This document shows, in pieces, positions 1 through 36,952 of a stretch of DNA of 36,952 bases. Both the position numbers and the translations under genes were made by a program. The DNA is taken from NCBI GenBank assembly GCA_015522685.1, contig WALU01000004.1:1-36952 (forward strand), read 5' to 3'. The stretch is from Thermoproteota archaeon (GTDB lineage Archaea; Korarchaeota; Korarchaeia; Korarchaeales; Korarchaeaceae). Numbering within the stretch: the stretch's first letter is position 1; each line of letters opens with the position of its first letter. The notes under the pieces were generated by a model. That model did not search any database and had not been told where the DNA came from. It was given only the letters and a program-made list of their open reading frames with translations.

Positions 1-198
1 GTATTGGACATAATAAAGAAGGGAGAGATCACCAGACTTTCGGATTTAAATGAAGGAAACGAAGCTATGGTACTATTTCCAGAAAAAGGGGATCCTAGAC
101 TTATATCTAGGCTAATCGGCATAGGGTTAACTCCAGGAAGCAGCATTAGCGCGCGCGACTGTTATCGCGCGCATTTGAAGAGTTGTGTAGATATTTAA
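1..198 (+). pseudogene. Truncated FeoA-domain protein (3' part, runs in from the left edge)
   Basis: The frame is open from base 1, so the 5' end lies outside the window. The first ~47 codons align closely with the FeoA domain of the intact gene at 4671-5267: shared runs are TRLSDL, LFPEK, DP.LISRLIGIGLTPGS. At nucleotide level, 1-144 matches 4989-5132. Similarity stops abruptly after GLTPGS. The remaining ~17 codons (from SISARDC) are unrelated and read through a hairpin at 151-172. The last third of the FeoA SH3-like barrel (FSKNLKVIVIMVKG in the intact copy) is therefore missing. Inference: a duplicated feoA-like gene truncated by rearrangement, probably non-functional. Confidence 0.7.
151..172. 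repeat. Perfect 8-bp GC-rich inverted repeat at the FeoA breakpoint
   Basis: GCGCGCGA (151-158) and TCGCGCGC (165-172) form a perfect 8-bp stem around the 6-nt loop CTGTTA. It starts a few bases after the point where similarity to the intact feoA-like gene ends. It is much more GC-rich than its surroundings. No run of T follows directly, so it is not a typical archaeal terminator. Confidence 0.6.
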
Positions 199-406
199 GA
201 ATTTTTCTTGACAGAATTAGTTTTGCTGCACTGTAATGCCTAGGAGATTCTTGCATAAGAAGATGCAAATAAAGATGCATTGAGCTATATACCCTCAAAA
301 ACTACCTTTTAATCATCATAAATCCACTTAAGGCCATACAATATTGGTCGTATTTCAAGGCCCCCTCGCGACTCTCAGCCCGTTTCAACACGTTCCATCA
401 TGCATC

Positions 407-416
407 CTTTTTATTG
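407..416 (+). promoter_or_regulatory. Candidate TATA box for the membrane protein gene
   Basis: The stretch CTTTTTATTG lies about 28-37 nt before the TTG start at 444, a spacing that fits an archaeal TATA box with a very short leader. This is judged by eye only. Confidence 0.35.
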
Positions 417-443
417 GTTTGTGCTAGATTCGATGGATGAAAC

Positions 444-1775
444 TTGAATTCGAGGAATAAAGGGCTGATAGTAGCCTCCATAGTTGTAATTGTGGCATTC
501 ATCCTCTATGAGATGAAGGAATTCTCAATGCCCTTACTTTACGGTATAGATGGACCTTACTACTACGTTCAAGTGAACAGCATCTTGAAGAGGGGGACTC
601 TGCTCTATCAAGATCCTCCTCTCGCCTTCTATATACTCACAGGTTTCTCCCTCCTGCTAGGGGATGTCATGGCAGGCATCAAGGTAGGATCCATGCTCGT
701 GACGCTGCTTGGGGCCTTCGCTATCTATTACCTGATCAGGGAAATGACCAACGAGATAGGAGGGATAGCTGGTTCCATCTTCTATGTCGCTAATCCTTGG
801 ATGGTTAGGATGAGCATGGAACTAATAAAGAACGCTATGGGTCTTACATTTCTTTCCTTCACCCTCCTGTTCACTTACCTCTCAGTTAAGAGAAAGGATT
901 ACAGATTTTCGCTTCTTTCCTCCCTCTTCATAGTGCTCACGGGACTAACACATGTCCTAGACTTTGGAGTGGCCATGGCCATTTTGTTCTTGGCATTTCT
1001 GTTCCACATAAAGGACAGAGAGTCGCTGAAGATCCTCTCGCTTCCTCTCATATTTGCCCTAGTCCTACTTTCCCTTGGTTTCACCACGAATATCATGGGA
1101 GGAGATCCCTACAAGGGAGTGGCTTTCCTCCAAGAGTTGATGTCGAAGAAGCCCGAACCCATAGCCAAGCCTATCCCAGCTAAGCCCGTGAAAGGCGGAC
1201 AGAGAGGCCTGCTCGACATAATATACTCCATTACAATAGCCCTAGCTGGACTTGTGCTCTCCATAAAGGCCCCACGCCCTACTAAGGAGTTCCTTTTCTC
1301 TTCATCTCTTATATTACTGGCTTTAGCCTTCCCATTCAATCCAGCCAATTTTCTCTGGAGATTCGATCTCATGACTGCAGTACTTGCCCCGTTGATCTTG
1401 GGAATAGTGATAGGAGAGATCAAGGATCCTAAAACTGCTGTGGTAGTAGCTCTGATAATTTTCGGTCTGCTGTTGCCCCTAGTCTTATCTCAAGCCTTTG
1501 CAATAAGGCCAAGCATCCCGCTAGAGGAGTACAGGGAGCTGGAAGACCTAGTCTATCGATTGGAAGGTAAATATGCTTTAGTAGTCCCATCGCCTAGGCT
1601 CCTTTATTGGGTGCAGGCAGTTGATCTCAATGCTGTTAGGTCACCGCATGATGTTAATGGTTCGAAAATGGTTGTGATAGTGGATAGGAGATCTCCACAC
1701 ATGCCAATTCCTCTAGGAAGGCTTATCTATCGAGGGAGGTTTATAGGTGCCTATTTAATAGCTAGAGGAAATTAG
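444..1775 (+). CDS. Multi-spanning membrane protein, GT-C glycosyltransferase-like
   Basis: A 443-residue protein with an N-terminal signal-anchor helix (about residues 8-23) and roughly ten hydrophobic segments. A soluble tail of about 90 residues follows residue 350. The loop after the first helix (GIDGPYYYVQVNSILKRG, then YQDPPLAFY) resembles the first extracytoplasmic loop of GT-C fold transferases, where an acidic residue is catalytic. It most likely uses a lipid-linked sugar, or is a non-catalytic relative. The start must be TTG at 444 because a TGA stands in frame at 438-440. A decayed copy of its 3' end lies at 2926-3070. The substrate cannot be read from the sequence. Confidence 0.6.
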   Translation: MNSRNKGLIVASIVVIVAFILYEMKEFSMPLLYGIDGPYYYVQVNSILKRGTLLYQDPPLAFYILTGFSLLLGDVMAGIKVGSMLVTLLGAFAIYYLIREMTNEIGGIAGSIFYVANPWMVRMSMELIKNAMGLTFLSFTLLFTYLSVKRKDYRFSLLSSLFIVLTGLTHVLDFGVAMAILFLAFLFHIKDRESLKILSLPLIFALVLLSLGFTTNIMGGDPYKGVAFLQELMSKKPEPIAKPIPAKPVKGGQRGLLDIIYSITIALAGLVLSIKAPRPTKEFLFSSSLILLALAFPFNPANFLWRFDLMTAVLAPLILGIVIGEIKDPKTAVVVALIIFGLLLPLVLSQAFAIRPSIPLEEYRELEDLVYRLEGKYALVVPSPRLLYWVQAVDLNAVRSPHDVNGSKMVVIVDRRSPHMPIPLGRLIYRGRFIGAYLIARGN

Positions 1776-2142
1776 ACCCACCCATAGGAATGGACGGCAG
1801 GTTACGAAAGCTCTTCTTAATGATAGTGCTAAAGGAAGATAGGAAAAGTCATAGAAAAGCTGGTGAGGAATTAATACAGAGCAGGAAAGTTCTTCCTAAG
1901 TCCTGAGTTGATGGAAGCCATGGATTCCTTGAGAGTGGGAGAAAGCTTTCAAGGGTAATGATGTCTCAGCTAAAGGAGAAATATAGTGAAGAACGTGACT
2001 CTGAAGGATGAGAAGTTATCTCTGTGGATAGCTCAAGGGAGGGACCGCACGATTCCTTATTTACAAATGAAATGAGTAAATATCTTCTTGAGAGTTCAGG
2101 TAAATATAATAATGATCGCTTTGCCTATGAAGTGATAGAGGG
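1776..2142 (+). other. Gene-poor stretch with short broken reading frames, probably decayed coding DNA
   Basis: No intact gene. Short coding-like pieces occur in shifting + frames: one ends LSPELMEAMDSLRVGESF, another reads LSLWIAQGRDRTIPYLQ, and a third ends NDRFAYEVIEGW just before the ATG at 2143. Together they look like a frameshifted gene, but I cannot assign a family. An AT-rich element (AAATATAATA, 2102-2111) may be the TATA box of the gene at 2143. Confidence 0.3.
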
Positions 2143-2700
2143 ATGGTAGCCAACTCGAACCTAAAATCCAATATACTCAAGCTGCTTAAGGAAGATGAAG
2201 AGTTTAGATATGCTGTAGCGGGCCTCATAGGACTCGAGGATTTGAGAAAGGGGCAAATTGAGTTAAGAGAAGCTGTTACAAAGCTAGCCGAGGAGCAGAG
2301 GAAGATGAAAATAACCCTCAGGTACGCTGTAGATTACATTGAGGAGGTGGGTATCTTGCTAGAAGATGAAGCTAGATCCATGATAGAGTATAGACTCAGG
2401 CAACGTGGGATAAAGATGGAGCTGGATGCCCTCATTAGACCCTATGTTGAGCTGGACATTTATGGTTCGGATGGTAATCTGACGATAGTTGGAGAGGCGA
2501 AGACTAGATTGGCTCCCAGACATGTAAAGGAGCTTGAGGGTAAGATAAAGATGATAAGGAAGAGAGAACCAGAGTTGATCAAGGGAAGACTTGTGAAGGT
2601 AATTTATGCCCTTTGGGTTCATCCGGATGCCTTAAAAAGGTGTAAAGAGAGTGAAATATGGCTGAACACGCCTAATGAGGAGCTAACACAGATGAGCTAA
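2143..2700 (+). CDS. Coiled-coil protein with PD-(D/E)XK nuclease-like domain (DUF3782-type)
   Basis: 185 residues. The first ~65 form a charged helical or coiled-coil segment (GLEDLRKGQIELREAVTKL). A PD-(D/E)XK-like core follows: an N-terminal helix with LLEDEARSMIEYRL, then VELD (Asp105), then a strand ending VGEAK (Glu118, Lys120). D-X12-E-X-K is the usual nuclease metal-binding pattern. Archaeal proteins of this type are common in multiple copies and mostly uncharacterised. The ATG at 2143 overlaps the stop of a short upstream remnant. Nuclease activity is inferred from the motif only. Confidence 0.6.
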   Translation: MVANSNLKSNILKLLKEDEEFRYAVAGLIGLEDLRKGQIELREAVTKLAEEQRKMKITLRYAVDYIEEVGILLEDEARSMIEYRLRQRGIKMELDALIRPYVELDIYGSDGNLTIVGEAKTRLAPRHVKELEGKIKMIRKREPELIKGRLVKVIYALWVHPDALKRCKESEIWLNTPNEELTQMS

Positions 2701-2919
2701 TTAAGGGCTTATAATAGAGATCAGGTTCTTCCCATCCTTCCTGTAGAAAGTCCAAGCGTCGATCAGCTTTGAGGAGATGGAATCAAATTTCGGACGCTTA
2801 ATTAGCAGTACATCTCCCAAATCATCCACAATGGCTAATATTCCGCAATCTGCCATCCTTCTTGTCACTAGATCCCTGCTGACAGTGTTTAAAATAGCTA
2901 AAGCTCCTTTATCTGAGTA
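2701..2919 (-). pseudogene. Fragment of a SAM-dependent methyltransferase gene
   Basis: Read on the minus strand, this 72-codon open stretch gives LAILNTVSRD, then RRMADCG, DDLGDVLL, FDSISSKL and W.FYRKDGKNLI. It aligns with about residues 145-210 of the intact methyltransferase at 30283-31089 (LAILNTISRD, RRQAECG, KDLGGGMVL, FDPASSRL, WVFYKKDGRDLI). The N-terminal SAM-binding half (motif I) and the C-terminus are absent. It begins directly after the stop at 2700 and ends a few bases before a second fragment. This is a relic with no start codon context. Confidence 0.8.
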
Positions 2920-2925
2920 CGCGTG

Positions 2926-3070
2926 AATACTGTTAGGTCATCGCATGATGTTAATGACTCACAAATACTATAATAATTGATAAAAGATCTCCTCGCATGC
3001 CAATTCCATCGAGCAGGCCAATTTATCGGGGAAGATTCATAGAGGCTTATCTCATAGCTAGAGGACGTTA
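2926..3070 (+). pseudogene. Decayed copy of the 3' end of the 444-1775 membrane protein gene
   Basis: The DNA aligns with the last ~147 bases of the gene ending at 1775. Shared blocks include CTGTTAGGTCA, CGCATGATGTTAATG, CATGCCAATTCC, a TTTATCG(A/G)GG segment and ATAGCTAGAGGA right before the stop. In frame it reads RSSHDVND and then hits TAA, and later parts match in another frame. It carries at least one stop and one indel, so it cannot be translated as a unit. It sits 6 bases from the minus-strand methyltransferase relic. Confidence 0.8.
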
Positions 3071-3253
3071 ACTTCATTTCTGTTTCTTTTCTCTACCCCT
3101 ATCCCTTTCAATCTCCACCCTACTTTCCTCTATTTCACTTTCTTCCTACTATCCTACTCGTCTAGCTTGATAGATAGATAATATGTACTGTGATGCTGTT
3201 CAGCTCAGCCCAGACCAAATCCATTTAAGTCGATCTATGGGCTATAATTAAGA
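3071..3253. other. Intergenic region before the UPF0282 gene
   Basis: C/T-rich on the + strand around 3075-3165, then a short GATA repeat (about 3171-3181). The element ATTTAAG at about 3223-3229 sits roughly 25-30 nt before the ATG at 3254 and may be a TATA-like box for a leaderless transcript. Confidence 0.3.
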
Positions 3254-4267
3254 ATGAAGATCGAGATACTTGGAACAGAGACCCTCGGAGTGAGGGGTCT
3301 ATCTACATTTGTAGATGCGGCTAAGGTCCTAATAGATCCTGGGGTGGCCTTGGGGTTCTCTCGATATCACCTCCATCCTCATCCAATTCAAGCAGTTGTT
3401 GGAGATGATGTGAAGGCTAAGATAGTTAAAGCTTGGAAGAGAGCCAAAGATGTAGTTATAAGCCATTTCCATGGGGATCATGTCCCCCTACTCAATCCTA
3501 ATCCCTTCCAGCTGGGAATTGACGATGTTCTTCGATCACATTCCACTAATCCCAATGCTAGGATCTGGGTGAAGGCTGAGAAGTTCTGCAGAGGAGTCGA
3601 GAGGGAGAGGTTGAGGGACCTCAAGAGAATGTTTGGTGGTCAAGTAGTCGAGGTGGAGCCTGGTGAAGGAGATGGCATGTTAGAATTCGTCGGTCCCTTT
3701 TTCCATACCGGAAGCTCAAGCACCTTAGTTCTAGGTACCCTTATTAGGAGTGAGGAGATAGTGCTGCACCTCTCTGATGCTGATATTTTCAGTAAGGGAG
3801 TAATTAGAGCAATAAGGAGAATAGACCCAGATATTATAATATCGGACGGACCTTCTATCTATAGGCATGAGTTTGATGACAGGTTTATTAACGATGCTCT
3901 CTTAAGGGCCTCAAGGCTAGTAGATTCATGCGGGAGCTGGGTACTAGATCATCACCTCATGAGGTGCGATGAAGGGATTGAATGGCTTAACTCCCTCAAG
4001 AAAAGAGAAAGAGGATGCAGGATCTTTTCTGCCGCTGGTTTCATGATGGAACCTCTCACAATGCTGGAAGCTTGGCGCAGGACTCTCTACAGGTTATTGC
4101 CAGTGTCTAATGAATGGTTCATGAACCATTCTCTCTTGAAGAAATCGAAGAGAGATTATGGAGATATATGGCCTGAAATAAAGAAGGATTTAAGTGAGAA
4201 AAGGCCAGATAACGAAAGAAGATTTGAGAGTGCGCTGAGCTACTCCTTGGAGAGAATAGGAGCCTAG
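3254..4267 (+). CDS. UPF0282-family metallo-beta-lactamase-fold hydrolase
   Basis: 337 residues, near the usual ~300-320 of this archaeal family (COG2248). The start reads MKIEILGTETLGVRGLSTFV, typical of UPF0282. The metal-binding signature H-F-H-G-D-H is at residues 71-76. More conserved features are FFHTGSSS and HLSDADIF (second metal cluster), then SDGPSIYRHEF, DHHLMR and a final AAGFM motif. Family members are predicted metal-dependent hydrolases with no established substrate. The gene stands alone, with about 400 bp of non-coding DNA after it. Confidence 0.85.
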   Translation: MKIEILGTETLGVRGLSTFVDAAKVLIDPGVALGFSRYHLHPHPIQAVVGDDVKAKIVKAWKRAKDVVISHFHGDHVPLLNPNPFQLGIDDVLRSHSTNPNARIWVKAEKFCRGVERERLRDLKRMFGGQVVEVEPGEGDGMLEFVGPFFHTGSSSTLVLGTLIRSEEIVLHLSDADIFSKGVIRAIRRIDPDIIISDGPSIYRHEFDDRFINDALLRASRLVDSCGSWVLDHHLMRCDEGIEWLNSLKKRERGCRIFSAAGFMMEPLTMLEAWRRTLYRLLPVSNEWFMNHSLLKKSKRDYGDIWPEIKKDLSEKRPDNERRFESALSYSLERIGA

Positions 4268-4670
4268 ATTTAAACCCAATTAACCAATGTTCTTTATCAG
4301 CGAATTGATCCGCTCTTCTATTTTCTTTCATCCTTTCAATGCTTCTCCTTTATGGACCCAGCATGCGCGCGCTAGCTTTCCTCCTATCCTTATATGCCTG
4401 TAGCTTACCCTTCAAGAGGGGACAGGGCGAGAGAGTCTTTACAACTATGTTATTACCATCTACCAACCAGAAATCTTCCTCGACTACTTCTCTCTTCTAA
4501 CATAGGCGATGCCTCTAGCTCTACTTCACTCCATTATAGTCCACCCAGTAGTAGAGTCTATTGTCATCTCGCTCAGTTCAGGAAGAAAGCTGAGAGTATA
4601 AAAGCAAAAGGAATAATAAGACTCCGCACTACAAATTAGACAAAGGCATATTTCTCTAAAGGCGATATTC
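4268..4670. other. Intergenic region with possible minus-strand coding relic and feo promoter
   Basis: No intact gene is seen. On the minus strand, about 4499-4350 is a 48-codon open stretch with coding-like composition (EEDFWLVDGNNIVVK, then LSPCPLLKGKL, ending at TAA 4352-4350). Upstream pieces continue it in other frames (GWTIME; RARGIAYV). It may be a decayed gene of unknown family. GCATGCGCGCGC at 4361-4372 is a GC island like the one at the FeoA breakpoint. The last 80 bases hold the feo promoter. Confidence 0.3.
4596..4605 (+). promoter_or_regulatory. TATA box of the feo operon
   Basis: GTATAAAAGC lies about 66-75 nt before the ATG at 4671. Transcription would start near 4625-4630, leaving a leader of about 40 nt. 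A weak ribosome binding site (GGCGA, 4661-4665) is next to the start. Confidence 0.5.
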
Positions 4671-5267
4671 ATGAAAGAAGTAAAAGTAGAGGGGAAAAGC
4701 CCGGTCAGCATTGCGAGAGAAGATATTCTAAGACATTTAGTAGAAAGAGGAGGGTTCTCAACCACGGAAGAACTGAAGAGAGAAGCTTTAGATTCATTGT
4801 TGAATGATGCACTGCAGCAATTAAAGGAAGACGGTATGGTAGCTGAACAAGGAGAAGGAGTAAAACTCTTAGAGAAGGGATGGGAGGAAGGCAATGGAAT
4901 ATTAAGGAAATATAAGAAGGCAGAAAAGGAACTGGGTAGTCACATCTATGCTCATGTTCTGGAGCATTTCGACATGGAGATTGATTACGTATTGGACGTA
5001 ATAAAGAAAGGAAGAACCACTAGGCTTTCGGACTTAGACGAAGGGAGCGAGGCTATAATATTATTCCCAGAGAAGGTAGATCCTAAGCTCATATCTAGAC
5101 TGATTGGCATAGGGCTTACCCCAGGAAGCATGATCCGAGTATTCTCAAAGAATTTAAAGGTCATAGTTATTATGGTGAAGGGTAGGCTAGCTGCCCTTAA
5201 TGATAAAGTCGCAAAGATGATTAAAGTACTTAGGATGGAGGCGGGAAGGGAAGGGGATGGAGCGTAG
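4671..5267 (+). CDS. Winged-helix/FeoA-domain protein of the feo operon
   Basis: 198 residues in two parts. Residues ~15-105 look like a winged helix-turn-helix plus helical linker (ILRHLVERGGFSTTEEL, DALQQLKEDGMV), in the style of DtxR/IdeR regulators. Residues ~108-190 are a FeoA SH3-like domain (LSDLDEGSEAIILFPE, RLIGIGLTPGSMI, VIVIMVKGRLAALNDKVAKMI). The tail overlaps the ATG of feoB by 11 nt, implying translational coupling. It may both sense iron or regulate the operon and support FeoB; the DNA-binding role is inference. A truncated paralogue lies at 1-198. Confidence 0.75.
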   Translation: MKEVKVEGKSPVSIAREDILRHLVERGGFSTTEELKREALDSLLNDALQQLKEDGMVAEQGEGVKLLEKGWEEGNGILRKYKKAEKELGSHIYAHVLEHFDMEIDYVLDVIKKGRTTRLSDLDEGSEAIILFPEKVDPKLISRLIGIGLTPGSMIRVFSKNLKVIVIMVKGRLAALNDKVAKMIKVLRMEAGREGDGA

Positions 5268-7158
5268 AGTTCTTCTGGTAGGTCAGCCTAATGTCGGGAA
5301 GAGTAGCATCTTGAATGCTCTCACAGGAGCGAGGGCCACTGTATCTAATTACCCAGGAACTACAGTCGATATCACCTTAGGAAGGACTGAAGTAAAAGGA
5401 ATCAGATATGTACTCATCGATACTCCTGGCATATATAACCTCTTCCCAAGTAGCATGGAGGAAGAGATAACTGAGATGGCTGTTATTAAAGGAGAATATG
5501 AATTCATCATAAATGTCGTCGATGCTACTGCTATTGAGAGAAATCTGATAATTACGGCAGCACTCGCCGAGTTAGGGGTTCCTATGATCATAGCAGTCAA
5601 TTTCTGGGAGGAAGCAGAGAAAAAAGGTATAAAAATAGACTATAAAAAACTGGAAAAGTCTCTTGGAGTTCCCATAGTTAAGGTAAACCCTTTCAAGAGA
5701 GGAGGAATGAGAGAACTCATCTCTCACATCGATAAGTTTAGAAAGCCATTATTTCATGTAAGATATAATGATCATATAGAGAAGGCCATATATAGCCTCT
5801 TAGGCTGTATCAAAGGAGACAAACTAGATAAGAGAGGCGTAGCAGCAAGGCTTGTGGAGGGAGATCCTATCTTTAGATCTCTCTTTGACTGTGAGCGAGT
5901 AGTTGAGGTTAGGAAATGGTTGATAGATCAAGGGCATAATCCTCAACTGGATGTAGAGTCATCTAGAGCTGCTTCTGCTTTCATGCTGGCAAGTGGTGTG
6001 ACACACGTCCTCCCCACTCCTGAGAGAGCCGGACCAACAAGCGCTTTAGATGATCTAGTGCTTAGGAGACCATTTATTGGCCTGATCTTCTCCTTATTGC
6101 TCCTATTTATTATAATCTCCCTTGTGATCTATGGAGGAGGAGTTATACAGGATCTCCTGGTATCCATTACTGATCCTTGGGTCAGTTATATTAGTAGATT
6201 AGCCTATGAGAGCGGGAAGTTAGTGGGTAAGCTGGTTGAGACATCTCTTCTTGCATTAGAAGGACAGTACGCAGCCGCCGTTCCTTATGTCTTCTTGTTC
6301 TATGCAATACTGGCGATTCTAGAGGATAGCGGAATCCTAGCTAGGGAAATAGTTATGCTCTCAAGCATATTTGACAGGATAGGCTTACACGCCAAATCTG
6401 TTATTCCAGCAATGCTTGGACTTGGATGCAGCGTCCCTGCGATTAAATCGACCAGGGTCCTACCTTCCATCAAGCAGAGGATGAAAACGATTTTTCTTTT
6501 CCTTTTTATACCCTGCTCCAGCAGAGCTGTAACAATATTCGGCCTTACTGGAAGGTATCTAGGACCGCTATGGGCATTCAGTGTATATGTAGTAGGATTC
6601 GCTCTAGGTCTGATCACAGTTAAGCTCTTAGATTTCCTCCCGACATTTGAGGGAGAGGAGCTTTATGTTATAGAAGAGCTTCCTCCTTATAGAATGCCAA
6701 AAGCAGAGAATATCGCCTTGAAGTCATGGATGAGGTTCAAGGACTTCATAATTATTGTTACTCCCCTGGTAGTAGCTGGTGCTATCCTGTATACCTTCAT
6801 CGATTATTCCGGATTGGCAAGTTTGGTGGTGGATCCCCTCAAGCCGTTGGTATCTTACTGGCTCGGCCTTCCTCCCAATGCAGCAGTGCCGCTAGTTTAC
6901 GGCTTTTTACAGAAAGATATCGTGATTGGAATGCTCTATGCAGTCTTGGGTACTAGTAATATAGCATCGATTCTCACTCCCTACCAGATATATTCTTTCA
7001 CCTTAGCGAACACATTCCAGCTCCCCTGCATCATAGCATTCCTGATGATATGGAGGGAGTTAGGATGGAAAACTGCTTTGATAACCTTCTTAACTGGGAT
7101 ATCCTATGGAATGCTCTGGGCTGGGCTTATAGGAAGAACTTTGTTTTTCTTTATCTGA
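5257..7158 (+). CDS. feoB: Ferrous iron transport protein B
   Basis: 633 residues. The N-terminal G domain has G1 GQPNVGKS (9-16), G2 region NYPGTTVD with a Thr at 35/36, and G3 DTPG (55-58). The usual NxxD G4 motif is NFWE (115-118), and the G5 position reads VNPFKRGG rather than a TSA-type motif. A helical insert (~150-265) follows, then the permease with two Gate-type repeats. The first contains GLGCSVPAIKSTR and FIPCSSRAVTI, with the conserved Cys residues. The second contains VVAGAILY and QKDIVIGML. Fe2+ import across the cytoplasmic membrane is the expected role. It overlaps the FeoA-type gene. Confidence 0.9.
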   Translation: MERRVLLVGQPNVGKSSILNALTGARATVSNYPGTTVDITLGRTEVKGIRYVLIDTPGIYNLFPSSMEEEITEMAVIKGEYEFIINVVDATAIERNLIITAALAELGVPMIIAVNFWEEAEKKGIKIDYKKLEKSLGVPIVKVNPFKRGGMRELISHIDKFRKPLFHVRYNDHIEKAIYSLLGCIKGDKLDKRGVAARLVEGDPIFRSLFDCERVVEVRKWLIDQGHNPQLDVESSRAASAFMLASGVTHVLPTPERAGPTSALDDLVLRRPFIGLIFSLLLLFIIISLVIYGGGVIQDLLVSITDPWVSYISRLAYESGKLVGKLVETSLLALEGQYAAAVPYVFLFYAILAILEDSGILAREIVMLSSIFDRIGLHAKSVIPAMLGLGCSVPAIKSTRVLPSIKQRMKTIFLFLFIPCSSRAVTIFGLTGRYLGPLWAFSVYVVGFALGLITVKLLDFLPTFEGEELYVIEELPPYRMPKAENIALKSWMRFKDFIIIVTPLVVAGAILYTFIDYSGLASLVVDPLKPLVSYWLGLPPNAAVPLVYGFLQKDIVIGMLYAVLGTSNIASILTPYQIYSFTLANTFQLPCIIAFLMIWRELGWKTALITFLTGISYGMLWAGLIGRTLFFFI

Positions 7159-7160
7159 AA

Positions 7161-7182
7161 CTTCTTTCTACTCTATTTTTTA
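7161..7182 (+). terminator. Pyrimidine/T-rich terminator after feoB
   Basis: A C/T-rich run ending in six T residues (7176-7181) follows the feoB stop by about 20 bases. It fits the archaeal pattern of intrinsic termination at T tracts without a hairpin. Confidence 0.4.
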
Positions 7183-7911
7183 TTACCAACAATGTCTGTA
7201 TCAGTTTCATTATTATGCCCAGTTTCCTAGCAGCCTTCTCAAAATGCTTTTATTCCTAGTCCATAGGAGAGGGTCTTCGCTATGGAAATGAAATACTGAA
7301 CTAGGCTGGTGACCTATGATAAAGAACTTCTTAGCAAGTCCAAGGATATTGTGATCACATCAGAGGATTTGCTGAAGCAGAGCAGATAATTATGCAGGGA
7401 TTAAGACTTATTCTCCACTATGGCGTGCATGAATCACCAAGAGAAAGTATAGGATAGTATAGGATTAGAACATACAGAATAGCTTTAAGTCTCTATTAGC
7501 GTTTTATAATTTTCCAAGAATTCTAGCGCCTTATTCCTATTATTAATTACTTCTGATGATCGCTATCTCTTCTCATTGTTCAATTTATATTAATATCAAA
7601 ATAAACTCGTCCTCCTTTAGTAATACGCGATTGGTTAGAGATAGTTATACCTATTTAGAGGATATACTTATCGATTAACGCAACTGGCCATGCCGAGATG
7701 ACTGCCTCTCCTAGGGAGGATCTTGAGAGTAGTTTTTCTCTTCAATTAACGAGGATCCACTAGAGCGTCACCTCTTAAATGAAGTCGTAAAAACCAAGCT
7801 ACTTACCTGTTTGGCAATTTGGGGTTGGATATTATAAATCTATTCCTGAACGGTATTATAGATCCATTTCTGAATGGAGGGAACTAATATATCTTGATCT
7901 AAAATGATTAT
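7183..7911. other. Long stretch without an intact gene, apparently decayed coding DNA
   Basis: About 730 bp. Two coding-like tails stand out. At 7303-7383, RLVTYDKELLSKSKDIVI...EDLLKQSR ends at TAA and resembles the C-terminus of PIN-domain proteins, but an in-frame TGA at 7297-7299 cuts it off. At 7791-7904, a 37-codon open tail reads KPSYLPVWQFGVGYYKSIPE and continues through a tandem repeat (see 7830-7877). Between them (about 7385-7690) the DNA is AT-rich with stops in all frames and nothing recognisable. Confidence 0.35.
7830..7877 (+). repeat. Two tandem copies of a 24-bp unit
   Basis: Copy 1 (7830-7853) and copy 2 (7854-7877) agree at 20 of 24 positions; each begins TATTATA and ends GG. 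In the frame of the coding-like tail they encode YYKSIPER and YYRSISEW. All four differences keep the frame, suggesting the duplication arose in or was kept by a coding sequence. Confidence 0.6.
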
Positions 7912-8196
7912 ATGTTCTATATAAAAAGGACACTAGATCCAATAAAAATGAGTAATATAACCAACTTGATAGCCGATAGCTTATTCTATCATGGACTTCT
8001 CATGGTTCTTCCAAAGCAGAATGACCTTATGAGGATAGCTTCGCTCATAGTTGGTGCTGAAGAAGAGCCAAATGAAGATAATAAAGATTTATTCCATGAG
8101 ATCCTAAATATCATTAAAGAAGTAGCGAATGAGTTCATAATTAATATTGAAAAAATTAAAGTTGGTGAGAGCAAGGCTTGTGATAAGAGCTTATAG
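7912..8196 (+). CDS. Small hypothetical protein
   Basis: 94 residues, rich in Ile, Asn, Lys and Glu, with two predicted amphipathic helices (NLIADSLFYHGLLMVL; DLFHEILNIIKEVANEFI) around an acidic loop (GAEEEPNEDNKD). No family is recognised. The second helix faintly resembles the helix of CheC/CheX phosphatases, but the match is too weak to use. It may be a genuine small gene or the remains of a longer one, since the DNA upstream is decayed. No clear promoter or ribosome binding site precedes it. Confidence 0.4.
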   Translation: MFYIKRTLDPIKMSNITNLIADSLFYHGLLMVLPKQNDLMRIASLIVGAEEEPNEDNKDLFHEILNIIKEVANEFIINIEKIKVGESKACDKSL

Positions 8197-8267
8197 ATCC
8201 TGATGAAAGGTACCATAAAAATAGTGAAAACTCAATAGTTATCTCACTTTAGCTTCTTGATATTGTG

Positions 8268-8957
8268 ATGCTAGATAGGTTCTTCATAGTGGCCCATAGA
8301 GGAGCTAGCGCTTATGAGCCAGAGAACACTCTAAGGTCCATTCATCGAGCGATAGAAATGAGTGCCGATGCTGTAGAGGTGGATGTAAGGCTTACATCTG
8401 ATGGAGTTCCTGTGATAATGCACGATCCAACAGTAGATAGGACTACTAAAGGAAAGGGATATGTAAATCGCATGCCCTTGAAGGAGATAGAATCTCTAGA
8501 TGCAGGCTTCGGAGAGAAGGTACCTAGGCTCGATGAAGTGCTCGATGAAGTACGAGGGAAGGCTGTTCTGATAATCGAGCTGAAGGTTGATGAGGCAGCC
8601 TTGCCTGCTCTCAGGCTCGTTAGCGGCCTGGACATGATGAACGATGCCCTATTCATCTCATTTTCAGAAAAAGCTCTAAGATCCGTCCTTAAGTCCCAAC
8701 CTGAAGCTCATACAGGCTTGATATACTACAGGCCGGGAGGTTGGATATCCGATGCCAAGAGAATTGGTTGTGAGCTCGTACTACCCAGATATCCTTTAGC
8801 TATTGCTAAAATGATAGAACTAGCACATAAACTCCATCTGAGGATAATACCTTGGATTATAGACGATCTAGAGTTAGCTAAGGAGATGAAGGAGAGGAGA
8901 GCTGATGGAATAGCTACTAACAGGCCAGATATTATGATACCCCTGAGAGATAGCTAG
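8268..8957 (+). CDS. Glycerophosphodiester phosphodiesterase (GDPD/UgpQ family)
   Basis: About 229 residues, typical of single-domain GDPD enzymes. The catalytic signature is complete: AHRGASAYEPENT with the HRG histidine and PEN glutamate near the N-terminus, VEVDV (metal-binding E and D), MHDPTVDRTT (second histidine), then IELK in the barrel centre and the closing GIATNRPD. It hydrolyses glycerophosphodiesters to glycerol phosphate and an alcohol. There is no signal peptide, so it should be cytoplasmic. ATG at 8268 follows GTG at 8265; ATG is preferred. The gene is not in an operon. Confidence 0.9.
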   Translation: MLDRFFIVAHRGASAYEPENTLRSIHRAIEMSADAVEVDVRLTSDGVPVIMHDPTVDRTTKGKGYVNRMPLKEIESLDAGFGEKVPRLDEVLDEVRGKAVLIIELKVDEAALPALRLVSGLDMMNDALFISFSEKALRSVLKSQPEAHTGLIYYRPGGWISDAKRIGCELVLPRYPLAIAKMIELAHKLHLRIIPWIIDDLELAKEMKERRADGIATNRPDIMIPLRDS

Positions 8958-9042
8958 CAGATGCCTGTCTGTTTATTTAACCTAACAGCATTCACACCAC
9001 TGCGAGCTCACGCGAAGCTAAGCAATGGTAAATAGCAGATAT

Positions 9043-9050
9043 CGTTAAAT
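9043..9050 (+). promoter_or_regulatory. Candidate TATA box of the AbiE-type operon
   Basis: GTTAAATG lies about 30-37 nt before the ATG at 9080. Transcription would then start within or just after the palindrome at 9053-9072. Confidence 0.4.
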
Positions 9051-9052
9051 GT

Positions 9053-9072
9053 AGGTAACAGATCTGTTACCT
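9053..9072. promoter_or_regulatory. Perfect 20-bp palindrome, likely autoregulatory operator
   Basis: AGGTAACAGATCTGTTACCT is its own reverse complement over all 20 bases. It lies between the candidate TATA box and the ATG at 9080, so a bound protein would block the promoter. AbiEi antitoxins are known to bind inverted repeats in their own promoters and repress them, so the downstream gene product is the likely ligand (inference). Confidence 0.75.
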
Positions 9073-9079
9073 CGGTTGA

Positions 9080-9676
9080 ATGATGAACTTATACGAGATA
9101 AGAGAGAAGCTCCTCTCATCTGGGAGAGCAGTCTTCGACCTGAGTCAGCTATCCAATTTGCTCGGGATACCTCGCACCCATGCCAAGGTCTATGCGAGCA
9201 GGCTGATCGAAAGGGGGTGGGCTTGGAGGCCCATGAGAGGGATCATCGCTCTCACTAGCGACGAGTTCGTTATCGCTAGCCAGTTGATCGAGCCATCTTA
9301 TATCTCAATGCATGCTGCCCTCTACTTACTTGAGCTGGTAGACCAGATCCCATCCCAAATTGAGTGCGTTACTACCAAGTATAGCACTGTAGTCTCTGGC
9401 ATAAGATATAGGAAGGCGAGGTCGAGTCTATTCTTTGGGTATAAGAGGATGGAGAAAGCAGGAAGCTACGTTTTCACAGCTCTACCAGAGAAGGCTCTTC
9501 TAGACATGGTGTACTTCGACTATACTCCTCCTAAGTGGATCTTTTCCAAAATTAATCCCTCAGTATTGGAGGATATGTCTAGGGAATACTCTAGGCTGAG
9601 GAACTACAGGGCTAGGAGGGTCGTTAAGTGGGTGAAAGAAATTGCTAAACAGAGAGGAAATCTTGAGGTTAGCTAA
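9080..9676 (+). CDS. AbiEi-like antitoxin with winged-helix domain
   Basis: 198 residues. Residues ~1-65 are a winged helix of the type that opens AbiEi/COG5340 proteins (LSQLSNLLGIPRTHAKVYASRLIERGW followed by the wing RGIIAL). Residues ~70-190 form the C-terminal antitoxin region (EPSYISMHAALYL, YRKARSSLFFGYKRM, TALPEKALLDMVYF). The downstream toxin-type gene starts within its last codons, so the two are co-translated. It probably represses its own operon through the palindrome at 9053-9072 and neutralises the partner. Two ATGs are adjacent (9080, 9083). Confidence 0.75.
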   Translation: MMNLYEIREKLLSSGRAVFDLSQLSNLLGIPRTHAKVYASRLIERGWAWRPMRGIIALTSDEFVIASQLIEPSYISMHAALYLLELVDQIPSQIECVTTKYSTVVSGIRYRKARSSLFFGYKRMEKAGSYVFTALPEKALLDMVYFDYTPPKWIFSKINPSVLEDMSREYSRLRNYRARRVVKWVKEIAKQRGNLEVS

Positions 9677-10382
9677 GGCTAGGAGATTGAAGCCTTGGCA
9701 AGAGGAAAAGAGGTACGTACAAGCGCTAGTGCTCTATGCCATGAGTGACTGGCCCATCGTTCTGAAGGGAGGTACCTATCTCTGGTTCTTTCACGGATTG
9801 AACAGATTCTCAGATGATCTTGACTTCTCCCAGGTGGGGGATCTTAAGGAGGATCCTCGAGATGTGAGCTTCTCTCTTGAACTTTTTGGGTTGAGAAATC
9901 ATGTCAAGATATTGAAGGATGATAAGTACACCCTCACCTTCAGATTGGATGCTTGGGGACCCCTTTCTACCTCTGAGAAGGACCTTTGCCGGGTTCGCGT
10001 CGATATAAGTAGGAGAGAAGATGTTCTCCTGAAACCCGTGCCAGTGAAACTCGACGAGCTGCACTATGGGATTCCCATTGTTTTCCTCAGGGGGACTAAT
10101 CTTAAAGAAGTTCTAGCTGAGAAGATAAGGGCGGCCGCTGTGAGAGGTGCCGCAAGAGATCTTTATGATTCATGGTTCCTTCTTAGAAAGGGAATCAACT
10201 TGAACCAGAGCTTACTGGCAAGAAAACTTGAGTTTTACAGGGTAAGGAATCTATCAGAATTATGCGCAAGGTTACGAGCGATCGAGCCCTCTTGGAAATC
10301 GGAACTTGAACCCATAATCTTCGGTCATCTCCCTAAATTCTCAGAGGCTTATAAGGAGCTAGCATCGGCGCTTAACTGTTGA
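9642..10382 (+). CDS. AbiEii-like nucleotidyltransferase toxin
   Basis: 246 residues of the DUF1814/AbiEii family. Key motifs: LKGGTYL (residues 41-47), the catalytic RFSDDLDF (55-62) with metal-binding aspartates 59 and 61, a third acidic strand around VRVDIS, and the lysine/arginine motif AEKIRAAAVRGAARDLYD. The start appears to be TTG at 9642, inside the antitoxin gene (35-nt overlap, different frame). AbiEii proteins transfer nucleotides to RNA targets and stop growth or block phage when released from the antitoxin. The target is unknown here. Confidence 0.8.
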   Translation: MLNREEILRLAKARRLKPWQEEKRYVQALVLYAMSDWPIVLKGGTYLWFFHGLNRFSDDLDFSQVGDLKEDPRDVSFSLELFGLRNHVKILKDDKYTLTFRLDAWGPLSTSEKDLCRVRVDISRREDVLLKPVPVKLDELHYGIPIVFLRGTNLKEVLAEKIRAAAVRGAARDLYDSWFLLRKGINLNQSLLARKLEFYRVRNLSELCARLRAIEPSWKSELEPIIFGHLPKFSEAYKELASALNC

Positions 10383-10600
10383 GATCTGTTGGAGATTTGA
10401 AAGAAGGAAACAACAGCAGAGGACACCATGAGGGCAGCTAGAGGTTTCTATTTCAGTTCCTAACAGTATATAGAGCGTAGATAGACGCTGTCGCTCGAGC
10501 TTCCAGCTACTCAGCGTTCAGTTTACTATATAAGAAAGCTAATGATGTAGAAAATGTCTTTTACCTCGAAGTTGGACGAGGAGATAGCTATTTTTACCCC

Positions 10601-11347
10601 TTAGATGGTAAGGCAGCTTTAGTTGCTGGAACTTCTTCGGGTATTGGACGAGCGGCCACTATAAAGCGCTCTAGAGCAGGAACAAAGGTTGCCCTCTTCG
10701 ATATAGAGGTTGAGGATGAGTTGAAGGGTCAAGATGAGATAGATGATAGAGCCAAGTTTTACAGGCGCAACATGTTTTTTGAGGAGGATGTCAGAAAAAC
10801 CTTAGAAGTTATTCATAGGAACTTTAGTAGTTAGGATAGATATTATCGTCAATGCTGTAGGCATCATGATTAGGAAAGATGCCGGTAGAAAACGAGCGAG
10901 GAAGGGTGGGATGGGATCATAAGCATGAGTTTTAAAGGATCCCTTCTAGTTTCGAAGCACGCCATATCTTACATGAGAAAAAGTGGTGGTGGAAGCATAG
11001 TGAATATATTGGGATGGAGATTGAAGGGAGGACCTAAGGCGGTAGCCTACCACATCTTAGGGAGAGGGCTAGTTAACATGGCTAGGACGATGGTAGTAGA
11101 TTATGGAAGGAAGGGTATCAGAGTTAACTGTGTAGTTTCTAAGGATGTGGATATCCTAATGCTCAGAGAGGAGGCGAGGCAGCTCGGGATTAGTTTCCAA
11201 GAATTCTTGAAGAAGACTGCAGATAGACAGATAGGGAGAAAGGGGGGACCAGAAGATGTAGCTAATGTTATTCTTTTTCTAGCCAATGAGCTTTCCAGCT
11301 GGATAGCTGGCTTTGTTATTGCAGTCGATAGGGGAGGTTTGGCTTAA
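10601..11347 (+). pseudogene. Broken short-chain dehydrogenase/reductase (SDR)
   Basis: The N-terminal part reads LDGKAALVAGTSSGIGRA (NAD-binding TGxxxGIG-type motif) from 10601, then meets TAG near 10831. Coding resumes in another frame (DIIVNAVGIMIRK) and shifts again to EEGWDGIISMSFKGS, which continues to 11347 with the C-terminal ending FVIAVDRGG. At least two frameshifts are present. The catalytic YxxxK is YHILG, and the catalytic serine strand reads VNILGW, so serine and lysine are gone too. It ends 11 nt before gcvPA and may once have been part of that operon. The ~218 bp before it (10383-10600) show nothing recognisable. Confidence 0.8.
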
Positions 11348-11354
11348 GGTGGTG
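11348..11354 (+). promoter_or_regulatory. Ribosome binding site of the gcvPA-like gene
   Basis: GGTGGTG stands 4 nt before the ATG at 11359 and supports that start. It immediately follows the SDR pseudogene stop. Confidence 0.6.
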
Positions 11355-11358
11355 TAAT

Positions 11359-12747
11359 ATGATGGCTTCCTATTCTCATCCTTACATCCCCAACTCCCTA
11401 GATAGGGTAAGGAGGGAGATGTTGAGGTACATAGGAGTTGAGAGTATAGATGAGCTGTACGCCAGCATACCTGAGGATTTGAGGTTCAAGGGAAGGATGA
11501 ATCTTCCAAAGCCTTTTCCCTCAGAGTATGAACTTGTGAGACATGTAAGGGGGATACTCTCCAAGAATAAGAGCTGTGAGGATTACCTCTGTTTCATGGG
11601 AGGAGGTACATGGCCCCATTATATCCCTGTGGTATGCGATGATATAGCTAGGAGATCAGAGTTTCTCACTGCCTACGCTGGCGATCCCTGTGAGGATCAT
11701 GGTAGGTGGCAAGCTCTCTTCGAGTTCCAAAGCTTGATGGCTGAGCTCGTCGATATGGATGTCGTTACAGTCCCGATATATAGTTGGGGACACGCCGCAG
11801 GAACTTCTATGAGAATGGCTTACAGAATAAATGGCCGTCGGAAGATTCTGATACCTTCGACAATTTCCCCTGAGCGGTACCTCGTTGTTAGCAATTACGT
11901 TGACCCAGCCCTAACGCTGGAGAAAGTTGGATATGATGAAGAGACAGGAATGATGGACCTTGATGATCTGGAGGAGAAGATCTCAGACGATGTTGCAGCA
12001 GTCTATTATGAGAATCCATCCTACCTGGGCTTCATAGAAACTAGAGGTAAGAAAATATGCGATATGGCTCATGATGGAGGGGCCTTATGCCTTGTAGGAG
12101 TAGATCCAAGTTCTCTTGGTGCTTTAGAGCCTCCAAGCCATTATGGTGCTGATATAGTTGTTGGAGATCTTCAGCCATTAGGAAATCACATGAATTTTGG
12201 AGGAGGATTGGCTGGTTTCCTAGCAACTAAGGATGAAGTAGAATTCGTTAGGGAGATACCTTACAGGATCTTTGGCCTGACTAAAACTTCTCAAAGGGGA
12301 GAATATGGGTTTGGAGACGTCCTGTTCGAGAGGACATCCTTCGAAAGGAGAGAGAAGGCTAAGGAGTTCGTCGGGACGGCAACAGCCCTTTACGGCATAG
12401 TTGCTGCTGTTTATCTATCTCTAATGGGACCTAGGGGGATTTATGAGCTTGGGAAAACTATACTCCAGAGATCCAAGTATGCTATCCAAGTTTTATCTGA
12501 GATAGAAGGAATTACTGCACCTAGATTCAAGGCTCCTCATTTCAAAGAATTCGTGGTGAGCTTCAATGGTAAGAGCGTTGCTGAGATAAACAGGGAGCTC
12601 CTTAAAGATGGAATTTTTGGCGGCATAGATCTTAGGGATAGCTTCCCAGAGCTCGGCAATTCCTCTCTTTACTGTGTAACTGAGATCCATACGAAGGAGG
12701 ACATAGACAGGCTTGCAAGCTCCCTTGAGAGGATACTAGTGAGGTGA
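11359..12747 (+). CDS. Glycine dehydrogenase (decarboxylating) subunit 1-like protein, divergent
   Basis: 462 residues, the normal length for the alpha subunit of split P-proteins (GcvPA). The family frame is clear: MLRYIGVESIDELYASIPEDLR at the N-terminus, SEYELVRH, then a glycine loop CFMGGGTWPHYIP (78-90) and RRSEFLTAY. The region usually reading PYQPEISQG.LQA instead reads GDPCEDHGRWQAL (108-120), and the NASMYDG.TA loop reads VPIYSWGHAAG (138-148). In GcvP these loops lie at the PLP/glycine site. It is probably the partner of the next gene. The substrate may be glycine or something else. Confidence 0.75.
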   Translation: MMASYSHPYIPNSLDRVRREMLRYIGVESIDELYASIPEDLRFKGRMNLPKPFPSEYELVRHVRGILSKNKSCEDYLCFMGGGTWPHYIPVVCDDIARRSEFLTAYAGDPCEDHGRWQALFEFQSLMAELVDMDVVTVPIYSWGHAAGTSMRMAYRINGRRKILIPSTISPERYLVVSNYVDPALTLEKVGYDEETGMMDLDDLEEKISDDVAAVYYENPSYLGFIETRGKKICDMAHDGGALCLVGVDPSSLGALEPPSHYGADIVVGDLQPLGNHMNFGGGLAGFLATKDEVEFVREIPYRIFGLTKTSQRGEYGFGDVLFERTSFERREKAKEFVGTATALYGIVAAVYLSLMGPRGIYELGKTILQRSKYAIQVLSEIEGITAPRFKAPHFKEFVVSFNGKSVAEINRELLKDGIFGGIDLRDSFPELGNSSLYCVTEIHTKEDIDRLASSLERILVR

Positions 12748-12751
12748 TTCA

Positions 12752-14323
12752 ATGGGATTGGCGAAGCTCAGAAGAGATTTTCATGAGGCTAGATGGGAGG
12801 AGCCGATAATATTCGAGCTGAGTAATGAAGGAGAAAGAGGAATAATAACTCCTAAAGATGAGAAGATCGAGAGGATAGTAGGAGATGGCATATCTGAGCT
12901 GCCTAGCAGCATAGTCAGGAAGAAGCTTCCCAATCTCCCGGAGCTATCTCAGAAGAGAGTTCTGATGCATTACCTCAGGCTCTCTCAAGAAATCCTAGGA
13001 GCTGATGTAAACATAGATATAGGGCAGGGAACATGCACTATGAAGTATAGCCCCAAGGTCAACGAGTTACTCGTTCAGTCCCCAAAAGTAAGTGAGATTC
13101 ACCCTTATCAGAGTGAGGAAACAGTGCAGGGAGCTCTGGAAATCATGTATAAACTAGATCTATTCCTAAGGGAGATATCTGGCCTAGATAGATTCGTTTT
13201 CCAGCCTGGAGGAGGATCTCAGGCAATTTTTGCCATAGCATCCATAATCAGGGCCTACTATAAGAGCAGGGGGGAGGAGAGAGATGAGATAATAACGACG
13301 ATCTTCTCACATCCATCAGATGCTGCTGCCCCTGCAGTAAAGGGCTTCAAGGTAATCACAGTATATCCAGATTCTGAAACTGGAATCCCTGATGCCGAAG
13401 CCCTAAGGGGGGCTATTTCCAGCAGAACAGCTGGATTCATAGTAACTAATCCAAAGGATACCGGGATATTCAATCCTAGGATAAAGGAGTTCACCAATAT
13501 AGTCCACAAAGCCGGAGGACTCTGCGCCTACGACCAGGCTAACGCAAATGGAATACTTGGTATAGTTAGAGCCAAGGAATGCGGCTTTGATATAGGATTC
13601 TTTAATCTCCACAAGACTTTTTCATCTCCTCATGGAAGTGGGGGCCCTGCCGTAGGAGCTTTGGGTGTTAAAAAGGAGCTTGAAAACTTCCTCCCAGTCC
13701 CCATAGTTGACTATGATGAATCGAGGGAGATGAGGAGATATTACCTAAATTATAATCTCCCGAGCACCATAGGAAAGGTTAGGGAGTTCTATGGAGTATT
13801 TCCTGTAGTATTGAGAGCATATGCATGGATAATGTCCCTCGGAGAGGGAGGAATTAAGGAAGTAGCAAAGATAGCAGTCTTGAACAATAACTACGTGATG
13901 TATAAGATACTAAGGGAGGTAAGGGATGCTGATATATCATATCCAGCCAATAGGCACAGAATAGAGCAGGTCAGGTATACATGGAAGAATCTCAGAGAGA
14001 AAACTGGAGTGACGACAGAGGATGTCATAAACAGGATGTATGACTTTGGATTTCACCTTCGGACAAGCCACCATCCATGGATAATACCTGAACCATTTAC
14101 AATAGAGCCGACGGAATCCTATTCTAAAGAAGAGCTGGATGAATATATAGAAGGACTGAAGGAAGTGGTTAGAGAGGCTTATGAAGAACCCGAAATGGTC
14201 AAACGTTCTCCTCACAGGAGCTCGATCCACAGAGTTGATACAAGTTGGCTTAATGATCCATCCAAGTGGGCAGTAACATGGAGGCTCTACCTGAGGAAGC
14301 ATAGAAATGGTGATTCTAATTGA
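12752..14323 (+). CDS. Glycine dehydrogenase (decarboxylating) subunit 2-like protein, PLP-dependent, divergent
   Basis: 523 residues, the PLP-binding subunit of a split P-protein (GcvPB-type). Visible: TCTMKYSPKVNE (94-105), EETVQGALE, and FFNLHKTFSSPHG with the PLP lysine at 288. The C-terminus has the FHLRTSHHPWIIPEPFTIEPTE segment. The substrate/phosphate loops differ from canonical GcvPB: QPGGGSQ replaces QPAAGAHGE, and SHPSDAAAPA (186-195) replaces the SAHGTNPASA motif. It starts 4 nt after the previous gene and overlaps the next, so the three form one operon. No gcvT or gcvH is in the window. Confidence 0.75.
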   Translation: MGLAKLRRDFHEARWEEPIIFELSNEGERGIITPKDEKIERIVGDGISELPSSIVRKKLPNLPELSQKRVLMHYLRLSQEILGADVNIDIGQGTCTMKYSPKVNELLVQSPKVSEIHPYQSEETVQGALEIMYKLDLFLREISGLDRFVFQPGGGSQAIFAIASIIRAYYKSRGEERDEIITTIFSHPSDAAAPAVKGFKVITVYPDSETGIPDAEALRGAISSRTAGFIVTNPKDTGIFNPRIKEFTNIVHKAGGLCAYDQANANGILGIVRAKECGFDIGFFNLHKTFSSPHGSGGPAVGALGVKKELENFLPVPIVDYDESREMRRYYLNYNLPSTIGKVREFYGVFPVVLRAYAWIMSLGEGGIKEVAKIAVLNNNYVMYKILREVRDADISYPANRHRIEQVRYTWKNLREKTGVTTEDVINRMYDFGFHLRTSHHPWIIPEPFTIEPTESYSKEELDEYIEGLKEVVREAYEEPEMVKRSPHRSSIHRVDTSWLNDPSKWAVTWRLYLRKHRNGDSN

Positions 14324-15462
14324 AGATGAAGGTAGGCCTTATCGTAAATCCAATAGCTGGGATGGGAGGAAGGGTCGGTTTAAAGGGAACAGATGGTCCT
14401 GAAATTTTGAAGCGAGCCATAGAGCTTGGTGCAAAGCCGTGGGCAGAGGATAGAGCTTATGAGGCAATGAAGATTCTAAGGAATCTCTTGAACGATTCGA
14501 TCGAGATCTACACCTATCCTAGTAGAATGGGGGAAAACTCCGCTAGGAGAGCTGGTTTCTTCCCCAAGATCGTGAGAGATCTAGGGGGAAGGGAAGGAAC
14601 CACAGCAAAGGATACTGTGAGGGCAGCGAGGGACATTAGAGAGTTGGGAGTAGATCTTCTCCTATTTACGGGAGGGGACGGAACTGCAAGAGACGTCTAC
14701 AGAGCCATAGCTGAGAAGCAGGTCGTCTTAGGAATACCTACAGGGGTTAAGGTTTACTCCTCGGTTTTCGCCGCCAGCCCTAGAGCGGCAGGGGAGCTTG
14801 CAGCTAGGTTTCTCAAGAGGCAAGTGACAGAGGTAGTAGAAGCAGAAGTTCTAGACATAAATGAGGAGGCATTCAGGGAGGGAATCCTATCCGTTAGGCT
14901 CTACGGCTACTTGAAGATTCCATATGATTCTCTCTGCATACCTGGAGGGAAAATCCCCTCAGGCCATTCTGAGAAGTATACTAAGGAAGCAGCAGCTGCT
15001 GAATTCATAGACAACATGGAGGAGGATTGTATCTACATAATAGGCCCAGGAACCACTACAAAGGAAATAATGAAGAAGTTAGAGCTTAATTACACATTGC
15101 TCGGGGTTGATGCAATTCAAGGAGGGAAGCTCGTTGGGAAGGACTTGAATGAAAGGCAGATAATCAATCTGATATCCAGCAGAAAAGCGAAGGTTATAGT
15201 ATCTCCAATAGGAGGACAGGGATACATATTCGGTAGAGGAAATCAGCAGATAAGCCCCAGGGTGCTCAGGATGATCGGCAAGGAGAACATAATTATTATA
15301 GCGACTCCAGGAAAGATAGAATCTCTGAGGGGAAAGCCCATGCTCATCGATACTGGGGATGAGGAGTTGGATAAGGAGCTTAGTAGCTATTATAAGGCGA
15401 TCCTCGGCTACAGAGAGTATATAATGTACAAGGTAATCCCTGGGTATAGAGAACAATATTAG
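14320..15462 (+). CDS. ATP-NAD/AcoX-type kinase (COG3199)
   Basis: 380 residues. The start KVGLIVNPIAGMGGRVGLKGTDG is the COG3199 hallmark. LLLFTGGDGTARDV carries the GGDG motif (118-121) of the NAD kinase/diacylglycerol kinase superfamily, followed by the family segment LGIPTGVKVYSSVFAASP. Function in the family is poorly defined (ATP-dependent phosphorylation of NAD or another small molecule). GGTGAT ends 5 nt before the TTG at 14320, supporting that start, which overlaps the previous stop. Co-operonic placement with the P-protein-like pair suggests a shared pathway. Confidence 0.8.
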   Translation: MKMKVGLIVNPIAGMGGRVGLKGTDGPEILKRAIELGAKPWAEDRAYEAMKILRNLLNDSIEIYTYPSRMGENSARRAGFFPKIVRDLGGREGTTAKDTVRAARDIRELGVDLLLFTGGDGTARDVYRAIAEKQVVLGIPTGVKVYSSVFAASPRAAGELAARFLKRQVTEVVEAEVLDINEEAFREGILSVRLYGYLKIPYDSLCIPGGKIPSGHSEKYTKEAAAAEFIDNMEEDCIYIIGPGTTTKEIMKKLELNYTLLGVDAIQGGKLVGKDLNERQIINLISSRKAKVIVSPIGGQGYIFGRGNQQISPRVLRMIGKENIIIIATPGKIESLRGKPMLIDTGDEELDKELSSYYKAILGYREYIMYKVIPGYREQY

Positions 15463-15479
15463 TTGCTTAGTTAGCTAGC

Positions 15480-15504
15480 CTATCTATCTACCTACCTATC
15501 TATC
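15480..15504. repeat. CTAT/CTAC tetranucleotide repeat between convergent genes
   Basis: About six imperfect tetranucleotide units (CTAT, CTAC) lie between the COG3199 gene stop and the EamA stop at 15500-15502, slightly overlapping the latter. A related (TCTA)n stretch occurs at about 16405-16425. The + strand pyrimidine run could serve as a terminator. Confidence 0.5.
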
Positions 15505-16330
15505 CGATAGCAGATAGTATCAGGCCTATTGTAATTAAGATTGAACCAGCTACATCCCTAATCGTCACCTTATTACCAGATAGATGAGAGGATAACTGGG
15601 ATGCTGGTGGGCCTATTGCAGTTGCCAAGGCCGTTATCGTTACGCCCTTAACGCTCAGCGCATAGAAGTAGAGAGGCATAGCGACCCCTGTGCCAAGTAA
15701 TCCTCCAAGGAAGGCCTTATTCATCCCTCTTACTCTGTACTTGGGATAGCTCAAGGCCCCGTAAGCCAGCGTGGTTATGAGAGCATTCCATAGTGTCATA
15801 CCAATGGGGGATACATATTCCAAGGCAAATTTAGCTACTATAGGAGCTATAGTGTAGCAAAGAGAGGCAAAGAGACTTAATGAAATACCAGTCAGCTCCC
15901 ATTTACCGCTACCGTAGGAGATTACCCATATGCCAGCTAATGCTAGGATTATCCCCATCGCAATGGGAAGATTAAGTACCTCCCCTAAGACCAGGTTCGA
16001 AAGTATAGCAGTCCAGATTAGATAGGTGAACACGATCGATGTTGCCTTACCTGGACCGATCATCCCTATGGATCTGAGAAAAGAATAATCTCCTAATCCT
16101 GTTCCAAGAGCTGCATTGACTATTATCAGAGCCAGACCTATGAGAGGAAGAAGAGAAATTTCGGTTATATAACTGAGAGGCAAGAGGAAGAGAAGGGCCC
16201 CCAATGACTTCCAGAAGTTGGCTCTTACGGATCCTCCATGTTTGCTCGCCTCCGCATAGAGAGATGGCACGACCCCCCACATAGTGCCGGACGTTATAGC
16301 CGCCAGGAATGCCAGATCCAAAGGAAGCAC
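15500..16330 (-). CDS. EamA/DMT-family permease
   Basis: About 276-285 residues with ten predicted membrane helices in two five-helix repeats. Each repeat begins with a short GT/SG-rich helix (LAFLAAITSGTMWGVVPSLY; ISLSLFASLCYTIAPIVAKF) and ends with GIILALAGIWVISYG or SILITIGLILSAIG, typical of EamA domains. It exports or exchanges a small metabolite that cannot be predicted. The open frame extends to a TTG at 16357, but that lies in an AT-rich repeat that looks like the promoter. The GTG at 16330 is therefore preferred (16357 remains possible). Confidence 0.75.
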   Translation of the reverse strand: MLPLDLAFLAAITSGTMWGVVPSLYAEASKHGGSVRANFWKSLGALLFLLPLSYITEISLLPLIGLALIIVNAALGTGLGDYSFLRSIGMIGPGKATSIVFTYLIWTAILSNLVLGEVLNLPIAMGIILALAGIWVISYGSGKWELTGISLSLFASLCYTIAPIVAKFALEYVSPIGMTLWNALITTLAYGALSYPKYRVRGMNKAFLGGLLGTGVAMPLYFYALSVKGVTITALATAIGPPASQLSSHLSGNKVTIRDVAGSILITIGLILSAIG

Positions 16331-16355
16331 CTTTTTAGCTTGAGTTAACTTAAAC

Positions 16356-16375
16356 AAATTAAATTAAATTAAATT
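16356..16375. repeat. (AAATT)x4 pentanucleotide repeat at the EamA promoter
   Basis: Four perfect AAATT units. On the minus strand they read AATTT repeated and resemble overlapping TATA boxes about 25-45 nt before the GTG at 16330. The same unit recurs at 25940-25959. Confidence 0.7.
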
Positions 16376-16435
16376 GAGTAGTACAGGAGACAGCTTGGAT
16401 TACTTTATCTATTTATCTATCTACCCTATTATATC

Positions 16436-16455
16436 AAGTCAAGTCAAGTCAGGTC
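16436..16455. repeat. (AAGTC)x3 plus AGGTC at the SixA 3' end
   Basis: Three AAGTC units plus one variant. On the minus strand they encode the last residues (DLT) and the stop of the SixA-like gene, so slippage here would alter only the C-terminus. Confidence 0.55.
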
Positions 16456-16897
16456 TTAAAGCCCAGAGAACGGCCCACTTACCCTCTTCATTCCTCTCTA
16501 GGCAGAATATTCCGCCCATAGTGAACCTCACTACTTCCTTATCCTCTCTCCCGATTATCAACAGACTTGCAAGCTTGCTTAAATGAGGCAGGTGACCAAC
16601 GAGTATCAAGTCCTCCTCCCGCTCTCTAATCTTGCTAGCCCATATACTTGGATCAGCTAAGGGATTTAGTGCCTCAGATTCCTCTAATTTTTCAACTTTA
16701 AGCTCGTTAGCTATTATTTCAGCTGTTTGGCGAGCTCTTAGCTTGCTGCTATGCACTATGCAGCCAACTCTAATGTTTGCCTTGGCGATGAAATCAGCAA
16801 CTCGCTTGACATCCCTAACTCCTCTATCGGTGAGAGGTCTGCTTGGGTCTTCCTCCTTACTCTTAGCCTCACCATGCTGAACCAGATAAAGCCTCAT
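16439..16897 (-). CDS. SixA-like histidine phosphatase
   Basis: About 152 residues of the histidine phosphatase (phosphoglycerate mutase) superfamily, at SixA size. The N-terminus LYLVQHGEA has the catalytic His in a QHG form of the RHG motif, a variant often found in SixA-like proteins. LTDRGVRDVKRVADFI and SSKLRARQTAEII follow, and LILVGHLPHLSKLA carries the second catalytic His. It probably removes phosphate from phosphohistidine or a small molecule. The frame opens with GTG at 16909, but ATG at 16897 fits the family start. It is divergent from the YhfC gene. Confidence 0.8.
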   Translation of the reverse strand: MRLYLVQHGEAKSKEEDPSRPLTDRGVRDVKRVADFIAKANIRVGCIVHSSKLRARQTAEIIANELKVEKLEESEALNPLADPSIWASKIREREEDLILVGHLPHLSKLASLLIIGREDKEVVRFTMGGIFCLERNEEGKWAVLWALRPDLT

Positions 16898-17006
16898 ACA
16901 ATTTTCCACATTTACAGCTAATAATGATTGATGGCTGAATATATGCCTACATTATGGAGGGATAGGGGAATAAGTTAGTATAGTACTAGGAGCTTTGCCT
17001 ATACAT

Positions 17007-17801
17007 ATGAACGCATTGCTATCCCTTGGGCCCGCTGGAATGATTCTAGTTGGCGTCCTTTCCATCGCCATCTGGAGGCTGAAGAGCCATGCTGGAATGA
17101 AGTACTTTCTGGCTGGAGGAGCCGTCTGGGCTGCAGCTATAATACTTAAGCTTCTCTTGGAAGCTACCCTCACACCTAGGCTTCTATGGATCTCCTCTCT
17201 AGGATCAACAGTATTTCTAACAGTTATGGGAGCATATGTAGGGATAAGAACTGGCTTATTTGAATGTGGGCTGATTTACATAACTTTCATCAAAAGTGAG
17301 CTGAGAAACATGTCCTTCGATGAAGCTGTAGCATTTGGAATAGGATTTGGGGCTTCTGAAGCCATCTTGCTTGGTATTCAATCCCTAATACAAATTTTAA
17401 TGTTCACTCTCAACCCGGAACTCCTTTACCTGATACCTGAGTCCCAGAGGAGGATCGCGGAGGCCAGCCTTAGCATGCCGACGTGGGTGGTCGCAGCTCC
17501 AGCAATAGAGAGGACCTTCACCCTTTTCTCACATATCTTCGCTGCTCTGCTAATCTCAGTTTCTGTGGCTCAAAGCAGGCCTAGCTTCTTTCTACTCTCC
17601 TTCGCCTACAAGAGCCTCCTAGATGCCCTAGTGCCATACATTCAAGTGACATTCAAACCGAACATCTCACCCATCGGAGCTTATGAGGCGGAGATCTGGA
17701 TCATCTTCATGGGATCCATAGCCCTTCTTGGAATTGCTTGGGTGAGGAGATATTCCCATCCACTCATGTCTTCTAATGAGCCTAATCGACAATTTGAATG
17801 A
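17007..17801 (+). CDS. YhfC-family (CPBP-like) intramembrane metalloprotease
   Basis: About 264 residues, seven to eight membrane helices. The family motif order is visible (numbering from TTG 16995): GIGFGASEAILLG (Glu122), then IERTFTLFSHIFAALL with Glu172-Arg173 and His180, then FAYKSLLDALVPY in a later helix. In this family glutamates and histidines inside the membrane are thought to bind zinc. The YhfC role is unknown; relatives act in prenyl-protein processing or bacteriocin immunity. ATG at 17007 is preferred over TTG at 16995. Confidence 0.7.
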   Translation: MNALLSLGPAGMILVGVLSIAIWRLKSHAGMKYFLAGGAVWAAAIILKLLLEATLTPRLLWISSLGSTVFLTVMGAYVGIRTGLFECGLIYITFIKSELRNMSFDEAVAFGIGFGASEAILLGIQSLIQILMFTLNPELLYLIPESQRRIAEASLSMPTWVVAAPAIERTFTLFSHIFAALLISVSVAQSRPSFFLLSFAYKSLLDALVPYIQVTFKPNISPIGAYEAEIWIIFMGSIALLGIAWVRRYSHPLMSSNEPNRQFE

Positions 17802-17809
17802 TTAGAATT

Positions 17810-17823
17810 ATACTCTAGAGTAT
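17810..17823. repeat. Perfect 14-bp palindrome ATACTCTAGAGTAT
   Basis: The palindrome starts 9 bases after the YhfC stop and about 97 bases before the next start. It is not followed by a T run. It could be an operator or chance. Confidence 0.4.
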
Positions 17824-17919
17824 CTTACTTTAGGGTATTATTCATTTGCCATCAGAGAAGGGCTAAAAACTAAGGAGAGTCTTAAGAATGCTTAATATCT
17901 AAGCCATCTAAGTTTAACT

Positions 17920-18366
17920 ATGCCTATCGATCCCAAGTTCTTGGACTTGATAAATTACGGGATATGCTATGTTTTGAACGAGAAGTATGGTAAAGAGGAG
18001 ACAGAAAAGGTATTCAAGGAAGTTGGTAAGGTTCTCTACACTAGGATAAAAGGGAAAGGTCTAATAAGCCCTGCAAAGGACCCCATGGATACCCTTGTAG
18101 AGATAGCCCGGTTTCTAGAGAAAATGGGTTATATGGAGAAGATTGACATAACTAGGAGGGGTGATAAGGAGCTAGAGCTTGACATGCATGGCGTATCTGT
18201 CCTTGATTCCTCGGTGAAGCTTGTCGAATCAGGAAGGTCGCCCTCTCATTACATGACAAACATAATGTTCGCTGCCCTTCAAGATTGCGGGATAGATGCT
18301 GAATTAATAGATCTAGGGTTTGATCTTAAGGGAAATCATGTTAAGGAGAAGTGGATTCTTAAATAG
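17920..18366 (+). CDS. Hypothetical protein of about 148 residues
   Basis: A soluble alpha/beta protein with no membrane segment. Features: helical N-terminus (FLDLINYGICYVLNEKYGKEETEKVFKEVG cut in two helices), a middle DPMDTLVEIARFLEKMGYM, a beta segment KELELDMHGVSVLDSS, SHYMTNIMFAALQDCGI, and a last strand. The overall pattern is somewhat like small-molecule-binding V4R-type domains, but I cannot confirm that. CTTAATATC about 25-30 nt before the ATG may be a TATA box for a leaderless transcript. The gene stands alone between the YhfC gene and the convergent opp operon. Confidence 0.6.
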   Translation: MPIDPKFLDLINYGICYVLNEKYGKEETEKVFKEVGKVLYTRIKGKGLISPAKDPMDTLVEIARFLEKMGYMEKIDITRRGDKELELDMHGVSVLDSSVKLVESGRSPSHYMTNIMFAALQDCGIDAELIDLGFDLKGNHVKEKWILK

Positions 18367-18441
18367 GGCCTAGAAAGATGATAGTTTTGAGAAGAATTAG
18401 TAATTTAACCTAAAAACATGATAAAAGGAGGATGCAATGAG

Positions 18442-19419
18442 TTATGAGTATAGATGGCAGGCCACGAAATGACCCGGCTTCATCTCCTTAAGCTGAGGCT
18501 CCTCCTTATCGCAAAGATCAAACCTCATTGGGCATCTCGTGTGAAATCTACATCCTGGAGGTATATCTATAGCTGAAGGTATCTCTCCCTTCAGTTTTAT
18601 TCTTTCTCTGCTCTTTCCAGGGGTTGGTACTGGGATTGCGCTGAGAAGCGCTTTAGTGTAGGGATGTAGGGGATCTCTGAAGAGGTCTCTCGTCTTACCC
18701 ATTTCCATTATCTTCCCAAGGTACATTATAGCTATCTTATCAGAGATGTACTTGGCCACAGCCAAGTCATGGGTTATGAAGAGGTAGGCAAGACCGAACT
18801 CCTTCCTTAGGTCCATCATCAGGTCAAGTATAGATGCCCTTAAGGAGACGTCTATCATGGATACAGGCTCATCAGCAACTACCAGCTTGGGTCTAGTTAT
18901 CATGGCCCTAGCTATCGCCACCCTCTGTCTCTGTCCCCCGCTCAGGTAAGCAGGATATGAATCGTAGAACACCTCTGGAGGGGTCAGCCCCACCTTCTCC
19001 AGCATCTCAAGTACCATGTTTTTGGCCTCTTCCCCTTCAGCTATTTTGTGTATGAGGAGAGGATCCATTATTGCCTCTCCAACCCTCATCCTCGGGTTAA
19101 GGGAGGCATATGGGTCCTGATATATTATCTGCATATGCTTTCTTAGAGGTCTCAGCTTCTTCTGGCTCAGGGAAGTTATATCTCTGCCTTGAAATGTTAT
19201 TTGACCAGCTGTAGGATCTATGAGCCTCAAAACAAGCTTTCCTGTGGTGGTCTTTCCGCTACCTGACTCTCCTACGAGGGAAAATACTCCCCCTTCCTCC
19301 ATGCTGAAGCTTATTCCATCCACAGCCTTTACATACCTTTCCTCTCTAGTTAAGAGCCTCTCTATGAAAGTCTTAGCGACTGGAAAGTACTTCTTAAGAT
19401 TCTTTACCTCTAGAAGCAT
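18442..19419 (-). CDS. oppF: Oligopeptide/dipeptide ABC transporter ATP-binding protein (OppF type)
   Basis: About 325 residues, last gene of the opp operon. Numbered from the longer frame start: Walker A GESGSGKTT (55-63), signature LSGGQRQR (164-171), Walker B LVVADEP (184-190) followed by VSMIDVS, the usual form in this subfamily. The C-terminal oligopeptide-transporter domain ends with the cysteine motif PPGCRFHTRCPMRFDLC. The frame opens at 19434, but AAGGTGAT just before ATG 19419 shows that start is used, 4 nt after the oppD stop. It powers uptake together with OppD. Confidence 0.9.
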   Translation of the reverse strand: MLLEVKNLKKYFPVAKTFIERLLTREERYVKAVDGISFSMEEGGVFSLVGESGSGKTTTGKLVLRLIDPTAGQITFQGRDITSLSQKKLRPLRKHMQIIYQDPYASLNPRMRVGEAIMDPLLIHKIAEGEEAKNMVLEMLEKVGLTPPEVFYDSYPAYLSGGQRQRVAIARAMITRPKLVVADEPVSMIDVSLRASILDLMMDLRKEFGLAYLFITHDLAVAKYISDKIAIMYLGKIMEMGKTRDLFRDPLHPYTKALLSAIPVPTPGKSRERIKLKGEIPSAIDIPPGCRFHTRCPMRFDLCDKEEPQLKEMKPGHFVACHLYS

Positions 19420-19423
19420 AAGA

Positions 19424-20374
19424 TCACCTTCCATAGAGCCAGCATTTCACGAATCTCCCGCTCACAATCTTAGCAGGTGGTTCCTTCTCTTCACAGATAG
19501 GCATCTTATTCAAGCATCTTGGGTTAAATCTGCAACCAGGCGGGGGTTCATGTAGATCAGGGGGAGAGCCAGGTATCGAGAGAAGTTCCTGGTCTTCGAG
19601 CTCAACATTGGGTATTGCCTTCAGGAGTTCCTTGGTATATGGATGAAGAGGTTCTCTTGCTATATCGCTGGCATTTGAAAGTTCCATGAGCCAGCTGGCA
19701 TACATAACAGCTATTTTATCCGCTACTTCGAGTTCCAAGGCTAAATCATGAGAGATCAGGATTATTGCGATGCCGAACTCCTTTCTTAACCTAGAGAACA
19801 AGTCCATTATCTGATCCTGAACTATGACATCTAGGGCTGTTGTTGGTTCATCTGCTATTATGAGCTTCGGATTTAGAGAGACGGCCATCGCTATCATCAC
19901 TCTTTGCCTCATACCACCGCTAAGCTGATGCGGATAGTCGTTGAACCTATCCTTGGAGATGCCCACTTCATCCAAAAGCTCCAATGCTCTCTTTTTAGCT
20001 TCCTCCTTGCTTATCTTCTCATGAGCCATTATTGCTTCTACTATATGGTCTCCTATTCTCATGAGGGGATCTAGCGATGTCATGGGATCTTGGAAAACCA
20101 TTGCTATTTCCTTTCCTCTTATTTCCTTCAATTCCTTCTCGCTCATCTTGGTGAGGTCTTTACCATCAAGCTTCACGCTTCCTTTCACTATCTTACCGGG
20201 AGATGGAACCAAGTTCATTATGGCCAATCCTAAGGTGCTCTTCCCACTTCCAGATTCTCCAACAATTCCCATGACCTCTGATCTATCCAGATTGAATGAG
20301 ACTCCTTCTACAGCCTTAACAACTCCTCTTTTAGTGTAATAGTGGACATGAAGGTCTTCCACTTCCAGGAGCAT
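19424..20374 (-). CDS. oppD: Oligopeptide/dipeptide ABC transporter ATP-binding protein (OppD type)
   Basis: 316 residues. Walker A GESGSGKST (39-47), signature LSGGMRQR (141-148), Walker B LIIADEPTTALD (161-172), H-loop in LISHDLAL. The C-terminal domain has PPGCRFNPRCLNKMPIC, the cysteine cluster of Opp/Dpp ATPases. A strong ribosome binding site (AAGGAGGTGA, 20393-20384 on the minus strand) lies inside the end of the preceding permease gene. The second ATPase subunit of the importer. Confidence 0.92.
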   Translation of the reverse strand: MLLEVEDLHVHYYTKRGVVKAVEGVSFNLDRSEVMGIVGESGSGKSTLGLAIMNLVPSPGKIVKGSVKLDGKDLTKMSEKELKEIRGKEIAMVFQDPMTSLDPLMRIGDHIVEAIMAHEKISKEEAKKRALELLDEVGISKDRFNDYPHQLSGGMRQRVMIAMAVSLNPKLIIADEPTTALDVIVQDQIMDLFSRLRKEFGIAIILISHDLALELEVADKIAVMYASWLMELSNASDIAREPLHPYTKELLKAIPNVELEDQELLSIPGSPPDLHEPPPGCRFNPRCLNKMPICEEKEPPAKIVSGRFVKCWLYGR

Positions 20375-20378
20375 TTAT

Positions 20379-21236
20379 TCATCTCACCTCCTTCTGACCC
20401 AGCACCTTGTTCAGCCCCTCCCCTAGGAGACCGAAGCCGAGTGCTAGGAGTATTATCATTATGCCTGGGAACATGACAGGCCACCATTTACCGGAGAGAA
20501 AGTATCTCTGCCCGTTCTTGAGATCAAAGCCCCAGTCTGGAGTTGGAGATGGAACGCTTAATCCAAGGAAGCTCAGTCCAGCCTCCGTGAGTATTGCATC
20601 AGCCACGTTCAGCGAGAAAACAACGGCTATTATGAAGAACACGCTCGGAAATATGTATCTTCTCAATATCCTCCAATCAGTAGCTCCCAAGGCCCTGGCA
20701 GCCTCTACGAACAGCTGCTCCCTTAGGGAGAGAACCTGCCCTCTCACCATCCTGAAGTACGTTGGGATGTAGACGACAGCTAGGGATATGGAAGTGTTAT
20801 AGATTCCGGGGCCTAGCATCGCAGCAACGGCTATAGCTAATATCAATCCAGGGAAAGCATAGATGCTGTCCATTATCAGGGAGAACGTTCTATCAAGTTT
20901 CCCACCTATATAGCCAGATATAAGGCCTAGTGGTATACCAATGGACATGGAAAGAGCTGTCGACATGAGTATAACTATAAGTATAGTTCTTGATCCATAA
21001 ACAACTCTGCTGAATACATCTCTACCTATAGTATCTGTCCCCCAAGGGAACTTAGGAGATGGTGGCACTACAGGCATTCCTACTATCTTTACTGGATTGT
21101 AAGGCGCTATGAACTCTGCAAAAGCGGCCATTATAAGGGTAATCAGAATTATAATGAGGCCAAAGACCATCATATAACCATCAAGTCCAGCATCTTTGAC
21201 CATGCAGGAGAAACGGGAGAAACCAAAGGTCCTCAT
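20379..21236 (-). CDS. oppC: ABC transporter permease, OppC/DppC type
   Basis: About 285 residues with six predicted helices. The N-terminal OppC_N segment (GYMMVFGLIIILITLIMAAF then APY.P) is followed by PWGTDTIGRDVFSRVVYGSR, a hallmark of DppC. The cytoplasmic coupling loop is EAARALGATDWRILRRYIFP. The frame can open with GTG at 21254, but GGTGGGGTGAT just before ATG 21236 favours the latter, slightly downstream of the oppB stop at 21251. Forms the membrane channel with OppB. Confidence 0.9.
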   Translation of the reverse strand: MRTFGFSRFSCMVKDAGLDGYMMVFGLIIILITLIMAAFAEFIAPYNPVKIVGMPVVPPSPKFPWGTDTIGRDVFSRVVYGSRTILIVILMSTALSMSIGIPLGLISGYIGGKLDRTFSLIMDSIYAFPGLILAIAVAAMLGPGIYNTSISLAVVYIPTYFRMVRGQVLSLREQLFVEAARALGATDWRILRRYIFPSVFFIIAVVFSLNVADAILTEAGLSFLGLSVPSPTPDWGFDLKNGQRYFLSGKWWPVMFPGIMIILLALGFGLLGEGLNKVLGQKEVR

Positions 21237-21250
21237 GTCATCACCCCACC

Positions 21251-22261
21251 TCAATACCTTATCCTTGGATCCACATATGCGTAGACTATGTCAACGACCA
21301 AGCTTATCAGAGCAACGAACAAAGCGTAGAAAACTATAGATCCTTGTATAGTGGTAAAGTCCCTGTAAGTGATTCTCTCAACTAAGAATGTACCCATGCC
21401 GGGCCAAGAAAATGTTGTTTCTGTAAGGACTGCCCCAGCAAGCAGAAGGGCGAATTGAAGACCCATCATCGTCAGTATCGGTATTAGAGCATTTTTCAGG
21501 GCATGCCTGAAGAGTATAATCCTTCCAGATAATCCTCTGGCCCTGCAGGCCCTTATGAAGTCCTGACCCAAGACCTCCATGAGGCTTGATCTGACTAGCC
21601 TAGTATATATTCCTGATAGGACCAATCCCAGTGTGAAGGAGGGTAAAGCAAGGTGGGCCAAGGCGCTTAGCAGGCTGTCTAGTCTCATGGCCAGTATTGA
21701 ATCAACAATGTAGAGACCTGTTACCGTAGGAGGTTCTAGTCCAGGATCTATCCTCCCTCCTACAGGAAGGGCCCTGAGCCATACCCCAAAGACCAGTTGA
21801 AGCATCATTCCCAGGAGAGGAATGAATAAGGAGTAAACAACTATGCTGTAAATCCTCATCGAGGCATCGAGTTTTCCTCCAGATCTAATACCAGCAATCA
21901 TGCCAGTCAGTAATCCCAAGAGAACGCTAACCAAGAACCCACCTATGGTGAGTTCTAGAGTCGCTGGAAAATGATCCATTATCTCCTGTATAACAATTCT
22001 CTTCCCCCATATCATGGATCTGCCGAAATCTCCTCTCATGAGATCCACTAAGTAATCGACGTATTGTAACCAGAGGGGCTTATCCAGCCCAAGCTGGTGC
22101 TCTAACTGCTTTATATACTTCGGAGAGGCTTTCATGCCTACCATCGCTATAACTGGATTTCCTGGAAGTACCCTCATTACCAAGAAGACGAGTGTAAGGA
22201 GAATAAGGATCATGGGTATAGTAAGAAAGATTCTAGTTATCACATAAGCTCTGAGAGACAT
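21251..22261 (-). CDS. oppB: ABC transporter permease, OppB/DppB type
   Basis: 336 residues with six helices. The N-terminus (FLVMRVLPGNPVIAMVG, QLGLDKPLWLQYVDYL, GDFGRSMIWG) is typical of OppB/DppB, as are the coupling loop RACRARGLSGRIILFRHALKN (read in two parts) and the C-terminal YAYVDPRIRY. AGGTGGG lies 6 nt before the ATG. It is separated from the binding-protein gene by 75 bp that contain a T-rich repeat on the coding strand. Confidence 0.92.
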   Translation of the reverse strand: MSLRAYVITRIFLTIPMILILLTLVFLVMRVLPGNPVIAMVGMKASPKYIKQLEHQLGLDKPLWLQYVDYLVDLMRGDFGRSMIWGKRIVIQEIMDHFPATLELTIGGFLVSVLLGLLTGMIAGIRSGGKLDASMRIYSIVVYSLFIPLLGMMLQLVFGVWLRALPVGGRIDPGLEPPTVTGLYIVDSILAMRLDSLLSALAHLALPSFTLGLVLSGIYTRLVRSSLMEVLGQDFIRACRARGLSGRIILFRHALKNALIPILTMMGLQFALLLAGAVLTETTFSWPGMGTFLVERITYRDFTTIQGSIVFYALFVALISLVVDIVYAYVDPRIRY

Positions 22262-22287
22262 TTAAGACCCACCTAGGCAGGATGAGT

Positions 22288-22307
22288 AAAATAAAATAAA
22301 ATAAAAT
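22288..22307 (-). terminator. (AAAAT)x4 repeat: T-rich partial terminator between oppA and oppB
   Basis: Four perfect AAAAT units, followed by more A. On the coding (minus) strand this reads as repeated ATTTT just after the binding-protein stop. Archaeal RNA polymerase terminates at T tracts, so partial termination here would give more binding protein than permease, as is usual for such operons (inference). Confidence 0.5.
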
Positions 22308-22336
22308 AAAAAGAAAATAAGTAAAGGAGGGAAGGT

Positions 22337-24004
22337 TCAGCCACCGACCTCTTTGTAGAGGAGGAAGTATCTGAGGAGCATTATTGGGTCAAGGACTATT
22401 CCGTGCACGTTCTTATTTGCGACTACATAGAGCTTCCCTTGAAATATCGGCACTATTGGAGAATCGTCAGCGAGTATCTGCTGGACCTGCTTGTATAATT
22501 GCGCCCTCTTATTATGATCTAGAGCAACTTGAGCCTCCTCAAGCAGCTTATCTAGCTGCGGGTTGCTGTAGGGCTCACCAAGCCATCTGTTTGAACTAGT
22601 ATGGAGGAACGGGTACAGATAGTCATCAGGATCTATGTAGTCAGGATACCATCCGTAGAGGGTAACTGGAAGCTGCCCCTTCCTAGTTAGCTCTAAGTAG
22701 GTGCTCCACTCAGCGCTCTTTACCGTTACCTCAACCATTCCTGTCTTCTCCCATGCCTCCTTTATGAGGGCAGCAACATCGGCTTCAGTATCTCCATAGT
22801 GAGATGGAGTGTACCAAAGCTCTACCTTCAACTTATTATTCTCTGAATACCCTGCCTCCTTGAGCAGCTTCTTGGCCAGCTCTAGGTTGGCCTCACCATA
22901 TTTCTCCTTGAAAACGTCCTCATGGCTCCACATTCCCATCGGGACCAAGCTGTACAGAGGATCTACAGTGCCCAAGAAGACCCTCTGAGCTATTGCATTT
23001 CTATCCAAGGCTGCAGCCAGGGCCTGCCTTACCTTCTTGTTATCGAAAGGTTTTATCTTCGTATTGAAGACTATGTACCTGATGAAGGATCCCTTTCCCT
23101 CCACCACCTGCAGGTTAGGATTCTTCTTCAAGTCACTAATATCTGTTGGGTTAAGGGTCCTCCAAGCTACATCTATCTCACCGCTCTCAAGGGCAAGCCT
23201 CATGGTAGTGGCATCCTTATAGAACTTTATTATTATCCTGTGAGTCTTGGGTTTCTCGCCATAGTAATAGGGATTTGTTTCGAGTATTAGGACCTGATCT
23301 CTAACCCACTTAGTTATCTTATATGGACCTATGCTACCAGCTGTGTTATCTGAGGAGATTTTGTCGGCAGGATATTTGTTAGGTGGTATCGGGAAGTATG
23401 TTGGGACTGCGAGTACGGCTGGATAGAATGCTACCGGATGCTTCAAGGTTATCTTTAATGTGTAGTCATCTACCACCTCCGTCTTGTTCACAAAATCCAA
23501 AACGAACCAAGCAGGATCTCCCTTTATCCTTGCAACCCTATCTATAGCCCACTTCAGATCTTTGGCGGTGCATGGAGTTCCATCAGCGAACTTAAGGTTC
23601 TTTCTCAACTTCAATATGTAAACCTTACCACCATTCTCAACCTTGTAATCCTCTATTATCCCATTAGTTAGCTCAGTGGTCCCTGGTTTATACTTGAAAG
23701 GACCCTCCCCTATATTATTGAATACTTCCCAAGTGTAAAAGTCATAGGCATTGGCAGGATCTAGGTCCGAGACCTTATCCGTCACTCCTATTGTTATAGT
23801 ATCAGCATACTTCTTAGCAACTGTTGTCTGAGTTGTGGTCGTTACAGGAGGTGGAACTCCTGCGGTCTTAGTTACGGTAACTGTACTGACAGCTGTCTTC
23901 GTTGTAGTGATGGTCGCTGTTCTACTAGGGGCAGCGGCAAAATAACCAATTATTAGCCCGATTATAAGTAAGACTACGACTATTCCCCACTCTTTTCCAG
24001 TCAT
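22337..24004 (-). CDS. oppA: Peptide ABC transporter substrate-binding protein (SBP family 5)
   Basis: About 555 residues. An N-terminal hydrophobic helix (VVVLLIIGLIIGYF) works as signal or membrane anchor. A Thr/Val-rich spacer (~residues 30-68, many TTT and TVT runs) follows, typical of archaeal surface-anchored binding proteins. The family 5 fold follows: DLDPANAYDF, KLRKNLKFADGTPCTAKDLKWAIDR (read in two parts), IKPFDNKKVRQALAAALDR. The frame opens with GTG 24013, but AAAGGTG (24017-24011) places the start at ATG 24004. First gene of the opp operon. Bound peptides or oligosaccharides cannot be told apart here. Confidence 0.88.
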   Translation of the reverse strand: MTGKEWGIVVVLLIIGLIIGYFAAAPSRTATITTTKTAVSTVTVTKTAGVPPPVTTTTQTTVAKKYADTITIGVTDKVSDLDPANAYDFYTWEVFNNIGEGPFKYKPGTTELTNGIIEDYKVENGGKVYILKLRKNLKFADGTPCTAKDLKWAIDRVARIKGDPAWFVLDFVNKTEVVDDYTLKITLKHPVAFYPAVLAVPTYFPIPPNKYPADKISSDNTAGSIGPYKITKWVRDQVLILETNPYYYGEKPKTHRIIIKFYKDATTMRLALESGEIDVAWRTLNPTDISDLKKNPNLQVVEGKGSFIRYIVFNTKIKPFDNKKVRQALAAALDRNAIAQRVFLGTVDPLYSLVPMGMWSHEDVFKEKYGEANLELAKKLLKEAGYSENNKLKVELWYTPSHYGDTEADVAALIKEAWEKTGMVEVTVKSAEWSTYLELTRKGQLPVTLYGWYPDYIDPDDYLYPFLHTSSNRWLGEPYSNPQLDKLLEEAQVALDHNKRAQLYKQVQQILADDSPIVPIFQGKLYVVANKNVHGIVLDPIMLLRYFLLYKEVGG

Positions 24005-24017
24005 AAAAAGCACCTTT

Positions 24018-24032
24018 AGATAGAAGCTATCT
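24018..24032. promoter_or_regulatory. Inverted repeat over the opp transcription start
   Basis: AGATAG and CTATCT are separated by AAG. The repeat lies between the candidate TATA box (24039-24050) and the ribosome binding site of the binding-protein gene, where an operator would act. Confidence 0.4.
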
Positions 24033-24038
24033 CTAAGA

Positions 24039-24050
24039 TCTATATAAAAA
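24039..24050 (-). promoter_or_regulatory. TATA box of the opp operon
   Basis: On the minus strand this reads TTTTTATATAG, about 35-45 nt before the ATG at 24004. Transcription would begin near 24015-24020. Confidence 0.5.
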
Positions 24051-24287
24051 TAATGTTAAAGATAGGTTAAGTTCTTACAATGTCAGGTTCCATAATGCTC
24101 CCCAATTCTCCTCTCAAATTTTTTAATCTTTCATCGATCTTCGAGGAATTGCAATAGTTAAGGAGATCAGCGTAGCTATCACTATCTTACTTATTTAGTT
24201 ACGTAGCTAGCTTGATCGCCAACAAAAGCTCTTCTACTTGTCGGGAAGGTATATAGTTAACTTTTGTCCTTATTGTCAAGGTTCAAG

Positions 24288-25208
24288 CTAGGGAGCGGGA
24301 GATGCGACGTTCACCCAGAGCTGAGTCCATCTTCCATCATATCGGAAACCCCTCGACGTCTCATTATATGCCCAAAGCTCGACTATCAGTTTATAAGTTC
24401 CCGTCTTATTAAGGGAGAAGGTAAGAGGAATTATCTTAGATTTGTTATACTCTAGGATTAGATAATGGTGCCAGAATGGACTGATAGATGATGAATTTAC
24501 TTTACTGCTCTTATTTCCAAGTTTGGCCTCGACTTCATAGAACATAGGGTAACCCATATGATTCCCCACATAGATGTAGACTAATGCTCGCTCTCCAACT
24601 GTGAGGTTGCTTGGGTAATCTGCGAGCTTCTTATTCCTGCCTAGTAACCCAAGCTCTGAGAATGGTTCTGCTACCTTACCAGCGGATATATACTGAGCTA
24701 CCGCAAAGACCACCGCCACAACAAGTATGGCTGCCAGTACGGCTCTCACTTCATCGTCTAGCAGCATAGAAGATCTCTTAACCCTTTCCTTTCTCACCTT
24801 CAGAGCCTGCTTACCTCTAATCTTCAGCCAGACTCTCCAAATCCTTCCCTTTACGAAAAGATAATAGTAGGCTGCTGCCATTAGCAAAATAGAAGCAGTT
24901 AAAAATAAGGCTATGGCCAAATTGCCCCACAGAGCCTCGTTATGGGCCAAATCAGCTAGTTCTACAGATTCCTTTCTCATATTTGCCAATTTGCTCAAGT
25001 CTATGCGCTCCCCTCTGTTCAAAGCTAAGTTTATCAGATCGTTGAGCTGAGAGATCAAGGCTGTGGTATTAGCTCCAGCTCTGCTGGCTCTGACTATCGA
25101 GAGGTAGGTAACTCCTACTTCATCAATAGGCTGCTGAGCCTGCAAAGTAATCGCTGCCAAAGCAAGGACCAGCAGAATTATTCCGCAGCTTTTCATCTTG
25201 CAGAGCAT
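24288..25208 (-). CDS. Membrane protein with extracytoplasmic DUF1616 C-terminal domain
   Basis: Up to 306 residues. A signal-like helix (IILLVLALAAITLQA) leads to an extracytoplasmic helical stretch (~25-90). Two membrane helices (~95-117 and ~155-172) flank a very basic cytoplasmic loop (KIRGKQALKVRKERVKR). Residues ~180-303 are a beta-rich outside domain (FSELGLLGRN, GERALVYIYVGNHMGYPMFY, GTYKLIVELWAYN) that matches the C-terminal half of DUF1616 proteins. Start at ATG 25208 or 25196. The other DUF1616 half is encoded by the divergent neighbour. Confidence 0.65.
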   Translation of the reverse strand: MLCKMKSCGIILLVLALAAITLQAQQPIDEVGVTYLSIVRASRAGANTTALISQLNDLINLALNRGERIDLSKLANMRKESVELADLAHNEALWGNLAIALFLTASILLMAAAYYYLFVKGRIWRVWLKIRGKQALKVRKERVKRSSMLLDDEVRAVLAAILVVAVVFAVAQYISAGKVAEPFSELGLLGRNKKLADYPSNLTVGERALVYIYVGNHMGYPMFYEVEAKLGNKSSKVNSSSISPFWHHYLILEYNKSKIIPLTFSLNKTGTYKLIVELWAYNETSRGFRYDGRWTQLWVNVASPAP

Positions 25209-25226
25209 CCTATAAAAGACCCAACT

Positions 25227-25240
25227 TATTTTATATCTTT
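25227..25240. promoter_or_regulatory. Shared divergent promoter of the DUF1616 gene pair
   Basis: The AT-rich element TTATTTTATATC sits 20-30 nt before the minus-strand ATG (25208) and 31-44 nt before the plus-strand ATG (25271). It could act as TATA box in both directions in a 62-bp intergenic space, giving co-regulation. Confidence 0.4.
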
Positions 25241-25270
25241 ACGGTAAAATACAGCTCAGGGCTTAACCGA

Positions 25271-25873
25271 ATGAAATATGAGTTGAGCAAGGGTGAGGAG
25301 AAAGCCTTGAAGCTGTTGAAGATAAAAGAGGAAATCGAGATAGAGGAGGCGGCAGGGAATGTTGCATCTCGCCTGAATATAACCGTAGAAAATGCTGCCA
25401 AGATCATTTACCTCCTGTGGAAGAAAGGCTATCTAGATTTAGTCGATGAAAGAGTATCTAAGAGCTTCTCATCGTACTTCCTATCATGGGAAAGCCTTTG
25501 GTATTGGATTCTAGTTAGCTACATCGCACTAACTTCTCTAACGGTGGCCTTTGTATCAAAGTCTCCTCTTATCTACCTTAGATATATATTAGGTAGCGCC
25601 TTAGTTCTCTACATACCGGGAGCCGCCCTTATAGAAGCTCTTTACCCCTCGTCCGAGCTCGAACCCCTAGAGAGATTTGCCTTGTCTATAGGGCTTAGCT
25701 TAGCTATTGTACCTCTGATAGGTCTAATTCTGAATTACACGCCATGGGGGATAAGACTCGAGCCTGTACTTTACTCTCTGATACTATTCTCCTTAGCTGT
25801 AGGGTTTACTGCTTTGATTAGAAAGTATATGATACTGAAAGGGGAACTGGCCAATGGAACCCCAAGCAGATGA
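25271..25873 (+). CDS. Winged-helix plus DUF1616 N-terminal membrane domain protein
   Basis: 200 residues. Residues 1-60 look like a small winged-helix domain (GEEKALKLLKIKEEIEIEEA, KIIYLLWKKGYLDL). Residues ~75-190 hold four membrane helices with the DUF1616 N-terminal signature: LRYILGSALVLYIPGAALIEALYP, then LEPLERFALSIGLSLAIVPLIGLILNYTPWGIRL (read in parts). The extracytoplasmic beta domain that normally follows is absent and is found in the divergent gene at 24288-25208. The role of DUF1616 is unknown; surface-structure or cell-envelope assembly is a guess. Confidence 0.7.
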   Translation: MKYELSKGEEKALKLLKIKEEIEIEEAAGNVASRLNITVENAAKIIYLLWKKGYLDLVDERVSKSFSSYFLSWESLWYWILVSYIALTSLTVAFVSKSPLIYLRYILGSALVLYIPGAALIEALYPSSELEPLERFALSIGLSLAIVPLIGLILNYTPWGIRLEPVLYSLILFSLAVGFTALIRKYMILKGELANGTPSR

Positions 25874-25939
25874 AAAGAGTTATTGGACTTAGTTGAACTT
25901 AGGAGGGCCTTTCCTAAAGATCAGATCTTTTGAAGTTAC

Positions 25940-25959
25940 AAATTAAATCAAATTAAATT
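25940..25959. repeat. AAATT/AAATC pentanucleotide repeat between convergent genes
   Basis: Units AAATT, AAATC, AAATT, AAATT in a row, the same unit as at 16356-16375. It lies between the stops of the gene at 25873 and the minus-strand gene at 25972. For the minus strand it is T-rich and may help termination. Confidence 0.55.
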
Positions 25960-25971
25960 CCTTTCTTCACC

Positions 25972-27741
25972 TTAAGGATGCGTTACTACATCCTTTCCTG
26001 AAGAGTAGTAGATATTTCTCAGTATTATAAGGTTATTAAGGTTCTCTGAATCGCTCAGTCTAATTATGCCCATCTCTCGCAGAGCATCTTTCCTTATGAA
26101 AGTTACTCCTTTCTCAGTAATATGGCTCAATATCTTGAAGTTGTTTCCCCTTGGGGAGAAGCTTTTCACCCTGAGAATGTTATTATAGCTCGCTGAGTAG
26201 TATGATACGGCCGGTTCTATCCTGTAATCTGTAATTATCGTGTTAGAAACATGCTTTCCGAGGAAGGAACTCGATTCAAGGTCTTGTTTCTTAGGCATAC
26301 CTCTATAAAGATAAGCCGTCTCTTGAGATAAAGGCCAGCTAGGGGGAATCAGCGCTCCAATAACGAAGCTAGACGTAAATATTACGGTGAGTACTAGGGC
26401 TAAGACCCTTAAGCGGCTCTTACACCTGAGCTTCCTCATACCTTGACCAGCAAGAATTACTAACAGGAAAAGGACGGGAGTTCCAAAGTATCTGTAAAAA
26501 GCAGCAGTATAGCACGACAATGAGAGAGCAGCACCAAGTAAGATGAAGGTAGCTGAAGAGAGAAAGATAATCAACTGATTTTTCCTCTTAAGTGAGATCA
26601 TGGCTAATGCTATGATCAATGCATAGTTTATCAATAAGAGAAATGAGTTAACTGGATTGCTCAGATTTATCGAATAGGCAACTACCTTGAGAGCTAATAC
26701 TTCCTTTATAACGGATAGTTTTATCTGCTCTATCATGAAGAGGAACTTTCTAATAAGATCTAATGAATAAGATATATAGAGAAGAACTGCCGATACTAAT
26801 AAAAGAGAGATCTTGATTCTCCTGTCGGATGGAGCATACTTCAAGGAAAGGAGAACAGCGATCGTGATGAAAATTAGTGTGGGAACCGGGTGATAGAAGA
26901 ATGACATGGTATAGAGTATTACTATAGTAGCAAAGCTCTCCTTTAAAGAAGCCTTCAGAAAGGGTAAGAGGGCCAGGAGGCAGAGGACTATGGAATAAGC
27001 TTCAGGTATAGGAGAAATAACGAATACAAAGATAAGAGGAAGACCTATGAGCAAAAAGCCTGGAATAAATCTGCCTCCAATAGCTTTAGATATTAGGTGA
27101 GGAACTAAAATCAATCCAAGAACCCCATATGTTAGGAAGGAGAACGCATAGGGGAAGGCTGGGCTTATTCCAGAGACCTCTGAGAGGATTGCATGAAGCA
27201 GATGATAAAATGGAAAGTAAAGATACATGTGGTCTACAAACCTTATAACTGGTAGTTTACCTTCTCTTATGATCTCCATCGCTCTTATAGCATGATGTGT
27301 AGTATCCTTGCCAAACATGAGTAAATTGCCTGAAAACATTGTTACAACAGAAAATAGCAGCACTATTGATGCTAGAAGGGAGTACTGGTCATCTTCCACC
27401 GAGAAATATATTAGCAGTGGGTAGAGGATGAGTAACTCGTAAGGTAAAGCCTGCATGTATATGGACGAAATAAGCAGTAATAAAGCTGAAGTGATTATTA
27501 TTGTCCTTCTGGTTCTAATATCACAGACTTTATCTTCATCTCTAGAAAAGCCTGCCAAGCATACTAATGTGATCAGAAGGACAACTCCCAGGGAACCTAG
27601 GTTGGTTTCCTGCAGTAAGAAACTCAGCAAGATGTAGCCAACTGAGGCTGCTATCGTCAGGGCGCAAAGGGCTTTAGGAGGGCTTATCTGAATCATCTTA
27701 AATACCTCTGAGCCTATCCTTCCACTTTTCGGTACGATCAT
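25972..27741 (-). CDS. Large multi-spanning membrane protein, GT-C glycosyltransferase-like
   Basis: 589 residues, about 13-15 hydrophobic segments in the first 480 and a soluble tail of ~100. The loop after the early helices reads FGKDTTHHAIRAMEIIREGK, then FPFYHLLHAILSEVSGI. An acidic residue followed by a HH pair and the downstream F-Y-H-L-L-H pattern are common in archaeal membrane proteins related to oligosaccharyl- and mannosyltransferases (GT-C). A lipid-sugar donor is therefore likely but not shown. The adjacent GT4 gene, same strand, supports a role in surface glycan or glycolipid synthesis. Confidence 0.55.
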   Translation of the reverse strand: MIVPKSGRIGSEVFKMIQISPPKALCALTIAASVGYILLSFLLQETNLGSLGVVLLITLVCLAGFSRDEDKVCDIRTRRTIIITSALLLLISSIYMQALPYELLILYPLLIYFSVEDDQYSLLASIVLLFSVVTMFSGNLLMFGKDTTHHAIRAMEIIREGKLPVIRFVDHMYLYFPFYHLLHAILSEVSGISPAFPYAFSFLTYGVLGLILVPHLISKAIGGRFIPGFLLIGLPLIFVFVISPIPEAYSIVLCLLALLPFLKASLKESFATIVILYTMSFFYHPVPTLIFITIAVLLSLKYAPSDRRIKISLLLVSAVLLYISYSLDLIRKFLFMIEQIKLSVIKEVLALKVVAYSINLSNPVNSFLLLINYALIIALAMISLKRKNQLIIFLSSATFILLGAALSLSCYTAAFYRYFGTPVLFLLVILAGQGMRKLRCKSRLRVLALVLTVIFTSSFVIGALIPPSWPLSQETAYLYRGMPKKQDLESSSFLGKHVSNTIITDYRIEPAVSYYSASYNNILRVKSFSPRGNNFKILSHITEKGVTFIRKDALREMGIIRLSDSENLNNLIILRNIYYSSGKDVVTHP

Positions 27742-27897
27742 CTGAAAGAGATCCCAATCCTTAATAACTAATCTTCCTCAGATTAATAGTCTCATTTTGG
27801 TTAGCTGGTAGTATTAGATTTCATAGCTATTGCAGGATAGAGATAGAGGAGGTGATTAAAGAAAACCTTGGAAAGGTTATTTGTAATTTTACAAGCT

Positions 27898-29070
27898 TCA
27901 TGGATTCAACAGCTCGATTATTTCCCTTAGGGACTTGGCAATGTTATCTGCAGAAAATTTCTCAGCTCTCTTTTTACACGTGCTATCAAGATCTCTTAGT
28001 CTGAATGTTCTATCTACGGATCTCTTTAACCCTTCAGGAGTCATATGATCCAGGTAAGTAGCTAAAGGACAGTCATTTGCTGCCCACAGAATACCAGGCA
28101 ATTTGTTTGATATGAAAGGCTTCTCCATGGCCATGAACTCAAGCACCTTTGTAGGGAGTTGATATCTCCATATAGGTTCATCAGGTAACCAAGATATTCC
28201 TGCTGAAGCAAGTTGGATCACGCAAGGAACGATAGATAGAGGGACACTCCCCAAGTAGAGGATTTTAGGGTTCATCTCTTGATACTTCTTCACTAAAGGC
28301 ACCGCCGAACCTTTTCCTAAGAGAGCAAGAAGTATATCTTTCCCTCTAAAAGCTTTAGTGAAGCTTTTGAGTATGCTTTCTAGTCCTCTGCGTTCATCCA
28401 GTATACCATGATAGAGCAATACCTTGTTATTTGACTTGAGAAGACTAATTAAGCCATTTAAGTGCCTTTCTAGGAGATATTCGCAATCCTTTGATGGGCT
28501 AAGAAATTCTGGAGCTAGCATTGATGGTAATACAAATACCTTGTCCTTGCCTACGAGCTTTCCTATCTCCTTAGCCTCAAAAGGAGTTATGGCTGTAAAT
28601 TTATCTATGAAAAATCTTCCTATGAGTAATGAGGTCTTATAGGCTAGATTTTTCGGATAGGGAGGATTGTTGTAGATGGGTCTACTTAGTATAAGGGAGA
28701 TGCTTTTAAGGCTGCTGTTAACAATTTTAGCAGCTATGAAAGAAGGTATTAAAGGATAATCGAAGATTACCGTTCCAGATATTCTCTTCATAAGTCCAAG
28801 TGATTTATTCATTGCATAGGCAAAGTAGGGTATACTACTCTCCTTTAGATAGCTAGGAACCTCCAACCCTATTATCTTGAAGGATCCCTTCTTCCCCCTC
28901 ATTTCTCTCTTAGATAGGATGTACAGTTCAATGTCCCAACTGCTTATCTCCGCTAATCTTTCAAACATCCTTATCACGGATGCGCCATGAGGTCTATCAA
29001 GCCACATGTCAGAACTTATTACAGTAATGCTCATCCCAGATTCTGGTGACCTTACATCAAGGTTTACCAT
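27898..29070 (-). CDS. GT-B glycosyltransferase, family 4 type
   Basis: 390 residues. The N-terminal domain starts around MSITVISSDMWLDRPHGAS, the acceptor half. The C-terminal nucleotide-sugar half begins with LLYHGILDERRGLESILKSF, continues with LLALLGKGSAVPLVKKY and ILYLGSVP, and ends with WRYQLPTKVLEFMAMEKPFI, the K.LE segment of GT4 enzymes. The first Glu of the E-X7-E motif seems replaced. It likely adds a sugar to a lipid or surface acceptor. ATG 29070 is taken as start; an internal ATG at residue 13 fits the family N-terminus as well. Confidence 0.75.
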   Translation of the reverse strand: MVNLDVRSPESGMSITVISSDMWLDRPHGASVIRMFERLAEISSWDIELYILSKREMRGKKGSFKIIGLEVPSYLKESSIPYFAYAMNKSLGLMKRISGTVIFDYPLIPSFIAAKIVNSSLKSISLILSRPIYNNPPYPKNLAYKTSLLIGRFFIDKFTAITPFEAKEIGKLVGKDKVFVLPSMLAPEFLSPSKDCEYLLERHLNGLISLLKSNNKVLLYHGILDERRGLESILKSFTKAFRGKDILLALLGKGSAVPLVKKYQEMNPKILYLGSVPLSIVPCVIQLASAGISWLPDEPIWRYQLPTKVLEFMAMEKPFISNKLPGILWAANDCPLATYLDHMTPEGLKRSVDRTFRLRDLDSTCKKRAEKFSADNIAKSLREIIELLNP

Positions 29071-29220
29071 GAGTGGCTCCTGCTTTACTCTAACAAGTAA
29101 CTAAAAAGATATGTATAGCGGAACAGCTTAATATCCTCCAGTGATCAGCTGCTAAGTTAATCGAGATCATTCTTTGAATATATAACACCTTTTATTTTGA
29201 TTAGTAAAGATGGAATGATG

Positions 29221-29470
29221 TATAGGTATCCTTTCATGTCTTATGGCTCGGTAGTCTCGACCGAGCATTATCTCTCATGGCAGCAGAGGTAATGAAGTTG
29301 ATGCTGCTGTTGTGGCATCTCCCCCTTCTGTCCTTCTGCTCCATCTTAGCAGGTTGAGGGGGAGACTTCTTCGTCCTAGTAATGATGAAAGGAGAGATTA
29401 TGTTCGTAGATTGTTCTGGACTATCTAAGCAAGCTAACTTGCGCTTGGCTGCGATCCCACTTGTTGCCTT
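29221..29470 (+). pseudogene. Remnant of the N-terminus of a gamma-glutamyltransferase gene
   Basis: Coding pieces occur in three frames, in the correct order for GGT. Piece one has SYGSVVSTEHYLS (29237 on), matching the V(V/A)T.HPLA start of GGT. From 29285, RGNEVDAAVVAS matches the RGGNAVDAAVAA motif. From 29358, GGDFFVLVMMKGEIMFVDCSG matches the GGDFF...G....D..E/SG region. In-frame stops and at least two frameshifts separate them. Nothing of the catalytic small subunit is present. The rest of the gap (29071-29220) is AT-rich with no recognisable feature. Confidence 0.75.
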
Positions 29471-29471
29471 C

Positions 29472-30092
29472 CTATCTGCCCATCAGGGCTTTAAGTTCAC
29501 CATATAGATACTTCACAGGGTTTCCTTTAGCATAGTCTACCCTCAGATCGATAATTCTGTCGTAGAATGGAAGGTACTCCGTGTCTCCAACAATTATGAG
29601 AGCAGCGGATCTATCCTCTCTCGCATCACCTCCTGCCTCATGTCCTGCCTCTAAAGCATTTAAGAGCCTGTAGTAAAGAGATGTTTCAGTATGCTGGAAC
29701 GCCTCTCTCATAGCTTCAACAACATCCTTGGTTGAAAGGAGATTCCCTATGCATATGCAGCTCTCTCCCTCAGTCACTCCGTGTCCCTTCGGAATTTTCG
29801 CTCCCTCATGCACGGCCATTCCTCCACTCCATGAGAGCACAGCGACCTGCCTCATATCAGGCTCGGGATCTTTATCAAGGGCCTCTTTTAACGCTTCAGG
29901 GGGAGATTTACCTCTTTCCATCGAGTCAAGTATTATGGGACCTAAGGATGGATTAGTGTAAGCTTGAGTTACGACACCGCCAACCCCTCTCCTAGCCCAA
30001 GGAACTCTGGAGCCTACAGCTATTGAGCCACTGGCTACAGCTATGCCCAGCATCCTCTCCTTCTTGTCCAAGGCGATTATGCTATATGTCAT
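29472..30092 (-). CDS. DUF1028 protein (Ntn-hydrolase-like)
   Basis: About 206 residues, matching the core of the DUF1028/COG3342 family. Motifs: TYSIIALDKKERMLGIAVASGSIAVG at the start, VGGVVTQAYTNPSLGP, LDSMERGKSPPEALKEAL, RQVAVLSWSGG, and LLNALEAGHEAGGDAREDRSAAL (read in parts). The fold is related to Ntn hydrolases; the reaction is unknown. The frame opens at 30110, but GGTGAGGT lies 6 nt before ATG 30092, which gives the usual N-terminus. Next to it is a broken gamma-glutamyltransferase, another Ntn hydrolase, on the opposite strand. Confidence 0.85.
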   Translation of the reverse strand: MTYSIIALDKKERMLGIAVASGSIAVGSRVPWARRGVGGVVTQAYTNPSLGPIILDSMERGKSPPEALKEALDKDPEPDMRQVAVLSWSGGMAVHEGAKIPKGHGVTEGESCICIGNLLSTKDVVEAMREAFQHTETSLYYRLLNALEAGHEAGGDAREDRSAALIIVGDTEYLPFYDRIIDLRVDYAKGNPVKYLYGELKALMGR

Positions 30093-30282
30093 GATGATTA
30101 CCTCACCCATCTTTGTTTGTAATAATACCTAGACTAGAAATGATTTTGATTACTAAAAACAGATTATGCAACTTTGCAATGCCAGCACGTAAGCATGAAG
30201 TTAATTTAATGAGGATGCTCTGTTCTAGCTCCCTCAAGATCTCAGGTGGCGAAAAGGATTAAAGTCAGATCGGATTCCTACC

Positions 30283-31089
30283 ATGGACATGTGGATAGAG
30301 GATCTATTCATTAGGAAAGCCGAGTTATTCCTTAAAGTAGTGAAATCTAAGTGGGAGAAAGGAGAGCAGGAGGCTTCTCAAATAGCAGAGCTGATGGAGA
30401 GGCATAACATTGAGGCGGAGAATTTATTGGAGCTGGGATGCGGGAATGGAAGGGTAGCAATTCCTCTTGCAAAGATAGGATACAAGGTAACTTGTGTAGA
30501 TGTTTCTCCTCTCTTGATAGAGGATGGTAGGAGACGTGCTGCAGAGGCAGGAGTTTTAGGTAGGATGCATTTCTCAGTCGGAGATGCTAGAGAAGTTTCC
30601 AAGTTGCTGAAGGAAAGTTATGACTTCATCTATATGACGTGGACTACTCTTCTGGGCTACTATGATGAGGAATCGGACTTGATTATGCTAAGAGAGGCTA
30701 GGGAGCTAGTGCCAGATGGGGGAATGCTAGCAATTCTCAACACCATTAGCAGGGATGCAATAGCGAGGAGGCAGGCAGAATGCGGATCGTCCATTATCTT
30801 GAAGGATTTAGGAGGTGGCATGGTACTTGCTGATCATCCAAGGTTCGATCCAGCGTCCTCAAGGCTAACCACCAAATGGGTGTTCTACAAGAAAGATGGA
30901 AGAGATCTAATCTATGTAGATGAAGCTATTCTCGATTTCAGGGTTTATGATCTTCGTGAGTTAGTAGGTTTGGGGAAGAGATCAGGTTGGAGGTTCGTGG
31001 CAGCCTACAATGACCTAGATTCGTTTCGGGATTATATACCGGGTAAGAGTCCATTGAACGTGCTATTCTCCCCCTCTGCATCTATCTAA
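30283..31089 (+). CDS. Class I SAM-dependent methyltransferase
   Basis: 268 residues. Motif I LLELGCGNGR (48-57), acidic loop VTCVDVSPLLIEDGRRRA (~70-87, Asp contacts ribose), GDAREVSKL (motif III region), then DFIYMTWTTLLGYY and PDGGMLAIL, as in Methyltransf_11/25-type enzymes. The C-terminal third (VFYKKDGRDLIYVDEAI) is typical of small-molecule methyltransferases. The substrate is not predictable. A fragment of a close paralogue is at 2701-2919 on the other strand. GGATTAAAG about 30 nt upstream may be a TATA box. Confidence 0.85.
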   Translation: MDMWIEDLFIRKAELFLKVVKSKWEKGEQEASQIAELMERHNIEAENLLELGCGNGRVAIPLAKIGYKVTCVDVSPLLIEDGRRRAAEAGVLGRMHFSVGDAREVSKLLKESYDFIYMTWTTLLGYYDEESDLIMLREARELVPDGGMLAILNTISRDAIARRQAECGSSIILKDLGGGMVLADHPRFDPASSRLTTKWVFYKKDGRDLIYVDEAILDFRVYDLRELVGLGKRSGWRFVAAYNDLDSFRDYIPGKSPLNVLFSPSASI

Positions 31090-31470
31090 AGCTAAAGCGT
31101 AGAATTCTCTGGAAGGAATATATCATTAGGGATTCGTGGATCTCCAAACATGTAGAAGATTATCTCTCCTTTGAAGATTCCCTTTGAAGATTCTCTGCGA
31201 AAGGGAGAAAGTACTACCTCAAAAATAGGGAAGTTTTATCCATGTTAAGTGGCAACGTTTCCGTTTATGATTCCAGAGATTTGCCTATGATTAAATCGAC
31301 ATTGCTCTCCTCTTACTCTAGCATAATGAATGTGATTCCTAATCTACACAGCAAAAATAGCAGATCAGCATACTAGCATACAATACTGTAACCAAAGCAA
31401 AGCATAAACGAAAGAGAAATCGAGTAGAAGGGGGATATTCAAGAACCTCTTGACTACTCTCAGAATCTAT
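31090..31470 (+). other. Stretch without an intact gene; open pieces suggest a decayed gene
   Basis: On the + strand, 31092-31187 reads LKRRILWKEYIIRDSWI...YLSFEDSL and stops at TGA. The next ~60 codons (RFSAKGRKYYLKNREVL...MLSGNVSVYDSRDLPMIKS) are open in the same frame to about 31376. Just before the stop lies a 12-13-bp tandem duplication (CTTTGAAGATTC twice, 31162-31188). No family is recognised. The last ~90 bases hold nothing notable. Confidence 0.3.
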
Positions 31471-32040
31471 TCAAAGCTTCTCCTCCAAGAGCTTCCTCAG
31501 TAGCTTCCTTATTTTCGGAGGATTATCTACACTAAGTGGAATTCTATCTAAGCTCCTGATCAGAAAACCTCTCAGATCAATTCCTAGATTCTTTGTAGAT
31601 TTGTTGAGATAATCCCAATCCAGTTGATTGTAGAGCCTGACTAGGAGGGCAGCAGCATCAGCTAGGTCCCTCTCTCTTCCAGCGCTGCACTTCAGGAGGA
31701 GAAGGTCTTCAGGCGAAATTACTTTAGCTGTTCTTCCTAAAACCAGTGCTTGCCTAGCCCTCTGGATGAGGTGCTCCACTCTAATGCCTGAGATCTCCTC
31801 AGTATAGATGTCTATGTCACCCTTGCTCCTTCGCTTAAATTCAAGTTTATCCAGTCTGGGATTATCAATCAGCACGTATTCCTTTGATTCTAGCTCTCTT
31901 CTGAGCATCCACAGGTCAGCTTTGTATATTGCGACATCCACATCGTGGGTGTACCTGTAGGGGACATATGATTGAACTGCCAATGCCCCTAAAAGGGCAT
32001 ATCTGATCCTGCCTTCTGCAGCATTCAGGAAATCAATCAG
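31471..32040 (-). CDS. Nucleotidyltransferase-fold protein, toxin-like partner of the wHTH gene
   Basis: 170 residues from the only normal start (TTG 31983), but coding sequence clearly continues upstream in frame: RIRYALLGALAVQSY is the first helix/strand of this nucleotidyltransferase fold. An in-frame TGA at 32052-32050 limits the gene; only CTG (32040) or ATA/ATT could start it. Motifs: RYTHDVDVAIY (catalytic D-x-D), KGDIDIY (third acid), SPEDLLLLKCSAGRERDLADAAAL. The family resembles AbiEii and other DUF1814/UPF-type transferases. It overlaps the wHTH gene stop and may depend on translational coupling. Confidence 0.6.
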   Translation of the reverse strand: MIDFLNAAEGRIRYALLGALAVQSYVPYRYTHDVDVAIYKADLWMLRRELESKEYVLIDNPRLDKLEFKRRSKGDIDIYTEEISGIRVEHLIQRARQALVLGRTAKVISPEDLLLLKCSAGRERDLADAAALLVRLYNQLDWDYLNKSTKNLGIDLRGFLIRSLDRIPLSVDNPPKIRKLLRKLLEEKL

Positions 32041-32674
32041 TGATGATATCTGTCATCTCCTCCGCCACTTCTGGAACTTTCTCACCTAGAGCAGCGAGAT
32101 CAAGGATTCCCCTACCGAGCCATGTGAGTAGCTCAAGCTTAAGCCTCTCAGTAGTCACCACGGGTAATCCTTTAATCATCTCGCTCCTAGGAAGCTCTTT
32201 AACAGGGATCAGAACCAAGTTCGCTATCTCAGACCTTTTTCCTCCAGAGCATCTAACTATCCTCCCTAGCTCATCTTCCAGCACGTAAGCGAAGGTCGCT
32301 GACGGAGTCTGAAAATTCGTCATCAGATAGGCAGCAGTTTCGTATGTCAGCACGAAGCTTTCAGTACAACTTTCTAGCACCTTAAAAGCATTCTCCCACC
32401 CATCACCAACTGACAGCCTCACGGCCTTGAAGTAGAGGGACTCCACGTAGAAGGCTCCAATTACCTTGAAGGCCTCCATTCTCAGAAGGATCCTTCCCCT
32501 TTCGGAGAGCTTGTACTTACCATTCTCGCTTGACATCCATCCCCTCTCCTCCAGCTCCCTGACCTTCCTGTAGAGGGTAGTCTTCGGGATGGAGGATTCC
32601 TTCTCCACCATTGCTATTGTGCTAGGTCCTTTAGCGAACAGCCAGAGGGTGAAGAGTCCTTCCTCATCTATCAT
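32033..32674 (-). CDS. Winged-helix DNA-binding protein, antitoxin-like
   Basis: 213 residues. Residues ~5-65 form a winged helix (GLFTLWLFAKGPSTIAMVEKE, KTTLYRKVRELEERGWM, wing NGKYKLSERGRILL). The C-terminal region (YETAAYLMTN, FAYVLEDELGRIV, GLPVVTTERLKLELLTWLGRG) resembles the regulatory domain that accompanies nucleotidyltransferase partners in archaeal toxin-antitoxin loci. The next gene overlaps its end. ATG 32674 with a TATA element ~25 nt upstream suggests a leaderless transcript. Function as autorepressor/antitoxin is inferred from architecture and neighbour. Confidence 0.6.
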   Translation of the reverse strand: MIDEEGLFTLWLFAKGPSTIAMVEKESSIPKTTLYRKVRELEERGWMSSENGKYKLSERGRILLRMEAFKVIGAFYVESLYFKAVRLSVGDGWENAFKVLESCTESFVLTYETAAYLMTNFQTPSATFAYVLEDELGRIVRCSGGKRSEIANLVLIPVKELPRSEMIKGLPVVTTERLKLELLTWLGRGILDLAALGEKVPEVAEEMTDIITD

Positions 32675-32696
32675 ATGTGGTAATATATAAGGTGGA

Positions 32697-32706
32697 ATAT
32701 AAAGTT
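32697..32706 (-). promoter_or_regulatory. TATA box of the wHTH/nucleotidyltransferase pair
   Basis: On the minus strand ACTTTATATT lies 23-32 nt before the ATG at 32674, fitting a leaderless start. A second AT run (TTATATATTA) is too close to the start to be the TATA box. Confidence 0.5.
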
Positions 32707-33297
32707 TTAATTTCCATTTTTGAAATTACATAACAATATCCAGTAGACAGAATATATTAGTTCCCACTAAAGTGGGACTACCTCAAGTATTATGTCTATT
32801 TAAGCAATTGAGTGTAAGATTCAATAATACCAATGGCACACTAGCACTATAGATATGTAAAATTAAGGCAATAGTGCAGCTTAGAGAAGCTAACGATTGA
32901 CTCATAGTCACAGTTAGAAGTCTCACTATTCAAGTAGAGAGGACTTTCTAAAGCTGCTAAATTTAGTTCAGAAGAGATAACTAAAGCCTTTGCTACTTAT
33001 TGGCTTACGGATGCATGAAACTAATTGAAGGCTCTTAGAAGATAACTCTTCCAGTCAAATGATGGAGAGGACAAGATCAAACTATATATCCTAAGAAGCT
33101 CGCTTATGCTAGAGCGTTCCTATAGTGCTGCAATGAAAGTTTGAGAAATCAAGAATTGCTCTATAAGAAATGGTGCTTCATGTAATAACGTATTAGGTCA
33201 CGTATGTAGCAATAAGGTTGGTAAGAATTCAAATAGCTTTATGAAATATGAAAAGAAAAAATTAACTATACTAAATATTATTAGATGAGATGAGACT
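32707..33297. other. About 590 bp without a gene
   Basis: AT-rich with stops in all frames. A small hairpin TCCCACT-AA-AGTGGGA lies at 32762-32777. A short coding-like piece (LSKAAKFSSEEITKAFATYW) at about 32941-33018 is too short to assign. The final 50 bases contain AACTATACTAAATA, a possible TATA region for the gene at 33298. Confidence 0.35.
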
Positions 33298-33822
33298 TTG
33301 CCTGACGTAGTAGCTCATTATGCCATCAGCTATATAATTTCTAGTAGGTATGAGGAGCCTAAGAAAGCGCTTATCATTGCTCTAGCAGGCCTTGTTCCTG
33401 ATGTATATGCTCTCTTTCTGAGCTATAGGTGGATCACTCACAGTCTCCTAGTAACGATCCCCGTGTTCATTGGTATTTACATTATCTTGGTTCCTCTGGG
33501 TGGGAATAGGCTAATTCCTTTGCTAGCTGGTCTCTATGAGCTCCATTTATTCTTAGACTTATTTACTAGCCCGACCCCACTTCTCTGGCCCCTAAGTAAC
33601 ATGTCTTACTTCATCAAGCTGGGCTTCAATGTTAAGATAATGAAGGAGAGCATAAGACCTCTCTTTTATTTCTCCTTCCAGGCGATTCCGATAAACTTCT
33701 CATATCATGAGTTCATAGAAGGTCCTTTATTGAGTGAAGAAGGCATACTTTTCCTCATAGCAGCTCTCGCAACATCTTTAAGGGATATTAGGATTAGGAA
33801 GAGGAGAAGTCCATTTGTGTAG
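33298..33822 (+). CDS. Membrane protein of the DUF457/YdjM (LexA-binding-like hydrolase) family
   Basis: 174 residues, four to five membrane helices. MPDVVAHYAISYIISSR, LAGLVPDVYALF, YRWITHSLL and YELHLFLDLFTSPTPLLWPLS match the conserved order of YdjM/DUF457 proteins, whose His and Asp residues (H7, D54, H68, H/D near 131-135) probably bind metal. Canonical members have HR.lTHSll; the first His is Tyr here. The start is TTG at 33298, after GATGAG repeats. The physiological role is unknown. It is not in an obvious operon. Confidence 0.65.
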   Translation: MPDVVAHYAISYIISSRYEEPKKALIIALAGLVPDVYALFLSYRWITHSLLVTIPVFIGIYIILVPLGGNRLIPLLAGLYELHLFLDLFTSPTPLLWPLSNMSYFIKLGFNVKIMKESIRPLFYFSFQAIPINFSYHEFIEGPLLSEEGILFLIAALATSLRDIRIRKRRSPFV

Positions 33823-33914
33823 GGGGAATAAGTGAGTTCGTTAATGAATATCGAAGGAAGGTAGCATGAATTATGCAGTAGCTCTTTACATTATTATGAG
33901 AGTGACTTAATCAA

Positions 33915-34976
33915 TCAAGTCAGATTTCTAGCGGCTTTAATTCTATCAGCTCTTCTCCACACTTTCTCTCTTTTGCCTAGGAGTACTTCCTTAACTAAGC
34001 AATAAAACCACAGATGTAAATCTAGCAGCTTTGCAAGAGGCATCAAAAAAGCGGATTTTATCAGATCCTTTCTCTTCCTCTTAAATACTGCATAGAGGGA
34101 GATGGTTAGCCAAGGAATCATTTCTGTGCCAATCAGGACAAGAAATGGAGCGAAGTCCCAAAACAGGATACCGTATACCAGAACTAAATCCAATATTACC
34201 AAGTAGAGAGCTGATTCTATAGAGAAGATAGCTATCAAGATCTTTGCGCGTCTCGGGAGCCTAAGTAGATGCTTCTTCATATTCTGGAAAAATCCTGAGA
34301 ACCATCTAACAGTCTGGTTTATGTAAGACCTAAAATTTGGCGGGTCGCTGGTCCAAGCAATGGCTCTGTTCTCATATATAATCTCATACCCTTCTTCTAA
34401 AATGGGGAGGGTTAGATCCATATCATCAGTAACGGTATCTGCCACTGGATTGAAAAGCTCCCTTCTCACAGCACCAACAGACCCTGGAATAACTAAAACT
34501 ACATCTAAAACTGCCTCTCCTTTCTTATGGACTCCCTGTCCTAGGATATACTGGAGTTCCCTTATCCCTGTAATCGCGTTGTATTTCCTCGATTTGACAT
34601 AGCCACAGACCCCACCAACTTCCGGGTCTAAGAAGTGATGGATCATATATTCGAAAGCATTGGGCTCAAGCTCAGAATCCGCATCCGTGAAAAACACTAC
34701 TTCTCCTTCTATGTAAGGTATGGCCTTCCTAAGCGCGAGGGCTTTATTCCCAGTATTTTTCTTAATATCCACTACAACTATCTTCTCGGGAAAGATCTCC
34801 TCATATAAACGCATTATCTGAAGAGTTGAGTCAGTTGAGCCATCGTTGATTAATATAACACGCTGGGGCATTACGGTCTGAAGGAGCATGCTATCAATAC
34901 ATTTAGCTATGCTCTTTTCTTCATTATAGGCTGGTATAAGTACGGAAAAAGGTGGGAGGATATCCTCTTCATCCAT
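33915..34976 (-). CDS. Processive GT2 glycosyltransferase (membrane)
   Basis: 353 residues. GT-A domain: FSVLIPAYNEEKSI, NDGSTDST (44-51), the DxD-like TDADSE (97-102), the base region TDDMDL (183-188) and QTVRWFSG (221-228), the QxxRW motif of processive synthases such as hyaluronan/cellulose/poly-GlcNAc synthases. Two to four C-terminal membrane helices (~245-310) follow. It probably extends a surface polysaccharide or glycolipid from a nucleotide sugar. It starts 2 nt after the stop of the small membrane protein upstream (34979-35293), so the two are one transcript. Confidence 0.85.
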   Translation of the reverse strand: MDEEDILPPFSVLIPAYNEEKSIAKCIDSMLLQTVMPQRVILINDGSTDSTLQIMRLYEEIFPEKIVVVDIKKNTGNKALALRKAIPYIEGEVVFFTDADSELEPNAFEYMIHHFLDPEVGGVCGYVKSRKYNAITGIRELQYILGQGVHKKGEAVLDVVLVIPGSVGAVRRELFNPVADTVTDDMDLTLPILEEGYEIIYENRAIAWTSDPPNFRSYINQTVRWFSGFFQNMKKHLLRLPRRAKILIAIFSIESALYLVILDLVLVYGILFWDFAPFLVLIGTEMIPWLTISLYAVFKRKRKDLIKSAFLMPLAKLLDLHLWFYCLVKEVLLGKREKVWRRADRIKAARNLT

Positions 34977-34978
34977 TT

Positions 34979-35293
34979 CTAGGATACACCCATCTTATAG
35001 AAACCATAGCCGAAACTCAAAGCACCCGCCAAGGTGAGGAGGACAAAAGTCTCAGTATAGTTTAGTGGAGACAGTGTGATTCGCTCAAGTAGTACAGGAA
35101 GTGAGAGGAAGAGAAGCAGTAATCCAAGAGAGATAAATGCTGCTGCCCTGAGATACTTCCTTTGCTTTTCTTTTCTAAGCCTTTTGGCATCTTCCATTAA
35201 CTCAGATACAATATCTCTCCCCTTGGCTCTGTCCTTAAGTATCTTCTCAAATTCTTCCAATGCCTTGTTTTCTTCTGAACTATTCTTCGACAT
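34979..35293 (-). CDS. Small two-helix membrane protein co-transcribed with the GT2 gene
   Basis: 104 residues. A charged helical/coiled-coil N-terminus (NKALEEFEKILKDRAKGRD, RLRKEKQRKYLR) precedes two membrane helices (~48-68 and ~80-100) joined by a short outside loop. No family is recognised. Its stop lies 2 nt before the GT2 start, so it may be an accessory subunit of that synthase (inference from position only). Confidence 0.6.
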   Translation of the reverse strand: MSKNSSEENKALEEFEKILKDRAKGRDIVSELMEDAKRLRKEKQRKYLRAAAFISLGLLLLFLSLPVLLERITLSPLNYTETFVLLTLAGALSFGYGFYKMGVS

Positions 35294-35351
35294 CTATGCC
35301 ATCATGTAAATTATTCATCCAACCTTTTTAAGTGTGATGCCATTCCTGGAA

Positions 35352-35879
35352 TCAGCGAATCAATGCTGCTAGTCGCGCACCTAATTCAGAGAACCTCTTA
35401 GAATTAATAATACCACCCCTTAATGAATCAACGAGGATCATGAAGGGATGGAAAGGCTTAAGGTCAAATTCTTCAGCAACCTCTCTAGCTATGGACTGGC
35501 GAAGGAATAATTTGTCATGCGGCCTGGATAAAGCTAGAGTTATAGTTTGAGCCTCCTCTTTGTTGAGGCCTATTGACAGTAACCGTTTTTCCGTTGAAAT
35601 AGTTTCCTCTGGTCGATGAACCAAGGAGATTAATCCTTTGTCTAGGTAAAGAGAGGATATATCTGCTTCTGCTAAGATGCTAGCACCTACTTTCTCTTCC
35701 ATGACTATATCGCGGTAGGTTTTAAACATCAACAGAGGCGCTCCGACTTTCAGCATAATTCTCAGGACAGAAGGTTCTACTATTACCTTAGATGCGCCTG
35801 ATTTGAAAGCTGAAGCTACAGCAGATACTGCACCTAGCAAAATAGTGCTTGATAAGCCGCCAGGCAGAAAGCTACTCAT
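35352..35879 (-). CDS. PIN-like (DUF3368-type) protein with degraded active site
   Basis: 175 residues. The C-terminal pattern IGLNKEEAQTITLALSRPHDKLFLRQSIAREVAEEFDLKP (read in parts) follows the PIN/DUF3368 layout: a helix with the conserved Glu, then a strand that normally ends in Asp-Asp, and A-R-x-V-A. A final ILVDSLRGGIINSKRFSEL is also typical. The Asp pair is RQ here and the N-terminal Asp (strand KVIVEPS) is Glu, so ribonuclease activity is doubtful. It could be a regulatory relic or an early pseudogene. It is separated by 58 bp from the small membrane protein gene. Confidence 0.4.
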   Translation of the reverse strand: MSSFLPGGLSSTILLGAVSAVASAFKSGASKVIVEPSVLRIMLKVGAPLLMFKTYRDIVMEEKVGASILAEADISSLYLDKGLISLVHRPEETISTEKRLLSIGLNKEEAQTITLALSRPHDKLFLRQSIAREVAEEFDLKPFHPFMILVDSLRGGIINSKRFSELGARLAALIR

Positions 35880-36161
35880 CCTCTATCACATTCTATTAAT
35901 ATTACCCGACAATATTCTCTATTTAATTTTATTTATGAATATAATGTTGTCTGGCATTCCTATGAAAAAGGAAGCTGTCGAAGGAAGTAACTTCTACGAA
36001 GTATGAGGCCTACCATAGGGGATGTAGAACTCTTCCTAATAGTGTTGGGAAGATGTGATAGTCTACGATCCTAACATCATTACCGGAATTAGCTAATTTA
36101 GATAAAAATTGAACAAATATATGTTGCAGGCATGGAAGTTTTCCATTTTAATTAAGTAAGG
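35880..36161. other. Intergenic region between the PIN-like and TauE genes
   Basis: About 280 bp, AT-rich. A short coding-like piece (MKKEAVEGSNFYEV, 35963-36006) stops early. No promoter stands out for the minus-strand PIN-like gene except AT-rich DNA at about 35893-35935. Nothing else is recognisable. Confidence 0.3.
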
Positions 36162-36944
36162 TCATAACAAGCGGACCGCTATCATCACGAATCCCAGTAT
36201 TACAAATAATGCTCCAATTATCTTGGTTAACAAATTCTCGTTAACGGCATTAGCAAATTTTGCGCTTATATAACCAGCACAGGCTGCACTAAAGCCAAGA
36301 ATCAATCCAGCAATGGGCTTTATGCTCCTTTGGAGTGCATAACCCAGTGCGCCTGAACTAGCTGTTATTGCCATTATGAGAGTGGAGGTACCAACTGCCA
36401 GATGGATTGGAAAGTTCAGAACAAATATTAATATTAAGAGAACCATCATGCCACCTCCAGCTCCAAAGATTCCCGTTGTTATTCCAACAGCCAGCCCCAA
36501 GATCAGGGCCACTAATATCCTCTGATTTTCTGTCTTGAACCTCATTATCTCACGGAACTTCTTGGCTAGGGCTTCCCTATCAAGCCCTCTCTTCCACATA
36601 GCTATACCCATTAAGATGAGAAATATCCCGAAGGAACCACCAAGACTTACTTCTGGTGTCTTTGCCGAGAATATGACACCAAGTTGAGCTCCCGAAATGG
36701 ATCCTAAGGCTATCCATATACCAGATCTCAGATCAACGTTTCCGTTCCTGTAGTAGGTATAAGAGATGGCTAGAGATGCTATCACATCTACCATCAAGCT
36801 CACTCCTATGGATTCATGGACAGAGAAGTTGAGTAGGAGGTTTACGAGGGGAACTACAACCATAACAGCTGATGCGCCAGTCAGCCCTGTTACTATGCCT
36901 GCAAAGGTTCCTATCAACACCATCGTAATAAGCCTGTTGATCAT
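36162..36944 (-). CDS. TauE/SafE-family sulfite/sulfur-compound exporter
   Basis: 260 residues, eight predicted membrane helices in two repeats. Each repeat starts with a glycine-rich helix: LIGTFAGIVTGLTGASAVMVVVPL and LGLAVGITTGIFGAGGGMMVLLIL, the hallmark of TauE/SafE (usually GG-GG). It lacks the first GG.G, reading TGLTGASAV. A hydrophilic cytoplasmic loop links the repeats. Family members move sulfite, sulfonates or other small anions. The frame is open to the right edge, so the start could lie upstream, but ATG 36944 gives a normal length. Confidence 0.85.
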   Translation of the reverse strand: MINRLITMVLIGTFAGIVTGLTGASAVMVVVPLVNLLLNFSVHESIGVSLMVDVIASLAISYTYYRNGNVDLRSGIWIALGSISGAQLGVIFSAKTPEVSLGGSFGIFLILMGIAMWKRGLDREALAKKFREIMRFKTENQRILVALILGLAVGITTGIFGAGGGMMVLLILIFVLNFPIHLAVGTSTLIMAITASSGALGYALQRSIKPIAGLILGFSAACAGYISAKFANAVNENLLTKIIGALFVILGFVMIAVRLL

Positions 36945-36952
36945 GCCTCCAC

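Follow-up and report, generated by a model that had tools for sequence, protein, structure and literature searches.

A perfect 20-bp palindrome, AGGTAACAGATCTGTTACCT, lies at positions 9053–9072 (no strand assigned) of the 36,952-nucleotide stretch of korarchaeal DNA analyzed here (the window). We consider it very probable that this dyad is the operator of an abiE operon and that the antitoxin AbiEi represses its own synthesis through it. The preliminary description had reported the palindrome and suggested that it was a candidate operator; both hold, the coordinates being exactly as described and the dyad being kept before all intact close homologues without being scattered through the genome. 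The 20-mer is single-copy both in the window and in the whole 1.48-Mb genome, even when up to 3 mismatches are allowed. The expected number of perfect palindromes of at least 20 bp is 0.04 for the window and 0.00014 for the 122 bp of intergenic DNA that hold the dyad. The looser pattern TAAC-N6-GTTA is found genome-wide at 22 sites, compared to 29 for the reversed control; this background level indicates that the dyad is not a regulon-wide site. The window contains another perfect 20-bp palindrome, GAATGGTTCATGAACCATTC, at 4112–4131 within a coding ORF (3254–4267); allowing 3 mismatches gave no further copy of it in the window.

The dyad precedes two genes on the plus strand. The upstream ORF (9080–9676, with an ATG at either 9080 or 9083) encodes an AbiEi-type antitoxin with a winged helix-turn-helix (wHTH) and a C-terminal domain, and is followed with a 35-nt overlap by an ORF (9642–10382, TTG start) for an AbiEii nucleotidyltransferase; both the overlap and the TTG start are also seen in relatives. 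The AbiEii assignment is based on matches to Pfam AbiEii (2.8e-23) and PADLOC AbiEii (2.6e-51). For the antitoxin, the ORF matches PADLOC AbiEi (1.9e-22), and the profile of its family matches the AbiEi structure 6Y8Q (4.4e-11), which was also the best Foldseek match (3e-4) for a model in which only the N- and C-terminal ends have good confidence. The window protein itself scored below the cut-off of Pfam AbiEi_4; of 8 members of its family, however, 6 match that profile at E≤0.01 and 3 match AbiEi_1. By sequence, therefore, the pair is of the AbiE type as originally proposed, with an AbiEi protein carrying a wHTH and a C-terminal antitoxin domain and an adjoining AbiEii (DUF1814) protein encoded in the same operon; AbiEii is the putative toxin that AbiEi would neutralize. 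Beyond the operon, at 10600–11347, is an apparently fragmented short-chain dehydrogenase gene, in which an open frame strongly matched by Pfam remains only for the C-terminal part (10925–11347).

The dyad had been placed between a TATA-like element and the antitoxin ATG, and conservation footprinting of the upstream regions confirmed this position. When approximately 100 bp upstream of seven korarchaeal genes were aligned, the only invariant blocks were the heptamer GTTAAAT and the arms of the dyad. GTTAAAT, found at 9044–9050 on the plus strand of the window and unchanged in 7 of 7 korarchaeal relatives, is a candidate TATA/BRE element of the abiE promoter. Its assignment in the window is based on conservation, a motif scorer having favored another AT stretch there; from the spacing typical of archaeal promoters, transcription would start at about 9074. 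Scans for bacterial-type promoters and terminators gave no match near the dyad.

Conservation of the dyad before close homologues was the check suggested at the outset, and the dyad was found at every intact close relative. All 6 of the other intact close AbiEi homologues (58–77% identity) have it as GGTAACAGATCTGTTACC or a near variant. Relatives such as Candidatus Methanodesulfokora put the host in the Korarchaeota. Across 29 genomes of the phylum, the dyad (≤1 mismatch) was present in 6 of 6 with an intact close AbiEi gene versus 2 of 23 others, and one of these two exceptions is a decaying AbiEi remnant; this association is supportive but not independent, because the pattern was written after the first loci had been seen. 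At three AbiEi remnants in relatives (L054, L015, and L009) the dyads are decaying too. The source genome (G000) carries further AbiEi/AbiEii loci on contigs C12, C14, C15, C26, and C31 (L173–L177), some of them broken and one type, that of C26, having the toxin gene ahead of the antitoxin gene; the dyad is absent from these other loci. The dyad is thus an inverted repeat in the operon promoter that is conserved along with the antitoxin.

We also examined AbiEi genes collected from hundreds of archaeal genomes. Within the same AbiEi subfamily, TAAC-N6-GTTA was found in 38 of the 38 upstream regions examined, which come from at least three archaeal phyla. The pair immediately flanking this motif was symmetric in all 38 (A-T in 23, G-C in 14, T-A in 1) with no wobble, as expected for a two-fold DNA site. 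The dyad center lies 14–39 nt before the start codon in all but one of the 38 loci, the exception possibly reflecting a mis-annotated start. Outside the Korarchaeota, a TATA-like box is usually found 20–30 bp before the dyad center, so that the dyad would coincide with the transcription start; in the Korarchaeota, GTTAAAT is found 15 bp before the center, and the dyad would then occupy the interval from box to start.

More distant archaeal AbiEi genes have TATCA-N4-TGATA upstream, and both operator classes fit a single core, TAWCA-N4-TGWTA, of which the window contains the instance TAACA-GATC-TGTTA (9056–9069, no strand assigned). This core occurred in exact form in 31 of 86 archaeal AbiEi upstream regions of a first set; its frequency was 0.3% in shuffles, and none of 376 neighboring windows contained it. 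With the pattern fixed beforehand, a hold-out set from 62 genomes had the exact core in 24 of its 87 upstream regions, all of them new, with rates of 0.17% in shuffles and 0.29% in control windows. The excess over controls is thus approximately a hundredfold, with the related genomes not being fully independent of each other. In the distant class the dyad often lies 50–120 nt upstream of the start codon, and roughly half of the sampled distant AbiEi genes have no core within 1 mismatch. Nor was the core found, within 1 mismatch, at six named plasmid AbiE loci (three haloarchaeal, one from Thermococcus, and two bacterial), indicating that only some members of the family have it. A search of viral contigs found no relative. 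We rejected the idea that the distant operators are inside-out versions of the same half-site, since both classes share TAWCA-N4-TGWTA in the same orientation.

The sequences show a symmetric site that is conserved, linked to AbiEi, and placed at the promoter; from this we infer binding, dimeric occupancy, and repression by AbiEi. Two AbiEi wHTH domains would bind the two half-sites, which are about one helical turn apart, on one face of the DNA. In the source genome the site fills the gap from the TATA-like box to the expected transcription start, and bound AbiEi may thereby block the pre-initiation complex or the loading of polymerase. Plentiful AbiEi would keep expression of the antitoxin–toxin operon low, and a fall in AbiEi would allow it to rise.

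A potential concern is whether a protein other than AbiEi recognizes the dyad. Many archaeal regulators bind short dyads, and the position within the promoter would suit any repressor, so a host transcription factor might control the operon. Such a factor would be expected to have a regulon site, unlike the 20-mer that is unique in the genome and its looser form that is found at background; furthermore, the core accompanies AbiEi from phylum to phylum and decays where AbiEi has been reduced to a remnant. We therefore regard control by a host factor as unlikely. It is very improbable that the dyad is a recombination or integration site left by a mobile element that carried abiE, or a chance palindrome. 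This reading draws on the two perfect 20-bp palindromes of the window, one of them in coding sequence, against the 0.04 expected, and on the solo operator copy found in a relative, but it does not account for the fixed distance to the start codon across the 38 loci or for the conserved TATA-like box beside the dyad.

An action of the dyad in RNA, as a 5′ leader hairpin controlling translation, we find scarcely credible. If transcription began upstream, the arms could pair into a stem of 8 bp closed by a 4-nt loop, but the position of GTTAAAT predicts a start at the 3′ edge of the dyad, which would leave the dyad untranscribed. The pair outside the core is symmetric in 38 of 38 regions with no G-U wobble, dyads of the distant class often lie 50–120 nt before the start codon, and no Rfam match was found.

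An operator of this kind is already known from bacteria. AbiEi of Streptococcus agalactiae (6Y8Q) autorepresses through inverted repeats in the promoter of the abiEi-abiEii operon (PMC3985639), these being two 23-bp repeats with 11-bp perfect arms, 27 bp apart and each bound separately. In Mycobacterium tuberculosis, the AbiEi-like wHTH antitoxin of Rv2827c-Rv2826c represses its own operon via inverted repeats (PMC7319586), here four 23-bp repeats in two pairs that show negative cooperativity. The contrast with spaced repeats that had been drawn from the window thus agrees with the published bacterial operators (PMC3985639, PMC7319586), which consist of two or four separate 23-bp repeats. The archaeal site differs in sequence and is a single compact dyad of 18–20 bp, its half-sites being separated by about one turn; the streptococcal and mycobacterial layout is not seen upstream of the window operon, where the extended 22-nt arms of the one dyad are 77% complementary. 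On ICESsuHN105 of Streptococcus suis, AbiEi binds palindromic repeats in the promoter as well as related sites elsewhere (oriT) (PMC11062541). That system differs from the archaeal one in having two repeats and a bacterial promoter; the solo core copy in a relative (locus L059, described below) is a candidate parallel to the oriT-type sites. AbiE is common in archaea and enriched in DPANN (PMC12988326). We found no description of an archaeal AbiE operator, nor of this compact version with its cross-phylum core, in the literature searched, which lay mostly outside subscription journals. An operator defined by sequence across phyla makes archaeal autoregulation directly testable, and its core marks true abiE promoters in uncultured genomes.

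Such an operator also offers a natural series of protein–DNA pairs with which to study DNA recognition by AbiEi. The residue with the highest mutual information with operator class was residue 33 in numbering from the second Met (H34 of the 198-aa ORF), which sits in the recognition helix of the wHTH (helix 32–44 of the model). Tyr is found at this position in 38 of 41 TATCA-class proteins versus 2 of 43 TAACA-class proteins, where the residue is mostly Val, Ile, or His. Operator class changes only about four times on the tree, so that phylogeny alone could yield the association, and independent pairs cannot reach significance; the residue–base link is accordingly a prediction from sequence. 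We tentatively suggest, as a possibility well short of an even chance, that a large branch of archaeal AbiEi proteins reads the one symmetric core TAWCA-N4-TGWTA, that one helix residue sets the third base (Tyr for TATCA; Val, Ile, or His for TAACA), and that stray exact sites such as that in L059 are targets in trans. If true, the residue–base pairing would provide type IV antitoxins with a simple code for recognition.

No AbiE remnant was found by tblastn at the solo sites L059, L060, L061, and L063. At L059 (1501–1518; G022:C81:24730–24747), an exact copy of the abiE operator core of the relative G022, GGTAACAATTCTGTTACC, is intergenic and could be either a target in trans or a relic. The site lies upstream of a small gene with a weak match to DUF2150.

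Follow-up and report, generated by a model that had tools for sequence, protein, structure and literature searches.

Two adjacent genes that resemble those of the split glycine dehydrogenase, GcvPA and GcvPB, lie on a korarchaeal contig beside a gene for a COG3199/AcoX-type kinase, and the question is whether such a pair still serves glycine cleavage or acts on another amino compound. The window analysed here is the whole stretch of 36,952 nucleotides from contig WALU01000004.1 (assembly GCA_015522685.1), and the genes of interest are the following:

10550..11347, + strand: pseudogene of an SDR dehydrogenase, the fourth gene of the operon; its frame remains open only in the 3' portion, 10925-11347
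11359..12747, + strand: divergent GcvPA-like alpha subunit (P0001), 462 aa; PF02347 221 bits, NF001696 512 bits
12752..14323, + strand: divergent GcvPB-like beta subunit (P0002), 523 aa, PLP lysine K288; NF003346 554 bits, PF21478
14320..15462, + strand: COG3199/AcoX-type kinase (P0003) of the NAD-kinase superfamily, 380 aa, GGDGT motif; PF01513 72 bits, PF20143 71 bits

The first-pass annotation had described an operon of three genes. Its spacing is correct, with a gap of 4 nt between alpha and beta and a kinase ORF overlapping beta by 4 nt, and every motif that it quoted is found in the translated ORFs, but the SDR gene directly upstream, a fourth member, had been missed. Since the loci keep 77-88% identity, with dN/dS of 0.04-0.06 for alpha, beta and kinase, chance is ruled out as an explanation. 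The SDR gene is intact in 7/7 close relatives and frameshifted in the window genome, where the pseudogene has 72% DNA identity to the intact gene of locus L038, many frame-breaking indels, and YHILG where the YxxSK motif reads YCASK. Because it is lost here and also missing from some Synergistota operons, the SDR must be dispensable or replaceable from elsewhere.

A distinct family of P-protein-like pairs

The alpha/beta pair is a real and distinct family. Both subunits score above the cut-offs of the GcvPA and GcvPB equivalog models of NCBIfam (364 bits for NF001696 and 441 bits for NF003346), and therefore these models cannot tell the two families apart; the domain matches are likewise GDC-P for alpha and GcvP2_C/GcvPB for beta. 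In a quick tree, from which the root was not inferred, a branch with SH-aLRT of 100 sets 51 divergent sequences apart, so that a separate clade is recovered, nearly always with COG3199 adjacent.

Concerning the residues, the PLP lysine was rightly reported as kept: K288 is invariant in the family and, together with H187 and D261 of beta, is 100% conserved in 55 divergent and 44 canonical sequences. The proposal that loops usually invariant in P-proteins are rewritten also stands as a fixed difference from the canonical proteins, with the GDP.EDHG, QPGGG and SHP cores marking the family, while the SWGHAAG and DAAAPA portions vary within it. The glycine loop is rewritten in the alignment of the divergent family, and the YTPYQPE loop bearing the equivalent of human Tyr164, assigned to the active site of the human P-protein (PMC7259800), is deleted in 56/56 divergent alpha subunits, the tyrosine being present in 43/43 canonical ones. 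The segment corresponding to human Q366-K376, whose role in H-protein docking is itself a prediction in the source (PMC7259800), changes from REQHIRR..ATSN to RTSF..RexAKEF, with Gln replaced by Ser (100% in each group), Asn by Phe, Tyr or Trp, and Ser by Glu or Asp. D113 and H114 of alpha are specific to the divergent family, as are the new beta invariants D236, N241 and T450 and a rewritten C-terminal patch with invariant Arg403, Arg408 and His440. AlphaFold models of beta and kinase are poor (mean pLDDT 59 and 57, from shallow alignments) and were left out of residue placement, so the position of R403 and R408 in the active site is an inference; a Foldseek search with the beta model returned P-proteins as top matches, which confirms the fold only.

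Relatives of the pair were found in 8 of the 29 genomes of the window's phylum and in 59/188 Synergistota, and also on proteobacterial, actinobacterial and haloarchaeal plasmids; they are rare in other archaea. The search of Thermoproteota gave 39 genomes out of 398 above the score threshold, and 19 loci from these were inspected, of which two have the divergent loops (G464:C25 and G281) and 17 are canonical; score alone was thus rejected as a family test for archaea. One genome from the other archaeal phylum searched (G813) is of the divergent type.

Independence from the glycine cleavage system

The absence of GcvT and GcvH had been taken as a sign that canonical glycine cleavage does not operate here. 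Neither gene adjoins the operon, but both gcvH and gcvT were found elsewhere in the genome, and the search also revealed a second, canonical gcvPA/PB pair. The window pair is therefore not the only P-protein of its genome but a second paralogue beside a complete canonical set, so the case that the first-pass annotation would have counted against its own proposal, gcvH/gcvT present with no other P-protein, does not apply.

The Synergistota allowed the association with GcvH to be counted. Canonical GcvPA is accompanied by GcvH in 52/52 genomes; the divergent pair co-occurs with it in 28/59, which is the chance expectation (odds ratio 1.0), and GcvH is missing from the other 31. It was not found in G153, G166 and G211, three genomes that are each essentially one contig. 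That the pair works independently of the glycine cleavage system is well supported. Annotation pipelines label the divergent genes gcvPA and gcvPB, and, since about half of the pair-carrying Synergistota genomes have no GcvH, glycine-cleavage capacity would be wrongly inferred from these labels.

The COG3199 kinase and the gene neighbourhood

The kinase accompanies the pair closely. Of the 59 Synergistota genomes with the pair, 57 also have the kinase (Fisher 7e-42; co-occurrence counts 57/59 and 57/60), and at 56/64 loci the kinase gene is on the same strand and at most 6 kb away. A kinase is not visible at a few pair loci, namely in G181, at one locus of G064 and at one of G145. COG3199 genes are also present apart from the pair in Pseudoalteromonas and Aeromonas, where their stand-alone neighbourhoods gave no usable clue to the substrate, and at two loci they adjoin canonical genes of glycine cleavage (L187 and L188, the latter among gcvT, gcvH, gcvPA/PB, glyA and kbl), so that the kinase substrate may not be tied to the pair enzyme. 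Elsewhere COG3199 pairs with HisC/CobD-like PLP enzymes, as in the window's own genome (C10), in Peptoclostridium and in Synergistota. Annotated records call the homologues "ATP-NAD kinase family protein"; a PDB sequence search with the kinase gave no meaningful match, and the literature searched held no characterised substrate for a COG3199/AcoX-like protein.

The gene context is that of amino-acid catabolism. Regulators of the GntR, Lrp, LysR or TetR type, amino-acid and NhaC-type transporters, M20 peptidases and amidohydrolases lie near the pair in relatives. The neighbours vary by lineage, the only constant members being kinase, alpha and beta. Most modules also hold an SDR or another alcohol dehydrogenase, which depending on the operon type is an SDR, a GldA-like or Tdh-like protein or an aldo/keto reductase, the Tdh-like and GldA-like genes being confined to minority types.

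Candidate function and alternatives

Because members of the family are accompanied by a small-molecule kinase and are present in bacteria that lack the glycine-cleavage carrier protein, the pair probably breaks down an amino compound other than glycine, and it is plausible that a phosphorylation step belongs to the same pathway. As a tentative reading, on which our confidence stays below even, we propose a PLP lyase or decarboxylase that is coupled to the kinase, needs no H-protein and serves the catabolism of beta-hydroxy amino acids or amino alcohols. Kinase, alpha and beta, with the dehydrogenase of most relatives, would form a catabolic module outside the glycine cleavage system, in which a P-protein paralogue would have kept the PLP chemistry and lost aminomethyl transfer to lipoyl-GcvH. 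The likeliest substrate would be a serine- or threonine-like beta-hydroxy amino acid, or its amino alcohol. The kinase would phosphorylate the hydroxyl group, giving a reactive form, and the PLP enzyme would act on this product, decarboxylating it and/or eliminating phosphate to yield a carbonyl compound, ammonia and phosphate; an NAD-type SDR, or a GldA-like or Tdh-like dehydrogenase, may interconvert alcohol and carbonyl forms. We infer this order of steps. Three observations may count towards a phosphorylated amino substrate: the invariance of R403, R408 and H440, if these residues do line the active site; by analogy, the association of COG3199 with HisC/CobD-like partners, which are named after enzymes of O-phosphorylated amino compounds; and the place of COG3199 at L188 among genes of glycine cleavage, glyA and kbl.

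The dehydrogenases would also fit a different order, in which phosphorylation comes last. An SDR or Tdh-like enzyme would oxidise threonine or another beta-hydroxy amino acid to its beta-keto form, from which the PLP pair would make an amino ketone by decarboxylation or cleavage. Reduction by a GldA-like enzyme or a second SDR would then give the amino alcohol that the kinase phosphorylates, as in the classical aminoacetone/aminopropanol route. Many operons do carry two SDRs, type II operons have a GldA-family gene (539 bits, above the subfamily cut-off of 336), and GldA can act as an aminoacetone reductase. However, the Zn-dehydrogenase of type III operons, although best matched by L-threonine 3-dehydrogenase, reaches 228 bits, far under the cut-off of 380; moreover, beta-keto amino acids lose CO2 spontaneously, no gene for a phospholyase was found, and the SDR is dispensable in the window genome. 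We consider this order possible but rather unlikely. Less likely again, the module would serve some other polar amino acid, beta-carboxylated for instance, or N-acylated and released by a neighbouring M20 peptidase or amidohydrolase, and the kinase would act further along the route on an intermediate that no longer contains nitrogen: M20 peptidases, an ArgE/DapE deacylase, amidohydrolases and AMP-ligases are indeed frequent neighbours, but they differ between lineages.

Glycine cleavage in trans, with the pair using the genome's own GcvH and GcvT and tuned to other conditions, is suggested by the presence of both genes and by the equivalog scores; we regard it as very improbable and rejected it as a candidate, since GcvH co-occurs with the pair only at chance level, every family member has the docking and glycine loops rewritten, and canonical gcvPA/PB is retained in parallel. 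Hardly any weight falls on an ordinary NAD kinase that supplies NADP to the dehydrogenase next to a simple amino acid decarboxylase. The domains of the kinase, NAD_kinase and NAD_kinase_C, are those of the NAD-kinase superfamily, but the genome already encodes a separate NAD-kinase-family protein of 287 aa (C35), and the SDR is exchanged for other dehydrogenase families while the kinase stays. Furthermore, the last residue of the SDR's second strand is Asp (ILD), as is usual in enzymes that use NAD and not NADP.

Returning to the kinase-coupled PLP enzyme, its boldest form, which we hold to be doubtful, would be a widespread and mis-annotated family of alpha/beta PLP enzymes with the P-protein fold. 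These would act without H-protein on an amino acid or amino alcohol that the kinase has O-phosphorylated, by a decarboxylative elimination that is not known from enzymes of this fold, and would run a fermentation route in Synergistota and Korarchaeota. No account of the module appeared in the literature searched on COG3199, AcoX, GcvPA-like genes without H-protein, and glycine cleavage in Korarchaeota. The conservation of the module across Korarchaeota, Synergistota and plasmids from marine and soil bacteria indicates an unassigned route of amino-compound breakdown, and it offers a testable role for the COG3199/AcoX kinases, which are poorly characterised.

Comparison with known systems

With GcvPA/GcvPB of Thermus thermophilus (1WYT/1WYU) the pair shares the fold, the arrangement in two adjacent genes and the PLP lysine with its surrounding residues, and it is about 38% identical to the canonical GcvPA/GcvPB of its own genome. 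It differs from them in its separate clade, the missing Tyr164 equivalent, a His replaced by Glu405, the new Arg403/Arg408/His440, the rewritten docking segment, the lack of GcvH dependence and the tie to COG3199. The kinase has PF01513, PF20143 and GGDGT in common with the COG3199/AcoX-like ATP-NAD kinase family, but stands in an operon with P-protein-like genes and is longer than the genome's ordinary-sized NAD kinase. The pairing of COG3199 with HisC/CobD-like proteins is similar in that the same kinase family shares an operon with a fold-type-I PLP enzyme, although the PLP enzyme there consists of one chain, resembles class I/II aminotransferases and is not an alpha/beta P-protein. A like logic, phosphorylation of an amino alcohol or hydroxy amino acid followed by PLP-dependent cleavage or decarboxylation, is found in sphingosine kinase with sphingosine-1-phosphate lyase and in the threonine-phosphate decarboxylase CobD; these are other enzyme families with other substrates, so the analogy is one of logic, and sphingosine-1-phosphate lyase is the first non-P-protein family in the Foldseek list of the beta model.

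The korarchaeal operon

The first-pass annotation described an operon of three genes, a split P-protein-like pair (alpha and beta) followed by a COG3199/AcoX-type kinase, and the three reading frames with their quoted motifs were all found at their coordinates. The three genes are not the full set, however, as a dehydrogenase gene (SDR) lies upstream, overlooked because it is a pseudogene in this genome.

Features of the window
9080-10382: AbiEii-type nucleotidyltransferase gene (PF08843, 84 bits) and a small partner gene without a Pfam hit
10550-11347: SDR pseudogene, many frame-breaking indels, YxxSK motif lost
11359-12747, +: alpha, GcvPA by family search (NF001696, 512 bits)
12752-14323, +: beta, GcvPB by family search (NF003346, 554 bits)
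14320-15462, +: kinase, NAD-kinase N-terminal and C-terminal domains by family search

A gap of 4 nt separates alpha from beta, beta and the kinase overlap by 4 nt, and the closest solved structures for alpha and beta are the Thermus P-protein subunits. GcvT and GcvH had been reported absent, but the same genome (1.48 Mb, 92% complete) encodes both proteins and a canonical pair, which makes the window pair a second paralogue; it shares 38% identity with its canonical counterpart.

Related genes elsewhere in the genome
C13:6060: GcvH
C13:11966-14886: canonical gcvPA/gcvPB
C32:44890: GcvT
C10: second COG3199 protein, 366 aa
C35: ordinary-sized NAD kinase, 287 aa

The last two and the window kinase are the three proteins of this genome with an NAD-kinase C-terminal domain.

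Divergent beta is present in 8 of 29 genomes of the phylum, the 7 others being 79-84% identical to that of the window. The order SDR-alpha-beta is kept in all 8, and the kinase comes next after beta in 7/7 whose contig continues. Compared with the closest relative, dN/dS is 0.042 for alpha, 0.048 for beta and 0.062 for the kinase, values that are rough because dS is high; strong purifying selection acts on these genes, while the SDR has decayed. In the window the AbiEii-type gene and its partner sit between a GDPD gene and the SDR remnant; in the relative L038 the GDPD gene is directly followed by an intact SDR and no AbiEii-type gene occurs at that place.

Distribution and phylogeny

Synergistota were chosen after one relative turned up in a Synergistaceae contig. 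Of 188 genomes, 59 gave a strong alpha match of 506 bits or more, compared with at most 333 bits for canonical GcvPA. Neighbourhoods were fetched for 40 loci, and 29 of them hold an SDR close to the korarchaeal one.

Operon types
Type I: SDR-alpha-beta-kinase, often with a divergent GntR gene, second SDR, NhaC-type transporters and amidohydrolase
Type II: GldA-like Fe-dehydrogenase, kinase, DUF436, B12/radical-SAM protein, alpha, beta
Type III: Lrp-type regulator, alpha, beta, SDR, Tdh-like Zn-dehydrogenase, kinase, DUF819, M20 peptidase

The type II loci L086, L089 and L097 encode a DUF436 protein, and their B12-binding radical SAM protein scores above model TIGR03975 for RiPP C-methyltransferases (503 bits).

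Kinase-alpha-beta also occurs on plasmids of Gemmobacter, two Rhodococcus, Paracoccus, Sphingomonas, Roseicitreum and Antarctobacter, and a Natronosalvus plasmid carries alpha-beta and, at another place on it, the kinase; annotated plasmid records name the pair gcvPA/gcvPB. We also searched 398 Thermoproteota genomes and 390 from the phylum of a 'Thermoplasmata' relative, classing the fetched loci by their loops: the divergent form was found only in genomes G464, G281 and G813, and the remaining high-scoring genes that were fetched have canonical loops. With the divergent model, archaeal canonical GcvPA (L172-L188) still reaches about 450-560 bits; archaeal genes are therefore wrongly classed when alpha is judged by bit score only, and the loops decide.

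In a quick tree of 88 beta sequences, with root not inferred, a branch with SH-aLRT 100 splits 51 divergent from 37 canonical sequences, bearing out the proposal of a separate clade. In the same tree the 8 korarchaeal betas form one group within the Synergistota part (sister L085, support 93), a nesting which suggests lateral transfer.

Residues kept and rewritten

The rewriting of loops around a conserved PLP lysine held when 56 divergent alphas were compared with 43 canonical ones, and 55 betas with 44. PLP chemistry is kept: in beta, K288, H187, D261, A263, N264 and P293 are the same in every divergent and canonical sequence. In the divergent alphas YTPYQPEVSQG becomes YAG-(E/D)PxEDHG, deleting the equivalent of human Tyr164, a listed active-site residue (PMC7259800), and REQHIRR..ATSN, predicted by docking to bind H-protein (PMC7259800), becomes RTSFxxRexAKEF. 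An invariant canonical His of beta is Glu405 in 98% of the divergent set, and R403, R408, S439, H440, T450, D236 and N241, 100% conserved there, are other residues in the canonical set. We infer that the new arginines are candidate binders of phosphate or a second acid group; the low quality of the AlphaFold models kept them from being positioned.

Partners and proposed role

Among the 188 Synergistota genomes, canonical GcvPA is accompanied by GcvH in 52/52, whereas with the divergent pair GcvH is present in 28/59 and absent in 31/59 (odds ratio 1.0, p = 1); the 31 include G153, G166 and G211, each essentially one contig, completeness not being given for the other genomes. The kinase is found in 57/59 genomes with the pair and the pair in 57/60 with the kinase (Fisher p 7e-42); it lies on the same strand and no more than 6 kb away at 56 of 64 alpha loci, and of the 8 remaining loci 5 are close to a contig end. 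The expected COG3199 neighbour is almost always present. Co-occurrence shows that the divergent pair is independent of GcvH and coupled to the kinase. In one essentially single-contig genome (G148:C1:410497-411596) the kinase is split in two open frames, by frameshift or sequencing error.

COG3199 has other contexts. A HisC/CobD-like PLP enzyme, scoring under both family cut-offs, is its operon partner on C10, in Peptoclostridium and in Synergistota G151 and G152, the Synergistota loci having an AIR-synthase/ThiL-like gene in front. HisC and CobD act on O-phosphorylated amino compounds.

Other COG3199 loci
L160 1291-3365 (C10), L161 4620-6729, L162 2486-4718, L132 7992-10068: with HisC/CobD-like enzyme
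L188 3056-16336: among gcvT, gcvH, canonical gcvPA/PB, glyA and glycine C-acetyltransferase
L187 4416-10364: beside gcvT, gcvH and canonical gcvPA/PB

COG3199 is thus not confined to operons of the divergent pair, and the loci listed point to serine/glycine/threonine-type chemistry.

Very probably, then, the divergent pair does not serve glycine cleavage. A more specific scheme, put forward tentatively and with somewhat less than even confidence, is that alpha and beta would form an H-protein-independent PLP lyase or decarboxylase in the catabolism of a beta-hydroxy amino acid or amino alcohol, that the kinase would work coupled to it and that the operon dehydrogenase would interconvert carbonyl and alcohol; its substrate, step order and product are conjectural. 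The open papers searched contain no description of the module. Although the divergent pair does not display the functional features of P-proteins, the two have fold and ancestry in common.
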